Of a stretch of 64,000 nt of DNA, positions 1 through 64,000 are shown one piece after another; positions within the stretch are counted from its first letter, which is position 1; each line of letters begins with the position of its first letter. The DNA is taken from the NCBI RefSeq assembly GCF_024172095.1, contig NZ_JAMZDX010000001.1:90001-154000 (forward strand). The letters run 5' to 3'. Below the pieces are notes generated by a model. That model worked only from the letters and a program-made list of their open reading frames with translations. It was not told the DNA's origin and did not search any database. The translations under genes and the position numbers were made by a program. The stretch comes from Kitasatospora cinereorecta. Lineage in GTDB: Bacteria; Actinomycetota; Actinomycetes; Streptomycetales; Streptomycetaceae.

Positions 1-111
1 CGTTGTTGGGTCCTGAGGGAACGGAAGTTGCCTCATGGAGTGCCGGTCCCATGCCTGTTCGGGTGGGTGTCTGGTCGTTGTTTGAGAACTGCACAGTGGA
101 CGCGAGCATCT
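1..111 (+). other. 3' part of the 16S-23S internal transcribed spacer
   Basis: This is non-coding sequence directly before the 23S gene. No tRNA is seen in it, as expected for Streptomyces rRNA operons. Positions 93-108 are perfectly complementary to 3225-3240 beyond the 3' end of 23S, forming the processing stalk cut by an RNase III-type enzyme. The 16S gene lies upstream, outside the window. Confidence 0.85.
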
Positions 112-3231
<3,120 letters not shown>

Positions 3232-3291
3232 GTCCACTGTGTTGTTCTGAAACAACGACCGCCCTGCCGGCGGGTCGACAGTTTCATAGTG

Positions 3292-3409
3292 TTTCGGTGG
3301 TCATAGCGTGAGGGAAACGCCCGGTTACATTCCGAACCCGGAAGCTAAGCCTCACAGCGCCGATGGTACTGCAGGGGGGACCCTGTGGGAGAGTAGGACG
3401 CCGCCGAAC
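3292..3409 (+). rRNA. rrf: 5S ribosomal RNA
   Basis: The gene begins about 60 bases after 23S and carries the typical actinomycete 5S sequence, including CCGAACCCGGAAGCTAAG (about 3332) and the closing pair of TTCGGTGG near the start with CCGCCGAA at the end. It is the last gene of the rRNA operon, before a strong terminator. Confidence 0.95.
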
Positions 3410-3423
3410 AATTCTTCAGAAAT

Positions 3424-3456
3424 AGCCCCTCCCGGGGAGACCGGGAGGGGCTTTTC
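3424..3456 (+). terminator. Rho-independent terminator of the rRNA operon
   Basis: A perfect 12-bp stem (3424-3435 with 3441-3452) encloses a five-base loop and is followed by a short T run at 3452-3455. It separates the rRNA operon from mshD. Confidence 0.9.
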
Positions 3457-3524
3457 GCATTTCCGGGCCCGGTTACAGGTGGGCGGCCTCCGCAAGCCGC
3501 GGGCTTCGGCATAGGGTCGGCGTC

Positions 3525-4457
3525 ATGGACATCTCTGAGACTGTGTCAGCGGACGCCCCCAGCGGGATCGACGTCACCGACAGCCTGAGCGCCGAGCAGT
3601 TGGCGGCGGCCCGGGCGGTTCTCGCCGCCGCGGTGGAGGCGGACGGCCGGGAGGCGGTGTCGGAGGCGGGTCGGCTCCGGCTGCGGGCGGACGACCCGCG
3701 GGCCGGGGTCCGGCACCTGATCCAGACTGCGACGGGCAGCCCGCTCGGGTACGCGCAGATCGAAGCCGGCGAGAGCGAGGGCGGAGGCAGGAGCACGGTC
3801 GAGCTCACCGTCCACCCCGCCCACCGCGGTGCCGGTCACGGCCGTGCGCTGGTGGATGCGGTCCTCCGCGAGGCGGGCGGCGCCGTGGACTTCTGGTCGC
3901 ACGGCGGTCACCCTGCGGCGCGGCACCTGGCGCAGTCGTACGGGGCGGAGCTGGTCCGGGAGCTGCGGCAGATGCGGCGAACGGCGGACGCTCCCGAGGA
4001 GCAGCCGTTGCCGGCCGGTGTGACGCTGCGGACCTTCCGGCCGGGGGAGGACGACGAGGCGTGGCTGGCGCTGAACGCTGCGGCGTTCGCGCACCACCCG
4101 GAGCAGGGCTCGTGGACGCGGGCGGACCTGGCGGACCGGCTCGCGGAGCCGTGGTTCGATCCGGCGGGGTTCTTCCTGGCGGACCGGGACGGGCAGCTGG
4201 TGGGCTTCCACTGGACGAAGGTCCACCCGGAGGGCCTGGGCGAGGTGTACGTGGTGGGGGTGGCGCCGTCGGAGCAGGGCAGCGGGCTGGGGCGGGCGCT
4301 GACCGCGACGGGTCTGCGGCACCTGATCCTGGACCGGAAGCTGGCGACCGTACTTCTCTATGTCGATGCCGACAATCCGGCCGCGGTGCGGGTATATGAA
4401 CGGTTGGGATTCACCATCCACGAGGTGGACCTGATGTACCGGGTCCAGGTGGTGTGA
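3525..4457 (+). CDS. mshD: Mycothiol synthase (acetyl-CoA:Cys-GlcN-Ins acetyltransferase)
   Basis: A 310-residue protein made of two GNAT acetyltransferase folds, the architecture of MshD, which acetylates the cysteinyl amine in the last step of mycothiol synthesis in the cytosol. Each half has an acetyl-CoA-binding motif A: VHPAHRGAGHGRAL (about 97-110) and VAPSEQGSGLGRAL (about 246-259). The C-terminal half, which is catalytic in the family, ends with the typical NPAAVRVYERLGF segment. The length matches the family. A TAGGGT hexamer at 3512-3517 lies eight bases before ATG and there is no convincing ribosome-binding site, so the mRNA may be leaderless. Mycothiol is specific to actinobacteria, which supports the taxonomic call. 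Confidence 0.93.
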   Translation: MDISETVSADAPSGIDVTDSLSAEQLAAARAVLAAAVEADGREAVSEAGRLRLRADDPRAGVRHLIQTATGSPLGYAQIEAGESEGGGRSTVELTVHPAHRGAGHGRALVDAVLREAGGAVDFWSHGGHPAARHLAQSYGAELVRELRQMRRTADAPEEQPLPAGVTLRTFRPGEDDEAWLALNAAAFAHHPEQGSWTRADLADRLAEPWFDPAGFFLADRDGQLVGFHWTKVHPEGLGEVYVVGVAPSEQGSGLGRALTATGLRHLILDRKLATVLLYVDADNPAAVRVYERLGFTIHEVDLMYRVQVV

Positions 4458-4527
4458 GCCGGACGGAAGCCCTGTCCGCATTCAGCCACAGGGGTGACCG
4501 CGTCAGCTTTCCTCCTGGCCATGCGGT

Positions 4528-4549
4528 GTTTACCGTGGATTCAATTGAC
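4528..4549 (+). promoter_or_regulatory. Possible weak PHO box before ppk
   Basis: GTTTACC at 4528-4534 is followed 11 bases later by ATTCAAT at 4539-4545. The 11-base spacing is that of PhoP direct-repeat units in Streptomyces, but only the first unit is close to GTTCACC. PhoP control of ppk is known in streptomycetes, which makes the weak match worth recording. Confidence 0.3.
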
Positions 4550-4728
4550 GCCGCGAAGATCACAGGATGACGTCCGTATTGCCCCGTCCCCGGGCTCCTC
4601 GCCTCGTGGCCGGCCTGGCGCCGACCGCGCCGGGCGGGTTCGCTTGGGGGTGGGGCGACGAGGACGCGGCGGACGGTCCGCGACCTTCGCCCCGCCCGGA
4701 CCGTGCCCCGCAGGAGGAGCTGGAACCG

Positions 4729-7140
4729 ATGAGCATCCCGCGCCCCGTCTCCGAGTCGGCCGAGAAGGCCGATGCGAAGTCCGGCCGCGCCGGCGGCACG
4801 CCGCGCGCCGGCGGTACCAAGGCCAGGTCGTCCACCCGTTCGGCCGCCAAGCCGGCGGTGAAGTCGCCGGCGAAGTCCGCCGTGAAGCCGGCGGCCGGGA
4901 CCGAGGCCGCGGTCGAGGGCGCTCCGGAGGGCACCGGTACGGCCGCCCCCGCCGCGGCCACCACCGCCCTGCCGGCCGCCGTGTCGGCAGCTCTCGGGCT
5001 GGCTGCCGCGGACGGTCAGCCGGCCGCCGGGTCGGGAGCCCAGGGCGGCGCCCAGGCGGCCGAGGCGGAGCTGCCGCAGGGCCGGTTCCTGGACCGCGAG
5101 CGCAGCTGGCTGGCGTTCAACGAGCGGGTGCTGGAGCTGGCGGAGGACCCGGAGATCCCGCTGCTGGAGCGGGCCAAGTTCCTGGCGATCTTCGCGTCCA
5201 ACCTGGACGAGTTCTTCATGGTCCGGGTGGCCGGGCTGAAGCGGCGGATCGCCACCGGGGTGGCCCAGCGCAGCGCGTCCGGCCTGCAGCCGCGCGAGGT
5301 GCTGGACCTGATCTGGCGCCGTTCGCGGGAGCTGATGGCGCGGCACGCGGCGACCTTCCAACAGGAGGTGCTGCCGGACCTGGCGGCCGAGGGGATCGAG
5401 CTGGTCCGCTGGCCGGAGTTGGCGGAGAAGGAGCAGGTGCGCCTGCACACGCTGTTCCGCCAGCAGATCTTCCCGGTGCTGACGCCGTTGGCGGTCGATC
5501 CGGCGCACCCGTTCCCGTACATATCGGGTCTGTCGTTGAACCTCGCCGTGGTGGTGCGCAACCCGGTCTCCGGGCACAAGCACTTCGCCCGGGTGAAGGT
5601 TCCGCAGTCGCTGTCCCGGTTCCTGGAGGCGTCGCCGCAGCGGTACGTGCCGCTGGAGGACGTGATGGGGGCGCACCTGGAGGAGCTCTTCCCGGGGATG
5701 GAGGTGCTCGCCCACCACGCCTTCCGGGTCACCCGCAACGAGGACCTGGAGGTGGAGGAGGACGACACCGAGAACATCCTCAAGGCGCTGGAGAAGGAGC
5801 TCATGCGGCGCCGGTTCGGCCCGCCGGTGCGGCTCGAGGTGGAGGAGTCGATCGACCCCTACATCCTCGACCTGCTGGTGCGCGAGCTGAACATCACCGA
5901 GGCTGAGGTCTTCCCGCTGCCGGGGCCGCTGGACCTGACCGGTCTGTTCGGGATCGCGGACCTGGACCGGCCGGAGCTGAAGTACCCGAAGTTCGTGGCG
6001 GGCACCGCGCGCGGGCTGACCGACGTCGAGTCGGCGTCCCAGCCGGACATCTTCGCGGCGATGCGCGAGCGGGACGTGCTGCTGCACCACCCGTACGACT
6101 CCTTCTCGACCTCGGTGCAGGCCTTCCTGGAGCAGGCGGCGGCCGACCCGCACGTGCTGGCGATCAAGCAGACGCTGTACCGGACCTCGGGCGACTCGCC
6201 GATCGTGGACGCGCTGATCGACGCGGCCGAGTCCGGCAAGCAGGTGCTGGTGCTGGTCGAGATCAAGGCGCGCTTCGACGAGCAGGCCAACATCAAGTGG
6301 GCCCGCAAGCTGGAGGAGGCCGGCTGCCACGTGGTCTACGGCCTGATCGGGCTGAAGACGCACTGCAAGCTGTCGCTGGTGGTCCGGCAGGAGGGCGAGA
6401 CACTGCGGCGGTACTCGCACGTCGGCACCGGCAACTACCACCCGAAGACGGCGCGGCTGTACGAGGACCTGGGGCTGCTGACCAGCGACCCGCAGGTGGG
6501 GGCGGACCTGAGCGACCTGTTCAACCGGCTGTCCGGCTACAGCCGCCGGGAGTCCTACCGCCGGCTGCTGACCGCGCCGCGCGGGCTGCGGGACGGGCTG
6601 CTGTCGCGGATCAACGGGGAGATCGCGCACCACCGGGCGGGCCGTCCGGCGTACGTGAAGCTCAAGGTCAACTCGATCGTCGACGAGGTCGTCATCGACG
6701 CGCTGTACCGGGCCTCGCAGGCCGGGGTGCCGGTGGACGTGTGGGTGCGCGGCATCTGTGCGATCCGGCCGGGGGTGCAGGGACTGAGCGAGAACATCCG
6801 GGTGCGCTCGATCCTGGGCCGCTTCCTGGAGCACTCGCGGGTGTTCGTGTTCGGCAACGGCGGCGATCCGGAGGTGTGGATCGGCAGCGCCGACATGATG
6901 CACCGCAACCTGGACCGGCGGATCGAGGCGCTGGTACGGGTGGCCGATCCGGCGCAGCGGGCGGAGCTGTCCGGCCTGCTGGACCTGGGGGTGTCGGACG
7001 AGACCGACTCCTGGCACCTGGGGCCGGACGGTTCGTGGACCCGGCACTCGCAGGACGCCGAGGGCCGCCCGCTGCGGCACGTCCAGGACCTGCTGATCGA
7101 TTCGCGTCGCCGCAACCGCATCGCGTCGGCCGCCCGCTAG
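4729..7140 (+). CDS. ppk: Polyphosphate kinase
   Basis: Polyphosphate kinase 1 reversibly transfers the gamma-phosphate of ATP to polyphosphate. The product is 803 residues from the chosen start. The first 115 or so residues are a low-complexity Ala/Lys/Pro/Thr extension. The PPK1 N-terminal domain then begins at [19 protein letters not shown]. The catalytic region contains [19 protein letters not shown], which holds the autophosphorylated histidine, and the second conserved histidine region [16 protein letters not shown] 4729 is preferred because AGGAGG lies 11 bases upstream; an in-frame ATG at 4567 would add 54 residues of non-conserved sequence and has only a poor ribosome-binding site. 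It is followed by a hairpin and then a CHAD gene, a standard actinobacterial arrangement. Confidence 0.95.
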
Positions 7141-7155
7141 GCGGGGTGACGCGCA

Positions 7156-7184
7156 GCCCGCGCCGGCGTGCGACCGGCGCGGGC
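7156..7184 (+). terminator. Hairpin after ppk
   Basis: An 11-bp GC-rich perfect stem (7156-7166 with 7174-7184) has a seven-base loop and no T run. It sits between ppk and the CHAD gene and may terminate or only attenuate transcription. Confidence 0.6.
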
Positions 7185-7237
7185 CTTCAGGCCCGGGGCA
7201 GTGGGGTCCCGGGACGAAATCGGGGAGAGCCACAGCC

Positions 7238-8308
7238 ATGACCGATGCGCCGACGACGGCACCGGTGGCGCCTGCAGAGTCTGCGACCTCCGTGGGGGAG
7301 GTGCTGGCCGGGTACCTGACCGCCCAGGCGGGCGCGTTCCTGCGCGCGCTGCCCCAGGCAGTGGGCGAGGCGGGGTCCAGACCGGGTGCGCTTCCGGCGT
7401 CGGCGGCGGCCGCGGACGACCTGCTGCGGTCGGTGCGCCGGGTGGGCGGTGCGCTGCACACCTTCGGGGCGGCGTTCGACCCGGCGTGGGCGCAGGAGTC
7501 GCGGACGGAGCTGCGCTGGCTGCTCAACCTGCTCGCCCAGGAGCCGGCGTACCAGCGGCGGTCGACGCGGCTGCTGGCGGCGCTGGACTCGCTGGCGGAC
7601 ACCGATCCGGCGGGGCCGGGGATGCTGGCCGGGCACGCGGGGGCGCCGAAGGCGCGGGCGCTGCTGGACCGGCAGCTGACCCTGGCTCGGACCCGGGTGC
7701 ACACGGTGTTGCTGCAGGAGTTGCGCTCGGCCCGGCTGCACGCGCTGGCCGACCGGATGACGCTGCTGTCGGGCGACGTGCCGCTGCTGGACGGGGAGGC
7801 GTCGGCGCCGGCCGAGGCGCTGCTGCCCCGGGCGGGGGCGGCTCTGGCGGCGCTGTCGGCGGGGGCGGAGCGGCTGCCGCTGCAGCGGGCGGCGGTGCCG
7901 TACGGCGGGGGCGGGCTGCACCGGCTGGGGACGGCGGCGGACGTCCGGGGGCCGGTGGCGGACGCGGAGACGGCGGTGGCGGCGGACGACGCGCCGTGGC
8001 TGCGGGCCCGGATCCTGCTGAAGCGGGCCCGGTACGCGCTGGAGGTGTGCGGTGCGCCGGTGCCGGAGCTGGACGGTCTCGACCGGGTGCTGGGGCGGCA
8101 CCAGGAGGCGGCGGACGCGGCGGTGACGGCGGCGACGGCGGCGCGGACGCCGCGGATCACCCCGGCGACGGCGTACGTGCTCGGCGTGGTGCATGCTGAT
8201 CAACGACTCGAGGTGGAGGCGGCGAGGTACGCCTTCGGGCAGCAGTGGCCCGGCCTCGCCCCCGGCCTGGGCGGTTGGGAGGGTCCGCCGGCACCACGGA
8301 AGGCTTGA
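7238..8308 (+). CDS. CHAD domain protein
   Basis: A 356-residue all-helical CHAD-type protein. CHAD proteins bind inorganic polyphosphate through conserved basic and histidine residues, and the gene sits between ppk and a Nudix gene. Visible family features are the N-terminal helix SVRRVGGALHTF (about 68-79), ELRWLLNLL (about 90-98) and the late motif RARILLKRARYALEV (about 253-267). The histidines that usually start the two VHxxRVxxRR-like helices are missing here, so this may be a divergent member with altered polyphosphate binding. A GGGGAGA ribosome-binding site precedes the ATG. The following Nudix gene starts within a few bases of its stop, implying cotranscription and coupling. Confidence 0.82.
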   Translation: MTDAPTTAPVAPAESATSVGEVLAGYLTAQAGAFLRALPQAVGEAGSRPGALPASAAAADDLLRSVRRVGGALHTFGAAFDPAWAQESRTELRWLLNLLAQEPAYQRRSTRLLAALDSLADTDPAGPGMLAGHAGAPKARALLDRQLTLARTRVHTVLLQELRSARLHALADRMTLLSGDVPLLDGEASAPAEALLPRAGAALAALSAGAERLPLQRAAVPYGGGGLHRLGTAADVRGPVADAETAVAADDAPWLRARILLKRARYALEVCGAPVPELDGLDRVLGRHQEAADAAVTAATAARTPRITPATAYVLGVVHADQRLEVEAARYAFGQQWPGLAPGLGGWEGPPAPRKA

Positions 8309-8310
8309 TC

Positions 8311-8754
8311 TTGGGAGAGCGTCTGCACCTCGGGCCGACCGTGCTGGCGGCCGGGGCGGTGCTGTGGGTGCCGGGGCCGCCGAAGAAGAACGGCCGGGGG
8401 TGGAAGAAGCCCAGGATCGCGCTGATCCACCGGCCGAAGTACGACGACTGGAGCCTGCCGAAGGGCAAGTTGGAGCCCGGGGAGGGCTGGCGGGCGGCGG
8501 CGGTGCGCGAGGTCCGCGAGGAGACCGGGATGAACTGCGTGCTGGGGGCGGAGCTGCCGGCCCAGCACTACCTCGCGCAGGGGCGGCCGAAGGAGGTCCG
8601 GTACTGGTCGGCGGTGCCGGTCGGCGGGGCGTTCCGGCCGAACCGGGAGGTGGACCTGCTGGAGTGGCTGCCGCCGCGGAAGGCGAGGGAGCGGCTGTCG
8701 CACGTGCGCGACCGGGTGCTGGTGGACGCGCTGTTGGAGCAGTTGGGGCGCTGA
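8311..8754 (+). CDS. Nudix hydrolase (MutT1-like)
   Basis: The Nudix box GX5EX7REUXEEXGU is complete: G-KLEPG-E-GWRAAAV-REVREETGM (about residues 52-74). The family hydrolyses nucleoside diphosphates linked to other groups. Relatives beside ppk resemble the N-terminal half of mycobacterial MutT1 (8-oxo-dGTP, diadenosine polyphosphates), but the C-terminal histidine phosphatase domain of MutT1 is absent, so the exact substrate is open. TTG 8311 is chosen as start because GGAAGG lies at 8298-8303 with ideal seven-base spacing and the domain begins at once. An in-frame ATG at 8245 would run inside the CHAD gene. Length from TTG is 147 residues. Confidence 0.85.
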   Translation: MGERLHLGPTVLAAGAVLWVPGPPKKNGRGWKKPRIALIHRPKYDDWSLPKGKLEPGEGWRAAAVREVREETGMNCVLGAELPAQHYLAQGRPKEVRYWSAVPVGGAFRPNREVDLLEWLPPRKARERLSHVRDRVLVDALLEQLGR

Positions 8755-8833
8755 GCCGGGCCGTTGATCGCTCCGCGCCCTTGCCGTGACGCAACCGTTA
8801 CTACCGTCCCGGGATTCCTGACATCCGTCCGAG

Positions 8834-8855
8834 GTTCACTGTCCGTTCACTTGCG
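8834..8855 (+). promoter_or_regulatory. PHO box (PhoP-binding direct repeat) of the pst operon
   Basis: Two exact copies of GTTCACT, at 8834-8840 and 8845-8851, lie 11 bases apart. This is the core of the Streptomyces PhoP operator (GTTCACC-like units every 11 bases). It lies 83-104 bases before the pstS start, the expected place for activation under phosphate starvation. The phoRP genes are not in the window. Confidence 0.85.
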
Positions 8856-8937
8856 TCCGCCTGATGCGTCACCTGCCGTGCCTAACTTCGGGACTACCGG
8901 AGGGCCGGAAGGGCCCCGCTCAGAAAGGGACAACCCT

Positions 8938-10068
8938 GTGAAGCTCCAGCGGAACGGCCGCTCCAAGGCCCTCGCCATCGGTGCCGTGGCGCTCGTCAGC
9001 ACGCTGTCGCTCGCCGCGTGCGGCACCGACGACAACTCGTCCGGTGGCACCGGTGGCGCCTCCGCCTCCGCCTCCAAGGCCGCCATCGCCTGTGCCAAGG
9101 GCGGCCAGCTCCTCGCTGCCGGTTCCACCGCGCAGGCCAACGCGATCGACGTCTGGAAGGCCGCCTACAGCGCCGCCTGCAACGGCACCACCATCACCTA
9201 CGGCGGTGGCGGCTCCGGCGCCGGTGTCCAGCAGTTCAACCAGGGCAAGGTCGCCTTCGCCGGCTCCGACTCGGCCCTCAAGCCGGCCGAGGTCGACGCC
9301 TCGAAGCAGGTCTGCACCGGCGGCCAGGGCATCAACGTCCCGATGGTCGGCGGCCTGATCTCGATCGTCTTCAACGTCGACGGCGTGGACAAGCTGGTCC
9401 TCGACGCCCCGACCCTGGCGAAGATCTTCGACTCGCAGATCACCAAGTGGAACGACCCGGCCATCGCCGCCCTGAACCCGGGCGTGACCCTGCCGGCCGC
9501 CGACATCCAGGCGATCCACCGCTCGGACGACTCCGGCACCACCGACAACCTGACCAAGTACCTGTCCAAGGCCGGCAACGGCGCCTGGAAGTACCCGTCC
9601 GCCAAGACCTGGGCCGGCCAGGGCGGCCAGTCCGCGAACGGCTCCGCCGGTGTCGCGGCCCAGGTGAAGCAGGTCAAGAACTCGATCAGCTACGTCGAGC
9701 TCTCCTTCGCCCAGACCAACAAGCTGAACAGCGCCTCCATCGCGACCGGCGCCTCCAAGCCGGTCGAGGCGACCGCCGCCAACGCCGCCACCACCCTGGC
9801 CACCGCCAAGCCGGCCGGTACCGGTGCCGACCTGGCGCTGACCATCGACTACACGACCAAGGAAGAGGGCGCCTACCCGCTCACCCTGGTCACCTACGAG
9901 ATCGTCTGCGACAAGGGCAACAAGGCGGACGGCCTGGAGCTGCTGAAGTCCTTCCTGGCCTACACCGCCAGCGACGCCGGCCAGCAGGCCATCGGCGCCA
10001 CGGGCTACGTCCCGCTGCCGAAGGACCTGGCCGCCAAGGTCCAGAGCACGGTCGCCGCGCTCGCCTGA
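8938..10068 (+). CDS. pstS: High-affinity phosphate-binding lipoprotein PstS
   Basis: The extracellular phosphate-binding component of the Pst ABC importer, 376 residues from GTG 8938. GAAAGGGA lies just upstream as ribosome-binding site. The protein starts with a basic n-region and a hydrophobic stretch ending in the lipobox LAAC (cysteine at about residue 28), followed by a Ser/Gly linker. Phosphate-binding signatures are visible: LLAAGSTAQ near the N-terminus, YGGGGSGAGVQQF, FAGSDSAL, and HRSDDSGTTDNLTKYL. Upstream reading-frame extensions to 8764 are rejected because they precede the signal peptide and cover the PHO box. The pst genes follow after a strong hairpin that probably allows more PstS than transporter to be made. 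Confidence 0.97.
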   Translation: MKLQRNGRSKALAIGAVALVSTLSLAACGTDDNSSGGTGGASASASKAAIACAKGGQLLAAGSTAQANAIDVWKAAYSAACNGTTITYGGGGSGAGVQQFNQGKVAFAGSDSALKPAEVDASKQVCTGGQGINVPMVGGLISIVFNVDGVDKLVLDAPTLAKIFDSQITKWNDPAIAALNPGVTLPAADIQAIHRSDDSGTTDNLTKYLSKAGNGAWKYPSAKTWAGQGGQSANGSAGVAAQVKQVKNSISYVELSFAQTNKLNSASIATGASKPVEATAANAATTLATAKPAGTGADLALTIDYTTKEEGAYPLTLVTYEIVCDKGNKADGLELLKSFLAYTASDAGQQAIGATGYVPLPKDLAAKVQSTVAALA

Positions 10069-10077
10069 CCCTGAGCC

Positions 10078-10121
10078 CGGCCGGGCGGCCCCCGAAGGAG
10101 GGGGGCGGGGCCGCCCGGCCG
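10078..10121 (+). terminator. Attenuating hairpin between pstS and pstC
   Basis: A perfect 15-bp GC stem (10078-10092 with 10107-10121) lies ten bases after the pstS stop. There is no T run. Such a structure can stabilise the pstS segment or partly terminate transcription, giving excess binding protein over PstC, PstA and PstB. Confidence 0.7.
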
Positions 10122-10216
10122 CACGTCTCACCGACATCAGAACAACGACCGTCCGGGGCACCGCCGCCAGGTGCCGCCCTCCACGGGGCTGCGCCGCCAG
10201 ACCGGAGTAAACGATC

Positions 10217-11200
10217 ATGACTTCATCACCCCCTGCCACCTCCGAGGGCAGGGTCCGCCGACGCCGGGGCGACAGCCGCCTCGGTGACGCCGTGTTCTTC
10301 AACCTCTCCCGGGGCTCGGGCATCCTGCTGCTGGCCGTCATGGCCGCCATCGCGGGCTTCCTGGCCTACCGTTCCGGGATCGCCCTGTCCAAGAACCAGG
10401 GCAACTTCCTCACCACCTTCGAGTGGACACCGGACGCCGCCCATCCCAAGTTCGGCATCGCCGTGCTGGCCTTCGGCACCCTGGTCTCCGCGCTGATCGC
10501 GATGATCATCGCGGTGCCGGTCGCGGTCGGCATCGCCCTGTTCATCTCGCACTACGCGCCGCGCCGGATCGCCCAGCCCTTCGCCTACCTGGTGGACCTG
10601 CTGGCCGCGGTCCCGTCCATCGTCTACGGCCTGTGGGGCGTGCTCTTCCTGGTCCCGCACATGGACGGTCTGACCCGCTGGATGGACCAGTACCTGGGCT
10701 GGACGTACATCTTCGACCAGAGCAAGTCGGGGGTCCCGCCGCGCACCCTGTTCACCGTCGGCGTGCTGCTGGCGATCATGGTCCTGCCGATCATCACCGC
10801 GGTCACCCGCGAGGTCTTCCGCCAGGTCCCGCGGATGCACGAGGAAGCGGCCCTCGCCCTCGGCGCCACCCGCTGGGAGATGGTCCGCACCGCCGTGCTG
10901 CCCTTCGGCCGCCCCGGCATCATCTCGGCCTCGATGCTCGGCCTCGGCCGCGCCCTCGGCGAGACCATCGCCGTGGCCACCGTGCTCTCCACCAACAGCG
11001 TCCTGTCGCTGCACCTGCTCGACCCGGGCGGCGGCACCTTCGCCCAGAACATCGCCCTGAAGTTCAACGAGGCGCAGCCCTTCGGCCGCGACGCCCTGAT
11101 GGCCTCCGGCCTCGTCCTGTTCGTGATCACCCTGGTGGTGAACGGCGTGGCCCGACTGATCATCGCCCGCCGCAAGGAGTACTCGGGGGCCAACGCATGA
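10217..11200 (+). CDS. pstC: Phosphate ABC transporter permease PstC
   Basis: A 327-residue inner-membrane permease of the Pst importer. A hydrophobic segment at about 33-53 is followed by a periplasm-type loop and five further membrane segments typical of the MetI-like fold. The cytoplasmic EAA loop that contacts PstB is present as HEEAALALGATRWEMV (about 210-225). GGAG lies nine bases before ATG. The gene overlaps pstA by four bases (ATGA), indicating translational coupling. Confidence 0.96.
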   Translation: MTSSPPATSEGRVRRRRGDSRLGDAVFFNLSRGSGILLLAVMAAIAGFLAYRSGIALSKNQGNFLTTFEWTPDAAHPKFGIAVLAFGTLVSALIAMIIAVPVAVGIALFISHYAPRRIAQPFAYLVDLLAAVPSIVYGLWGVLFLVPHMDGLTRWMDQYLGWTYIFDQSKSGVPPRTLFTVGVLLAIMVLPIITAVTREVFRQVPRMHEEAALALGATRWEMVRTAVLPFGRPGIISASMLGLGRALGETIAVATVLSTNSVLSLHLLDPGGGTFAQNIALKFNEAQPFGRDALMASGLVLFVITLVVNGVARLIIARRKEYSGANA

Positions 11201-12267
11201 GCACCATGACCACCGCTCCGGCCCCGCAGCTGCGGCAGTCGCTGACCAACGGCCGACTGCCCAAGTGGGCCCCGGTCGCCGTCACCGTGCTGTCGATCGC
11301 GCTCGGCTGCGGCATCGGCGCCGCAGCCGGCCTGAAGAGCCACCTCCAGTGGGGCCTGATCTCCGCGCTGCTGTTCGTGGCCGTCAGCTACGCCGTGGCC
11401 GCCAAGGTCGAGGGCCGCCGACAGGCCAAGGACCGCTTCGCCACCTCGCTGGTGTGGGTCGCCTTCATCCTGGCCGTCGTCCCGCTCGCCGCGCTGACCT
11501 TCTACACGGTCCAGCAGGGCATCGCCGCGATCAACGGCAACTTCCTGACCCACTCGATGAAGGGCGTGGTCGCCTCCACCACTCCGGACGGCGGCATCTA
11601 CCACGCGATCATCGGCACCCTGCAGCAGGTTCTGCTGGCGACCTTGATCGCCGCCCCGATCGGCCTGCTCACCGCCGTCTACCTGGTGGAGTACGGCCGC
11701 GGCCGGCTCGCCAAGGCGGTCACCTTCTTCGTCGACGTCATGACGGGCATCCCGTCCGTCGTCGCCGGTCTGTTCATCCTCTCGCTCTGGAACATCGTCC
11801 TGGGCTTCGGCTACTCCGGCTTCTCCGGCAGCCTCGCGCTGGCCATCCTGATGATGCCGGTCGTGGTCCGCTCCACCGAGGAGATGCTCAAGCTCGTCCC
11901 GAACGAGCTCCGTGAGGCCTCGTACGCGCTCGGTGTGCCGAAGTGGAAGACCATCCTGCGGATCGTCCTCCCGACGGCCGTCGGCGGTATCACCACCGGT
12001 GTGATGCTGGCGGTCGCCCGCATCACCGGTGAGACCGCCCCGGTGATGATGCTGGTGTTCGGCTCCGACGTCATCAACAACGACCCGTTCAACAACCCTC
12101 AGCAGTCGCTGCCGCTCTACATCTGGCAGCAGTACTCGATGGTCAACAACGACTTCGGCTACCAGCGGGCCTGGGGTGCCGCGCTGGTCCTGATCGCCTT
12201 CGTGATGGCGCTCAACCTCGTGGCACGAGGGATCGCCCGCTGGCGCTCGCCCAAGTCCGGGCACTGA
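11197..12267 (+). CDS. pstA: Phosphate ABC transporter permease PstA
   Basis: The second permease subunit, 356 residues. The start is the ATG overlapping the pstC stop; a further ATG nine bases later is possible. The N-terminal part carries two membrane segments (about 25-44 and 46-65) and a polar link before the MetI-like permease domain, longer than in E. coli PstA but common in streptomycetes. The EAA loop is visible at [16 protein letters not shown] (about 238-253). pstB follows after 41 bases with a separate ribosome-binding site. Confidence 0.96.
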
Positions 12268-12308
12268 CACCGACTGACGTACGAACAGACGAGAGAAGAC
12301 GAAAGATC

Positions 12309-13085
12309 ATGGCCAAGCGCATCGACGTCAGCGGACTGTCGGCCTACTACGGCACCACCAAGGCCATCGAGGACATCTCGATGACCGTCGAGCCCCGCTC
12401 GGTGACCGCCTTCATCGGCCCCTCCGGCTGCGGCAAGTCCACCTTCCTGCGCACCCTCAACCGGATGCACGAGGTGATCCCCGGCGCCCGGGTCGAGGGC
12501 AAGGTGATGCTGGACGACGAGAACCTGTACGGCTCCGGCGTCGACCCGGTCGCGGTCCGCCGCGCGGTCGGCATGGTGTTCCAGCGCCCCAACCCCTTCC
12601 CGACCATGTCGATCTACGACAACGTGGTCGCCGGCCTGCGGCTCGCGGGCGTGAAGAAGAAGTCCGTGCTGGACGGCGTGGTGGAGAAGTCCCTCAAGGG
12701 CGCCAACCTGTGGAACGAGGTCAAGGACCGGCTGAGCAAGCCCGGCGCGGGCCTCTCCGGCGGCCAGCAGCAGCGTCTGTGCATCGCCCGCGCGATCGCG
12801 GTCGAGCCCCAGGTGCTGCTGATGGACGAGCCCTGCTCCGCCCTCGACCCGATCTCCACCCTCGCCATCGAGGACCTGATCGGCGAGCTGAAGTCCCAGT
12901 ACACGATCGTGATCGTGACCCACAACATGCAGCAGGCGGCCCGCGTCTCCGACCGCACCGCCTTCTTCAACCTGGCCGGCGTCGGCCAGCCGGGCCGGCT
13001 GATCGAGCTGGACGACACCCAGCGGATCTTCTCCAACCCGTCCGTCCAGGCGACCGAGGACTACATCTCCGGCCGCTTCGGCTAA
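12309..13085 (+). CDS. pstB: Phosphate ABC transporter ATP-binding protein PstB
   Basis: The ATPase subunit of the Pst importer, 258 residues. Walker A is GPSGCGKST (about 38-46), the ABC signature is LSGGQQQR (about 151-158), Walker B is VLLMDEP with the catalytic glutamate, and the H-loop histidine is in VTHNM. All motifs are intact and the length is standard. The gene closes the pst operon and is followed by two hairpins. No phoU follows; a PhoU-like DUF47 gene lies 1 kb away on the other strand. Confidence 0.97.
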
Positions 13086-13096
13086 ACCCCTGTACT

Positions 13097-13180
13097 GCTC
13101 CGCGGCGCTGCATGGCGGTGCCGCCGCGGAGCCAGAAAGGGCCCGCCCCCCGTGCTGTGGGGGGCGGGCCCTTGCCTTTT
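13097..13180 (+). terminator. Tandem terminator between pstB and the convergent pit gene
   Basis: The first stem is 13097-13107 with 13122-13132. The second is a perfect 15-bp stem, 13137-13151 with 13159-13173, followed by a T run at 13177-13180. The second is a canonical Rho-independent terminator for the pst operon and could also serve the opposing pit transcript. Confidence 0.88.
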
Positions 13181-13219
13181 GGGACCGACGGGCGCCCGCG
13201 GTCAGGCGGGCGCCTGCGG

Positions 13220-14218
13220 TCAGAGGCCGAAGATCAGCGCGATGATCCAGTACATGATCGCGGCGACGATCGCCGCGGCCGGCATGGTGATGAACCAGCC
13301 GAGCACGATGTTCTTGGCCACGCCCCAACGGACCGCGCGGACCCGCTTGGTGGCGCCCACACCCATGATCGCCGAGGTGATCACGTGGGTGGTGGAGATC
13401 GGCGCCGCGTAGACGAACGACGTGATGTACATGACCGTCGAGGCGGTGGCCTCGGCGGCGAAGCCCTGCGGCGGGTCCAACTCGATGATCTTGCGGCCGA
13501 GCGTCCGCATGATCCGCCAGCCGCCCGCGTAGGTGCCCAGCGACAGCATGGCCGCGCAGGAGACCTTCACCCAGATCGGGATGTCGTAGGTGGCCTGGGT
13601 GCCGGAGATCACCAGCGCCATCACCACGATGCCCATCGTCTTCTGCGCGTCCTGCAGACCGTGCGCCAGTGCCATCGCCGCCGCCGAGGCGGTCTGGGCG
13701 ACCCGGAAGTTGCGCTTGGCCCGGTGCGGGTTGGCCCGCCGGAAGATCCACAGGATCGCCAGCATCACCAGGAAACCGCCGATCAGGCCGACCACCGGCG
13801 AGACCACCATCGGGATGATGATCTTGTCGATGACGCCGCTCCAGATCACCTCGGTGCCCCCGGCCAGCGCCGCGCCCACCAGGCCGCCGAACAGGGCGTG
13901 CGAGGAGGAGGACGGCAGGCCGAAGTACCAGGTGACCAGGTTCCAGGTGATCGCGCCGGTCAGCGCCGCGAACAGGATCCCCATGCCCTGCGACCCGGAG
14001 GGCGTCTCGATGATGCCCTGGGAGACGGTCTTGGCCACCCCGCTGCCGAGGAAGGCGCCGGCCAGGTTCATCACCGCGGCCATCGCCAGCGCCGCCCGCG
14101 GGGTGAGCGCCCGGGTGGAGACCGAGGTGGCGATCGCGTTCGCCGAGTCGTGGAAACCGTTGGTGTACGTGAAGAAAAAGGCCACGCCGATGACGGCGAT
14201 CAGTGCTGCGGTGTCCAC
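13220..14218 (-). CDS. pit: Low-affinity inorganic phosphate transporter (PiT family)
   Basis: A 332-residue membrane protein of the PiT family (PF01384), which imports metal-phosphate with protons or sodium. The two internal repeats carry the family signatures GFHDSANAIATSV (about 21-33), GSGVAKTVSQGI, ALAHGLQDAQKTMGI (about 191-205) and FVYAAPISTTHVITSAIMG. About ten hydrophobic segments span the length. It starts five bases after the DUF47 gene, so the two form an operon; DUF47 proteins are thought to regulate the paired Pit. This pair matches the organisation around pitH1 of S. coelicolor as I remember it. Confidence 0.94.
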   Translation of the reverse strand: MDTAALIAVIGVAFFFTYTNGFHDSANAIATSVSTRALTPRAALAMAAVMNLAGAFLGSGVAKTVSQGIIETPSGSQGMGILFAALTGAITWNLVTWYFGLPSSSSHALFGGLVGAALAGGTEVIWSGVIDKIIIPMVVSPVVGLIGGFLVMLAILWIFRRANPHRAKRNFRVAQTASAAAMALAHGLQDAQKTMGIVVMALVISGTQATYDIPIWVKVSCAAMLSLGTYAGGWRIMRTLGRKIIELDPPQGFAAEATASTVMYITSFVYAAPISTTHVITSAIMGVGATKRVRAVRWGVAKNIVLGWFITMPAAAIVAAIMYWIIALIFGL

Positions 14219-14223
14219 TGAGG

Positions 14224-14844
14224 TCAGGACTCCTTGACCGCGATGGTCTCCACCGTGTTCGCAACGTGCTCGAACGCGTCCGCCGCCTCCTCGAGGACGT
14301 CGACGACCTGCTTCAGCTTGAGCACCTCGATCGCGTCGTACTGTCCGGAGAACAGGTGCGCCAGCAGCTTGCGGTGGATCTGGTCGGCCTGGTTCTCCAG
14401 CCGGTTGACCTCGATCCAGTACTCGGTCAGGTTCTCCATCGACCGCAGGTGCGGCATCGCCTCGGCGGTCAGCTCGGCGGCCCGCGCCAGCACCTCGATC
14501 TGCTGCTCGATGCCCTTCGGGAGGGTCTCGATGTCGTAGAGGACGACCAGGTCGACGGCCTCCTCCATGAAGTCCATGATGTCGTCCAGCGACGACGCGA
14601 GGGAGTAGATGTCCTCGCGGTCGAACGGCGTGATGAAGGACGAGTTCAGCTGATGGAAGATCGCATGGGTGGTGTCGTCACCGGCGTGCTCGGCGGCGCG
14701 CATGCGCTCGACGATCTCCGCACGGGTCGACACGTCCGATCCCAGCAGCTCCAGCAGGAGCTTCGATCCGACGACCAGGTTCTCCGCCGCGGCGGCGAAC
14801 ATGTCGTAGAAGCTGGTCTCCTTCGGGGTCAGGCTAAAACGCAC
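14224..14844 (-). CDS. DUF47 family PhoU-like protein, Pit accessory
   Basis: A 206-residue helical-bundle protein of the DUF47/PhoU-like family (PF01865). It has acidic metal-binding helices typical of PhoU folds, such as MRAAEHAGDDTTHAIF and SSLDDIMDFMEEAVDL. Members are encoded next to Pit transporters and are believed to control their activity. GTG 14844 is chosen because GGAG lies seven bases upstream and the protein then begins with the conserved RFSLTPKETSFYDMF; the longer frame to 15120 crosses into the csoR upstream region. It is cotranscribed with pit. Confidence 0.9.
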   Translation of the reverse strand: MRFSLTPKETSFYDMFAAAAENLVVGSKLLLELLGSDVSTRAEIVERMRAAEHAGDDTTHAIFHQLNSSFITPFDREDIYSLASSLDDIMDFMEEAVDLVVLYDIETLPKGIEQQIEVLARAAELTAEAMPHLRSMENLTEYWIEVNRLENQADQIHRKLLAHLFSGQYDAIEVLKLKQVVDVLEEAADAFEHVANTVETIAVKES

Positions 14845-15076
14845 GGATGTCTCCGATGTGCGGGGTAAGGACTGAACGATGCTAGGCGCAAGCTGTTCGA
14901 ACTGCCCAAACGGGGTGAGGGCGCGGTGCACCAGTCTGGCCCAAGGTCCCGCGGTTTGCTCCCCCCGTGCACGGGGATCCATCACCTGACGCCCGGAAGG
15001 GGGAACAGCCCGGCGGGCACGCGTGTTGGAAAATGAGGTCGAGCAGGGGCGAGCACCGAGACACGAGGCGGGCCGG

Positions 15077-15412
15077 ATGACCACGATCGACACCCAGGAC
15101 AGCCCGGACACCCGGAGCACCCAGGCAGGCCCGCACGGTTACAGCTCGGAGAAGGAGGCGCACCTCAAGCGCCTGCGCCGGATCGAGGGCCAGATCCGCG
15201 GACTCCAGCGGATGGTCGACGAGGACGTCTACTGCATCGACATCCTGACCCAGGTCTCCGCCTCCACCAAGGCCCTTCAGGCCTTCGCGCTGTCCCTGCT
15301 CGAGGAGCACCTGCGGCACTGCGTGGCGGCTGCCGCCGAGGAGGGCGGCGCCGAACTGGACGCCAAGGTGGCCGAGGCCACCGCCGCCATCGGCAGACTC
15401 TTGCGCTCCTGA
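15077..15412 (+). CDS. csoR: CsoR-type copper-sensing transcriptional repressor
   Basis: A 111-residue repressor of the DUF156 family (PF02583). The copper-site residues of CsoR are all in place: Cys in EDVYCIDILTQ (about 55) and the pair His-x-x-x-Cys in EEHLRHCV (about 80 and 84). In the family, Cu(I) binding releases the protein from the promoters of copper exporters. The start at ATG 15077 gives the usual length after a variable polar N-terminus. No copper chaperone or P-type ATPase gene is adjacent, so its targets are probably elsewhere. Confidence 0.9.
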   Translation: MTTIDTQDSPDTRSTQAGPHGYSSEKEAHLKRLRRIEGQIRGLQRMVDEDVYCIDILTQVSASTKALQAFALSLLEEHLRHCVAAAAEEGGAELDAKVAEATAAIGRLLRS

Positions 15413-15476
15413 GCGGGACCACCGCGCTCCTGTGAGGGACCGCCACGCTCCTGAGGACCGCTCAGCGCCAGTCCGC

Positions 15477-15674
15477 TCAGCTCCAGTCCGCTCGGCCGCG
15501 GTCCGCCTCGCGGCGGTCGAGCAGCACCTCGTCGATCTCCTCGGCCCCGAGCCGCTCGTCACTGCTGGCGGAGGCGGCGATCATCAGCTCGCCCGCCAGC
15601 TCGATCTCGTCGAGCGCGGTCTCGTCGTGGCCGCCTGCACCTGCACGGCTCTCCCCGGACGCCACCTGCACCAC
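15477..15674 (-). CDS. Small acidic protein of unknown function
   Basis: A 65-residue acidic protein. Its core ALDEIELAGELMIAASASSD followed by RLGAEEIDEVL looks like a conserved short family that I recall from streptomycete genomes without a known function. Amphipathic helical segments are likely. It lies convergent to csoR. The N-terminal start is uncertain, because the first 20 residues look unconserved. Confidence 0.55.
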   Translation of the reverse strand: MVQVASGESRAGAGGHDETALDEIELAGELMIAASASSDERLGAEEIDEVLLDRREADRGRADWS

Positions 15675-15813
15675 CCCTTCAGCGCCACCTGCCGGCCAGG
15701 ACGGCAGCCCCGCCCGTCCAGCCTAGGCAGCGGCGAGCCCGGCCACATGGCACGGACGGGTCATCTCTGCCCGGCCAAACGGGTGGGGCCGCCGCCGCCG
15801 AGAGTCCCGCGCG

Positions 15814-16659
15814 CTACTTGGCGGGGGCCGAGGCCTTCATCGCGTAGATGTCCGCGGCGGCCGGCTCCGCGGCGTCCACCGGCTTGCCGAAGTCGGCCAG
15901 CGAGGTCACCGAGACCACCTTCACCTGGTCCTTGGCCGCCTTCGAACCGGCCACCCCGGCGAAGCTGAAGGTCTCCACCACCTTGTGCAGCCGCCCCTGG
16001 GCGTCCAGCCAGGCCTCGTACGGGACCTCCTTGACCGTGAAGGTCTGGGCGCCCATCCGCAGGCTGTCGGCCCCGCGGCCGCCGGTGGCGTCGGCGGCCT
16101 TCGCCAGGTCGAGGGTGCCCTTGTAGTGCTTGAGCTCCACACCGTCGACGGTCTCCGAGCCGATCAGCTCGGCGCTCTGCACACCGCGCAGCGCGCCCGC
16201 GGCGGAGGCCGGGTCGGTGGCGCCGCTGGAGACCAGGTTGCCGTCGGGCAGTTGGCGGACGTCCAGCTTCACCCACTTGCCCTCGGGGATCTTGGCACCG
16301 CTGTTCTGCAGGTAGACGGTGCCGGGCAGGACCACCTCGGTGATCTTGCCCGTGGTGGCGGCACCGGGCGGCACGTCGATCTCCAGCCGGCCCAGCCGCT
16401 TCACGTAGTCGTACCCGCCGCTGCCGTTGAAGACCGCCTTCTTGTCGGCGGACTCCGTGGTCAGCTCGGTCCTGGCGTGCACCGAGCCGGTCCGCCCGGT
16501 GATGTCGGCGGCGTTGCGGACCGCGGTCACCGGATCGGCGGCCAGTTGGTCCGCGGAGGCGCCCTGCGCCGTGTGGCCTCCGCCCGAGCAGCCGGTCAGC
16601 GCGAAACTCAGCGCGGCGGCGAGCACGGTGACGGCGGCGGCCTGATTCAGCTTCTTCAC
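15814..16659 (-). CDS. LppX/LprG-like (LolA-fold) lipoprotein
   Basis: A 281-residue secreted lipoprotein. GTG 16659 begins a basic n-region and hydrophobic helix ending in the lipobox LTGC (cysteine at about residue 24). The mature part has the alternating beta pattern of the LppX/LprAFG family (a half-barrel that carries lipids in mycobacteria), including SVHARTELTTESADKKAVF, RLEIDVPPG, VYLQNSGAKIPEGKWVKLD, ELKHYKGTLDL and PYEAWLDAQGRLHKVVETF. Similar proteins in streptomycetes are annotated only as lipoproteins; the ligand here is unknown. The gene is monocistronic. Confidence 0.75.
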   Translation of the reverse strand: MKKLNQAAAVTVLAAALSFALTGCSGGGHTAQGASADQLAADPVTAVRNAADITGRTGSVHARTELTTESADKKAVFNGSGGYDYVKRLGRLEIDVPPGAATTGKITEVVLPGTVYLQNSGAKIPEGKWVKLDVRQLPDGNLVSSGATDPASAAGALRGVQSAELIGSETVDGVELKHYKGTLDLAKAADATGGRGADSLRMGAQTFTVKEVPYEAWLDAQGRLHKVVETFSFAGVAGSKAAKDQVKVVSVTSLADFGKPVDAAEPAAADIYAMKASAPAK

Positions 16660-16827
16660 TTCTCGACAAACCCCCTCGGGCCCCGGTGCCCGGCAAGCAG
16701 CCACCCCGGATGGGCAGAGCTCTTGTCAGCCCAACGAGCCGGGGCCGGGGAGGTTACGCCGGGGTAGGGCCGAGCGGGCGCGCGGACGGCGTTTCGCGCC
16801 CGCACCCGAACGGGCTACCGTGAGGGG

Positions 16828-17016
16828 GTGTACACCGAGCCGCCGGCCCGCGCCGGTGCCGCGTCGCCGACCGTCCACCGGGTGGTCGTGGAGGAGCGCG
16901 GCTCGTTCTGCTTCGCGGGCTGCAGTTGCGGCTGGTTCGCGCCCGGCCGCCGCTCCCGGGACCGCGCCCGCCGGGACGCCGAGGAGCATCTCGCCGACCC
17001 GGGCCCCTTCGACTGA
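16828..17016 (+). CDS. Small cysteine-containing protein of unknown function
   Basis: A 62-residue protein starting at GTG. The middle contains FCFAGCSCGWFAPGR, a Cys-x-Cys-Gly-Trp motif followed by a basic and acidic helix RDRARRDAEEHLA. This layout (short beta hairpin with CxCGW then a helix with HL near the C-terminus) recurs in small streptomycete proteins with no known role. TACCGT at 16816-16821 sits seven bases before GTG, consistent with a leaderless transcript; GAGGGG between them could also act as a ribosome-binding site. It is divergent from the lipoprotein gene. Confidence 0.6.
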   Translation: MYTEPPARAGAASPTVHRVVVEERGSFCFAGCSCGWFAPGRRSRDRARRDAEEHLADPGPFD

Positions 17017-17106
17017 GCTCTCGTCAGCCCGCGGGCCGGTGCGTCCAGTCGGCCGGGTCCGCCAGGACCGCAGGGACCGCCGCTCCGCCGGGAACCGCAG
17101 GGAGCG

Positions 17107-17826
17107 TCAGGCGGCCAGGTCGCGTTCGGCGGCCGGCTCCTCGGGCGCCGGGGCGGGGGCGGCCGTACCGCGTCGGCGGCGGCGGGTCTCGGCGCGTCCG
17201 GACCGGCTCCCCCGGGCGACCACCAGCGGCGCCAGCGCCGTCCGGGTCAGCGCGTGGCAGAAGGGCACCAGCACGGCCATCGCGATCGGGGCCAGCAGCA
17301 GCACCACGGCGGTGGCCAGCGCATAACCGCCGATCACATCGGTCGGGTAGTGCACGCCCATGAACATCCGACAGAAACCCTGCAGCAGCGCCAGGACGCC
17401 GGCCAGCAGGCCGAGCCGCCGGTTCACCAGCAGCAGGCCGACCGCGATGCCCATCGACATCGTGGAGTGGTCGCTGACGAAGGAGAGGGTGCCCTCCTTG
17501 CCCTCCACCAGCACCACCAGCTCGGGGTGGTCGACGAAGGGGCGCGGCCGGTCGACGATCGCCGAGATCGGCAGGTTGGCCAGCTCGGCCAGGGCCACCG
17601 CCACCGGGGCCCAGATCAGCCCGGCCACCGCCACCGGCGCGTCGGGTCTGCGCCGGGCCTGCAGCCAGGCGGTCAGGCAGAGCGCGGCCAGGCCCAGCAG
17701 GATGCCGTACTCGCCCACCCAGGAGACCAGCGAGTCCACCCAGTGCGGGGCGCCCGCAGCCAGGCCGTTCACGGCCTGGAGCAGACCGAGGTCGGGGTTG
17801 CCCGTGTCGGCGAGCAGCGTCGACAC
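17107..17826 (-). CDS. PAP2 superfamily membrane phosphatase
   Basis: A 239-residue integral membrane phosphatase (PF01569). About six hydrophobic segments are seen, followed by a basic then acidic C-terminal tail from about residue 200. The three phosphatase motifs are present in modified form: DRPRPF (motif 1, without the usual preceding Lys), SFVSDHSTM (motif 2, SDH in place of SGH) and CRMFMGVHYPTDVIGGY (motif 3, with Cys in place of the leading Ser). The catalytic histidines are kept. Substrates in the family include undecaprenyl diphosphate and phosphatidic acid; the sequence does not decide between them. Confidence 0.85.
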   Translation of the reverse strand: MSTLLADTGNPDLGLLQAVNGLAAGAPHWVDSLVSWVGEYGILLGLAALCLTAWLQARRRPDAPVAVAGLIWAPVAVALAELANLPISAIVDRPRPFVDHPELVVLVEGKEGTLSFVSDHSTMSMGIAVGLLLVNRRLGLLAGVLALLQGFCRMFMGVHYPTDVIGGYALATAVVLLLAPIAMAVLVPFCHALTRTALAPLVVARGSRSGRAETRRRRRGTAAPAPAPEEPAAERDLAA

Positions 17827-17970
17827 GCCGCACCTCCCTGTCAGTCCTGCGGTGTCCGTTCGTCACCGGACACAACGTCATCGGCGCAGCTCAGGGTTCC
17901 ACGGAAGAGCCCTGTTATGGAAACTTGACTGGGCATCCACGCGGCATGCACACGTCGAGCCGACGGGCGG

Positions 17971-19089
17971 TCAGCTCTTTGCCGGGCCTTGACCGGAGGG
18001 CGCGGTCGGGCTCGCCCCGGCCGCCGCCTGGCCGGCCCCGGTCGGGACCTGTCCAGCGGTGATCGAACCGTCCGTGCCGCGCACCGGCAGCGCCTCGGCC
18101 CCGTCCGGGGTCACCCGGGTGGCGCCGATGTAGTCCCGCTGGTCGATCGTGTCGTACCGGATCTTCGCCCCGGTGTGCGGGGCGTCGATCATGTACCCGC
18201 CGCCCACGTAGATGCCCACGTGGTGGATCGACCGCGGATCGTTCAGGTCGGTGGCGAAGAACACCAGGTCGCCCGGGCGGAGCTGGTCCCGGGAGGGGTG
18301 CTCGCCCGCGTACCACTGGTCGTTGGCCACCCGGGGCAGCTTGATGCCCACGCTGTCGTACGCGGCCTGGGTGAGGCCCGAGCAGTCGAACCGCCCGTTC
18401 TGCGAGGGCAGGCCCTCGCCGCCCCACAGGTAGTCGGTGCCCAGCTTGGTCTGGGCGTAGTAGATCGCCCCGGCGGCCTGCCGCGACAGCCCGATCACCA
18501 CCCCGGTGCTCGGCGCGGTGAAGCTCCGGGCGAGCGCCTGGATGTTCTTCACGTACCCCTGGGTCTCCCGGTACGGCGGCACCCCGTGGTTGTCGATCAC
18601 CGCGTACGGCCCGGCGTTGTAGGCGGCCAGCATGTTGGCCTGCCGGTCGCCGGGCACCTGGGCGACGTCCCGGGCCAGCGCGCAGTCGTAGGTCGCGGCC
18701 GAGGCGATGGCGTCCGACGGGTCCCAGATGTCCCGCTTGCCGTCGCCGTTGCCGTCCGTCCCGTATTTCGCCCAGGTGGCCTCCAGGAACTGCGCCATCC
18801 CGTAGGCCTCCGCCGGGCTCTTCGCCTGCGGGTCGAACCCGCTCTCCTGGTACAGCTGCGCGGCCAGCATCGGCGCCGAGATCTCGGGGCACAGTGCGCC
18901 CCACTTCTCGATCAGCGGGCGGTACGCGGCCGGCACCGTCCCGCCGGACAGCCCCGGGTGGTTGCCCGACTGTCGCGGGACCCCGCTCGCCGCATAGGTG
19001 CCGAGCGCGATCAGGGCGGTGAACCCGACCGTCACAACCGCCGCCGCACCCGCGGCGGCCGCCCTCCTGCGGAGTACCATCAGCACCAT
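17971..19089 (-). CDS. Secreted bifunctional transglycosylase and NlpC/P60 hydrolase
   Basis: A 372-residue exported peptidoglycan hydrolase. A signal anchor spans about 8-35. Residues 60-190 form a lytic transglycosylase domain with catalytic Glu82 in LYQESGFDP and the AAYNAGPYAV motif. Residues 205-330 form an NlpC/P60 domain with Cys236 in RFDCSGLTQ, His290 in HHVGIYVGGG and a third polar residue, His305. The C-terminus is Ala/Gly/Pro-rich. The gene is divergent from the T4SS-like cluster, and this two-domain form is the VirB1-like enzyme of many Gram-positive conjugation systems, so it may open the wall for that machine. Confidence 0.9.
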   Translation of the reverse strand: MVLMVLRRRAAAAGAAAVVTVGFTALIALGTYAASGVPRQSGNHPGLSGGTVPAAYRPLIEKWGALCPEISAPMLAAQLYQESGFDPQAKSPAEAYGMAQFLEATWAKYGTDGNGDGKRDIWDPSDAIASAATYDCALARDVAQVPGDRQANMLAAYNAGPYAVIDNHGVPPYRETQGYVKNIQALARSFTAPSTGVVIGLSRQAAGAIYYAQTKLGTDYLWGGEGLPSQNGRFDCSGLTQAAYDSVGIKLPRVANDQWYAGEHPSRDQLRPGDLVFFATDLNDPRSIHHVGIYVGGGYMIDAPHTGAKIRYDTIDQRDYIGATRVTPDGAEALPVRGTDGSITAGQVPTGAGQAAAGASPTAPSGQGPAKS

Positions 19090-19327
19090 CCCGACGAAGC
19101 GTCAGCGCCAGTGTTCAGTACGGCGTCGCCCAGTGCAATGATCAGAGATACAGAGAGTGACCAGTATCCTTCGTTCCGTGGACATCCTGTCGTACGTGCC
19201 CCTTTCCTCACGACCAATCCGCGAGAAGTAGCCAAGTCGACATCAGATCTGGCCAAGAATAGGACCTGCCCCTTCGCTCGACCGTGCTCCGGGGCCTTGA
19301 ATTTGCCTGATCGGGCGGTGAGATGAA

Positions 19328-19678
19328 ATGAAGCTGAGCAGCGTGGACAGCAGGGTCGTCGGGTACCTCGCCGAGGACCCGCCCAAGAAGGCCAACATCG
19401 ACACCATCATCGGTGGAATCGCCCCGGACTGGGGGCCGTTCGCCAGCCTCGGCTCCGAGGCCCGGGTGATGGTCGAGGTCATCATGGCCGTCGCCATCCT
19501 CGGGTGTCTGGCGATCGCGGTGTGGGGCGCGGCCAAGCAGCGGATCGGTGCCACCGCCATGCGGGACACCTTCAGCGCGGAGCAGGGCAAGGGACTGATC
19601 ATCGCGGGACTGACCGGCGTGTTCATCATCGGATCCCTGGGCACCCTGTTCACCATTGTGTACGGCATGGCGATCTGA
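19328..19678 (+). CDS. Small two-helix membrane protein, VirB2/pilin-like
   Basis: A 116-residue protein with a polar N-terminus and two membrane segments: MVEVIMAVAILGCLAIAVWG (about 48-67) and GLIIAGLTGVFIIGSLGTLF (about 89-108), joined by a short basic loop. Size and topology match VirB2-type pilins and small membrane subunits of Gram-positive type IV secretion systems, but sequence alone does not prove it. It is the first of five genes in the same direction, divergent from the NlpC/P60 hydrolase. The next gene starts 88 bases downstream. Confidence 0.8.
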   Translation: MKLSSVDSRVVGYLAEDPPKKANIDTIIGGIAPDWGPFASLGSEARVMVEVIMAVAILGCLAIAVWGAAKQRIGATAMRDTFSAEQGKGLIIAGLTGVFIIGSLGTLFTIVYGMAI

Positions 19679-19766
19679 CGATCCGATGATCCGACGGCCG
19701 TCCCAGGCCGTCCCAGACCTGTCCCCACCCGGGCCCGCCAGGGCTCCCCGCACCAGGAGGGCCGCC

Positions 19767-20591
19767 GTGCCGTTGTCCGACGACCAGCCGCACACCCGCA
19801 CGCGGCTACCGGTCGCCGAACAGTCCACCCACCCCGTGAATGGCCGTCAGGCCCGCCCGCTCCGGACCCTCCTCACCGTCATCGGCGTCGTCACCCTCCT
19901 CGTCCTCGCCATCTCCATCGCCAACCGCGGCAAGCCCGACCCCGCCAAGGCCGGCAGCGCCACCGGCAGCGACCACGCGAGCGCGGCGGGGGAACCCGCC
20001 CCCGCCAACACCGCCGCCACCGGCCAGCAGCCCGTCACCACCACCGCCAACGGCATCGCGAACGGCTTCCCGCACAGCGACCAGGGCGCGCAGTCCGCCG
20101 CCGCCAACTACGCCGTCGCCCTCGGCTCCGCCGACATGTTCCGCACCGACACCCGCCACACCATCGTCACCACCCTCGCCGACCCCACCGTCCTCCCCCA
20201 ACTCCAATCCCGCCTCGACCAGGCCTTCACCCCGGAGACGATCGCCCACTTCGGGCTGGACGCCCAGGGGAAGGCGCCGAAGGGGCAGACCTTCGTGAGC
20301 CGGATCGTCCCGGTGGGGACCAGGACGACCAACCAGGCGGACACCGCGACGAGGGTCGAGGTCTGGTGCACCGGCCTCTACGGCCTGGCGGGCGAGACGT
20401 CCACCAACCCGGTGTCCCAGGACTGGTACACGCTCACCCTCACCATGCGCTGGACCGGCAGCGACTGGAAGCTCACCGACTTCACCCGCAAGGCCGGCCC
20501 GGCCCCCGTCCCGGGGGACCAGCAGGCGGCCACCGCCAAGGAGATCACTGACGCCGTGCAGCAGTTCGGGGGGTTCCGCTATGCCCGGTGA
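19767..20591 (+). CDS. VirB8/TcpC-like membrane protein
   Basis: A 274-residue bitopic protein. A 30-residue cytoplasmic N-terminus is followed by one membrane helix, PLRTLLTVIGVVTLLVLAIS (about 31-50), an Ala/Pro/Thr linker and an NTF2-like alpha-beta domain from about 105, with SAAANYAVALGSADMF, EVWCTGLYGL and DWYTLTLTMRWTGSDWKLTDF. One helix plus an external NTF2-like domain is the VirB8/TcpC scaffold of type IV secretion. GTG 19767 is chosen because AGGAGG lies six bases before it. Its end overlaps the next gene by 11 bases, indicating coupling. Confidence 0.78.
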   Translation: MPLSDDQPHTRTRLPVAEQSTHPVNGRQARPLRTLLTVIGVVTLLVLAISIANRGKPDPAKAGSATGSDHASAAGEPAPANTAATGQQPVTTTANGIANGFPHSDQGAQSAAANYAVALGSADMFRTDTRHTIVTTLADPTVLPQLQSRLDQAFTPETIAHFGLDAQGKAPKGQTFVSRIVPVGTRTTNQADTATRVEVWCTGLYGLAGETSTNPVSQDWYTLTLTMRWTGSDWKLTDFTRKAGPAPVPGDQQAATAKEITDAVQQFGGFRYAR

Positions 20592-21879
20592 CGACGCATC
20601 CCGCTTCCTCCGCCGGGCGGGCACCCTCGGTGCCGCGCTGGCGACCTTCCAGCTCTCGGCGCTGATGGTGGCCCAGCGGGTGTTCGCCGATCCCACGCCG
20701 AGTCCGACACCATCCAAATGCGCGGGCCAGGACGCGACCGTCCTGGGGGCCGACAAGCTCTGCGCACCCCCCGGCACCACCGTCATCCCCGGTACCGACA
20801 GCGTCGGGAGTGTCACCGACCCCCTGGGCTCGCTGGCGAAGGGCTGTGCGCAGGCGGCGGCGTGGGTGGTGCGCAAGCTGTCGGCGGGGATCGACGGGAC
20901 GACGCAGGTGGACTTCACCAATGCGGCGTTCCTGCAGCAGTACGCGGTGGTGTTCGCGGGTTCGACGATCATCACGCTGGTGCTGTGGCTGCTGGCGGTG
21001 ACCAAGCGCGCGGTGCGCGGTGCGCCGCTGACGCAGGCGTTCTCGGAGGCGATCGGCTTCCTGTGGCTGACGGTGGTGGCCTCGGCGTTCACGCCGTTGA
21101 TCCTGTACACCGTGGTGAGCGCGACGGACGGTCTGACGGCGGCGATCGCGGCCGGGACGAAGTCGGACACCGGGACGTACCTGGGTGGTTTCGCGGACAC
21201 CCTGGAGAAGGGCAGCATCGGCGGCGGCCCGCTGATCCTGATCATCGTCTCGCTGGTGGCGGTGCTGGCCGCCGCGGTGCTGTGGCTGGAGCTGCTGATC
21301 CGGGCGGCGATGCTGTACGTGGGTGCGCTGCTGGGCACCGCCGTGTACGCGGGCCTGGTGGACAAGCAGTTGTGGAAGCACGTGCGCCGCTGGGCGGGTG
21401 TGATGCTGGCGGTGGACCTGGCGAAGCCGATCGTGGTGATCATCCTGGGGCTGGCCGGCGCGGTGGCGACCGGGGCCGGGGCGGACGACGACTTCGCCCG
21501 GGTGCTGTCGGGTCTGGCGATCCTGTTCCTGTCGATCTTCGCGAGTGCGTCGGTGTACCGCTTCGTGCCGGGCTTCGGTGACGAGGTGCTGGCGATGCGC
21601 GGGGCGCGGGCGAGTGCGGTGCAGGCCGGCAGTGCGATGATCAACGGTCCGGCGAACCTGGTGAAGCAGGGCATCTCGGCCCACGGTTCCCGCGGCGGCC
21701 CGCAGGCCGCCAACGCCTCGCCGGGCGCCGGTGGCGCCGGTGGCGGCGGCGGTGTGGCGCCGGGGATCGCGGCGCACGCGGGCCGCGGCCCGGCGGCCCC
21801 GCCGCGTCCGTCCACGCCGGCCGGTCCCCCTCCGCAGTCGGTCCAGGCCCCCGTGAACAATCCAACGAAGGGAGGGTGA
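20581..21879 (+). CDS. VirB6/TrbL-like polytopic membrane protein
   Basis: A 432-residue protein with a possible cleavable signal or first helix (about 10-36), a cysteine-containing external loop (KCAG, KLCAPP, KGCAQ) and five or six membrane segments between about 118 and 330, for example AVVFAGSTIITLVLWLLAV, SEAIGFLWLTVVASAFTPLI and GPLILIIVSLVAVLAAAVLW. The C-terminal 80 residues are Gly/Pro/Ala-rich and disordered. Layout and position between VirB8-like and VirB4-like genes fit a VirB6-type channel subunit. It starts inside the previous gene, an overlap that supports a fixed-ratio complex. Confidence 0.8.
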   Translation: MPGDDASRFLRRAGTLGAALATFQLSALMVAQRVFADPTPSPTPSKCAGQDATVLGADKLCAPPGTTVIPGTDSVGSVTDPLGSLAKGCAQAAAWVVRKLSAGIDGTTQVDFTNAAFLQQYAVVFAGSTIITLVLWLLAVTKRAVRGAPLTQAFSEAIGFLWLTVVASAFTPLILYTVVSATDGLTAAIAAGTKSDTGTYLGGFADTLEKGSIGGGPLILIIVSLVAVLAAAVLWLELLIRAAMLYVGALLGTAVYAGLVDKQLWKHVRRWAGVMLAVDLAKPIVVIILGLAGAVATGAGADDDFARVLSGLAILFLSIFASASVYRFVPGFGDEVLAMRGARASAVQAGSAMINGPANLVKQGISAHGSRGGPQAANASPGAGGAGGGGGVAPGIAAHAGRGPAAPPRPSTPAGPPPQSVQAPVNNPTKGG

Positions 21880-21886
21880 CGGGCAG

Positions 21887-23461
21887 GTGAGCAGCGAACC
21901 GCTCGGCCAGTACGGCACCCAGTACGCCCAGCCGTACGTGCACCAGCGCCGGACGTACCTGATCGGCAAGTCCCGCCCCAACGCGCCGATCGGCCGCAAC
22001 CGGGAGACCGGTGAGATCGTGCTGATCATCTTCGGTGCGTTCCTCGGCATGATGTGGGGCCTGCTGATGCCCGTGCTGCCGTTGCGGATCGCCGGTCTGG
22101 TCGGGTTGCCGCTGCTCGCCATCATGGCCGTGTACGTGCCGTACCGTCGCCGGACCTTCTACAAGTGGGTGGAGATCAACCGGACCTACCGGCGGACGCT
22201 GCGCAGCGGCCGCGGGCTGTGGAAGCCGGATGTGCACGAGGCCGGCACGCGGCTGGACGGGCGCGAGGTGGAGGTCGGGCCGCCGCCCGGGGTGGGCCGG
22301 CTGCGCTGGCTGAGCTCGCCGTTCGGCCCGGACGAGATCGCGGTGCTGATGCACCTGGAGCGCCGGACGGTCACCGCCGCGATCGAGATCGAGGGCCCGG
22401 GCGTGGGTCTGCGCGACTCGGAGGACCAGGAGGCGCTGGTCGACCGGTTCGGCACGCTGCTCAAGCACGTGGCCAACGGGGACGGCTTCGTGACCCGGCT
22501 GCAGATGCTGGCCCGCACCCTGCCGGCCGACCCGGACGCGCACGCCAAGGACGTGGAGCGGCGCGGCGACCACAGCGCCCCGCGCTGGCTGAAGGACAGC
22601 TACGACGCGCTGCAGTCGATGGTGTCGACCTCCTCGGAGCAGCACCGGGCGTACCTGGTGGCCTGCATGCACTACACCCGCGACCTGGCGGCCGAGGCGC
22701 ACGCCATGGGCCGTACCGCGGACGGCCGGCGGGCCCGGGACGACGACGGGCTGGCCACCGTGATGGCCCGTGAGCTGACCGACATCTGCGCCCGGCTGGC
22801 GGAGGCCGACATCCGGGTCCGGCAGCCGCTGGGCCAGGCCCGGCTGGCCTCGCTGATCCACTCGATGTACGACCCGGACCACCCGATCGACCACATCCAG
22901 GCGATGTCCCGGCGCAACGCCTGGCCGGCCGAGCTGGACGCCACCCACCCGCAGTACCTGACCGCGAAGACCCGCGAGTCGGCGACCCGCGCGCCGTGGT
23001 GCCACGCCACCGCCTGGGTGAAGGAGTGGCCGCTCACCCCGGTGGGCGTGAACTTCCTGGCGCCGCTGCTGGTGCACACCCCGGACGTGATCCGCACGGT
23101 CGCGGTGACGATGGACCTGGAGCCGACCGACGTCGCGATCGAGCGGATGCTCACCGAGAAGACCAACGACGAGGCCGAGGCCAACCGCTCCGCCAAGATG
23201 AACCGGACCGTCGACCCGCGCGACCTGGCCCACACGGGCCGGGTGGACCAGCGCGGCGACGACCTGGCCTCCGGCGCGGCCGGCGTCAACCTGGTCGGCT
23301 ACCTGACCGTCTCCTCCCGCAACCCGGAGGCGCTGGCCCGCGACAAGCGGACCATCCGGGCCTCGGCCGGCAAGAGCTACCTCAAGCTGGAGTGGTGCGA
23401 CCGGGAGCACCACCGGGCATTCGCCAACACCCTGCCGTTCGCCACCGGCATCCGCCGCTGA
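21887..23461 (+). CDS. SCO6880-family protein: PrgI/VirB3-like membrane part fused to a VirB4 N-terminus-like domain
   Basis: A 524-residue protein starting at GTG, eight bases after the previous stop. Two adjacent membrane helices (about 45-63 and 65-84) resemble PrgI/VirB3. The large soluble part (90-510) resembles the N-terminal half of VirB4-type ATPases and has no Walker motif. Conserved-looking stretches are SSPFGPDEIAVLMHLERR, RAPWCHATAWVKEWPLTPVG, VTMDLEPTDVAIERMLTEKT and SSRNPEALARDKRTI. Together with the next gene it would rebuild a complete VirB3-VirB4 module split over two chains. This family is found in actinomycete integrative elements and conserved chromosomal loci; its biochemical role is inferred. 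Confidence 0.82.
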   Translation: MSSEPLGQYGTQYAQPYVHQRRTYLIGKSRPNAPIGRNRETGEIVLIIFGAFLGMMWGLLMPVLPLRIAGLVGLPLLAIMAVYVPYRRRTFYKWVEINRTYRRTLRSGRGLWKPDVHEAGTRLDGREVEVGPPPGVGRLRWLSSPFGPDEIAVLMHLERRTVTAAIEIEGPGVGLRDSEDQEALVDRFGTLLKHVANGDGFVTRLQMLARTLPADPDAHAKDVERRGDHSAPRWLKDSYDALQSMVSTSSEQHRAYLVACMHYTRDLAAEAHAMGRTADGRRARDDDGLATVMARELTDICARLAEADIRVRQPLGQARLASLIHSMYDPDHPIDHIQAMSRRNAWPAELDATHPQYLTAKTRESATRAPWCHATAWVKEWPLTPVGVNFLAPLLVHTPDVIRTVAVTMDLEPTDVAIERMLTEKTNDEAEANRSAKMNRTVDPRDLAHTGRVDQRGDDLASGAAGVNLVGYLTVSSRNPEALARDKRTIRASAGKSYLKLEWCDREHHRAFANTLPFATGIRR

Positions 23462-23477
23462 CCCCTGGAGGCCGCAG

Positions 23478-24824
23478 ATGCTCGGCAGACTCACCGACGC
23501 CTTCACCAGCCTGATGTTCGGCAAGGTGGAGACCACCAGGCTGCCGGTGCGCACCTCCACCGGGCAGGCGCAGGCGGTCTACCTGCCGACCGCGGCGCCC
23601 GGCCTGGGCGACTCGGGGGTGATCATCGGCCGCGAGGTGTACAGCGGCAAGGGCTACGTCTACGACCCCTTCCAGCTGTACGGCCAGCAGCTGCCGGCCC
23701 CGCACTGGCTGGTGCTGGGCGAGTCCGGCAACGGCAAGTCGGCGCTGGAGAAGACGTACGTGCTGCGCCAGCTGCGCTTCCGCGACCGGCAGGTCGTGGT
23801 GCTGGACGCGCAGGGCGAGGACGGGGTCGGCGAGTGGAACCTGATCGCCGAGGCGCTGGGCATAAAGTCGATCCGGCTGGACCCGCTGGCCGCCCGGGAC
23901 GGCGGGGTGAAGCTCAACCCGCTGGACCCGGCGATCACCACCACCGGGCAGCTGTCGCTGCTGCGGACCATCATCGAGGTGGCGATGGGCCGCCCCCTGG
24001 AGGAGCGGGCGGGCTTCGCGCTGAAGGCCGCGCACGCCTACGTGCACACCACGGTGAAGGACCGCCAGCCGGTGCTGGACGACATCATCACCACCCTGCG
24101 CAGCCCCGACCTGTCGGCGGTGGAGTCGCTCGGGGTGGAGGTCGGCGAGGTGCAGTCCTGGGGCCTGGACGTGGCGCTGGTGCTCGACCGGCTGGTCGAC
24201 GGCGACCTGCGCGGCATGTTCGACGGCCCGACCTCGGTCGGCATCGACCTGGACGCGCCGCTGATCGTCTTCGACCTCTCGCACATCGACCGCAACTCCA
24301 TCGCGATGCCGATCCTGATGGCGATCGTCGGCGTCTGGCTGGAGCACACCTGGCTGCGGCCGGACCGGGTGAAGCGCATCTTCCTGGTCGAGGAGGCCTG
24401 GCACATCATCAACAGCCCCTTCGTGGCCCAGCTGTTCCAGCGGCTGCTGAAGTTCGGCCGACGCCTGGGCCTGTCCTTCGTCGCGGTGGTCCACCACCTG
24501 TCCGACGTGGTCGACGGCGCCGCCGCGAAGGAGGCCTCCGCCATCCTCAAGATGGCCTCCACCCGCACCATCTACATGCAGAAGGCCGAGGAGGCGAGAG
24601 CCACCGGCCGGGTGCTGGGCCTGCCCCGCTGGGCGGTGGAGATCATCCCCACGCTGTCGCCCGGCATCGCGGTGTGGGACGTCAACGGCAATGTCCAGGT
24701 GGTCAAACACATCATCACCGAGTCCGAGCGGCCGCTGGTCTACACCGACCGCGCGATGACCGAGGACGCCGTCGCCGAACGGGAACGGGCCGAGCAGCTG
24801 CTCGCCGCCGAACCTCGGCGGTAG
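23478..24824 (+). CDS. VirB4-like conjugation/secretion ATPase
   Basis: A 448-residue P-loop ATPase of the VirB4/TraC-like class. Walker A is GESGNGKS (residues 81-88), Walker B is IFLVEEAWHI (about 300-309), and RLGLSFVAVVHHLSDVVDG carries the motif that follows Walker B in HerA/FtsK-like ATPases. VIIGREVYSGKGYVYDPF near the N-terminus is typical of the family's entry beta strand. CTGGAGG lies seven bases before ATG. It is the last gene of the T4SS-like cluster; no VirD4-type coupling protein or relaxase follows, so mobilising DNA is not indicated. Confidence 0.88.
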   Translation: MLGRLTDAFTSLMFGKVETTRLPVRTSTGQAQAVYLPTAAPGLGDSGVIIGREVYSGKGYVYDPFQLYGQQLPAPHWLVLGESGNGKSALEKTYVLRQLRFRDRQVVVLDAQGEDGVGEWNLIAEALGIKSIRLDPLAARDGGVKLNPLDPAITTTGQLSLLRTIIEVAMGRPLEERAGFALKAAHAYVHTTVKDRQPVLDDIITTLRSPDLSAVESLGVEVGEVQSWGLDVALVLDRLVDGDLRGMFDGPTSVGIDLDAPLIVFDLSHIDRNSIAMPILMAIVGVWLEHTWLRPDRVKRIFLVEEAWHIINSPFVAQLFQRLLKFGRRLGLSFVAVVHHLSDVVDGAAAKEASAILKMASTRTIYMQKAEEARATGRVLGLPRWAVEIIPTLSPGIAVWDVNGNVQVVKHIITESERPLVYTDRAMTEDAVAERERAEQLLAAEPRR

Positions 24825-24973
24825 CAAAGGATTCTGGCGGTTCGTCTGCACGAAACCCTCTTGTTACGCCGGATGTCCTGACAGCTACGCGCGTTGACCC
24901 TAGGCTTCGTGAAACATTCACACCACCCTGGCCCCCGGTGCGCGCGGGGCCCTGACGGTGCAGGGGATTCCGC

Positions 24974-26776
24974 ATGCTCGTTTCCGGTCAGAGCGGCCGC
25001 CGCAGAGCGGCGATGGCCGTGGCTGCCGCCGCCGCACTCTTCGGCACGATGGCCATGCCGGCCGTCGCCCAGGCCCACGACCACGGCAAGCCCAAGGTCG
25101 AGGACCTGCAACTGCTGGCGATCAACGACTTCCACGGCAACCTGGAGCCCCCGGCCGGCTCCTCCGGCACCGTCAAGGAGATCGACCCGGCCACCGGCCA
25201 GGTGGTCTCCACCCCGGCCGGCGGTGTCGAGTACCTGGCCACCGCCCTGCGGCAGGCCCGCGAGGGCCACCGCAACTCCGTCACCGTCGCCGCCGGCGAC
25301 ATCGTCGGGGCCAGCCCGCTGCTGTCCGGCCTGTTCCACGACGAGCCGACCATCGAGGCGATGAACAAGCTCGGCCTGGACGTCACCAGCGTCGGCAACC
25401 ACGAGTTCGACGAGGGCTCGGCCGAGCTGCTGCGCATGCAGCGCGGCGGCTGCCACCCGACCGACGGCTGCTACGTCGAGGGCCGCGAGTTCGGGGGCGC
25501 CGACTTCCAGTACCTGGCCGCCAATGTGACCAGCGAGAAGACCGGCAGGCCGATCCTCAGGCCGTACTGGGTCAAGAACGTCCGCGGCGTGAAGGTCGGC
25601 TTCATCGGCGTCACCCTGGAGGGCACGCCGAACATCGTCACCGCCGAGGGCGTCAAGGGCCTGAAGTTCGGCAACGAGGTCGCGACGATCAACAAGTACA
25701 CCGCCGAACTCAAGCGCCAGGGCGTCAACTCGATCGTCGCCCTGATCCACGAGGGCGGGTACCCGGCCAGCCCGGTCTACAACTACGACTGCGGCGCGGC
25801 CGGTGCCGGCATCTCCGGCCCGATCGTCGACATCGCGAAGAGGATCGACCCGGCGGTCGGCGCCATCGTCACCGGCCACACCCATAACGCGTACGCCTGC
25901 TCCATCCCGGACCCCAACGGCGTCCCGCGCTCGGTCACCAGCGCCGCCTCCTTCGGCCGCCTGTACACCGAGATCGACCTCAAGCTCGACAAGCGCAGCG
26001 GCACGATCGTCCGGCCGTCGGTGACCGCCGCCAACCACGTGGTCCGCCGCGACGTGCCCAAGGCGCCGGACATGACCGCGCTGATCGCGTACTACAACAA
26101 GATCGCCGCCCCGATCGCCAACCGCCCGGTGGGCTACATCGGCGCCGACATCAACGGCCGCGGCTCCACCGACTTCGAGAAGCCGCTCGGTGACGTGATC
26201 GCCGACGCCCAGCTCGCCGGCCTCTCGCCGGCCGACAAGGGCGGCGCGCAGGTCGCCTTCATGAACCCCGGCGGCATCCGCTCCGACCTCGTCTACAAGG
26301 CCTCCGGCAGCGAGGGCGACGGCGTGGTGACCTACGGCGAGGCGTTCACCGTCCAGCCGTTCACCAACATGATGCAGGTCAAGACGCTCACCGGCGCCCA
26401 GCTGATCCAGGTGCTCCAGCAGCAGGTCAGCGGGCTGAACGAGGCCGCGCCGAAGATCCTGCAGTCCTCCAAGGGCCTGACCTACACCCTCGACATGACC
26501 AAGGCCGGCGCAGCCCGGATCGTGGTCGACTCGGTGCGGCTGAACGGCGCCGCGATCGACCCGGCCGCCACCTACCGGGTCGCCGCCAACGAGTTCCTGG
26601 CCGGCGGCGGCGACGGCTTCCCGGCCTTCTCGGCCGGCACCGACAAGCTGGTCGGCGCCTCCGACCTGGACATCTTCACCGCCTACCTGGCCTCCCACAG
26701 CTCGGCGGGCGCCCCGCTCGCCGTCCCGGCCCAGGACCGCATCAAGGTGATCGGCGGCGGCGCCGACCAGGACTGA
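24974..26776 (+). CDS. Secreted 5'-nucleotidase / 2',3'-cyclic phosphodiesterase
   Basis: A 600-residue exported enzyme that releases phosphate from nucleotides. A signal peptide with Ala-rich core ends near AQAHD (about 35-38). The calcineurin-like metallophosphatase domain (about 40-280) has LAINDFHGNL, the metal ligands of GNHEFDEG and GHTHNAY. The 5'-nucleotidase C-terminal domain (about 390-560) includes FMNPGGIRSDL and AANEFLAGGGDGFPAF, the substrate-binding loop. Secretion and the neighbouring phosphate genes suggest phosphate scavenging. A terminator hairpin follows directly. Confidence 0.93.
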   Translation: MLVSGQSGRRRAAMAVAAAAALFGTMAMPAVAQAHDHGKPKVEDLQLLAINDFHGNLEPPAGSSGTVKEIDPATGQVVSTPAGGVEYLATALRQAREGHRNSVTVAAGDIVGASPLLSGLFHDEPTIEAMNKLGLDVTSVGNHEFDEGSAELLRMQRGGCHPTDGCYVEGREFGGADFQYLAANVTSEKTGRPILRPYWVKNVRGVKVGFIGVTLEGTPNIVTAEGVKGLKFGNEVATINKYTAELKRQGVNSIVALIHEGGYPASPVYNYDCGAAGAGISGPIVDIAKRIDPAVGAIVTGHTHNAYACSIPDPNGVPRSVTSAASFGRLYTEIDLKLDKRSGTIVRPSVTAANHVVRRDVPKAPDMTALIAYYNKIAAPIANRPVGYIGADINGRGSTDFEKPLGDVIADAQLAGLSPADKGGAQVAFMNPGGIRSDLVYKASGSEGDGVVTYGEAFTVQPFTNMMQVKTLTGAQLIQVLQQQVSGLNEAAPKILQSSKGLTYTLDMTKAGAARIVVDSVRLNGAAIDPAATYRVAANEFLAGGGDGFPAFSAGTDKLVGASDLDIFTAYLASHSSAGAPLAVPAQDRIKVIGGGADQD

Positions 26777-26792
26777 CCCGACACCTGTGAGC

Positions 26793-26826
26793 GAGGGGCG
26801 GGGTGCCTGCGGGCACCCCGCCCCTC
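26793..26826. terminator. Bidirectional terminator between the 5'-nucleotidase and the histidine kinase
   Basis: A perfect 15-bp stem (26793-26807 with 26812-26826) with a four-base loop lies between two convergent genes. There is no T run on either side, as is common for terminators in this GC range. Confidence 0.85.
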
Positions 26827-26831
26827 GGCGT

Positions 26832-28286
26832 TCACTGCGGCCGGTCGGGCTGCCCTGGCAGCCGGACGGACGCCTGCGCCCCCGGCCCGCCGTCCAGCGC
26901 CGGCCCGAGCGCCACCTCGCCGCCGGTCTCCTGCACCGTCTGCGCCACGATCGACAGGCCGAGACCGGACCCGGGCAGCTGCCGCGACGACGGCGAACGC
27001 CAGAACCGGTCGAAGACGTACGGCAGTTCGTCCGGCGGAATGCCGGGACCGCGGTCGCGGACCGTCAGCCGGCCGCCCTGCAGCACCACGTCGATCGCCC
27101 CGGCCGGCGGCGAGTACTTGACCGCGTTGTCCAGCAGGTTGATCACCGCCCGCTCCAGCGCCGCGGCGTCCCCGTGCACGTACCACGGGTCGACGGCCAC
27201 CCGGAACTCCAGCCCCGGACCGCGCAGCTTGCCCCGCTCGATCGCCCGCTGGACGATCCCGTGGAACTCCACGACGGTCGGGTTGGAGCCCGGCTTGGGC
27301 GAATCGGGGCGGGAGAGCTGGAGCAGATCACCGATCAGCAGGGTGAGCTCCTGCATCTGCGCCTTCATGTTGCCGAGCATCTTCGCCCGGGTGGCGGCCG
27401 GCAGCGCCCGTCCGGTCTCGTCGCTGCGGATCAGCAGGTCGACGTTGGTCCGCAGCGAGGTCAGCGGCGTGCGCAGCTCGTGCCCGGCGTCGGCGATCAG
27501 CCGGGTCTGCCGCTCCCGGGAGTTCGCCAGCGCGGTGGACATCGAGTTGAACGAGGTGGACAGCCGCGCGATCTCGTCACTCCCGTTGACCGGAATGGTG
27601 GTGCCCACCTCCTCGGTCCGCGCGATGTGCTCGACCACGTCCGTCAGCTGGTCCACCGGCCGCAGCGCGGACCGCGCCACCAGCCGCCCGGTCACCCCGG
27701 CCCCGACGACACCCAGCCCGGCCACACCGGCCATCAGCAGGGCCAGCTTCTGCAGCGAGTCCTCGACCCCGGTCGTCGGCACCGCGGTCAGCATGACGGC
27801 GGGCTTGGTGTTGCCCTGGCCGTCCCTGCCGAACGCGGCCATCCGGCGGATCAGCGCCGGCGTGCCGTCCGCGTAGTGGCCGTCGCGGTAGGTGGCGGTG
27901 CTCGCCGAGGTCAGGATCGAGTAGTCCGAGGGGTCGCTCTGGATCGCCTTGACCGAGCCGCGGGGGAAGCACACCGTCCCGTCGGTGGTGACGTACTGGA
28001 TGTCCCACCGGGGCTGGGGGAAGTGCTCGTCGAGCCGCGCGCCGGCCAGCGCCACCGCGGTCGAGGTGTCGCAGGACAGGTTGCTGGCCTGGGGACCGCT
28101 GCCCGGCCGGGGCGCGTCCGCCAGGTTCTGCCTGGTCTGGGCGTACAGGCTGTTGCGCACCAGCAGCCAGCAGGCCATCGCCGCGACGGCGATCGCCACC
28201 GCCACGGCGGCCGCGGTGAGGATGGCCAGCCTGGTCCGCAGCGGTCTCCCGCGGAACCACCCCGTGAGCCGGCCGAGCGGCTTCAC
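26832..28286 (-). CDS. Sensor histidine kinase (MprB-like)
   Basis: A 484-residue membrane sensor kinase. Two membrane helices (about 17-44 and 178-200) flank an extracellular sensor domain of about 130 residues with two cysteines (SCDTST and TVCFPRG). A HAMP domain follows (about 200-250), then the HisKA H-box [14 protein letters not shown] (about 265-278) with the phosphorylated histidine, and a HATPase with [10 protein letters not shown] (N-box), [10 protein letters not shown] (G1) and GSGLGLSIV (G2). The GTG start overlaps the regulator stop as GTGA, so translation is coupled. Organisation and domain order resemble MprB of mycobacteria, an envelope-stress sensor. Confidence 0.93.
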
Positions 28287-29056
28287 GCCGCTGCGCCGGT
28301 GGCGGCGCGCAGGGCGTAGCCGACGCCGCGGACGGTCTGGATGAGCCGCGGCATGCCGCCCTGCTCGGTCTTGCGGCGCAGGTACATCACGTACACGTCG
28401 AGGGAGTTGGACGAGGGTTCGAAGTCGAAGCCCCAGACCGCCTTGAGGATCTGCTCGCGGGTGAGCACCTGGCGGGGGTGGGACAGGAACATCTCCAGCA
28501 GCATGAACTCGGTGCGGGTGAGTTCGATCGGCTTGCCCTCGCGGGTGACCTCCCGGGTGGCGGTGTTCATCCGCAGGTCGGCGAAGGCGAGCACCTCGCT
28601 CTCGTCGTCCTCGACCGCGACCCGGGCGGCGGCCTCGGCGGCGAGGGCGTTGCGGCGGAGCAGGGCGCGGACCCGGGCGAGCAGTTCGTCGAGCTCGAAG
28701 GGCTTGGCGAGGTAGTCGTCGGCGCCGACGTCGAGGCCGGTGACGCGGTCGCCGACGGCGTCGCGGGCGGTGAGCATCAGCACCGGGACGGCGTCGCCGC
28801 GTGAGCGCATCCGGCGGACGGCGGTGAGGCCGTCCATGCGGGGCATCATGATGTCGAGCAGCACCAGGTCGGGGCGCTCGCGCTCGACGGCCTCCAGGGC
28901 CTCGTAGCCGTCGGTCGCCGTGGTGACGTGGTAGCCCTCGAAGGCGAGGCTGCTCTCCAGGGCGTCCCGGAGTGCGGGTTCGTCGTCGACCACCAGGACG
29001 CGGGCGCCGGCGCCCGGGGCCTCGGCAGGGGTGCGGTCGTCGGCGGGGGGATTCAT
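28283..29056 (-). CDS. OmpR-family response regulator (MprA-like)
   Basis: A 257-residue transcription factor. The receiver domain (about 20-135) has the acidic pair in VLVVDDEP, the phosphoacceptor Asp in [13 protein letters not shown], Thr in MLTARDA and Lys in [15 protein letters not shown]. The winged-helix domain (about 155-250) ends with [13 protein letters not shown] and [11 protein letters not shown] 29056 is chosen because AAAGGG lies upstream and the reading-frame extension to 29095 lacks a ribosome-binding site. It is followed with overlap by its kinase and preceded by a secreted-type protease gene, the same trio as pepD-mprA-mprB. Confidence 0.93.
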
Positions 29057-29129
29057 CGGCTCGGGCCCTTTCTGAGTCCGTTGACGTGTGGCCATTGTCC
29101 TGCGGACGGCGGCCGACAGGGAGTTCGAC

Positions 29130-30272
29130 CTACTGGACGTTCTGGCCGGCCTGCATCTGGGGCAGGACCTGCTTGATGCTGTCGATCGGGATGGCGAAGC
29201 CGAGGCCGACGCTGCCCGCGGTGCTCGATCCGGCGGTGGAGCTGGATCCGCTGGCCGAGTACATCGCCGAGTTGATGCCGATCACCTGGCCGTTGGCGTT
29301 GATCAGCGGCCCGCCGGAGTTGCCGGGGTTGAGCGCGGCGTCGGTCTGCAGCGCCTGGTAGGTGGCGGTGTCGGCGCTGTTGTTGTTCTGGGTGGAGCCG
29401 CGCATGCCGGGCAGGTTGGGGAAGCCGAAGCCGCCGTTCCCGCTGGTGGTGCCCTCGTCGACCTGGACGCTGACCTGGCGGTTCTTGGCGCTGATGATGC
29501 CGGAGGTGACGGTGCCGGTCAGGCCTTCGGGGTTGCCGATGGCGACCACGGAGTCGCCGACCTGGACGGTGCCGGAGTCGCCGAGGGTGGCGGGGGTGAG
29601 GCCGCTGACCCCGGAGGCGGTGATCACGGCGGCGTCCAGCGCCTTGTCGGTGCCGGTGACGGTTGCGTCGGCGGTCTTCCCGTTCTGGAAGGTGACGGTG
29701 GCCTGCCCGCCGTCGCCGACCGCGCCGGAGATCACGTGGTAGTTGGTGAGGATCTGGCCGCCGGAGGTGAGGACGACGCCGGTGCCGGTCGCGGTGCCCC
29801 CGGAGGTCTTCACGGTGATCTGGACGACGCTGGGGGAGACGGCGGAGGCGATGGCGGCCACGTCGGCGGTGCCGTCGGACCTGGCGGCGACCGGGCTGAC
29901 CAGCGTCGCGGCGGCGGCGGAGTGCTGGTCGGCCTGGGCGATGACGCCGCCGGCCACCCCGCCGAGCAGCGCGGCGACCGCGGCGACGGCGGAGGCCAGC
30001 GCGATCCGGCTGCGCAGCACGCCCTTGCGGGCGGGCCCGGCGTGCTTGGGCTCGCCCGGCCCCGGATCGGTCGGTCCCCATCCGGCGGTGCCCGGCTCGG
30101 GCGGCTCCGGCGGTTCGGGTCCGTCGCCCGGCACCTGGTACTCGCTGTGCAGGACGGTGCCCTCGACGATGTGCGCGGTCGGCGCGTCGGCGGGCTGCGG
30201 CGGGGCCCAGTCCGGGTGGACCTGGGCGTACGGGTCGGGCTGCTGGTCGTTGCTGCGGTGCTGGTCGCTCAT
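29130..30272 (-). CDS. HtrA/PepD-like membrane-anchored serine protease
   Basis: A 380-residue trypsin-fold protease of the S1C group. The N-terminal 85 residues are Pro/Gly-rich and cytoplasmic, a membrane anchor spans about 89-112, and the catalytic domain follows outside the cell. The triad is visible: His179 in TNYHV, Asp213 in LDAAVI, Ser319 in PGNSGGP. No C-terminal PDZ domain is present, unlike typical HtrA. It is the first gene of an operon with a two-component system, so it is probably an envelope quality-control protease controlled by that system. Direct repeats lie close upstream of the start. Confidence 0.92.
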
Positions 30273-30295
30273 GGCAACCAACGTCCGCCTGTTTC

Positions 30296-30312
30296 ATGAG
30301 AACCCGATGAGA
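30296..30312 (-). promoter_or_regulatory. Candidate OmpR-family operator before the protease gene
   Basis: On the minus strand TCTCAT occurs twice with five bases between (30312-30307 and 30301-30296), giving an 11-base period as in binding sites of OmpR/PhoB-family regulators. It lies 24-40 bases before the protease start. A third TCTCAT stands on the plus strand at 30347-30352. Autoregulation by the downstream response regulator is an inference. Confidence 0.4.
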
Positions 30313-30361
30313 GTGCGGTCAGAGCCGGGCGAGAAGCCCGTCAGGTTCTCATAAAGCCAGG

Positions 30362-31402
30362 TCAGGCCCCGGGTGCGCCGCAGCCGCAGGAACGCCGCAC
30401 GACCAGCCGCGATTCGAATTTCCGGACCCGTTCGGTGTCGCTGCCGGGCACCATCAGCGAGTCGTCCAGCACCAGGTCGACGGCGGCGCGGGCCATCGCG
30501 TCGCGGTCGGAGGCGACGGTGGTCAGCGGCGGGTCGGCGAGGGCGGCCTCGGGCACGTCGTCGAAGCCGGCCACCGCGAGGTCCTCGGGGACGCGCAGGC
30601 CGACCTCGCGGGCGGCCCGCAGCACGCCGATGGCCTGGTCGTCGGTGGAGCAGAAGATCGCCGGCGGGCGCCGGTCGGAGCGCAGCAGCTCGACGGCCAC
30701 CTCGTAGGCGCCGTAGCGGTGGAACGGGGCGTCCACCAGGTGGGGCTCGGTGGGCAGGCCGTGCTCGGTCATGGCCCGCTCCCAGCCCTCGACGTGGTCG
30801 ATGACCGGGTCGCCGGGGGCGGGGGACTCGACCGGGCCGCCGAAGCAGACCACGTACGGGTGGCCGTGGACCTCCAGCAGGTGGCGGACGGCGGCCTCGG
30901 CGCCGCCGACGTCGTCGGTGACCACCGCGACGTCGTCGATCGCCTCGGGCCGGCGGTGCAGCAGCACCACCTTGGCGCCCTCCATCGCGGCGAACTCCTC
31001 GGCGGCGCGCTGGGACGGGCCCTGGCTGACCAGGATCAGGCCGGAGACCCGCATGCCGAGGAAGGCGCGGACGTAGTGCACCTCGCGGTCGTCCACGTAG
31101 TCGGAGTTGCCGATCAGCACCAGCTTGCCGCGCTCGGAGGCGGCCCGTTCGACGGCGTGCGCCATCTCGGCGAAGAAGGGCTGGCGGGCGTCGGGCACCA
31201 CCATGCCGATGAGGTTGGTGCGGCGGGAGGCCATCGCCTGCGCGACGCTGTTCGGCCGGTAGCCGAGCTGCTCGATCGCGGCGAGGACCTTCTCCCTGGT
31301 CGCGGGCGCGACCGGCCGCGGCCCGTTGTTGATGACGTAGCTGACGACCGCGGTCGAGGTCCCAGCCAGTCGGGCTACATCGTCGCGCGTCACCTTGGCC
31401 AC
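30362..31402 (-). CDS. LacI-family transcriptional regulator
   Basis: A 346-residue repressor or activator of the LacI/GalR family. The N-terminal helix-turn-helix is [20 protein letters not shown] (about 4-23), followed by the hinge region ([19 protein letters not shown]) and a periplasmic-binding-like effector domain (about 60-340) with [19 protein letters not shown] and [10 protein letters not shown]. The C-terminus ends in a cysteine pair, RRSCGCG. The start is GTG 31402 with TAGACT seven bases before it, so the mRNA may be leaderless. No sugar transport genes adjoin, so the effector cannot be inferred. Confidence 0.9.
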
Positions 31403-31524
31403 GCAGGGAGTCTACGCGGGTGGTTCACCCGCCGGATGCGGGGTTGCTCACACCTTGGCAACAATCGGGCCCGAAACCGGACAATCTGGACGGCCCGTAT
31501 GCGAAGCGGCCGTCCAGCATCCGG

Positions 31525-32259
31525 TCAGACCTCCTGCGCCGCCCCGGCCCGGGCCTGCTCCGCCGCGGGGCGCTCGCCCTTCTCCGCCTTCTCCGGCACC
31601 ACGAAGCGGTAGCCGACGTTGCGCACGGTGCCGATCAGCTGCTCGTGCTCGACGCCGAGCTTGGCGCGCAGCCGCCGCACGTGCACGTCCACCGTGCGGG
31701 TGCCGCCGAAGTAGTCGTAGCCCCAGACCTCCTGCAGCAGCTGCGCCCGGGTGAAGACCCGGCCGGGGTGCTGGGCGAGGTACTTGAGCAGCTCGAACTC
31801 CTTGAAGGTCAGGTCCAGGACCCGGCCCTTGAGCTTCGCGGAGTAGGTGGCCTCGTCGACCGAGAGGTCGCCGTTGCGGATCTCCATCGGGCTGTCGTCG
31901 GCGACCACCTGCAGCCGGCCCATGGCCAGGCGCAGCCGGGCCTCGACCTCGGCCGGTCCGGCGGTGTCGAGCAGTACGTCGTCGATGCCCCAGTCGGCGG
32001 TGACGGCGGCCAGGCCGCCCTCGGTGACCACCAGGACGAGCGGGCAGCCGATGCCGGTGGACCGCAGCAGCTGGCACAGGCTGCGGATCTGCGGCAGGTC
32101 GCGCCGGCCGTCGACCAGGATCACGTCGGCGCTGGGGGTGTCGACCAGCGCGGACCCCTCGGCCGGTGCGACCCGCACGTTGTGCAGCAGCAGGCCGAGC
32201 GCGGGCAGTACCTCGGCGGAGGGCTGGAGCGCGTTGGTGAGCAGGAGGAGAGAACTCAT
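31525..32259 (-). CDS. glnR: Global nitrogen regulator GlnR
   Basis: A 244-residue orphan OmpR-type regulator closely matching streptomycete GlnR, which activates glnA, amtB and related nitrogen genes. The start [20 protein letters not shown] is diagnostic. The receiver fold is atypical: it has one Asp in [10 protein letters not shown] but lacks the usual acidic pocket, as in GlnR, which works as a dimer without phosphorylation. The winged-helix domain (about 130-225) contains [20 protein letters not shown] and [14 protein letters not shown]. No kinase gene is next to it. The C-terminal 20 residues are variable. Confidence 0.95.
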
Positions 32260-32851
32260 ACCCGGTTAGTCCCCTTTCCGGGTCGTCGCGGTCGCGGGGG
32301 CGCCGGGTGTGCGGCGCCTCCGCGGGGCAGGGTGGGGGAACGCCCGCAGCCCCGGCCGAGTCGTCGGCGTGCACGGCGGCCGTCGGCGCGCGCGTGGGTC
32401 CCGCAACCCCGCACTCCCCGCTGCTGCCCTGCCCATCCGCGAACCTTCCGGTCTGTCCGCCGGAGGCACTCCGTCGTGCCTCGCGTGCGGGGGCGTCCTC
32501 GCTGCCGGGCGCGGGTGGGGCGCCGTTTCGCAAGGACGTCCTACTGGCGTCCTGAAAGCACAAAAGGACCCGGGGGCGACTCTGCCCGGATCCCTCACGC
32601 CACGAGCTTAGCCGACCACGCCCCGCTCCGGGAGGGGCGCGCGGGCGCAGTACGGCCCGCCGGGCGGGTTTCGGACCGTGACACTGGACACCTGGCGGGA
32701 CGCCGGTGGCCTGGGGTATTGCCGCTCGGGCGGGGTAGCGGTCCATCATGGGAGCCGCACCGGCCGCACGGTACGTGTACACCTTTCGCGTGGGTGGCCC
32801 GGCACAGGAGCCGACCACTGCACCGGGCGAGGACGACTGGAAGGGGTTGCC
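32260..32851. other. 592-base intergenic region between glnR and the MoaD-like gene
   Basis: The region lies between divergent genes and should hold both promoters. I see no convincing coding frame: the available frames lack family-like sequence. A small inverted repeat CGCCCC/GGGGCG (32619-32624 with 32634-32639) is the only structure noted. No riboswitch or tRNA pattern was recognised. Confidence 0.6.
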
Positions 32852-33157
32852 ATGACCGCGACCGCCGATGCCCACGCCACGCCGACCTCACCCGTACGGG
32901 TGAGCGGGACCATCCGCTACTGGGCCGCGGCCAAGGCGGCGGCCGGGCTGCCCGAGGAGCGGTACCGGGCGGCCACGCTGGCCGAGCTGCTGGCCGAGGT
33001 CCGGCTCCGGCACGCCGAGCGGCCCCAGCTGCTCCGGGTGCTCGGCGTCTGCTCGTACCTGGTGGACGGCGACCCGGTGGGCGGCCGCGACCACGCGGCG
33101 GTGGAGCTCGCCGAGGGCTGGACGGTCGAGGCGCTGCCGCCCTTCGCGGGCGGCTGA
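32852..33157 (+). CDS. MoaD/ThiS-family sulfur carrier-like protein
   Basis: A 101-residue beta-grasp protein ending in the C-terminal di-glycine (AGG) needed for thiocarboxylate formation in MoaD and ThiS. Features are VSGTIRYWAAAKAAAG (first strands), ATLAELLAEVRLRHAERPQL and SYLVDGDPVGGRDHAAVEL. ATG 32852 has GGAAGGGG upstream; an extension to 32678 would be unlike the family. It may act in molybdopterin synthesis or another sulfur-transfer step; the nearby thiosulfate sulfurtransferase makes a sulfur role plausible. Confidence 0.85.
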   Translation: MTATADAHATPTSPVRVSGTIRYWAAAKAAAGLPEERYRAATLAELLAEVRLRHAERPQLLRVLGVCSYLVDGDPVGGRDHAAVELAEGWTVEALPPFAGG

Positions 33158-33268
33158 GCCGCAGTCGCACGGGTCGGCCGGTCGCCGGTCGACCCGCGGC
33201 CGAAGGAACCACCGCAAGGTCGTACTCGTCGTACGTCCGTATGCCGGAACTCGTCCTTGGGGAGCACG

Positions 33269-33937
33269 ATGCGTGGCGCGGTCAAGCTGCTGATCGGTCT
33301 GGGTGTGATCGCCGGGCTGCTGGCCGGGGCGGACCGGCTGGCCGTCGGCGTGGCCGAGGACGAGGCCGCGGACAAGCTGGTCAGCAGCGGACGGATGAGC
33401 GCCCGGCCGAACGTGTCGATCGAGGGCTTCCCCTTCCTCACCCAGGCCGTGTCCGGCGAGTTCGACGGGGTCCGGCTCACCGGGGACGGGGTGACGGTCA
33501 GCGACGGGCACGAGCATGTCGCGCTGCGCTCCTTCGAGGCCCGGCTGTCCGGGGTGGCGGTGAGCGACTCCTACCGCAGCGCGACCGTCCGCAGCGGTTC
33601 GGGCAGCGGCCTGGTCTCCTACCCGGACGTCTCCAAGCTGATCGCCGGCAACGGGCTGCTCGGTCTCCAGTACGCCGGGCCGGGCCGGGTGAAGTCCTCG
33701 GTGCCGGGCGGCGCGATCGAGGGCCGGCTGCACAGCGAGGGCAACAGCATCATCGTGGACGACCTCCGACTCACCGGCACCGCAACGCTGTTGAAGGGTG
33801 CTCTGGCGGACCGGCTGAAGCCGCAGAAGTTCACCCTGACCAGCCTGCCGGCCGGTCTGAGCCTGGCCTCGGCGACCCCGCGCGACGACGGACTGCTGCT
33901 GGACTTCACCGGCAAGGACCTCAAGCTGATCGGCTGA
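33269..33937 (+). CDS. DUF2993 (LmeA-like) exported protein
   Basis: A 222-residue protein of the DUF2993 family (PF11209). An N-terminal hydrophobic helix (about 5-24) probably anchors or exports it. Family features are SIEGFPFLTQAVSGEFDGV (about 50-68), the repeated beta strands of the middle, and GLLLDFTGKDLKLIG at the end. In mycobacteria LmeA takes part in lipomannan elongation in the periplasm and binds phosphoinositides; whether streptomycete members share this is unknown. GGGGAG precedes ATG 33269. It lies in the same direction as the MoaD-like gene, 111 bases apart. Confidence 0.82.
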   Translation: MRGAVKLLIGLGVIAGLLAGADRLAVGVAEDEAADKLVSSGRMSARPNVSIEGFPFLTQAVSGEFDGVRLTGDGVTVSDGHEHVALRSFEARLSGVAVSDSYRSATVRSGSGSGLVSYPDVSKLIAGNGLLGLQYAGPGRVKSSVPGGAIEGRLHSEGNSIIVDDLRLTGTATLLKGALADRLKPQKFTLTSLPAGLSLASATPRDDGLLLDFTGKDLKLIG

Positions 33938-34109
33938 GCGCCCGCGGCGTCGTCCCGCTCTGCGAGACGCGCTGTCCAGCGCAGGCCGCTGCGGGCCGCC
34001 GGCCGGATGCCCCGGGGCGCCTCCCGGGGCCGGGTGCGCCGCCCGTACGGGTGCGGAAATCATGGAATCTCACCATTCGACCGATCAGGTCTCACTATTC
34101 GACACGATG

Positions 34110-34139
34110 GTGACAGCGGGCCCGGGGTGTCCCTAGCAT
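34110..34139 (+). promoter_or_regulatory. Promoter of the leader peptide and sulfurtransferase operon
   Basis: GTGACA at 34110-34115 (five of six bases of TTGACA) and TAGCAT at 34134-34139 are 18 bases apart. Transcription would start at about 34146-34147, on the A of the leader peptide ATG, giving a leaderless mRNA. This is a housekeeping-type promoter inferred from sequence only. Confidence 0.6.
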
Positions 34140-34146
34140 CGTCGTC

Positions 34147-34227
34147 ATGAAGCGACAGGCAGACCTCACGAAGCGGCGGGCGGTAGACCACTGCCGCGTG
34201 TCGAGCTGCCTCTGTCGAATGCGCTGA
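34147..34227 (+). CDS. Cysteine-rich leader peptide (putative attenuator) before the sulfurtransferase
   Basis: A 26-residue reading frame: a basic N-terminal part (KRQADLTKRRAVD) followed by HCRVSSCLCRMR with three cysteines near the end. Streptomycete genomes often carry such leader peptides upstream of sulfur genes, and poly-cysteine leaderless uORFs in mycobacteria act as cysteine-sensing attenuators. No ribosome-binding site is present; the promoter predicts a start on the ATG. The 188-base gap to the next gene contains an 8-bp inverted repeat (34256-34263 with 34333-34340) that could form part of an attenuator. Confidence 0.78.
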   Translation: MKRQADLTKRRAVDHCRVSSCLCRMR

Positions 34228-34415
34228 CCGGGCAGTTCTGACCGGTAGTTCCGGCCTGTCCGATTCCCCTGTGGCGATCCGCCTCCCACACTGACTCAGC
34301 CGCGTCACCCGCACTCCGCCCTGTCTCGTCATTCGGACAGATGCCCGGACGGCTGACGCGTACCCCGAAGCAGCGAGCACCTTCCGCCAACCGCCCCCGG
34401 ATGGAGAACATCACC

Positions 34416-35252
34416 ATGAGCCGCAGCGACGTCCTGGTCGACGCCGACTGGGTCCAGGCCCGCCTGGACGACCCGAAGGTCGTCATCGTCGAGGTCGACG
34501 AGGACACCACCGCCTACGAGAAGAACCACATCCGCAACGCGGTCCGGATCGACTGGAAGAAGGACCTCCAGGACCCGGTCCGCCGCGACTTCATCGACCA
34601 GGCCGGCTTCGAGGCGCTGCTCAGCGCCAAGGGCATCGCCAACGACGACACCGTGGTGCTCTACGGCGGCAACAACAACTGGTTCGCGTCGTACGCCTAC
34701 TGGTACTTCAAGCTGTACGGCCACGGTGACGTCCGCCTGCTGGACGGCGGCCGCAAGAAGTGGGAGCTGGACTCCCGCGAGCTGGTCGTCGAGGTGCCCG
34801 AGCGCGCCGCCACCCAGTACACCGCGCAGGCCGCCGACTCCTCGATCCGCGCCTTCCGTGACGACGTGGTCGACGCGATCGGCACCCTGAACCTGGTCGA
34901 CGTCCGCTCGCCCGACGAGTTCTCCGGCAAGCTGCTGGCCCCGGCCCACCTCCCGCAGGAGCAGTCGCAGCGCCCGGGCCACGTCCCGACCGCCAAGAAC
35001 ATCCCGTGGGCGAAGAACGCCAACGACGACGGCACCTTCAAGAGCGACGACGAGCTGCGCGCGCTCTACCAGACCGAGGGCGTCGACCTGGCGGTCGACA
35101 CCATCGCCTACTGCCGGATCGGCGAGCGCTCCGCGCTCACCTGGTTCGTCCTGCACGAGCTGCTGGGCCAGGAGAACGTCAAGAACTACGACGGTTCCTG
35201 GACCGAGTACGGCAGCCTCGTCGGCGTGCCGATCGAGCTCGGCTCCAACTGA
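34416..35252 (+). CDS. Thiosulfate/3-mercaptopyruvate sulfurtransferase (rhodanese)
   Basis: A 278-residue protein of two rhodanese domains (about 5-128 and 145-278). It moves sulfane sulfur through a persulfide on Cys233 in AYCRIGERSA, the CxxGxxS loop typical of thiosulfate sulfurtransferases of the actinobacterial CysA type. The N-terminal domain has lost its cysteine (YGGNNNWF), as expected. ATG 34416 is favoured over ATG 34401 because GGAGA is eight bases before it. DUF1416 follows 36 bases downstream as an operon partner, and a cysteine-rich leader peptide precedes it. Confidence 0.94.
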   Translation: MSRSDVLVDADWVQARLDDPKVVIVEVDEDTTAYEKNHIRNAVRIDWKKDLQDPVRRDFIDQAGFEALLSAKGIANDDTVVLYGGNNNWFASYAYWYFKLYGHGDVRLLDGGRKKWELDSRELVVEVPERAATQYTAQAADSSIRAFRDDVVDAIGTLNLVDVRSPDEFSGKLLAPAHLPQEQSQRPGHVPTAKNIPWAKNANDDGTFKSDDELRALYQTEGVDLAVDTIAYCRIGERSALTWFVLHELLGQENVKNYDGSWTEYGSLVGVPIELGSN

Positions 35253-35288
35253 GCCTCCGGCTCGAAGCACAACGAAGGGAAGTACGAC

Positions 35289-35579
35289 ATGTGCGGCGCG
35301 AAGGCCGGCGGCCCGGATCTGGCAGGAGTTGACGTGGCGAGCGAGACGATCATCCAGGGTTCGGTGACCCGCGACGACGAGCCGGTCAACGGCTACGTGC
35401 GGCTGCTGGACGAGAACGGCGAGTTCACGGCCGAGGTGCCCACCTCGGCGACCGGACAGTTCCGGTTCTTCGCCCGTCCGGGCAAGTGGACCCTGCGTGC
35501 GCTGGTGCCCGGCGCCACCGTCGACCGCCAGGTCGTCGGCACCCAGGGCGAGATCACCGAGGTCGCGATCGCGGTCTGA
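35289..35579 (+). CDS. DUF1416 protein
   Basis: A 96-residue protein of the DUF1416 family (PF07210), which in actinobacteria almost always follows the thiosulfate sulfurtransferase. It begins MCGAKAGGPDLAGVD with an exposed Cys-Gly and then shows a transthyretin-like beta-sandwich pattern: IIQGSVTRDDEPVNGYVRLL, GEFTAEVPTSATGQFRFFA and GKWTLRALVPGA. The function is unknown; the conserved N-terminal cysteine could accept sulfur from its partner. It is followed by a terminator. Confidence 0.92.
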   Translation: MCGAKAGGPDLAGVDVASETIIQGSVTRDDEPVNGYVRLLDENGEFTAEVPTSATGQFRFFARPGKWTLRALVPGATVDRQVVGTQGEITEVAIAV

Positions 35580-35598
35580 TCCGCGCGACCGGTACGAT

Positions 35599-35627
35599 CG
35601 TGGCCCCCTGCCGCAGCGGGGGCCACG
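35599..35627 (+). terminator. Terminator after the sulfurtransferase-DUF1416 operon
   Basis: A 10-bp perfect stem (35599-35608 with 35618-35627) lies 20 bases after the DUF1416 stop. It is immediately followed by TACCCT (35632-35637), the likely -10 element of the next gene. Confidence 0.75.
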
Positions 35628-35643
35628 GTCATACCCTGAAGAC

Positions 35644-35958
35644 GTGCAGGCACACCGGCGTCATGTGCGCTACTTCGTGATGATGGGCGTGTGCGTGGGC
35701 ATCTTCGCCCTGGCCGGGGCCGTGGTGCGCTTCTACTCGGTCGGTGCCGCGATCGCCATGTGCGTGGTGGCCATGGTCATCCCGCCGCTCGCCGCCATCC
35801 TGGCCAACCGGCGCGACCCCGACGACGACTGGTGGAACGACCCGCGCTGGGACGACCCGCAGTGGGACCGCCCCGGCCACTCCCGCGACCACCCCGACCA
35901 CGAGGGGGGCCGGGGCCCGGGCGACGCGCCCGACGACGACCACCCCTGGCGCGTCTAG
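35644..35958 (+). CDS. DUF3099 membrane protein
   Basis: A 104-residue protein with two membrane helices, YFVMMGVCVGIFALAGAVV (about 9-27) and AAIAMCVVAMVIPPLAAIL (about 35-53), followed by an acidic Asp/Trp-rich cytoplasmic tail (RRDPDDDWWND and similar). This matches the DUF3099 family (PF11298) of actinobacteria, of unknown function. GTG 35644 is chosen because TACCCT lies seven bases upstream and no ribosome-binding site exists, so the mRNA is probably leaderless. Extensions further upstream would cross the terminator. Confidence 0.82.
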   Translation: MQAHRRHVRYFVMMGVCVGIFALAGAVVRFYSVGAAIAMCVVAMVIPPLAAILANRRDPDDDWWNDPRWDDPQWDRPGHSRDHPDHEGGRGPGDAPDDDHPWRV

Positions 35959-35984
35959 GCCTGCTCGTTCGGAGCAGCGACCGC

Positions 35985-36347
35985 TCAGTAGACGAGCGCC
36001 TGGACGCCGTCCGCCATGATCTCGCTCAGGAAGACCTGCGCGCCCGCGATCCGGACACCCTCGACGGTGTCCTTCTCCTCGATGCCGCGGCGCGCCGCGC
36101 ACTGGGTGCAGAGCGTGACCGTACCGGCGGCGAGCACCGATTCCAGCAGGTCGGGCAGGGGTGCGGCGTGCGGCAGCTCGAATTCGGCCGCCTTCCCCGG
36201 GAGGGCGAACCAGGAGGACTCCCCGGTCAGCCAGAGCGAGACCTCCACCCCGCTCGCCACGGCGACCGCCGCCACCGTGAACGCCTGCGAGCAGCGCTCC
36301 GGCGCGTCCGCCCCGGTGGTGACCTTGATGACCAGCTTCTTCGACAT
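35985..36347 (-). CDS. DsrE-family sulfur-relay-like protein
   Basis: A 120-residue DsrE/DsrF-like protein (PF02635). Features are the first strand KKLVIKVTTGADAPERCSQA, the segment VASGVEVSLWLTGES and a Cys-x-x-Cys in TLCTQCAARRG (about 82-92) which could carry persulfides. ATG 36347 is chosen because TAGTCT precedes it by eight bases on the minus strand and the family begins here. Given the nearby sulfurtransferase and MoaD-like genes a role in sulfur handling is possible but unproven. Confidence 0.82.
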   Translation of the reverse strand: MSKKLVIKVTTGADAPERCSQAFTVAAVAVASGVEVSLWLTGESSWFALPGKAAEFELPHAAPLPDLLESVLAAGTVTLCTQCAARRGIEEKDTVEGVRIAGAQVFLSEIMADGVQALVY

Positions 36348-36431
36348 GACCCAGAGACTACGCGGCAAAGGGGCGCCCGATAGACTCGCGCCGTCGCACC
36401 ACCCTTCATCGCCGTCAACTGGGAGCGCCCC

Positions 36432-36539
36432 GTGTCCGGTCTCGAGATCTTCTTCGACAGCCTGCTTGCCCTGATGGCCGTCCTGATCACCTGGTTCGCC
36501 ATCTTCTCGGTGATGAAGCTGTACCAGGGCCAGCGCTGA
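36432..36539 (+). CDS. Small single-pass membrane peptide, 35 residues
   Basis: A short frame starting at GTG with GGGAG seven bases upstream. The product is SGLEIFFDSLLALMAVLITW followed by FAIFSVMKLYQGQR: one membrane helix of about 22 residues with a short basic C-terminus. I recall similar 35-residue proteins at this place in streptomycete genomes, upstream of the nitrobindin-like gene. Function is unknown. A TAGACT hexamer at about 36381-36386 may be its promoter element. Confidence 0.6.
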   Translation: MSGLEIFFDSLLALMAVLITWFAIFSVMKLYQGQR

Positions 36540-36589
36540 TCACTGCCGTACCGTTGATGGGGAAACCGTCCGACGACAGCAGCAGGAAA

Positions 36590-37174
36590 ATGATCGAGAT
36601 CCCTTCTGACCTCCACAAGGACGTCGTCTCACTGGCCTTCCTCCTGGGTACCTGGGAAGGCGCGGGCGTCTATGACTTCCCGGGCACGGAGAAGTGCAAC
36701 TTCGGCCAGGAAGTCGTGTTCCGCCACGACGGCCGGCCGTTCATCGAGTACCGCTCCCGCACCTGGGTGCTGGACGAGGCGGGCGAGAAGATCCGTCCGC
36801 TGGAGAACGAGCACGCGTTCTGGCGGGTGACCACCAACCAGCACGGCGCCGGCGGCGAGCGCGAGATCGAGGTCTCCTCGGTCCGTGACGACGGCACCGT
36901 CGAGATCTGGTACGGCAAGCTGCACGACGGCAAGCCGCAGATCGACATCGCCACCGACGCGGTGGCCCGGATCGAGGGCGCCCCGGCCTACTCCGGCGGC
37001 AAGCGGCTGTTCGGCCTGGTCAACGAGGACCTGCTGTGGGTCGGCGAGAAGGCCGCCCCCGAGGTCCCGCTGCGGCCGTACATGTCGGCCCAGCTGAAGA
37101 AGGTGCTGAACCCCGCGCAGCTGGTCCGCGACGTCAACGACCTGCCGGACGACGGCATCGCCTTCTTCCGCTGA
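36590..37174 (+). CDS. Nitrobindin-like (FABP/THAP4-type) heme-binding beta-barrel protein
   Basis: A 194-residue protein of the DUF1794/nitrobindin family (PF08768). The signature LLGTWEGAGVYDFPG (GxWxGxG, about 16-30) and the strands EVVFRHDGRPFIEYRSRTW, EIEVSSVRDDGTVEIWYG and KRLFGLVNEDLLWVGE fit the family's ten-stranded barrel, which binds ferric heme and reacts with NO or peroxynitrite. The start at ATG 36590 yields the conserved beginning MIEIPSDLH; ATG 36557 in frame would add 11 residues. It precedes nur. Confidence 0.87.
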   Translation: MIEIPSDLHKDVVSLAFLLGTWEGAGVYDFPGTEKCNFGQEVVFRHDGRPFIEYRSRTWVLDEAGEKIRPLENEHAFWRVTTNQHGAGGEREIEVSSVRDDGTVEIWYGKLHDGKPQIDIATDAVARIEGAPAYSGGKRLFGLVNEDLLWVGEKAAPEVPLRPYMSAQLKKVLNPAQLVRDVNDLPDDGIAFFR

Positions 37175-37228
37175 TCGCACGATCCCTGGTAGGGGCCGGC
37201 CGGGCGGCCGGTCCCTACACTTGTCTGC

Positions 37229-37675
37229 GTGGCGAACACCGAGACGACCGACTGGAAGGCCGACCTGCGGCAGCGCGGGTACCGGCTCACCCCGCAGCGG
37301 CAGCTCGTCCTGGAGGCCGTCGACGTGCTCGACCACGCGACCCCGGACGAGATCCTGGTGCAGGTCCGCAAGACCGCCAGCGGCGTCAACATCTCCACCG
37401 TCTACCGCACCCTCGAACTGCTCGAGGAGCTGGGCCTGGTCTCGCACGCCCACCTCGGGCACGGCGCCCCGACCTACCACCTGGCCGACCGGCACACCCA
37501 CCTCCACCTGGTCTGCCGGGACTGCGACAAGGTCACCGAGACCGGCACCGAGATCGCCGCGCCGCTGGTCGAGAGCCTGCGCGCCGAGCACGGCTTCGAC
37601 ACCGACCTGAAGCACTTCGCGATCTTCGGCCGGTGCGCCGACTGCACCGCCAAGCTGGCGCAGGCGCAGTCGTAA
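37229..37675 (+). CDS. nur: Fur-family metalloregulator, probably Nur (nickel uptake regulator)
   Basis: A 148-residue Fur-family repressor. The winged helix covers about 8-85 (GYRLTPQRQLVLEAV, SGVNISTVYRTLELLEELGL) and the dimer domain has the metal ligands DRHTHLHLVC plus two CxxC pairs, C96/C99 (CRDC) and C136/C139 (CADC). The order nitrobindin-Fur-YgfZ and the sequence match my memory of Nur of S. coelicolor, which represses nickel uptake and sodF. A TACACT hexamer ends eight bases before GTG and no ribosome-binding site is present, so the message may be leaderless. A zinc sensor (Zur) is the main alternative. Confidence 0.85.
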   Translation: MANTETTDWKADLRQRGYRLTPQRQLVLEAVDVLDHATPDEILVQVRKTASGVNISTVYRTLELLEELGLVSHAHLGHGAPTYHLADRHTHLHLVCRDCDKVTETGTEIAAPLVESLRAEHGFDTDLKHFAIFGRCADCTAKLAQAQS

Positions 37676-37685
37676 GCTGGCCGGT

Positions 37686-38642
37686 ATGAAGAGCCCGCTG
37701 CTTGCCCTGCCAGGTGCCGTGCCCGCCGAAGGACCCGACGAGGGCGTCGCCGCCCACTACGGCGACCTCTTCCGCGAGCAGCGCGAACTCGCCGCCGGCC
37801 GCGGCTGGGTCGACCTCTCGCACCGCGGCGTGGTCACCGTGACCGGTCCGGACCGGCTCTCCTGGCTGCACCTGCTGCTCACCCAGCACGTCAGCGACCT
37901 GCGCCCGCAGCAGGCCACCGAGGCGCTGATCCTCTCCCCGAACGGGCACGTGGAGCACGCGCTCTACCTGGTCGACGACGGCGAGACGGTCTGGATCCAC
38001 GTCGAGCCGGGCGGCCAGCAGGCGCTGATCGCGTACCTGGAGTCGATGAAGTTCTGGAACCGGGTCGAGGTCGCCGACGCCACCGCCGACTACGCCGTGG
38101 TGTTCCTCCCCGCGGGCTCCACCGCCGACCCGGACGGCGCCGCCGCGATCCGCGAACTGCCGTACGGCCGCGACCTGTTCCTGCCCCGCGCCGGCCTGGA
38201 GCAGGCCGTCGCTGGCTTCGGCCCGGCCGCCGGCGTCTGGGCGTACGAGGCGCTGCGGATCGAGGGCCACCGGCCGCGCCTGGGCTTCGAGACCGACCAC
38301 CGGACCATCCCGCACGAGGTGGACTGGCTGGCCACCGCCGTCCACCTGCAGAAGGGCTGCTACCGCGGCCAGGAGACGGTCGCCCGGGTGCACAACCTGG
38401 GCCGGCCGCCGCGCCGGCTGGTCTTCCTGCACCTGGACGGCACCGAGGAGAAGCTGCCCGCGCACGGCGCCGAGGTGCGCCTCGACGGGCAGGAGCGGGC
38501 GGTCGGCTTTGTGACCTCCTCGGCCCGCCACCACGAGCTCGGCCCGATCGCCCTGGCCCTGGTCAAGCGGAACGTGCCGGTGGAGGCGGTGCTGCTGGCC
38601 GACGGCGTCCCGGGCAGCCAGGACGTCATCGTCCCGGCCTGA
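37686..38642 (+). CDS. ygfZ: YgfZ/GcvT-like folate-binding protein
   Basis: A 318-residue member of the YgfZ family, which uses tetrahydrofolate in assembly or repair of iron-sulfur clusters. The signature K-G-C-Y-x-G-Q-E is present in LQKGCYRGQETVARVHNLG (about 220-238). The GcvT-like fold is seen in DLSHRGVVTVTGPDRLSWLH and the C-terminal barrel in RRLVFLHLDG. ATG lies ten bases after the nur stop, so it is cotranscribed with nur, though TAAGCT at 37673-37678 may also give a leaderless start. Length is typical. Confidence 0.92.
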   Translation: MKSPLLALPGAVPAEGPDEGVAAHYGDLFREQRELAAGRGWVDLSHRGVVTVTGPDRLSWLHLLLTQHVSDLRPQQATEALILSPNGHVEHALYLVDDGETVWIHVEPGGQQALIAYLESMKFWNRVEVADATADYAVVFLPAGSTADPDGAAAIRELPYGRDLFLPRAGLEQAVAGFGPAAGVWAYEALRIEGHRPRLGFETDHRTIPHEVDWLATAVHLQKGCYRGQETVARVHNLGRPPRRLVFLHLDGTEEKLPAHGAEVRLDGQERAVGFVTSSARHHELGPIALALVKRNVPVEAVLLADGVPGSQDVIVPA

Positions 38643-38670
38643 CCGCCGCCCGGGGCGGCCCGAGGGCCGG

Positions 38671-39102
38671 TCAGACCTCCAGCAGCACGGTGAACGGGCC
38701 GTCGTTCACCAGCGACACCTTCATGTCGGCGCCGAACCGCCCGGTCTCCACCTTGGCGCCCAGCGCCCGCAGCTCGGCCACCACGGCGTCGACCAGCGGT
38801 TCGGCGACCGGGCCGGGCGCGGCGGCGTTCCAGGTGGGCCGGCGGCCCTTGCGGGCGTCGCCGTAGAGGGTGAACTGGCTGATCACCAGCAGCGGGGCGC
38901 CCAGCTCGGAGCAGGACAGCTCCGGGGACCCCTCGAACAGCCGCAGCGTCCACAGTTTGCGGGCCAGCTGGGCGGCCTGCGCCGGGGTGTCCTCGTGGGT
39001 CACCCCCACCAGTACGCACAGCCCGGGGCCCTCGATCGCCCCGACCGTCTCGCCGTCCACCACCACGGCCGCCTCGGCGACCCGCTGAACCACTGCTCGC
39101 AT
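38671..39102 (-). CDS. dtd: D-aminoacyl-tRNA deacylase
   Basis: A 143-residue DTD-family enzyme that hydrolyses D-aminoacyl-tRNA. It begins [18 protein letters not shown], and contains [15 protein letters not shown] and the C-terminal [11 protein letters not shown]. The usual N-terminal start and a total of 143 residues match the family. It is convergent with ygfZ, with about 28 bases between their ends. The frame open to 39681 upstream is rejected because the conserved N-terminus defines ATG 39102. Confidence 0.95.
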
Positions 39103-39403
39103 GCCGCCCATTGTGCCAAGCGCGGACGGGCGGCCGGGGGCGCGTACGGGATCGGCGCACGCCGGTGAACGCGCGCGTGCGCCGCCAACGGTGCAGGTGA
39201 ACCCCTGGCGCGGATCCGTAGTACTAGCCATGCCTGTTCGCCACGGGGCCGTTCGGGTGCTCGGGCGTGCACACGTCGATCCCCGGGTGGCACGCTGTCG
39301 GACGGTGTCACCCGGGCGGGTGGCGACGGCCCGGCCGGGGAACCATCCGGGGGTGTGCGGCGTGCACAGGACGGGCACAGGGACGACGGCAGGTGAGTGG
39401 TTG
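39103..39403. other. Intergenic region between dtd and rsiG
   Basis: 301 bases between divergent genes. CACAAT, eight bases before dtd on the minus strand, may be its -10 element. No clear WhiG-type promoter, operator or coding frame was seen; a frame on the plus strand merely extends rsiG without homology. Confidence 0.5.
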
Positions 39404-39934
39404 ATGGACGCGAGCGGCACGACCCACCCGGAGGCGGGGCTGGCCGGGCTCGGCCTGGAGCAGCTGCGCACCCTCCGCAGGGACGCGCAGGAGCAGGAGG
39501 CCGACCTCTCGTACCTGCGCCGCCTGCTGCACGGCCGGCTGGACATCCTGCGGGCGGAGCTGGACCGCCGCCGCGTCGAGCCGGACGACACCGCGGTGGG
39601 CGAGCCCGCCCTGCTGGACCGCCTGCCGGCGATCCTCGCCGACGCCCCGTCCTCGGTCCGTCGCCCCGCCCGGCACGTCACCCTCGGCCCGCCGCGCGGC
39701 GAGGGCTACCAGCGCGAGGCGGACGCGCTGATGGGCGACGTCCAGCTGGCCGACCTGGCCGCCCACCCCACCGCCGACCTGCTGGCCGCCGTGGAGCGGC
39801 TCACCGGGCACGAGCGCGAGGTCTCCGACCGGCGCCATCGGCTGCAGCGGACGGCGGACGACTGCAGCGCCGAAATCACCCGCAGGTACCGTGAAGGGGA
39901 AGCACGGGTCGACGACCTGCTCAGCGGGGGCTGA
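39404..39934 (+). CDS. rsiG: RsiG-like c-di-GMP-dependent anti-sigma factor of WhiG
   Basis: A 176-residue, mostly helical protein with two copies of the c-di-GMP-binding motif E-x3-S-x2-R-x3-(Q/H)-x3-D in long coiled-coil helices. Copy one is E32, S36, R39, H43, D47; copy two is E137, S141, R144, Q148, D152. In S. venezuelae RsiG bound to c-di-GMP sequesters the sporulation sigma factor WhiG. Length and motif spacing fit. The start ATG 39404 follows a weak GGCAGG. The His in copy one in place of Gln is a family variant I recall. Identification is by motif, not by a search. Confidence 0.85.
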
Positions 39935-39992
39935 GCAGCGGCGGCGGGCCCGGGCCCCCACCCTCACCTGCTCAACCCGGAGTACCCCCTTG

Positions 39993-40946
39993 ATGTCGCA
40001 GTCCGCCGTCCTGCCCGCGCTCGCCGAGGTCATACGTTCCGGTTTCACCGAGGGAAGCCACCGCGGCTCCCTGGTGCTGCTGGCCGCCGACGGGTCCGTG
40101 GAGTTCACCCTCGGCGCCCCGGACGAGCCGGTCTTCCCCCGCTCCACCGCCAAGCCCTTCCAGGCCGTCGCCACCCTGCGGGCCGGCCTGCCGCTGCGCG
40201 GCGAACAGCTGGCGCTGGCCGCCTCCAGCCACTCTGCGGAAACGTTCCACCGCGAGGCCGTACGGCAGATCCTCGGCGACGCCGGCCTCACCGAGGCCGC
40301 CCTGCGCACCCCGGCCGAGCTCCCCATGGACACCGTCGAGGCCGAGCAGCTGCTGCGCGACGGCGGCGAGCCCGAGCCGATCATGATGGACTGCTCCGGC
40401 AAGCACGCCGGCTGGCTGGCCGCCTGCGCCGCCAACGGCTGGGACCTGGACGCCTACCTCGACACCGAGCACCCGATCCAGCTGCTCGCCCGCGAGGCGC
40501 TGGAGGAGTTCACCGGCGAGCGCGCCGCCCACGTCGGCACGGACGGCTGCGGCGCCCCGCTGCTCGCCGTCAGCCTCACCGGCCTGGCCCGCGGCTACCG
40601 CGCCCTGGTGCTGGCCGAGCCCGGCACTCCGCAGCGGCTGGTCGCCGACGCGATGCGGGCCCATCCGGAGTACGTGGCGGGCACCCGGCGCGCCGACACC
40701 TGGCTGATGCGGGAGGTGCCGGGTGCGCTCTCCAAGATGGGCGCCGAGGCCGTCCAGGTGGTCGCCCTGGCGGACGGCCGCGCCCTCGCCTTCAAGATCG
40801 ACGACGGTGCGGAGCGCGCCCGCGGGCCGGTCCTCGCGGCCGCCCTGCGACGCCTGGGCCTCGACGCGCCGGTGCTGGCCCGGATCGGCGCCGCGCCGCT
40901 GCACGGCGGCGGACGCGTCGTCGGAGAGGTCCGCGCGGCCTTCTGA
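39993..40946 (+). CDS. L-asparaginase II family protein
   Basis: A 317-residue protein of the asparaginase II family (PF06089), found in actinobacteria and Rhizobium. Motifs are SLVLLAADGSVEF, FPRSTAKPFQAVATL (about 50-64), ALAASSHSAE, MMDCSGKHAGWLAAC (about 130-144) and TDGCGAPLLAVSL. It would hydrolyse asparagine to aspartate and ammonia in the cytosol; no signal peptide is seen. ATG 39993 is preferred (CGGAG upstream); a longer frame overlaps rsiG. GlnR is in the window but no GlnR box was sought by computation. Confidence 0.88.
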   Translation: MSQSAVLPALAEVIRSGFTEGSHRGSLVLLAADGSVEFTLGAPDEPVFPRSTAKPFQAVATLRAGLPLRGEQLALAASSHSAETFHREAVRQILGDAGLTEAALRTPAELPMDTVEAEQLLRDGGEPEPIMMDCSGKHAGWLAACAANGWDLDAYLDTEHPIQLLAREALEEFTGERAAHVGTDGCGAPLLAVSLTGLARGYRALVLAEPGTPQRLVADAMRAHPEYVAGTRRADTWLMREVPGALSKMGAEAVQVVALADGRALAFKIDDGAERARGPVLAAALRRLGLDAPVLARIGAAPLHGGGRVVGEVRAAF

Positions 40947-41046
40947 CGCGGACGCCCGCGGCGCTCGTTCCTGTGGTTGCCCGCCCGGGTGAGCTGTTGC
41001 ACGGTGGATCGGGGGGTTCGCCCGGCTCACATCCCAGGAGAGTGCC

Positions 41047-41262
41047 ATGACGGACCACATCTACCGTGTCACCGAAATCGTCGGTTCCTCGTCGGAAGGA
41101 GTCGACGCGGCCATCAAGAACGGCATCACCCGGGCCGCCCAGACGCTGCGCAACCTGGACTGGTTCGAGGTGGTCCAGGTGCGCGGGCACATCGTGGACG
41201 GCCGGATCGAGCACTACCAGGTCGGCCTGAAGGTGGGGTTCCGGCTGGACGACGCGGACTGA
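41047..41262 (+). CDS. Dodecin family flavin-binding protein
   Basis: A 71-residue dodecin (PF07311), a small protein that forms hollow dodecamers storing flavins or CoA. The sequence shows the beta-alpha-beta-beta fold: HIYRVTEIVGSSSEGVDAAI, TLRNLDWFEVVQVRGHI and IEHYQVGLKVGFRLDD. The tryptophan (W38 in LDWFEV) stacks on the flavin in the family. CCAGGAGAG lies before the ATG. It is monocistronic. Confidence 0.95.
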   Translation: MTDHIYRVTEIVGSSSEGVDAAIKNGITRAAQTLRNLDWFEVVQVRGHIVDGRIEHYQVGLKVGFRLDDAD

Positions 41263-41398
41263 CGTGCCGACAGATTCGTGTACGGCCAGGGGTGTTAATC
41301 GCCTGGTCCGATGAGGTGACTCCGGTGCGGCGCGCCACGTCGCGGCTCCCGATGAAACGTAAACAGAAGGTCCGCTTTACGGATCATCTGGGAGAGAA

Positions 41399-42538
41399 AT
41401 GCAAACGCGTGCCATTGGTCTGGTCGTTGCCGGACTTTGCTCAGTCGCCCTTGCCGTCGGTACCGGCGGTACGGCGCAAGCCAACACCTTCCCCAAGTCC
41501 GCCTCGGCGCAGGCCTTCGACAACGCCGGCGCCGAGCGGACCCAGTCGGTCGCCGACCTCATGAAGGCGGCGTTCGGCGAGAGCGGGTCCATGGGGACCT
41601 CGCGGTCCGACTCGTCGTCCGCCACCGACCAGCGTGAGGAGTCGAGCCGCCCCGCGGCCGCCAAGCCCGCTCAGAACGCGCCGAACGCGCAGCCCGTCGC
41701 GGCCAAGCCCGCCGACGCCAAGCCCGCCGACGCCAAGCCCGCCGACGCCAAGCCTGTCGCGGCGAAGCCTGCCGACGCCAAGCCTGTCGCGGCGAAGCCC
41801 GCCGACGCCAAGCCCGTGGCGGCCAAGCCCGCCGACGCCAAGCCCGTCGCCGAGCACGGCGAGCACGGCAAGCCGGAGTCGCACGGCGAGCACGCCAAGC
41901 CGGAGGAGCACGGCAAGCCGGCCGAGCAGGGCAAGCCGGAGGCCCAGGGCAAGCCGGAGGCCCAGGGCAAGCCGGAGGCGCACGGCGAGCACAGCAAGCC
42001 GGAGGAGCACGGCAAGCCCGCCGAGGAGGGCAAGTCGGAGGAGCACGGCAAGCCGGCCGGCAACAACCAGGACCAGGACCAGGACCAGGGTCAGGGTCAG
42101 GGCCAGGGTCAGGCGCAGGGTCAGGACCAGGACCAGGACCAGGCGCAGGCGCAGGGTCAGGACCAGGGCCAGGCGCAGGGCCAGAACCAGAACGTCGTGG
42201 TCACGGTCGTGATCGAGAACAAGGTCGAGAACAAGCAGGAGAACAAGCAGAACGTCCACACCGACAGCAAGAGCGACAGCAAGGCCAACGCCGCCATCGT
42301 GGGGAAGCACTCGGGCGGCGAGCACGGCAAGAAGGAGCACGGGAAGTCGCACGACTCGGCCAAGGGCCACTCCGACGAGCACGGTGCGGCCGCGAGCGAC
42401 CCGGCGGCGGCCTCGGCGGCCGCTGAGCTCGCGCACACCGGTTCCGCGGCGGCCCCGGTGCCGATGGCCATGGGCGGCGCTGCTCTGATCGGCGCGGGCG
42501 GGCTGCTGGTGGCCCTCCGCCGCCGCCGGGCGCACTGA
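41399..42538 (+). CDS. Secreted repeat-rich cell-wall protein with LAHTG sorting signal
   Basis: A 379-residue exported protein. A signal peptide ends near TAQA (about 27). The middle is strongly repetitive: KPADA/KPVAA units (about residues 100-150), then HGKPEEHGKP and QGKPEA units (about 155-220), then a Gln/Asp/Gly tract (about 221-265). The C-terminus is a sorting signal: LAHTG (about 345), a hydrophobic helix and RRRR. LAxTG is the motif cut by class E sortases of streptomycetes, so the protein is likely anchored to peptidoglycan. No sortase gene adjoins. The sequence resembles no enzyme; a wall-spanning or adhesive role is inference. Confidence 0.8.
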   Translation: MQTRAIGLVVAGLCSVALAVGTGGTAQANTFPKSASAQAFDNAGAERTQSVADLMKAAFGESGSMGTSRSDSSSATDQREESSRPAAAKPAQNAPNAQPVAAKPADAKPADAKPADAKPVAAKPADAKPVAAKPADAKPVAAKPADAKPVAEHGEHGKPESHGEHAKPEEHGKPAEQGKPEAQGKPEAQGKPEAHGEHSKPEEHGKPAEEGKSEEHGKPAGNNQDQDQDQGQGQGQGQAQGQDQDQDQAQAQGQDQGQAQGQNQNVVVTVVIENKVENKQENKQNVHTDSKSDSKANAAIVGKHSGGEHGKKEHGKSHDSAKGHSDEHGAAASDPAAASAAAELAHTGSAAAPVPMAMGGAALIGAGGLLVALRRRRAH

Positions 42539-42554
42539 CCCACGGTGACGTTCC

Positions 42555-42628
42555 CCGGGTGACGTCCCCGACGTCACCCGGAAACGCCGCAGGGGCGCGA
42601 GTGACCGTACGGTCGCTCGCGCCCCTGC
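42555..42628. terminator. Double hairpin between the LAHTG protein and ppa
   Basis: The first perfect stem is 42555-42565 with 42571-42581. The second is an 18-bp stem (42589-42606 with 42611-42628, one G-T pair) with a four-base loop. The genes on both sides converge on it, so it can terminate both transcripts. Confidence 0.85.
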
Positions 42629-42659
42629 GCGTGCCTGCGCGCCCCTGACGGGTGGCCGG

Positions 42660-43151
42660 TCAGTGGCCGCCCTGGTCCTCGAGGCGCTTGACGGAGGCCT
42701 TGATCTCGGCCTCGGCCTCGGTGCGGCCGACCCAGTTGGCGCCCTCGACGGACTTGCCGGGCTCCAGGTCCTTGTAGACCTCGAAGAAGTGCTGGATCTC
42801 CAGGCGGTCGAACTCCGACACGTGGTGGATGTCGCGCAGGTGCTCCCAGCGCGGGTCGGTCGCCGGGACGCACAGCAGCTTGTCGTCGCCGCCGGCCTCG
42901 TCGGTCATGTGGAACATGCCGATGGCGCGGCACTTGATCAGGCAGCCCGGGAAGGTCGGCTCGTCCAGGATGACCAGGGCGTCCAGCGGGTCGCCGTCCT
43001 CGCCCAGGGTCCCCTCGACGTAGCCGTAGTCGGCCGGGTAGCGGGTCGAGGTGAAGAGCATCCGGTCGAGCCGCAGGCGGCCGGTCTCATGATCGACCTC
43101 GTACTTGTTGCGCGAGCCCTTCGGGATCTCGATCAGGACGTCGAACTCCAA
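42660..43151 (-). CDS. ppa: Inorganic pyrophosphatase
   Basis: A 163-residue soluble family I pyrophosphatase. Motifs are [37 protein letters not shown] with the catalytic D-x-D-P-x-D, and [22 protein letters not shown]. The most likely start is TTG 43151, with GGAGGA a few bases upstream; the family start (MEFDV) aligns exactly with it and no ATG or GTG is available nearby. The rare start codon for a housekeeping gene is notable. It is divergent from dacB. Confidence 0.94.
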
Positions 43152-43226
43152 CGCTTCCTCCAAGGTAGGGACTGACAGAATCAAGTGTCTCCTACGGCAG
43201 GGTGTGCTCTTGAAAGGGGCCGGTCG

Positions 43227-44810
43227 GTGAATGGTGGTAGCGGGGCGGGGCGCGGTCGGAGAGCCGCGGTCGCGGGTGTGCTGGGGGTGGCCCTGGCGAC
43301 GGGCGGGCTGACGGTCGGGGTGGACCCGGCGGCGGCGCAGCCCTCGCCGAGCTCCGGCCACCAGAGCGGCCAGAGCCAGAGTGGCCAGCCCGGCCAGCAG
43401 GGTTCCTCCTCGCCGAGCGGTCCGAGCGGTCGGCCGCACAGCGGCGACCAGAAGCGCCCAGGCGGGGCGTCCACCTCCCCCGACCCGAAGGGGAGCCGCC
43501 CCGGCCAGTCCGGGCACGACCGGCACGTCCACCGCTCCGTCCCGGTGCAGGGCCCGGTGCTGGCGGCCAGTGGGGCGGCCGGTCACGCGCCGAGCAACCA
43601 GGGCCTGCAGCAGTCGCTCGCGGCGCCGCTGCAGGACAAGTCGCTGGGCGTGCTCAGCTTCGCGGTCGCCGACGCGGCCACCGGCCAGTTCCTGTTCGGC
43701 TCCGGGGAGAACACCCCGGCCACCCCGGCCTCCACCACCAAGCTGGCCACCTCGGTGGCCGCGCTCTCGCTGCTGCCCGCCGACTTCCGGATCTCCACCC
43801 GGGTGGTGAAGGGTGCCAACCCCGGCGAGATCGTCCTGGTCGGCGGCGGCGACCCCACCCTGACCGCCCTGCCCGCCGACCAGATCAGGGTCGGCGGCGC
43901 CGGCGTCGACGCGGACAGCGCCCCCGCCTCGATGGCCGACCTGGCCCACCGCACCGCCGTCGCGCTCAAGGCGGCCGGCACCACCACGGTCAAGCTCGGC
44001 TTCGACACTTCGCTGTACTCGGGACCGCTGCTCCACAAGGAGCACGACGCGATGAACATCGCGGCGGTCACCCCGCTGATGGTCGACGAGGGCAGGATCG
44101 ACCCCCGTTCGACCGACGAGGCCCCGGCCCGGGTCTTCGACCCCACCGGGCAGGCCGTCGACTCCTTCACCGCCTTCCTGAAGGCGGAGGGCATCACCGT
44201 CCAGGGCAAGGCCGCCCAGACCACCGCGGCGGCCGGCGCCGAGGTGCTCGGCCAGGTCGACTCGCCGACCGTCCCGCGTCTGGTCGAGCGGCTGCTGACC
44301 ATGTCGGACAACACCCTGGCCGAGGCGATAGCCCGGCAGGTCGCGCTCGCCGCCAAGCAGCCGGCCAGCTTCGCGGGCGGGGTGCAGGCGGTCACCCAGG
44401 CGCTGACCAAGCTCGGCGTACCGCTGACCGGCGTGGTGCTGAACGACGGCAGCGGGCTCAGCAAGGAGAACCTGATCCCGCCGATCACCCTGGTGAAGCT
44501 GCTGTCCACGGCTGCCTCGCCCGACCACCCGGAGCTGCGCCCGGTCATCACCGGTCTGCCGATCGCCGGCTTCACCGGCACCCTGGTGAACCGCTTCGGT
44601 GCCAAGTCCGGCGCCGCCGAGGCGGCCGGCATCGTCCGCGCCAAGACCGGCAGCCTCGCCGGGATCAACACGCTGGCGGGCACCGTGGTCGACGCCGACG
44701 GCCGGGTGCTGGCCTTCGCCCTGATGACCCGGACCAGCGCCGGCGCCGACGTGGCGCGGGCCGCGGTGGACCGGATCGTCGCGAAGATCGCGGCCTGCGG
44801 CTGCCAGTAG
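43227..44810 (+). CDS. dacB: D-alanyl-D-alanine carboxypeptidase/endopeptidase (PBP4 type)
   Basis: A 527-residue secreted penicillin-binding protein of the S13 family, trimming peptidoglycan stem peptides. A signal peptide ends at about DPAAA (35). A disordered Ser/Gly/Gln linker runs to about 120. The active-site triad of motifs is present: STTK in [10 protein letters not shown]-x-N in MSDNTLAE and KTG in [12 protein letters not shown] 43227 is chosen (GAAAGGGG upstream) rather than GTG 43185, because the signal peptide then starts normally. The promoter region is shared with divergent ppa. Confidence 0.92.
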
Positions 44811-44857
44811 CGCCACGTTCCCTCCCCCCGGAGGGCCGCAGCACGTACCGTGAGGGC

Positions 44858-46018
44858 ATGACGAGCGCGAGCGGCGGTGCCGACATGGTCGACTGGGATC
44901 TCGCGGTCGCGACCGCGACCAGACTGGCCAGGCCCGGACCGGAGGTCAGCCGGGAGGAGGCGCGGACGGTCGTCGCCGAGCTGCGCCGGCACGCCCTGGA
45001 GGCCGAGGAGCACGTCCGGGAGTACACCGGGATGCTCTCCAGCAGCCTCGCCGACGCGCCGGCCACCCCGGTGCTGGTGGTCGACCGTCCGGGCTGGGTG
45101 CGGGCCAACGTGGCGGGCTTCCGCACCGTCGTCCAGCCGCTGGTGGACAAGCTGCAGGCCCGCCGCACCGACACCCCCGGTGCGGCGGTCTTCGGCTCGC
45201 TCGGCGAGAAGGCCACCGGCGTCGAGGTCGGCGCCGTGCTGGCCTTCCTCTCCGCCAAGGTGCTCGGCCAGTACGAGACCTTCGCCCCGGCCGAGCTGCC
45301 GTCCGCCCCGGACTCCCCGGAGAGCCTCTTCGACAAGCCCCGCCGCGGCCTGGTGCCGCAGCCCGGCCGGCTGCTGCTGGTGGCGCCCAACATCGTCCAG
45401 GTGGAGCGCGAGCTGGACGTGGAGCCGCACGACTTCCGGCTCTGGGTGTGCCTGCACGAGGAGACCCACCGGACCCAGTTCACCGCCGTGCCCTGGCTGC
45501 GCGACCACATCCAGTCCGAGGTGCAGGACTTCCTGGTCCAGACCGACGTGGACCCCGGCGCGTTCGTGGAGCGGCTGCGCGACGCCTTCGGCGGCGTCCC
45601 CGGTCTCGGCGGCCGCGGCAACGGCTCCGCCGGCGGCAGCCTGATGGAGGTCGTCCAGACCCCGCTGCAGCGGGAGATCCTGGGCCGGCTGACCGCCGTG
45701 ATGTCGCTGCTGGAGGGCCACGCGGACGTGGTGATGGACGGCGTCGGCCCGGCCGTGGTGCCGAGCGTGGCCGAGATCCGGGAGAAGTTCCAGCAACGCC
45801 GCGACAAGGGCGCCGGCCGGCTCGACCTGGTGCTGCGCCGGCTGCTCGGGATGGACGCCAAGCTGCGCCAGTACCAGGACGGCGCGGTGTTCGTCCGGGG
45901 CGTGGTGGAGCGCGTCGGGATGAGCGGCTTCAACCGGGTCTGGACCTCGCCCAACACGCTGCCCACCAAGGAGGAGATCCACGACCCGGCCGCCTGGGTC
46001 ACCCGGGTGATCGGCTGA
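44858..46018 (+). CDS. Zinc-dependent metalloprotease-like protein (DUF2342 family)
   Basis: A 386-residue protein of the DUF2342 family (PF10103), sometimes named coenzyme F420 biosynthesis-associated protein. A gluzincin HExxH motif is clear in [18 protein letters not shown] (about 196-213). Other family features are [35 protein letters not shown] and [17 protein letters not shown], which may carry the third zinc ligand. No signal peptide is seen. TACCGT lies seven bases before the ATG and GAGGG may act weakly as ribosome-binding site. It precedes tilS as is usual in actinobacteria. Confidence 0.9.
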
Positions 46019-46218
46019 GCGGACCGCGTGTCGGGCGTCCGGTCGTCCACGCGGCGGATGGATGAACGTTTCCGCATTCACCCGTACGTGGGACCGTGGT
46101 CGTACCGGTGGCGCGGGTGGCGTAGCCGGTGGCTGCTTTCTGCGACCATCTGTGAGCGCCTGGTGACCGAGAGCCGCAGGCGGCCCCGATTCCCCCCTCC
46201 GTCGAGGAGTGCTTCCCC

Positions 46219-47337
46219 ATGGGCCCACACCCCGCAGTCGCGGCGATACGCCTCGCCGTCCGCCGTACCCTCGCCGAGCTCGCCGCCGAGGCCGGCGTGG
46301 TCTCCGTCGCGCCCGCCCGGGCCGCGCAGGACCGACCCGCCCCCGCCCTGGCCGGCGCCGGCACCACGCTGATCGGCAACGCCCACCGCCACCCGTCCGG
46401 GCTGCCGCGCACCCCCGCCGCACCGGGCTCCCCGCTGGTGCTGGTCGCCGTCAGCGGCGGCGCCGACTCCATGGCGCTGGCCACCGCGACCGCCTTCGAG
46501 GCGCCCAAGCTCGGCCTGCGGGTCGGCGCCGTCACCGTCGACCACGGCCTGCAGTCCGGCTCCCTCGAGCGCGCCCAGCAGGTCGCCGAGCGGCTGGGCG
46601 AACTCGGCCTCGACCCGGTCGAGGCGGTCGGCGTCCGGGTCGGCCACCAGGGCGGACCGGAGAACGCCGCCCGCGAGGCCCGCTACGCCGCCCTCGACGC
46701 CGCCGCCGAGCGCCACGGCGCTGTCGCCGTCCTGCTCGGCCACACCCGGGACGACCAGGCGGAGACCGTGCTGCTGGGCCTGGCCCGCGGCTCCGGTGCC
46801 CGCTCGCTGGCCGGGATGCCCGCCCACAAGGGCCGCTACCGCCGCCCGCTGCTGGAGCTGGACCGCTCCGCCACCCGCGAGGCCTGCACCGCCCAGTCCA
46901 TCCCGGTCTGGGACGACCCGCACAACTGCGACCCCGCCTACACCCGCTCCCGGGTCCGCCACGAGGTGCTGCCGGTGCTGGAGAAGCACCTCGGCGGCGG
47001 CGTGGTGGAGGCCCTGGCCCGCACCGCCCGGCTGTTCCGCGACGACGCCGACGCCCTGGACCAGTGGGCCGCCCTCGCCGAGCGCGACCTGCGGACGGTC
47101 GAGGGCGACCTGGACGTCGGCCGGCTGGCCGAACTGCCCTCCGCGGTCCGCCGCCGGGTGCTGCGCCGGGCCGCGCTGCGGGCCGGCTGCCCGGCGGGCG
47201 ACCTGTTCGCCCGGCACCTGGAGACGGTCGACCTGCTGGTGACCGGCTGGCGGGGCCAGGGGCCGCTGCACCTACCCGGGGGAGTCGAAGCCGTCCGAAG
47301 GTGTGGCACGCTGGTCTTTCGGCGACAGGGCGACTGA
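46219..47337 (+). CDS. tilS: tRNA(Ile)-lysidine synthetase
   Basis: A 372-residue enzyme that modifies cytidine 34 of tRNA-Ile(CAU). The PP-loop SGGADS lies at 79-84, after an N-terminal extension typical of actinobacteria. Other features are [35 protein letters not shown] and [15 protein letters not shown]. The C-terminal domain is short, as in related bacteria. GAGGAG precedes ATG 46219. It is followed by hpt, the conserved tilS-hpt-ftsH order. Confidence 0.94.
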
Positions 47338-47400
47338 GCACAGCAGGTCGCAGGGCTCGCCGCCGACACAGGACCCCGAAGGTTTGAGGACGTATCCCCG

Positions 47401-47955
47401 GTGGATCAGAACGACATGGGCGCAGACCTCGCGAAGGTGCTCATCAGCAAGGACGAGATCGACGCCAAACTGGCGGAGCTGGCCGCGCGGATCGACCAGG
47501 ACTACGCCGGGCGGGACCTGCTGCTCGTCGGGGTGCTCAAGGGCGCCGTCATGGTGATGGCCGACCTGGCCCGGGCCCTGCACACCCAGGTGACCATGGA
47601 CTGGATGGCGGTCTCCTCGTACGGCATGGGCACCAAGTCCTCCGGCGTGGTGCGGATCCTCAAGGACCTGGACACCGACATCGCCGGCAAGGACGTCCTG
47701 ATCGTCGAGGACATCATCGACTCCGGCCTGACCCTGTCCTGGCTGCTCGGCAACCTGGGCTCGCGCGGCCCGGCGTCGCTGAAGGTGTGCACCCTGCTGC
47801 GCAAGCCGGACGCCGCCAAGGTCGAGATCGACGTCGAGTACGTCGGCTTCGACATCCCCAACGAGTTCGTGGTCGGCTACGGCCTCGACTACGCGGAGAA
47901 GCTGCGCAACCTGCCGTTCATCGGCACCCTGGCGCCGCACGTCTACGGCGGCTGA
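47401..47955 (+). CDS. hpt: Hypoxanthine phosphoribosyltransferase
   Basis: A 184-residue purine salvage enzyme making IMP or GMP from hypoxanthine or guanine and PRPP. The PRPP motif is [18 protein letters not shown] (about 99-116); the hood and flap regions include [20 protein letters not shown] and [14 protein letters not shown]. The start is GTG 47401 with GAGGA upstream. It lies 63 bases after tilS and is followed by a strong hairpin before ftsH. Confidence 0.95.
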
Positions 47956-47978
47956 CGACTTCGCCCGCCGTTCGGGCG

Positions 47979-48010
47979 ACGGGTGGGAACAGCGCACTGT
48001 TCCCACCCGT
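47979..48010 (+). terminator. Terminator after hpt
   Basis: A perfect 13-bp stem (47979-47991 with 47998-48010) with a six-base loop lies 23 bases after the stop, followed by TTG. It probably separates tilS-hpt from ftsH. Confidence 0.85.
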
Positions 48011-48086
48011 TGAGCCGAGGTAGGAAAATACGTCGTGTCGTTGTGCTCCCGCCGTCGGTGGGCGGCACTGCGGTACGGTCCAATTA

Positions 48087-48107
48087 ACCGCTCTTGTGAC
48101 GAGCGGT
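48087..48107. promoter_or_regulatory. Inverted repeat 78-98 bases before ftsH
   Basis: ACCGCTC-N7-GAGCGGT is a perfect 7-7-7 palindrome. Spacing and half-site length are like those of stress-repressor operators (HspR HAIR sites have the same geometry), but the bases do not match HAIR, CIRCE or ClgR consensus. It is a candidate operator for ftsH. Confidence 0.35.
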
Positions 48108-48184
48108 ACCCGGATGCGCCGAGGCCCACAGCCATACAGCGCCGTTGAGTGGCAGGAGGGACGGGGCGGCGACGCCCCGCATGG

Positions 48185-50224
48185 ATGGACGTCAAGCGAT
48201 ACTTCCGTGCGCCGATCATGTGGATCGTGCTGGCCGCCGTCGCCGTTGTTGTGCTGATGCAGGTCGTCTCGGACACCAGCGGATACAAGACGGTCGACAC
48301 CGGTCAGGTCATCAGCGCGATCGACAGCAACCAGGTGAAGTCGGCGCAGCTCACCACAGGTGACTCGAACCTCATCAAGATCCAGCTGCAGGACGGCCAG
48401 AAGCTCAAGGCCGGCAGCTCCGGCAAGGTGCCCTCGGGCACCAAGTTCCAGGCCTCCTACACGGGCGACCAGCAGGCGGCCGACCTCGCCAAGAACCTGC
48501 AGGACAAGTACCAGAGCGGCCAGATCCCCGACGGTTACACCGTCAGCCCCGAGAAGCAGTCGACCTTCGTCAGCCTGCTGCTGTCGATGCTGCCGATCGT
48601 GATCATCGTGCTGGTCTTCCTGTTCCTGATGAACCAGATGCAGGGTGGCGGCTCGCGGGTCATGCAGTTCGGCAAGTCCAAGGCCAAGCTGCTCACCAAG
48701 GACACCCCGAAGACCACCTTCGCCGATGTGGCCGGTGCGGACGAGGCGGTGGAGGAGCTCCACGAGATCAAGGAGTTCCTGCAGGAGCCGTCCAAGTTCC
48801 AGGCCGTCGGCGCCAAGATCCCCAAGGGCGTGCTGCTGTACGGCCCGCCCGGCACCGGCAAGACCCTGCTGGCGCGTGCCGTCGCCGGCGAGGCCGGGGT
48901 GCCGTTCTACTCGATCTCCGGTTCCGACTTCGTCGAGATGTTCGTCGGTGTCGGTGCCTCCCGGGTCCGCGACCTGTTCGAGCAGGCCAAGGCCAACGCC
49001 CCGGCGATCATCTTCGTCGACGAGATCGACGCCGTCGGCCGGCACCGCGGTGCGGGCCTCGGCGGCGGCCACGACGAGCGCGAGCAGACCCTCAACCAGC
49101 TGCTGGTCGAGATGGACGGCTTCGACGTCAAGGGCGGCGTCATCCTGATCGCCGCCACCAACCGCCCCGACATCCTGGACCCGGCGCTGCTGCGCCCGGG
49201 CCGGTTCGACCGGCAGATCGCCGTCGACCGCCCCGACCTCCAGGGCCGGCTGGACATCCTCAAGGTCCACCAGAAGGGCAAGCCGATCGCGCCCGACGTC
49301 GACCTGTCGGCCGTCGCCAAGCGCACCCCCGGCTTCACCGGTGCGGACCTGTCGAACGTCCTCAACGAGGCGGCGCTGCTGACCGCCCGTTCGGACCGCA
49401 AGCTGATCGACAACAACATGCTGGACGAGGCGATCGACCGCGTCGTGGCCGGTCCGCAGAAGCGCTCGCGGATCATGTCCGACAAGGAGAAGAAGATCAC
49501 CGCGTACCACGAGGGCGGTCACGCCCTGGTCGCGGCGGCCTGCAACTACTCCGACCCGGTGCACAAGATCACCATCCTGTCCCGCGGCCGCGCACTGGGC
49601 TACACCATGGTCCTGCCGGACGAGGACAAGTACTCGACCACCCGCAACGAGATGCTCGACCAGCTCGCCTACATGCTGGGCGGCCGGGCGGCGGAGGAAC
49701 TGGTCTTCCACGACCCGACCACCGGCGCCTCGAACGACATCGAGAAGGCCACCGCCACCGCGCGGGCCATGGTCACCCAGTACGGCATGAGCGAGCGCCT
49801 CGGCGCGATCAAGTTCGGCTCCGGCGACGCCGAGCCGTTCCTGGGCCGCGAGATGGCCCACCAGCGCGACTACTCCGAGGAGGTCGCCGGGCTGGTGGAC
49901 GAGGAGGTCAAGAAGCTCATCGAGACGGCGCACAACGAGGCCTGGGAGATCCTGGTCGAGAACCGCGACGTGCTCGACAACCTGGTGCTGGAGCTCCTCG
50001 AGAAGGAGACCCTGAACAAGGAGCAGATCGCCGAGGTCTTCGCCCCGGTGATCAAGCGTCCGACGCGTCCCGCGTGGACCGGTTCGGCCCGCCGCACCCC
50101 ATCCACCCGCCCGCCGGTGCAGTCCCCGAAGGAGCTGGCGCTGACCAACGGCGCCGCCGCCTCCGTCGAGGCCGGCCCGGTGGACATTGTGAAGCTCCCG
50201 CCGGAGTCCTCCTCCGAGAGCTGA
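48185..50224 (+). CDS. ftsH: ATP-dependent zinc metalloprotease FtsH
   Basis: A 679-residue membrane-bound AAA protease that degrades misfolded membrane proteins and regulators. Two membrane helices flank an external domain (about 11-28 and 124-144). AAA motifs are Walker A GPPGTGKT (about 219), Walker B IIFVDEID and the second region of homology [20 protein letters not shown]. The zinc site is HEGGH with His442. Start ATG 48185 gives the conserved beginning [11 protein letters not shown] 48149 in frame is an alternative. The C-terminal 60 residues are variable. No clear ribosome-binding site is close to the start. Confidence 0.96.
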
Positions 50225-50330
50225 GCCGGTCACCGATCGGAATGGATGCCGCGTTTCCGGGGTTTGTACCCTGGAGGCGCGGCATCCGTGCTGTTCCCCC
50301 GTCCCACCCCAGTAAGCGAGCGAGGCGCGC

Positions 50331-50936
50331 ATGATCGACCCGGTGACTCTCGAGGGCGATTCCCCCATCGGGCACTTCGACCAGAAGCGTGCCGAGAACG
50401 CCGTCCGCGAGCTGCTGATCGCCGTGGGCGAGGACCCGGACCGCGAGGGGCTGCTGGAGACCCCGGCCCGGGTGGCGCGGGCGTACAAGGAGATATTCGC
50501 CGGGCTCTGGCAGGAGCCGGAGGACGTGCTGACCACCACCTTCGACCTCGGCCACGACGAGATGGTGCTGGTCAAGGACATCGAGGTGTTCTCCACCTGC
50601 GAGCACCACCTGGTGCCGTTCCAGGGCGTCGCCCACGTCGGCTACATCCCCTCCAGCAGCGGCAAGATCACCGGCCTGTCCAAGCTGGCCCGGCTGGTTG
50701 ACGTGTACGCGCGGCGGCCGCAGGTGCAGGAGCGGCTCACCAGCCAGGTCGCCGACTCGCTGATGCGGATCCTGGAGCCGCGGGGGGCGATCGTGGTGAT
50801 CGAGTGCGAGCACATGTGCATGTCGATGCGGGGCATCCGCAAGCCCGGCGCCAAGACGCTGACCTCCGCCGTCCGCGGGCAGCTCCGTGATCCCGCGACG
50901 CGGGCCGAGGCGATGAGCCTCATCATCGGGCGGTAA
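50331..50936 (+). CDS. folE: GTP cyclohydrolase I
   Basis: A 201-residue enzyme converting GTP to 7,8-dihydroneopterin triphosphate, the first step of folate synthesis. Zinc ligands are in [11 protein letters not shown] and [12 protein letters not shown]; other motifs are [18 protein letters not shown] and [12 protein letters not shown]. Length is standard for actinobacteria. It follows ftsH by about 100 bases. The rest of the folate genes start 3.5 kb downstream in the same direction, separated by an esterase and a MprF-like gene. Confidence 0.96.
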
Positions 50937-50948
50937 CCACCGGGGGCG

Positions 50949-52136
50949 TCAATCGCTACGGGGTTCGCGGTCCTGGGGTGGGGCGAGGTGATCGCTCATC
51001 CACTCCAGGGCCGCCGGCAGCTCGCGGCGCCAGGTCTCGAAGCTGTGGCCGCCGTCCGGCAGGAAGATCGAGTCGACCTGGAACTCGGGGTGGGCGTCGG
51101 CGACGGCCTTGGCGGTGGCGAGGAACTGCTGGGTGGCCGGGTAGTCGTCCTCGGTGCGGGTGGAGACCACCAGCAGGGAGGCCTTGGGCGGGGCCAGGTT
51201 GTGCAGCCGCCAGTTGAGGTCGGACTCGGCGGCGGCCTTGGCGTCGCCGCGGAACAGGTCGCCGTCGGTCCACCGGTCGTTGGGCACCTGGTAGTCGGCG
51301 TGCAGCCCGGCGGCGCTGGGGAAGGCGCCGGGGTTGCGCATCGACAGCCGCAGCGCGCAGCTGCCGCCGGTGGAGTAGCCGAGCACCCCCCAGGAGGCGG
51401 CGGACCGGCTGACCCGGTACGCGGAGCGCAGCGCGTTCGGCAGGTCCTTGGCGAACCAGGTCTCGGTGCGCGGGCCGCCCGGGACGTCCACGCACTCGGT
51501 GTTGCGCGGCGGGGCGACGGTGGGCCGGGCCATCACGATCACGGTGGGCGCCATCCGGCCGGAGCGCTGGAGGTCGGCGGCGGTCTGCGGCAGCCGTAGG
51601 CCCTCGACCAGGTGCAGGGAGGGGCCGGGGTAGCCGGCCAGGGCGAGGATCACCGGGAATCGTTCGCGGGCGTACCGGGGGATGAAGTACTCGGGCGGCA
51701 GGTAGACGAACACCTGGTCGGAGAGGCCGGACTCGGTGCCGGTGACCTTGACCGAGTCGACCCGGCCGACCTCCTCGGGCTTGCCCTGCGGCAGCAGGTC
51801 GCGGACGGTGTCCAGGCCGCCCTCGGTGGTGGGCTGCACCAGCTTCGCGGCGTCCGGGGCGGCGCCGGGGGCGCGGTCGCCGGCGGCCAGGGCGAGCGGG
51901 GTGCCGCCGGGGCGCAGCAGGTCGTTCCAGGACGTGTAGAAGCCGTACGTGTTGTTGACCGACAGCAGCAGGACGGCCAGGACCGAGAGCTGAGTGACCG
52001 CCAGCAGTCCGATCCGGCAGGAGATCGGGGCCACGGACTGGCGGGCGAGGCGGGGCCAGAGCCAGAGGGTGGCGGCGAGGGAGACGGCGGCCAGCGCGAT
52101 CAGCGTGTACACCAGCGTGTCGCTGGTCAGTTCCAT
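50949..52136 (-). CDS. Membrane-anchored esterase D/mycolyltransferase-like hydrolase
   Basis: A 395-residue protein with two N-terminal membrane helices (about 8-28 and 42-61) and an external alpha/beta hydrolase domain of the esterase D/antigen 85 type (PF00756). The nucleophile Ser lies in GVLGYSTGGSCALRLSM, and the histidine in LPDGGHSFETWRRELP. ETWFAKDLPNALRSAYRV resembles the region before the nucleophile elbow in antigen 85 proteins. Streptomycetes lack mycolates, so the substrate is unknown. It lies opposite to the folate genes; its end is 12 bases from the folE stop. Confidence 0.84.
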   Translation of the reverse strand: MELTSDTLVYTLIALAAVSLAATLWLWPRLARQSVAPISCRIGLLAVTQLSVLAVLLLSVNNTYGFYTSWNDLLRPGGTPLALAAGDRAPGAAPDAAKLVQPTTEGGLDTVRDLLPQGKPEEVGRVDSVKVTGTESGLSDQVFVYLPPEYFIPRYARERFPVILALAGYPGPSLHLVEGLRLPQTAADLQRSGRMAPTVIVMARPTVAPPRNTECVDVPGGPRTETWFAKDLPNALRSAYRVSRSAASWGVLGYSTGGSCALRLSMRNPGAFPSAAGLHADYQVPNDRWTDGDLFRGDAKAAAESDLNWRLHNLAPPKASLLVVSTRTEDDYPATQQFLATAKAVADAHPEFQVDSIFLPDGGHSFETWRRELPAALEWMSDHLAPPQDREPRSD

Positions 52137-52516
52137 GCCGTCGTCCTCCCTCGGACCGGGGCGGGCCAGGGTTCATCGTGCGCATCGCCGGTCCCGGCGG
52201 CCACCGGGGCTAGCCTGACCGGGCGTCGGAAGCCCGTGCGCACCGGGCGCTGTGCGTGTTGCAACCGAGGCCCTAGAATGCGGCGTCCACCGTGTGTAGC
52301 ACGCCGACTCCTGTCCCGTAGTGTCGGCGCGGCCGCGTCGGTTCCCTGCCACCCGTCCCCCGGCACCCGTACGGCCCTGGCGGCGCCCTCGTTTACCTTT
52401 CGATGGCGCTTGCTTGGCGTGCGGATTGCCATATCAAGGAATAGTCATGAAGGTCCATCACGGCTCCCCCGCGGGAGTGCCAGGACATGCCCACACTGGC
52501 CTTAGGCTGAGCTTCC
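52137..52516. other. 380-base intergenic region between the esterase and the MprF-like gene
   Basis: The region holds divergent promoters. TAGAAT at about 52273 is a good -10 candidate for the plus strand. A short reading frame at 52447-52539 has its own ribosome-binding site (listed separately). No other structure was recognised. Confidence 0.5.
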
Positions 52517-52539
52517 ATGAGCGTTCCCGTGTCCGCTGA
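52447..52539 (+). CDS. Possible histidine-rich uORF overlapping the MprF-like start
   Basis: A 30-residue frame beginning MKVHHGSPAGVPGHAHTG, with five histidines, preceded by AAGGA at a usable spacing. It overlaps the MprF-like gene by 23 bases in another frame, so its translation would influence initiation there. It could be chance; no family is recognised. Confidence 0.3.
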   Translation: MKVHHGSPAGVPGHAHTGLRLSFHERSRVR

Positions 52540-54358
52540 GTCGACGAACGAGCAGCACCCCCGCCGCCGGGGTCTGCAGACGCTTCGTACCCAAGCCGCC
52601 GCCGTACCCCGGGCCTGGCTGCCGGGCGCGGTCGGCTACGCCTGTCTCGCCATCGGCGTGATCGACATCATCTGTGCGATCTTCCCCAAGCTGCGGCTGA
52701 CGAAGATGCACACCTGGGCCGGACACCTGCCGGGCGGCACCACCACGCTGGCCGCCGCCGGCACCCTGATGGTCGGCATGCTGCTGGTGCTGCTCGCGCA
52801 CGCCCTGCGGCGGCGCAAGCAGCGGGCGTGGCGTGCCGTCTGCGTGCTGCTGCCGATCAGCGCCGTGCTGCACCTGGTGCGCTGGCACCAGGTCGGGCAG
52901 GCGGCGATCTCGCTCGCGCTGCTGGCGGTGATGCTGGTGCACCGCCGCGAGTTCTACGCCAAGGCCGACCCGCGCACCCGCTGGCGCGCGGTGGCCAACC
53001 TGCTGGTGCTCGGCACCGTCAGCGTGGGCCTCGGCCTGGTGATCGTCAGCGTCCGGTGGAAGGCCGAGATCGGCGACCCCAGCTTCTTCGAGCGCCTGCA
53101 GCACGTCGGCTACGGCCTGCTCGGCTTCGAGGGCCCGATCAAGTACACCTCCGAGCGGATCTCCGACCTGGTCGCGTACTCGCTCGGCGGCCTCGGGCTG
53201 GTCACCGCCCTCACCACCGCCTACCTGGCGCTGCGCCCGGAGAAGCCGGAGCCGGAGCTCACCCCCGAGGACGAGGTCAAGGTCCGCGACCTGCTCGCCC
53301 GGCACGGTGCCCGCGACTCGCTCGGCTACTTCGCGCTCCGCCGGGACAAGAGCGTGCTCTTCTCGCCGTCCGGCAAGGCGGCCATCTCCTACCGCGTCGT
53401 CTCCGGCGTGATGCTCGCCTCCGGCGACCCGGTCGGCGACGTCGAGGCGTGGCCCGGCGCGATCAAGGTCTTCATGGCGGAGGCCCGTGAGCACGCCTGG
53501 GTGCCCGCGGTGATGGGCTGCAGCGAGGTCGGCGGCGAGGTCTGGACCCGCGAGGCCGGGCTGGACGCCCTGGAACTCGGCGACGAGGCGATCGTCGACA
53601 CCACCACCTTCTCGCTCTCCGGCCGTGCCATGCGCAACGTCCGCCAGATGGTGAAGCGGATCGAGCGCAACGGCTACTCCTGCAAGGTCCGCCGGGTCGG
53701 CGACCTCACCCTGGAGGAGAAGCGGCAGATCGCCGACGCCGCCGCCCGCTGGCGCGGCACCGACACCGAGCGCGGCTTCTCGATGGCGCTCGGCCGCTTC
53801 GGCGACGTCGGCGACGACGAGTGCGTCGTGGTCACCGCCCACAAGGCGCCCGAGGAGGGCGCCGCCGACACCGGCGCGGACGACCTGAAGGCCGTACTGC
53901 ACTTCGTCCCGTGGGGCGCGGACGGCATCTCGCTGGAGCTGATGCGACGCGACCGGGAGGCCGACCCCGGCCTCAACGAGCTGCTCATCGTCGCCGCGCT
54001 GCAGGAGGTCGGCGCGCTCGGCGTCCGCCGGGTCTCGCTGAACTTCGCGATGTTCCGCTCCGCGCTGGCGCGCGGCGAACGGATCGGCGCGGGACCGGTG
54101 CTGCGCGCCTGGCGCGGGCTGCTGGTCTTCCTCTCGCGCTGGTTCCAGATCGAGTCGCTTTACAAGTTCAACGCGAAGTTCCAGCCGGAGTGGGAGCCGC
54201 GGTTCCTGGTCTACCCGGCCACCCGCGACCTCCCGCGGATCGGCTTCGCCGCGATGCAGGCGGAGGCGTTCATCACGCTGGGCATGCCGCGGTTCGGGCG
54301 CAAGCGGCAGCGGCAGGGGCTGATGCCGGACGCTGCGACGCTCGATCGCGCGGCCTAG
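52517..54358 (+). CDS. MprF-like membrane protein with DUF2156 lysyl-phosphatidylglycerol transferase domain
   Basis: A 613-residue protein. The N-terminal third has six or seven membrane helices (about 35-57, 76-95, 107-122, 128-142, 157-178, 225-240). The soluble C-terminal domain (about 250-595) is the DUF2156/GNAT-like domain of MprF and LysX, with GYFALRRDKSVLFSPSGKAA, SGVMLASGDPVGD, GRAMRNVRQMVKRIERNGY, RGFSMALGRFGD and a late SLYKFNAKFQPEWEPRF motif. Unlike mycobacterial LysX it has no lysyl-tRNA synthetase domain. The family adds amino acids to phosphatidylglycerol, changing surface charge; the amino acid used cannot be read from sequence. Confidence 0.88.
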   Translation: MSVPVSAESTNEQHPRRRGLQTLRTQAAAVPRAWLPGAVGYACLAIGVIDIICAIFPKLRLTKMHTWAGHLPGGTTTLAAAGTLMVGMLLVLLAHALRRRKQRAWRAVCVLLPISAVLHLVRWHQVGQAAISLALLAVMLVHRREFYAKADPRTRWRAVANLLVLGTVSVGLGLVIVSVRWKAEIGDPSFFERLQHVGYGLLGFEGPIKYTSERISDLVAYSLGGLGLVTALTTAYLALRPEKPEPELTPEDEVKVRDLLARHGARDSLGYFALRRDKSVLFSPSGKAAISYRVVSGVMLASGDPVGDVEAWPGAIKVFMAEAREHAWVPAVMGCSEVGGEVWTREAGLDALELGDEAIVDTTTFSLSGRAMRNVRQMVKRIERNGYSCKVRRVGDLTLEEKRQIADAAARWRGTDTERGFSMALGRFGDVGDDECVVVTAHKAPEEGAADTGADDLKAVLHFVPWGADGISLELMRRDREADPGLNELLIVAALQEVGALGVRRVSLNFAMFRSALARGERIGAGPVLRAWRGLLVFLSRWFQIESLYKFNAKFQPEWEPRFLVYPATRDLPRIGFAAMQAEAFITLGMPRFGRKRQRQGLMPDAATLDRAA

Positions 54359-54367
54359 GTTCTCTCG

Positions 54368-54440
54368 GGGGCGCGGGGAACTGCGCGACCAGCCGACAGC
54401 TCGAGTGAGCGATGGCTGGGCGCGCAGTTCCCCGCGCCCC
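54368..54440. repeat. Long palindromic intergenic repeat (copy 1)
   Basis: A perfect 20-bp inverted repeat (54368-54387 with 54421-54440, arms GGGGCGCGGGGAACTGCGCG) encloses a second short stem (CCAGCC at 54389-54394 with GGCTGG at 54414-54419). It starts ten bases after the MprF-like stop and ends 25 bases before folP. The same arm sequence appears at 62661-62770. Such elements are scattered between genes in streptomycete genomes as I recall; here it can also serve as a terminator. Confidence 0.85.
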
Positions 54441-54465
54441 TGTTTGCTCGCCCGATAATGAGTGC

Positions 54466-55323
54466 ATGAGTTCTTCCCTGCCTGGCCTGCCGACCCTCGA
54501 CCGCTGTGCCGTGATGGGGGTGGTGAACGTCACGCCCGACTCGTTCTCGGACGGCGGGATGTGGCTGGACCCGGCGAAGGCGGTCGCGCACGGGCTGGAC
54601 CTCACGGCGCGCGGCGCCGACCTGGTCGACGTCGGCGGGGAGTCCACCCGGCCGGGGGCGCAGCGGGTCACCGAGGAGGAGGAGCTGCGCCGGGTGATCC
54701 CGGTGGTCCGGGAGCTCGCCGCCGCCGGGGTGACGGTGTCGGTGGACACCATGCGCGCCGCAGTCGCGGAGCAGGCGGTCGCGGCCGGCGCCCGGCTGGT
54801 CAACGACGTCTCCGGCGGCCTGGCCGACCCGGCGATGGCCGAGGTGGTGGCCGCCACCGGCGCGCCGTTCGTGGTGATGCACTGGCGCGGCCAGTCCGCC
54901 GACATGGACAGCCTCGCGGTCTACGGGGACGTGGTCGCCGACGTGGTCGCCGAGCTCACCGACCGGATGACCGCGCTGCTGGCGGCCGGGGTCAAGGAGG
55001 AACAGCTGATCCTCGACCCGGGCCTGGGCTTCGCCAAGACCAGCGAGCACAACTGGGCCCTGCTCGGCCGCCTGGACGCGCTGACCGCGCTGGGCCGTCC
55101 GGTCCTGGTGGCGGCTTCGCGCAAGCGCTTCCTGGGTACGCTGCTCGCCAACCCGGAAACCGGGGAGCTGCGCCCGGCCCGGCAGCGCGACGACGCCACG
55201 GCGGCGGTCTCGGTGCTCTCGGCCCGGGCCGGCGCCTGGGCCGTCCGGGTGCACGACGTGGCCGGCACGGCGGACGCCGTCCGGGTTGTCGCGGCCTGGC
55301 AGCGGGCCGCACAGAGGGGGTAG
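54466..55323 (+). CDS. folP: Dihydropteroate synthase
   Basis: A 285-residue TIM-barrel enzyme that joins p-aminobenzoate to dihydropterin pyrophosphate. The signatures are MGVVNVTPDSFSDGG (about 16-30), DVGGESTRPGAQRV, DTMRAAVAEQAVAAGA, LVNDVSGG and LILDPGLGFAKT. The end AARKRF/AASRKRFLGT pattern is present as VAASRKRFLGTLL. GATAAT at 54454-54459 ends seven bases before ATG, suggesting a leaderless message starting just after the palindrome. It leads the block folP-NTF2-folB-folK-DUF3180. Confidence 0.95.
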   Translation: MSSSLPGLPTLDRCAVMGVVNVTPDSFSDGGMWLDPAKAVAHGLDLTARGADLVDVGGESTRPGAQRVTEEEELRRVIPVVRELAAAGVTVSVDTMRAAVAEQAVAAGARLVNDVSGGLADPAMAEVVAATGAPFVVMHWRGQSADMDSLAVYGDVVADVVAELTDRMTALLAAGVKEEQLILDPGLGFAKTSEHNWALLGRLDALTALGRPVLVAASRKRFLGTLLANPETGELRPARQRDDATAAVSVLSARAGAWAVRVHDVAGTADAVRVVAAWQRAAQRG

Positions 55324-55326
55324 GGC

Positions 55327-55821
55327 GTGGCAGAGGCAGTCAGCGGCAACGACCGGGCGGCCGGAGCGGAGACGGACCGCGAGGCCGTCGCGGCGGCCAA
55401 CCGGGCCCTCTACGAGGCACTGGAGAACGGCGACCTGGAGGCGGTCGAGGCGATCTGGCTCGGCCCCGGCGAGGCCGACGACAAGGGCGGGGTGGTCTGC
55501 GTCCATCCGGGCTGGCCGGTGCTGCGCGGCCGGGCCCAGGTCACCCGCTCGTACATGCTGATCATGGCCAACACCGAGTACATCCAGTTCTTCCTCACCG
55601 ATGTCGAGGTCGAGGTGCACGGGGATGTGGCGCTGGTCACCTGTACGGAGAACATCCTGTCCGGCGGCGAGCCGGAGGAGGAGGGCGAGCTGGGACCGCT
55701 GGTCGGCGGCAAGGTGGTCGCCAGCAACCTGTTCCGCCGCACCTCGCAGGGGTGGAAGCTGTGGTCGCACCACGGCTCGCCGGTGCTGACCAGCGGTGAC
55801 GACGAGGACGACGACGAGTGA
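55327..55821 (+). CDS. NTF2-like (SnoaL/ketosteroid isomerase-fold) protein
   Basis: A 164-residue protein with an NTF2-like fold: N-terminal helices (AVAAANRALYEALENGDLEA), then VVCVHPGWPVLRGRAQVTRS and strands including EVEVHGDVALVTCTENIL and NLFRRTSQGWKLWSHHGSPV. It ends in an acidic tail. The GTG start is three bases after the folP stop, so the two are coupled. Members of this group sit inside actinobacterial fol operons; their function is unknown, perhaps linked to pterin chemistry. Confidence 0.86.
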   Translation: MAEAVSGNDRAAGAETDREAVAAANRALYEALENGDLEAVEAIWLGPGEADDKGGVVCVHPGWPVLRGRAQVTRSYMLIMANTEYIQFFLTDVEVEVHGDVALVTCTENILSGGEPEEEGELGPLVGGKVVASNLFRRTSQGWKLWSHHGSPVLTSGDDEDDDE

Positions 55822-55974
55822 CGTCAAGTGCCGAATCGGCGTGCGTCCGGGCCGCCGCGGTCGGGTAGGCGGTCTGGCGGTGTCCGTGACCGCGGGTAGA
55901 TTCGAGGGGCGGCGGGCACCGGAGCCCGCCCTTCACCCTGCCCGAACGCGGGCGGGGGACGTCTTCTGGGAGCA

Positions 55975-56346
55975 GTGATTCGTTTGCTGGACCGCGTCGC
56001 CCTGAAGGGTCTGCGAGCCCGGGGCCACCACGGCGTCTTCGAGCGCGAGCGCATCGAGGGTCAGACCTTCGTGGTCGACCTGGTGCTCCACCTCGACACC
56101 CGGCCGGCCGCCGCGGGTGACGACCTCACCCGCACGGCGCACTACGGGATCATCGCCGAGGAGGTCACCGCGGTCATCGCCGGCGACCCGGTCGACCTGA
56201 TCGAGACCCTGGCCCAGCGGATCGCCGACCAGTGCCTCAAGCACGAGGTGGTCGAGGAGGTCGAGGTCACCGTGCACAAGCCGGACGCCCCGATCACCGT
56301 CCCGTTCGACGACGTCACCATCACCATTCACCGGGGGCGCGCCTGA
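55975..56346 (+). CDS. folB: Dihydroneopterin aldolase
   Basis: A 123-residue enzyme that splits dihydroneopterin to 6-hydroxymethyl-dihydropterin. The family signature RARGHHGVFERERIEGQTFV and the later KPDAPITVPFDDVTITI are clear. The catalytic Lys lies in VTVHKPDAP. The start is uncertain: GTG 55975 is close to GGGAG, while TTG 55984 has better spacing; both give the conserved DRVALKGLRA. It belongs to the fol block and precedes folK by 72 bases. Confidence 0.93.
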   Translation: MIRLLDRVALKGLRARGHHGVFERERIEGQTFVVDLVLHLDTRPAAAGDDLTRTAHYGIIAEEVTAVIAGDPVDLIETLAQRIADQCLKHEVVEEVEVTVHKPDAPITVPFDDVTITIHRGRA

Positions 56347-56418
56347 CCGCGCCGCGCGCGGCGCGCCTGCCGCGCCCACGGCGCAGCCGCTCCCGGAGCC
56401 CCGAGCAGAGGGAATCCC

Positions 56419-57018
56419 ATGGCAACCAGTGACCCGACCGCCTCGCCGACCACGTTCGACCTGGAGCGCCGGGTGGACAGTGCCGAATCCACCCTGCACA
56501 CCACCCGCCGCGCCGTGGTGGCCCTCGGCAGCAACCTCGGCAACCGCCTGGAGACCCTCCAGGGCGCCGTGGACGCGTTGGAGGACACCCCCGGCGTCAA
56601 GGTGACCGCCGTCTCCGCCGTCTACGAGACGGACGCCGTCGGCGGGCCCGCCGACCAGCCCAGCTACTTCAACGCTGTCGCCGTGCTGCGCACCTCGCTG
56701 CCGCCGGTCGACCTGCTGGACCGCGCCAACGCGGTCGAGCAGGCCTTCGGCCGGGTCCGCGAGGTGCACTGGGGCCCGCGCACCCTGGACGTCGACATCC
56801 TCGACTACGAGGACGTCACCAGCGACGACCCGCACCTGTCGCTGCCCCACCCGCGCGCCCACGAGCGGGCCTTCGTGCTCGCCCCGTGGCTGGACGCCGA
56901 CCCCACCGCGCAGGTGCCCGGCCACGGGCCGGTCGACGCCCTGCTCCGCGGGCTGGGCGGCGAGGAGGGACAGGGCGTACGCCGGCGCGCGGACGTCCAG
57001 CTGCGACTGCCCGAGTAG
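56419..57018 (+). CDS. folK: 2-amino-4-hydroxy-6-hydroxymethyldihydropteridine diphosphokinase
   Basis: A 199-residue HPPK that transfers pyrophosphate from ATP to the pterin. Signatures are VVALGSNLGNRLETLQGAVD (about 34-53), NAVAVLRTSL and the HPPK motif WGPRTLDVDILDYEDV (about 115-130), followed by LPHPRAHERAFVLAPW. A 30-residue N-terminal extension (DPTASPTTFDLERRVDSAES) is longer than in E. coli. AGAGGGA precedes the ATG. DUF3180 follows. Confidence 0.95.
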   Translation: MATSDPTASPTTFDLERRVDSAESTLHTTRRAVVALGSNLGNRLETLQGAVDALEDTPGVKVTAVSAVYETDAVGGPADQPSYFNAVAVLRTSLPPVDLLDRANAVEQAFGRVREVHWGPRTLDVDILDYEDVTSDDPHLSLPHPRAHERAFVLAPWLDADPTAQVPGHGPVDALLRGLGGEEGQGVRRRADVQLRLPE

Positions 57019-57137
57019 GACCACGGCGTGGAGGGGAACTTCGTGGGCGGCACGGCCGTACCAGAGTGGGGGTGGGACCTGGCCGGTAGGTTGGCCTGGT
57101 TCCAGCCGTCGTGTCCCTCGGGAAGGACCTCGTCCGC

Positions 57138-57635
57138 GTGAAGCCGATCCGTCTCCGTCTGCTGCTGGGTATCACCACGGTGGCCGGAGTGCTGTCCTGG
57201 GCCGGTACCAAGCTGTGGGACTCGCTGGGCACGCTGCCCGGCGTGCCCTCGTTCGCACCGATCGTGCTCGCCGCGATCGCGGTGGTACTGCTGGCCGTCG
57301 CGCTGTCGCTGCGGACCCGGCTCAAGGCGGTCCGGGAACGGCAGCCCGGGGCCAAGCGGGTCGACCCGCTGGTCGCCGCCCGCGCCCTGGTCCTGGCCCA
57401 GGCGAGCGCCCTGGTCTCCGCGGTGGTGACCGGGATCTACGCCGGTACGGGCGTCTTCCTGCTCGGCCAGCTCGACGTCTCGGCCCGGCGGGACCAGGCG
57501 ATCACCGCCGGGCTCGCCGTCCTCGCCGGGGCGGCGGTGATGGCCATCGGGCTGTGGATCCAGCACATCTGCAAGCTGCCCGAGGACCACGACGACCCCA
57601 ACCACCCGCGGGGGGCGGCGCCCACCGCGCGCTGA
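57138..57635 (+). CDS. DUF3180 membrane protein
   Basis: A 165-residue protein with four membrane segments (about 6-24, 39-57, 83-107, 124-145), of the DUF3180 family (PF11377), found after folK throughout actinobacteria. The function is unknown. GTG 57138 is chosen because GGAAGGA lies about ten bases upstream and the protein begins KPIRLRLLLGIT as in relatives. The conserved link between the helices includes RRDQAITAGLAVLAGA. The C-terminus is polar and variable. Confidence 0.85.
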   Translation: MKPIRLRLLLGITTVAGVLSWAGTKLWDSLGTLPGVPSFAPIVLAAIAVVLLAVALSLRTRLKAVRERQPGAKRVDPLVAARALVLAQASALVSAVVTGIYAGTGVFLLGQLDVSARRDQAITAGLAVLAGAAVMAIGLWIQHICKLPEDHDDPNHPRGAAPTAR

Positions 57636-57660
57636 CCCGCGGGGCTCGGTGGAGCCGGGG

Positions 57661-59298
57661 TCAGCGAGGGCGGTCCGGGGTGACGAGGTCCGGACGGCCG
57701 GCGACGACGTGGGCGATGTTGTCGAGCGACTCGCCCTCGAAGTAGGCGGAGTGGCTGGCGAAGGCGTGCCCCGGGTCGCCCGGGGCGACGTGGAAGCGGT
57801 GGGCGCCGAAGCCCGCCGACGCCGGGTCCTCGCCGAACCAGAGCTCGTGCGGACCGGTCGCGCCCACCGCGTGGACGGCCAGGCCCGGCAGTCCGCCGAC
57901 CAGCAGCCCGCCCGCGGCGCCCGCGCCGCTGGGCAGGTGTGACACCGGGTCGTACTCGGCCGCGCCGACGTGCACGTGCCCGGCGCCCACCCCCAGCCGG
58001 TCCGCCCGGTCGGCGCCGACGCCGGGACTGCCGACCAGCACCACCTCGTCCGCCAGCGGCCCGCGGGCCGCACCGGCGGCCAGCCCGACCACCAGCGAGC
58101 CGTAGCTGTGCCCGACCGCCGTGACATGGGCGGCCCCGCCCGGCCGGGCGGCCTGCAGACCGTCCAGGAACCGGCCGTACGCGGCCGCCCCGGCCCGGGC
58201 CCGGCCGTCGTCCGCGACCTGGGCCGAGCGCGGGTCCAGGCCCTCGTTGGGCGGCGCGTCGTAGCCGAGCCACACCACCGCCGCCACCGTCCGGCCGTCC
58301 GCGCAGCGCTCGCCCGCGGCGCGCAGCCGCTGCGCCCGGTCGGCGTCGCCGCGGCCGACGGCGGCCAGCTCGGTGCCGAACCCCGGGACGTACACGGCGA
58401 CATGGTCGGCCAGGTCCGGGTCGCCGAAGCTGAGCACGCCGCGTCCCCGGCCGGTGGGGTCCAGGTCGAGCAGCAGGACGTCGGCCGGTCCGGCCGCGAG
58501 CCGCTCGTGGATCGACCGCAGGCCGTCCAGGACCGGCCCGGACAGGCCGTCGGGGCGGGCCAGCAGCCGGTCCAGCACCAGCCGGTTGGCGCGGTCCCGG
58601 ACGGCGGCCGGGAGGCCGTCCAGTCGGCCGATCAACTCGGGTTGGGCATCGGCCAGTTCGCGGCGGCCGGCCGGGTCGAGACCGCGCCACCAGGCGGCCA
58701 CCCGGTCCGGCGGGGTGCCCGGGGCGGGCAGTGCGGCGGCGAGCAGGGAGCCCAGGCCGTCGGTGCGGGAGGCGAGGCGGAACGCGAGGGCGGCGGCCCG
58801 GCCGGCGGCCAGGGCGCGGCCGTCGCGCAGCGAGGCGGTGAGGCGGGAGAGCCGCTCGGCGGTGGTCCGGTCGGCGTGGTCGGCCTCGGCGAGGGCGGCC
58901 GCGCGGCGGGCGTCCTCGTCGTCGGCGCCGGCCGGTGCCGTCGGGGTGCTCGGCGCGGTCCACGGGGAGTCGGGTGCGGCGGCCGCCGGCAGGCCGGGGA
59001 GGCGGGGCGCCGGGCAGGACGCCTGGGCGAGCCGGAAGACGTCCGCTGCCTCGTGCAACACGTCGCGCAGCAGGCTGAGTTCCAGTGCGGCGGCCTCCAG
59101 CCGGCCGGTCGCCCGGCGCACCGCGGGGACGGCCAGGTCGGCGGCGGCGCCGTACCACCCGGAGGCGGTCAGGCGGTCGGCGGTGTCGCGGGCCCAGTCG
59201 GCGTGGTGCGACTCCAGCGCGTCCACCAGGCGGGCGCAGGCGTCGGCTGCGGCGGCGAGGCGGGGCGGGTCGGCGGCGAGGAGGGTGGCGTGGTCCAT
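57661..59298 (-). CDS. DUF1023 alpha/beta hydrolase with an ESX-like N-terminal helical domain
   Basis: A 545-residue protein. Residues 1-100 are helical with HADWARDTADRLTASGWYGAAAD, a pattern like WXG100/ESX proteins. An Ala-rich helical middle follows, and residues 270-520 form a DUF1023 alpha/beta hydrolase (PF06259) with the nucleophile motif GHSYGSLVVGLAAG and a late histidine region GHAFASHSAYFEGES. There is no signal peptide. Its partner gene of 100 residues starts 29 bases upstream. The pair resembles ESX/type VII export cargo of actinomycetes, but no EccC or other secretion component is nearby. The substrate is unknown. Confidence 0.8.
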   Translation of the reverse strand: MDHATLLAADPPRLAAAADACARLVDALESHHADWARDTADRLTASGWYGAAADLAVPAVRRATGRLEAAALELSLLRDVLHEAADVFRLAQASCPAPRLPGLPAAAAPDSPWTAPSTPTAPAGADDEDARRAAALAEADHADRTTAERLSRLTASLRDGRALAAGRAAALAFRLASRTDGLGSLLAAALPAPGTPPDRVAAWWRGLDPAGRRELADAQPELIGRLDGLPAAVRDRANRLVLDRLLARPDGLSGPVLDGLRSIHERLAAGPADVLLLDLDPTGRGRGVLSFGDPDLADHVAVYVPGFGTELAAVGRGDADRAQRLRAAGERCADGRTVAAVVWLGYDAPPNEGLDPRSAQVADDGRARAGAAAYGRFLDGLQAARPGGAAHVTAVGHSYGSLVVGLAAGAARGPLADEVVLVGSPGVGADRADRLGVGAGHVHVGAAEYDPVSHLPSGAGAAGGLLVGGLPGLAVHAVGATGPHELWFGEDPASAGFGAHRFHVAPGDPGHAFASHSAYFEGESLDNIAHVVAGRPDLVTPDRPR

Positions 59299-59326
59299 GG
59301 GTCCGAGGTCGGGGGCGGGGGTGGGC

Positions 59327-59629
59327 TCAGGACGGGGGGAGGAGGGCGCGGTGGGCCTGTGCGTCGGCGGCGGTGTAGTTGGCGGCGGTGCGCTCCAGGT
59401 CGGCGCCGATGGTGGCCAGTTCGTCGGTGAGCGCGACCAGGACCAGCCGCCACGCCTCGGTGCAGTCGTGCAGGGCGCTTGCGGTGCGCCAGCCCGGCAG
59501 GGCGGCGACGGCGGCGTCCAGCGGGGCGACCGCGGCGGTCACGTCGAGGCGCAGCAGTTCGGCGGTGGACCGTCCGGACCGCCCGGCGGCGGCCAGCTCG
59601 ACGGGGTGGACGCGGAATCCGGTGGTCAC
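59327..59629 (-). CDS. Small helical ESX/WXG100-like protein
   Basis: A 100-residue, all-helical protein: GFRVHPVELAAAGRSG, then TAELLRLDVTAAVAPLDAAV, a central PGWRTASALHDCTEAWRLVL and TDELATIGADLERTAANYTA. The length, two-helix layout, W in the middle and the Tyr-Thr-Ala-Ala-Asp end (YxxxD/E-like) are those of WXG100-type export partners. GTG 59629 is the likely start. It is cotranscribed with the DUF1023 hydrolase and would form a helical pair with its N-terminal domain. Confidence 0.72.
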   Translation of the reverse strand: MTTGFRVHPVELAAAGRSGRSTAELLRLDVTAAVAPLDAAVAALPGWRTASALHDCTEAWRLVLVALTDELATIGADLERTAANYTAADAQAHRALLPPS

Positions 59630-59786
59630 GGGTCGGCTCTCCGAGGGGTGCGCGGGGCGGGCGGATCCGCCCGGTATCGTAACGCGCCGGATCGGTTCGA
59701 GCACTCGGAGTAGTCCCGACGACCTGTCAAGAGGCAAATGGGAGTCGAGGCTGACAGAGCCCCAATTCGCACGCTAGTTTCTTGGC

Positions 59787-60875
59787 ATGTCTCGCGGACG
59801 CCACCGTCATTCCTCCGTCCTGGGCCGGTATCTGCCACCGGTCGCCACCGGTGTGCTGGTCGTCGCGGCGGTGGCCGCGCTGGTCGCCACTCCTGATCCC
59901 CTCGTGGCCCGCTCGGTCGGTGTCGCGGCCGTCGTCGCCGCCGTCGGCCTGGGCCTGCTGCTGAAGCAGCGGGACAAGGCGGCCCGGACGTCCGCGCAGC
60001 TGGCGATGGTGCGCCGGCTGCGCGCCGAGGAGCGGTTCGAGGAACAGCTCGCCGAGGCGGAGTACGCGGCCGAGGTCGCCGAGGAGCGGGCGACCCGCTT
60101 CGGACGGCGGCTGACCGCGGAGAAGTCGCGGCTGGCGAAGGCCGAGACCGAGATCGCCCGACTGCTGCGCGAGCGCGCGGTGATGGTCGCCGACCAGGCG
60201 CTGAAGGAGGCGGAGGCCGCCCGGCGGGCGCTGGAGGCGTCCCGTCCCAAGCACCCGGCCAGCCCGGCGGCGTACGTCCGTGCCGCGGCCGCGCTGCGGC
60301 ACCTGGAGCGCCGGGCGGCGGCCGCCGAGGCCCGGCGGGAGACCGACGAGCGGGCCCAGCTGGAGCTGCGGCCGAAGATGCCGCAGCCGGTGCCGAAGCC
60401 GGACCGGTCGGCCACCCTGCAGCCGGTGGTCTCCACCCTGCCCAAGCCGCAGCCGCTGGGGCTGATGCCCACTCAGCAGGCCGAGCCGGCGCCGCAGACC
60501 CGGTCCGCGCGGACGCCTGCGGCGATCGCCCCGGCACCGGCCGAGGGCTCGATGGTTCCGGCGGTGCGGCCGCGGACGCCGCGGGCCGGCACGTTCAGCT
60601 TCTTCGGCGGCCGCCCGGGCGCCGGACGGGCGCTGAAGGCGGGCGCCCCGGCCCCGTCGGTCGGCGACCTGGCCGACGTGGTGGGCGACGAGGCGGTGGC
60701 CGCTAGCGAGCGCTACGCGGCGCCGGACACCCGCCCGCTGGAGGTGCGGCCGAGCGAGCAGGAGCCCACCCACCAGCGGCCCGAGCCGCAGGCCGCCCCG
60801 GAGGTGGTCGACCTGACCGCGCACGACGAGACCGAACTGCTGGAGCTTCCCGAGCTCCGGGCGGGCCGTTCCTGA
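59787..60875 (+). CDS. Membrane-anchored coiled-coil protein of unknown function
   Basis: A 362-residue protein. Two membrane helices (about 17-35 and 42-60) are followed by a charged coiled coil (about 62-150, for example ERFEEQLAEAEYAAEVAEER and EKSRLAKAETEIARLLRER), a helical region (160-195) and a long Pro/Ala-rich disordered part. The C-terminus is acidic (EVVDLTAHDETELLELPEL). No family is recognised; similar proteins occur in streptomycetes. It may be a scaffold linking the membrane to a cytoplasmic partner. Genes around it are unrelated. Confidence 0.7.
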   Translation: MSRGRHRHSSVLGRYLPPVATGVLVVAAVAALVATPDPLVARSVGVAAVVAAVGLGLLLKQRDKAARTSAQLAMVRRLRAEERFEEQLAEAEYAAEVAEERATRFGRRLTAEKSRLAKAETEIARLLRERAVMVADQALKEAEAARRALEASRPKHPASPAAYVRAAAALRHLERRAAAAEARRETDERAQLELRPKMPQPVPKPDRSATLQPVVSTLPKPQPLGLMPTQQAEPAPQTRSARTPAAIAPAPAEGSMVPAVRPRTPRAGTFSFFGGRPGAGRALKAGAPAPSVGDLADVVGDEAVAASERYAAPDTRPLEVRPSEQEPTHQRPEPQAAPEVVDLTAHDETELLELPELRAGRS

Positions 60876-60892
60876 CGGACCCCCACGACACC

Positions 60893-60928
60893 GATGCCCC
60901 GGCCCCCCGCGAGGGGGACCGGGGCATC
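60893..60928. terminator. Terminator between the coiled-coil gene and terD
   Basis: Arms GATGCCCCGGCCCCC and GGGGGACCGGGGCATC at 60893-60928 form a stem of about 15 bp with one mismatch and a small loop. It lies between convergent genes. Confidence 0.85.
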
Positions 60929-60944
60929 ACCCGTTGGGGCGGAC

Positions 60945-61520
60945 TCAGACGTTGACGCCGAAGTCCTGCGCGATGCCGACCAGGCCGGAGGCGTAACCCT
61001 GGCCGATGGCACGGAACTTCCACTCGGCGCCGTTGCGGTACAGCTCGCCGAAGATCATGGCGGTCTCGGTCGCCGCGTCCTCGGAGAGGTCGTAGCGGGC
61101 GATCTCGGCGCCGCCGGCCGCGTTCAGCACGCGGATGTACGCGTTGCGGACCTGGCCGAAGCTCTGGCCGCGGGAGACCGCGTCGTAGATCGACACCGGG
61201 AAGGTGATCCGGGTGACGTCGGCGGGCAGGCCGGCCAGGTTGACGTTGATCTGCTCGTCGTCGCCCGCGCCCTCGCCGGTGCGGTTGTCGCCGGTGTGGA
61301 CGACGGTGCTGTCCGGGGTGCTGGTGTTGTTGAAGAAGACGAAGTGACGGTCGGAGTACACCTTGCCGTCGTTGTTGAGGACGATCGCGCTGGCGTCGAG
61401 GTCGAACTCGGCGCCGGTGGTGGTCCGGACGTCCCAGCCGAGGCCGACGGTGACCGCGGTCAGGCCCGGGGCCTCCTTGGTCAGCGAAACGTTGCCACCC
61501 TTGGAGAGGCTCACTGGCAT
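60945..61520 (-). CDS. terD: TerD-family tellurium resistance/stress protein
   Basis: A 191-residue TerD-domain protein (PF02342), exactly the usual length. It begins with [19 protein letters not shown] and has the calcium-binding aspartates in [17 protein letters not shown] and [22 protein letters not shown], the two acidic loops of the family. TerD proteins bind calcium and affect stress tolerance and differentiation in streptomycetes. GAAGGGA lies eight bases before ATG 61520. It is monocistronic. Confidence 0.94.
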
Positions 61521-61640
61521 GGTGTGTGGTGTCCCTTCGGTCGCTACTGCCGGGAAGAACGCGGGCCGGCGGGTCCATGGTTCCACCGCGACGGTGGGTT
61601 CCGTCACGAACCGTCGGTGTTCGGTGCGCCGCGGATGGTC

Positions 61641-62138
61641 TCAGATCCGGGGGAAGCGCGCCTGGACGGTCCAGATCGCCGGATTGTCGCCGAGCCCCTC
61701 GTGCAGGTCGGTGAGGTCCGCGAGGACGTCCTGGAGGAAGTCCCGGGCCTCCCGGCGCAGCTCCGCGTGGCGCACCACCAGCGGCTCGTCCCGCTCCCGC
61801 CACGTCCCGCTGATCTCCACCCAGCCGAAGCGGCGGGCGAACCGCAGCAGCTCCGTGTTCTGGGTGAAGTCCAGGTCGGCGGTCTGCACGGTCGACGCCC
61901 GGCTGCCCTGCGGGTGCTCGTCGAGCCGCTCGACGATGTCGCACAGCGCCCACGCGAAGTCCAGCACCGGCACCCATCCCCAGGCTGTGGACAACTCGCC
62001 CTCGCCGGAGTCCAGGAACACATCGCCGCAGAACAGGTCGTGGCGCAGGCTGCGGACCGGCGCGGAGCGGTAGTCCGTCTGCGGCGGGTCGGGGAAACGG
62101 TTGGAGAGGGAGTAGCCGAGCTCGATCACACCGGACAT
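61641..62138 (-). CDS. Hypothetical protein (streptomycete-type DUF)
   Basis: A 165-residue soluble protein with no recognised family. It begins SGVIELGYSLSNRFPDPPQT and contains a Trp-rich core (WGWVPVLDFAWALCDIVERL), then TQNTELLRFARRFGWVEISG, followed by a long helix RREARDFLQDVLADLTDLHE. Codon use is typical of the host. It lies in the same direction as terD, 120 bases upstream of it. A structural or immunity-like role cannot be judged from sequence. Confidence 0.72.
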   Translation of the reverse strand: MSGVIELGYSLSNRFPDPPQTDYRSAPVRSLRHDLFCGDVFLDSGEGELSTAWGWVPVLDFAWALCDIVERLDEHPQGSRASTVQTADLDFTQNTELLRFARRFGWVEISGTWRERDEPLVVRHAELRREARDFLQDVLADLTDLHEGLGDNPAIWTVQARFPRI

Positions 62139-62222
62139 TGTCCCGGGTGGCGGGGGAAGCCGTGCGCCGGAAGTGCGATTAACCGCGTGACGGGGAGGTC
62201 GGGCGGGCGGGATGATGGGCGC

Positions 62223-62654
62223 ATGCCTGAGCCCATTCGCGTCCGCGGGTCTGTCGTCGTCCCCGACGCCGAGCTCGTCTGGCGCTTCTCCCGTTCCTCC
62301 GGCCCCGGTGGCCAGCACGTCAACACCTCCGACACCCAGGTCGAGCTGCGGTACGACCTGGCCGCGTCCGAGGCACTGCCGCCGGTCTGGAAGGCGCGCG
62401 CCCTCGAACGGCTCGCCGGGCGACTGGTCGACGGCCGCGTCCTGGTCGTCCGCGCCTCCGAGCACCGCTCGCAGTGGCGCAACCGCGAGGTCGCCGCGGC
62501 GCGGCTCGCCTCGCTGCTCGGCGAGGCCACCGCCCCGCCGCCGAAGGCCCGGCGGGCCACCAAGCCGACCCGGGGCATGATCGAACGCCGCCTGGAGAAC
62601 AAGCGGCACCGCGCGAGCCTCAAGGAAGGCCGCGGCCGCATCCGCCCGGAGTGA
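62223..62654 (+). CDS. arfB: Alternative ribosome-rescue factor / peptidyl-tRNA hydrolase ArfB
   Basis: A 143-residue class I release factor-like protein. The GGQ loop is SGPGGQHVN (about 27-35), with the following T-S-D-T-Q-V-E-L strand. The C-terminal tail is basic (KARRATKPTRGMIERR, ENKRHRASLKEGRG), which enters the mRNA channel in ArfB. It rescues stalled ribosomes by hydrolysing peptidyl-tRNA. ATG 62223 fixes the conserved start. An imperfect copy of the palindromic repeat follows its stop. Confidence 0.94.
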   Translation: MPEPIRVRGSVVVPDAELVWRFSRSSGPGGQHVNTSDTQVELRYDLAASEALPPVWKARALERLAGRLVDGRVLVVRASEHRSQWRNREVAAARLASLLGEATAPPPKARRATKPTRGMIERRLENKRHRASLKEGRGRIRPE

Positions 62655-62660
62655 CTCTTC

Positions 62661-62770
62661 AGGGGCTCGGGGAACTGCGAGGCCGACCACGGGTGGGGCG
62701 AGCCGGACCGACGGACGTACGGAAGCCTTCGGGCCCGTCCCTTCCGCCGCGCGCAGTTCCTCGCGCCCCT
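62661..62770. repeat. Palindromic intergenic repeat (copy 2, degenerate)
   Basis: Left arm AGGGGCTCGGGGAACTGCGA at 62661-62680 and right arm GCGCAGTTCCTCGCGCCCCT at 62751-62770 are imperfect complements (about 17 of 20). The arms match copy 1 at 54368-54440 but the loop is 70 bases long here. It lies between convergent genes. Confidence 0.75.
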
Positions 62771-62781
62771 GTGGCGTCCCC

Positions 62782-63318
62782 TCAGCCCAGTTGGCGGTAG
62801 GCGGAGCGGAAGTAGAGCAGGGGGCGTCCGGAGGGGTCGGGGACGGTGGCTTCGAGGACGCGGCCGAGGACGAGGGTGTGGTCGCCGGCGGGGATGCGCT
62901 GTTCGGTGCGGCACTCGACGGTGGCGAGGGCGCCGTCGACGAGCGGGGCGCCGGAGTGGGGGCCGCGGTGGTGCGGGGTGTCGGCGAACAGCAGGCGGTC
63001 GCTGAGGCGCCCCTTCATGGCGAACCGGGAGGCGAGCGTCCGCTGCTGTTCGGCGAGCAGGGAGACGGCCCAGGTGTCGGTGCGGGCGAGCAGCTCGTCC
63101 ATCCGGGAGTCCTCACGGACGGAGATCAGCACCAGCGGCGGCTCCAGCGAGACCGACAGGAACGAGGTCGCGGTCATCCCGACGTCCTCGCCGTCCTCGG
63201 GGTCGTGGGCGGTCACCAGCGTCACCCCGGAGGCGAGCTGGGAGAGCGCGGCCCGGAACTCGTCGGGGCTCGCGGTGGGCGCGGCGGAGGGCTGTGGGGA
63301 GCTGTACACGTACCGCAC
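62782..63318 (-). CDS. Flavin reductase-like FMN-binding protein
   Basis: A 178-residue protein of the flavin reductase-like domain family (PF01613), split-barrel fold. Motifs are FRAALSQLASGVTLVTAHD, VGMTATSFLSVSLEPPLVLI (the FMN-binding segment), AVSLLAEQQRTLASRFA and GDHTLVLGRVLEA with the conserved G-D-H. It may supply reduced flavin to a monooxygenase; none is adjacent. The likely start is GTG 63318. It is divergent from the cdgB-like gene. Confidence 0.88.
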   Translation of the reverse strand: MRYVYSSPQPSAAPTASPDEFRAALSQLASGVTLVTAHDPEDGEDVGMTATSFLSVSLEPPLVLISVREDSRMDELLARTDTWAVSLLAEQQRTLASRFAMKGRLSDRLLFADTPHHRGPHSGAPLVDGALATVECRTEQRIPAGDHTLVLGRVLEATVPDPSGRPLLYFRSAYRQLG

Positions 63319-63664
63319 GGTAGTACCCGTGTCCGGTCACCGGTATCGGGCCCTGGTCGTAGGACCGGCTCGGCCGGTGGGCTGAGCCGGGCACGCGTCC
63401 GTGCGAGCTGACTCACTCTCAGGAGTGAGCGGGGCTTGAGAAGGTCGCTGGTCGGACCGACGTGAAGGTGGTCCGCTGTCAGGGATTGCCCTGGTTTCGG
63501 TAGGTTCTCCGGGATTGACTGGCGTGCACATTGTGTGATTTGAGTCACAGTGGCAGGCTATTGCTGACCGAGCGTGCCTATCGCAGTGCTCCCTGTGATT
63601 CAGTTCTTCTGGCAATCGGACGATAACCATCAAGACCTATCCGAAGCAGCCGGGGAGCCCCCGC
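63319..63664. other. 346-base regulatory region before the cdgB-like gene
   Basis: The region holds promoters of two divergent genes. It contains the Crp-type site at 63534-63549 and, overlapping its right half, CACAGTGGCA (63546-63555), partly similar to the BldD box core. No coding frame is convincing here. Confidence 0.6.
63534..63549. promoter_or_regulatory. Crp-type binding site before the cdgB-like gene
   Basis: TGTGA-TTTGAG-TCACA is a perfect CRP-consensus palindrome and also fits the streptomycete Crp pattern GTG-N6-G-N-CAC. It lies 116-131 bases before ATG 63665, a suitable place for regulation of the diguanylate cyclase gene. Binding is inferred. Confidence 0.65.
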
Positions 63665-64000
63665 ATGGAAGCCGAGTCGGAGCCCTACGTCCGCCTCGCG
63701 ACCCTCCGCACCTTGCACCGGGTCGTGGCGGACCTCAACGCTGCCCGGAGCCTGGCCGGCACCCTTCAGGCCGTGGTGGAAGGCGCCGTGCACGGGCTCG
63801 GGTTCGACGCGGCGGCGGTGAGTCTGGTCCGGCCGGACGGCGACCTGGTGATCGCGGCGGTCTGGGAGATCGAGGAGAGCGCCTTCGGCGGCCCGGCCGT
63901 CCTGCTCGGCCAGGTGGGCTCGCGCGAGTCGTGGGAGCGGATGCTGGGCGTCGCCGACCACTGGGGCACGCTGCGCTTCCTGCCGTTCGACCGGGGTTGG
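63665..64000 (+). CDS. cdgB: CdgB-like diguanylate cyclase, N-terminal part (truncated by window end)
   Basis: The first 112 residues of a longer protein; the frame is open at the window end. The sequence begins MEAESEPYVRLATLRTLHRV and continues with a GAF-like sensor domain (ARSLAGTLQAVVEGAV, AVSLVRPDGDLVIAAVW, GQVGSRESWERMLGVA). This matches my memory of CdgB of S. coelicolor (GAF-PAS-GGDEF), a c-di-GMP synthase controlled by BldD. The catalytic GGDEF is not in the window, so the assignment rests on the N-terminus. GGGGAG precedes the ATG. Confidence 0.75.
   Translation, partial: MEAESEPYVRLATLRTLHRVVADLNAARSLAGTLQAVVEGAVHGLGFDAAAVSLVRPDGDLVIAAVWEIEESAFGGPAVLLGQVGSRESWERMLGVADHWGTLRFLPFDRGW

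Follow-up and report, generated by a model that had tools for sequence, protein, structure and literature searches.

A predicted Crp site conserved unusually deeply in the cdgB promoters of the Streptomycetaceae

In streptomycetes, c-di-GMP, acting via BldD, decides between growth and sporulation. The locus analyzed here, which lies in a 64-kb window (the whole 64,000-nucleotide stretch of DNA studied) from Kitasatospora cinereorecta, raises the question of whether another second messenger, cAMP, has a say in that decision through its receptor Crp. An earlier note had drawn attention to a perfect TGTGA-N6-TCACA palindrome at 63534-63549, 116 bases ahead of the start of a cdgB-like gene. If this palindrome is a Crp operator, cAMP, a germination signal, would be a direct input to c-di-GMP synthesis, and two second messengers that have mostly been studied apart in streptomycetes would be joined. 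The sequence and the position of the site were both borne out, with 0 mismatches in TGTGATTTGAGTCACA and an ATG at 63665, 116 after the last base of the palindrome; the site also matches the S. coelicolor Crp pattern, GTG(N)6GNCAC as quoted in PMC10033298, as had been proposed. The features of the locus are as follows.

62782..63318, minus strand: flavin-reductase-like gene of 178 aa (Pfam Flavin_Reduct), divergent neighbor of cdgB
Between the divergent reductase-like gene and cdgB: intergenic region of 346 bp
63534..63549: Crp-type palindrome TGTGATTTGAGTCACA (block A), an exact match to TGTGA-N6-TCACA
63561..63578, plus strand: block B, TTG.TGACC..G.GT.CC, a conserved block that holds TGACCGAGCGTGC
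63594..63604, plus strand: block D, TGTGATTCAGT, a conserved block at fixed spacing
63652..63657, plus strand: probable ribosome binding site GGGGAG of cdgB, read by eye
63665..64000, plus strand: cdgB, the first 112 codons inside the window (open reading frame and Pfam domains)

The cdgB gene extends past the end of the window; read from the whole genome (L006:5665-7659), its product comprises 664 aa in full and displays the domain order GAF-PAS-GGDEF with an intact GGDEF motif (Pfam and reading of the protein), which is the architecture given for CdgB (PMC6205966). Assignment of the window gene as a CdgB orthologue and predicted diguanylate cyclase is supported by this reading, and diguanylate cyclase activity has been published for S. 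coelicolor CdgB. In S. venezuelae, a putative reductase is listed at the equivalent place beside cdgB (PMC3781837, Table 1). Neither a sigma-70-like promoter nor a terminator was recognized in 63300-63700. Farther out, the frame at 60945-61607 (minus strand) looks from its translation like a TerD-type protein and the frame at about 62220-62654 (plus strand) like an ArfB-like peptide release factor. Between the divergent genes, nearer the reductase, lies an inverted repeat, CTCACTC-TCAG-GAGTGAG, at 63412-63429, which is not kept in the promoter alignment.

Whether the palindrome exceeds what chance would supply depends on how strictly it is defined. With up to one mismatch allowed, 1 match was found in the 64-kb window against 0.72 expected, and 54 of 100 shuffles contained at least one, so a near-match somewhere in 64 kb is unremarkable. 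An exact palindrome in the 346-bp intergenic region, by comparison, is expected 1.3e-4 times from base composition alone. The 8.64-Mb genome holds 7 exact copies of TGTGA-N6-TCACA versus 0 for a reversed-pattern control; 69 genomes of the same genus hold 667 versus 27 (copies outnumbering the control in 69/69), and 12 genomes of other Streptomycetaceae hold 103 versus 1. Judged by these counts, the pattern behaves like the site of a working regulator in Kitasatospora. When the genes around the 7 genomic copies are taken as open frames rather than annotated genes, 5 copies are clear of genes, 1 overlaps the end of pyrF, and 1 (L239) is intergenic only if the OYE-family gene starts where the family profile starts. 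Exact palindromes elsewhere in the genome include the following.

L237:3030-3045: at the end of pyrF
L238:3018: before a POT peptide transporter/response regulator pair
L239:2993: before an OYE/MarR pair
L241:2977: before an FAA hydrolase-gltX stretch
L242:3033: before a TetR/AraC pair

A further exact palindrome, TGTGAACTGCCTCACA, is located at L240:3079-3094 (G000:C1:284578-284593), 101 bp before nuoA of respiratory complex I. The 16-mer itself, taken as a sequence, is found in 8/8 other Kitasatospora genomes among the matches listed and in 6/9 Streptomycetaceae genomes whose matches were listed in full.

Lack of conservation in related genomes was among the outcomes that, according to the earlier note, would refute its proposal; the palindrome was, to the contrary, observed with at most one arm mismatch in 159 of 161 cdgB promoters of the family; all ten arm bases are kept in 151, although these counts, based on one promoter per species and on species related by descent, are not independent events. 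The 161 promoters represent 69 species of the same genus and 92 species of 15 other Streptomycetaceae genera, that is, 92 of 93 other-genus genomes; the one left out, G125, carries an exact site 157 bp before its cdgB match. A CdgB match was obtained at E 1e-60 in 68/69 genus genomes (in G013, cdgB is split across two contigs) and at E 1e-40 in 121/121 Streptomycetaceae genomes searched. Two equal-scoring CdgB matches were returned for G129, of which one was used, and weaker second CdgB-like matches occur in G004, G062, G111, G122, G138, G142, and G143; because each gene was taken to begin where its protein match begins, leader lengths may be inaccurate in some cases. Of 80 named records, 79 include upstream sequence, and in this set, which partly duplicates the 161 promoters, the site is exact in 78/79 and has one arm mismatch in 1/79. 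In 7/8 of the imperfect sites, the sole change is in the outermost T, which is not part of the GTG/CAC core. GTG-N8-CAC is present in 158/159 promoters with the site, and GTG(N)6GNCAC on the plus strand in 145/159. Mean consensus with genera weighted equally, calculated from 130 of the first 131 promoters (30 later additions are not in the profile), is 0.98 for the arms, 0.67 for the spacer, and 0.45 for the 60 bp upstream. Within the spacer (63540-63544), position 8 is T in 159/159, position 7 is kept in 143/159, and position 11 in 146/159, which is stricter than the Crp consensus asks. Outside the Streptomycetaceae, a CdgB-like match at E 1e-30 was obtained in 10/197 class-level genomes, with best-match identities of 37-50%, and the palindrome was found in 0/10 of the 545-600 bp regions upstream of these genes, including the 545 bp upstream in L265; L272 and L273, in which the match lies inside longer proteins, are poor tests. 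For a predicted Crp site, the conservation within the family is unusually deep, and this depth is the notable part of the result.

The palindrome does not stand alone. Counted from its first base, strict block B begins at +27 or +28 in 132/159 promoters, and block D begins at +60 (82 promoters) or +61 (77 promoters) in 159/159 site-bearing promoters, with at least 9 of 11 bases retained. The two cdgB promoters that lack the palindrome (2/161; G094 and G081) contain neither strict block B nor block D, the best match to D reaching 7 of 11; because all three elements are absent from the same two promoters, the palindrome, block B, and block D look like one module. In G094, TTGACC is present 245 bp upstream. 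The fixed spacing also links the palindrome to the side facing cdgB, which bears on the alternative that the divergent flavin reductase gene is the one served by the site. That gene does share the intergenic region, the palindrome being 216 bp from the reductase start used, but conservation toward the reductase is poor (0.45) in comparison with blocks B and D at their set distances on the other side, and service to the reductase is considered highly improbable. In contrast to the constant distance from the palindrome, the distance from block D to the ATG ranges from 54 to 206 bp across promoters, and this variable length after block D suggests D as a core promoter mark. Block D possibly marks the core promoter region, and it may be an undescribed core promoter element or a regulator site. 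With a -10 region placed in D, the palindrome center would fall at about -64, near the position of class-I activators. As an observation apart, block D is conserved as well as the Crp-type site and fits no motif tried. Three readings were dropped by eye: a -10 formed by TGTGAT of block D, since its second position is not A; a WhiG-type -10 at 63619-63626, since several genera do not keep it; and a -35 in block B paired with block D, since the spacer would be too long.

Which protein would occupy the palindrome can be approached from the regulators encoded alongside it. The genome encodes one clear Crp orthologue (C6:219405-220082), which shares 55% identity over 224 residues with chain 3d0s_A and whose recognition helix, ASRETVNKAL, is identical to that of this chain, as well as one PF00211 adenylate cyclase. 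The solved structures of this regulator type are 3d0s, Crp of M. tuberculosis, and 4byy, GlxR of Corynebacterium glutamicum. A Crp match at E 1e-40 was observed in 120/121 Streptomycetaceae genomes. In the exception, G079, a one-contig assembly, crp lies in pieces in several frames (L281, G079:C1:3069729-3070339) and the cdgB palindrome is perfect, a combination that may mean that crp decayed recently or was missequenced, or that may count against Crp; in G094 and G081, Crp is present and the cdgB site absent. The retention of the site in G079 despite the broken crp frame could favor another TGTGA-binding protein of the Crp/Fnr family, not a cAMP receptor, as its user, and a second Crp/Fnr protein, with the helix ASREAVARVL, is indeed encoded in the genome. 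Nevertheless, no full-length match to this second protein, even at low identity, was found in G082 (7 genomes searched, E 0.01), whose cdgB site is exact, and Crp itself is nearly ubiquitous in the family; we regard use of the site by such a relative as quite improbable and infer that Crp is the binder. Published binding data for Streptomyces Crp include no shift on a cya promoter (PMC10033298) and binding to all promoter regions tested (PMC12093943), as these sources report.

A role for BldD at the same promoter had been proposed in the form of a half-site (CACAGTG) overlapping the palindrome. Measured against the BldD box TNAC(N)5GTNA (PMC4151990), an overlapping BldD-like match, GCACATTGTGTGA at 63526, is present in the window with 5 of 6 specified bases, but it is not conserved: an overlapping match at the same place occurs in 15/159 promoters, any overlapping 5-of-6 match in 51/159, and CACAGTG in 8/159. 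Block B, by comparison, holds TGACCGAGCGTGC at 63565-63577, a 5-of-6 BldD-box-like sequence that is in place in 157/159 promoters (6 of 6 in 0); given that one 5-of-6 match per promoter is about chance level, only this fixed place supports block B as a BldD box. The center of TGACCGAGCGTGC is 29.5 or 30.5 bp from the palindrome center, or about three helical turns. A BldD box 30 bp downstream, in block B, thus appears likelier than the overlapping half-site, and neighboring sites are predicted rather than competition for overlapping DNA. The wider suggestion of the earlier note, that cAMP and c-di-GMP control meet at one promoter, remains plausible in view of the published binding of BldD to cdgB in Streptomyces, although the overlapping BldD site that it included is unsupported. 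Specifically, BldD binds the cdgB promoter by EMSA in S. ghanaensis (PMC7026642), binding is stated also for S. coelicolor and S. venezuelae, and repression of cdgB by BldD is stated in PMC7911125.

MtrA and WhiA are published binders of this promoter as well. For MtrA, binding to cdgB has been published in both S. coelicolor and S. venezuelae (PMC5845573). Set against the MtrA consensus (PMC5650626), block B resembles the first repeat in its left half but shows no fit to the right repeat; block B is therefore a candidate site for either BldD or MtrA. Because MtrA and BldD bind the promoter in Streptomyces, and because spacer positions 7, 8, and 11 are so strongly kept, the palindrome might be retained for a reason other than Crp, for instance because it belongs to a larger promoter element or to an MtrA/BldD complex. 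The arms, however, are an exact fit to Crp but fit neither the BldD box nor the MtrA repeats as published, the palindrome also precedes other genes such as nuoA with different spacers, and no Rfam RNA matched in 63000-64000; retention for such a reason is deemed very improbable. WhiA, for its part, is reported to bind crp and cdgB in sporulating S. venezuelae, with apparent repression of crp and a moderate apparent repression of cdgB (PMC3781837). The WhiA element GACAC/GTGTC was found at no fixed place, the commonest place accounting for 17/130 promoters; as ~30% of WhiA targets are without a GACAC element (PMC3781837), its absence is compatible with WhiA.

On balance, the palindrome is probably a cAMP-Crp operator in the cdgB promoter that forms a module with blocks B and D and most likely activates during growth, with BldD-c-di-GMP and WhiA as brakes. 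Under this proposal, the palindrome would be the operator of a Crp of the SCO3571/GlxR type and part of one old module with the two downstream blocks. Bound there with cAMP, ~53 bp upstream of D (the probable core promoter), Crp would most likely activate cdgB in a class-I-like manner in germination and vegetative growth, the class-I geometry being a guess, no sigma-70-like promoter having been found. CdgB would then produce c-di-GMP, which would load BldD, and BldD, whose repression of cdgB is published, would in return limit the gene, perhaps via the BldD-like block, which lies some three helical turns farther downstream than the Crp site. At sporulation, WhiA would lower cdgB both directly and by removing its activator, Crp, and MtrA, a published binder of the promoter, would also modulate cdgB.

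The activating sign is what we infer, and the reverse, in which bound Crp would repress cdgB and cAMP would thereby lower c-di-GMP, must be weighed against it. Precedents for such repression exist in that cAMP-CRP binds and represses gcsA in P. putida and exerts negative control over CdgA in V. cholerae (reviewed in PMC11139211), and the position of the site is compatible with repression. Nevertheless, the fixed place of the site ~53 bp upstream of D is better suited to an activator if D is the core promoter, and extra crp disturbed sporulation in S. albus, as extra c-di-GMP would (PMC5816538); repression is thus viewed as unlikely, albeit worth keeping in mind. Activation by Crp is also in keeping with published physiology: germination is accompanied by cAMP accumulation and is poor in crp or cya mutants (reviewed in PMC5693915); S. 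venezuelae sporulates faster when cdgB is lost, though in S. coelicolor the loss delays development on some media (PMC6205966); and the phenotype of S. albus with extra crp is white as well as disturbed in sporulation (PMC5816538). Together with the WhiA binding described above, these phenotypes fit Crp as the activator, BldD-c-di-GMP as the brake, and WhiA as the regulator that shuts off both.

A more ambitious version, which we advance tentatively and at somewhat less than even chances, holds that the three-part module predates the split of the Streptomycetaceae genera, that cAMP-Crp drives c-di-GMP synthesis while BldD-c-di-GMP, bound next to it on approximately the same helical face, keeps this synthesis in check, that WhiA, through repression of crp as well as cdgB, completes a feed-forward switch from growth to sporulation or back, and that block D is an as yet undescribed promoter element or regulator site. 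More generally, the near-universal presence of the site before cdgB in Kitasatospora, Streptomyces, and their relatives suggests that one signaling molecule steers another in the choice between growth and spore formation.

Several known systems invite comparison. The Crp (SCO3571) regulon of S. coelicolor, with its motif GTG(N)6GNCAC and 393 reported targets (Gao et al., 2012, as quoted in PMC10033298 and PMC5816538), involves the same regulator family and motif, to which 145/159 of the cdgB promoters conform. Crp was not found named as a regulator of cdgB in the portions of the literature searched, although the link may already stand in the Crp ChIP-chip study of Gao et al. (2012) or in the CdgB study of Tran et al. 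(2011). Control of cdgB by BldD, WhiA, and MtrA in Streptomyces concerns the same orthologous promoter (PMC7026642, PMC7911125, PMC3781837, PMC5845573). GlxR of C. glutamicum and mycobacterial Crp are orthologues of the Crp encoded here and share sites of the GTG-N8-CAC type, and the recognition helix of 3d0s matches that of the Crp encoded here; the present case differs from both in that, among the genomes searched, Streptomycetaceae alone yielded a CdgB-type gene with a site-bearing promoter. Lastly, gcsA of P. putida and cdgA of V. cholerae likewise place transcription of a c-di-GMP synthase gene under Crp-cAMP (PMC11139211). Whereas those cases lower c-di-GMP in unicellular proteobacteria, activation is proposed here, in sporulating actinobacteria and with c-di-GMP feeding back through BldD on the very promoter that Crp would activate.
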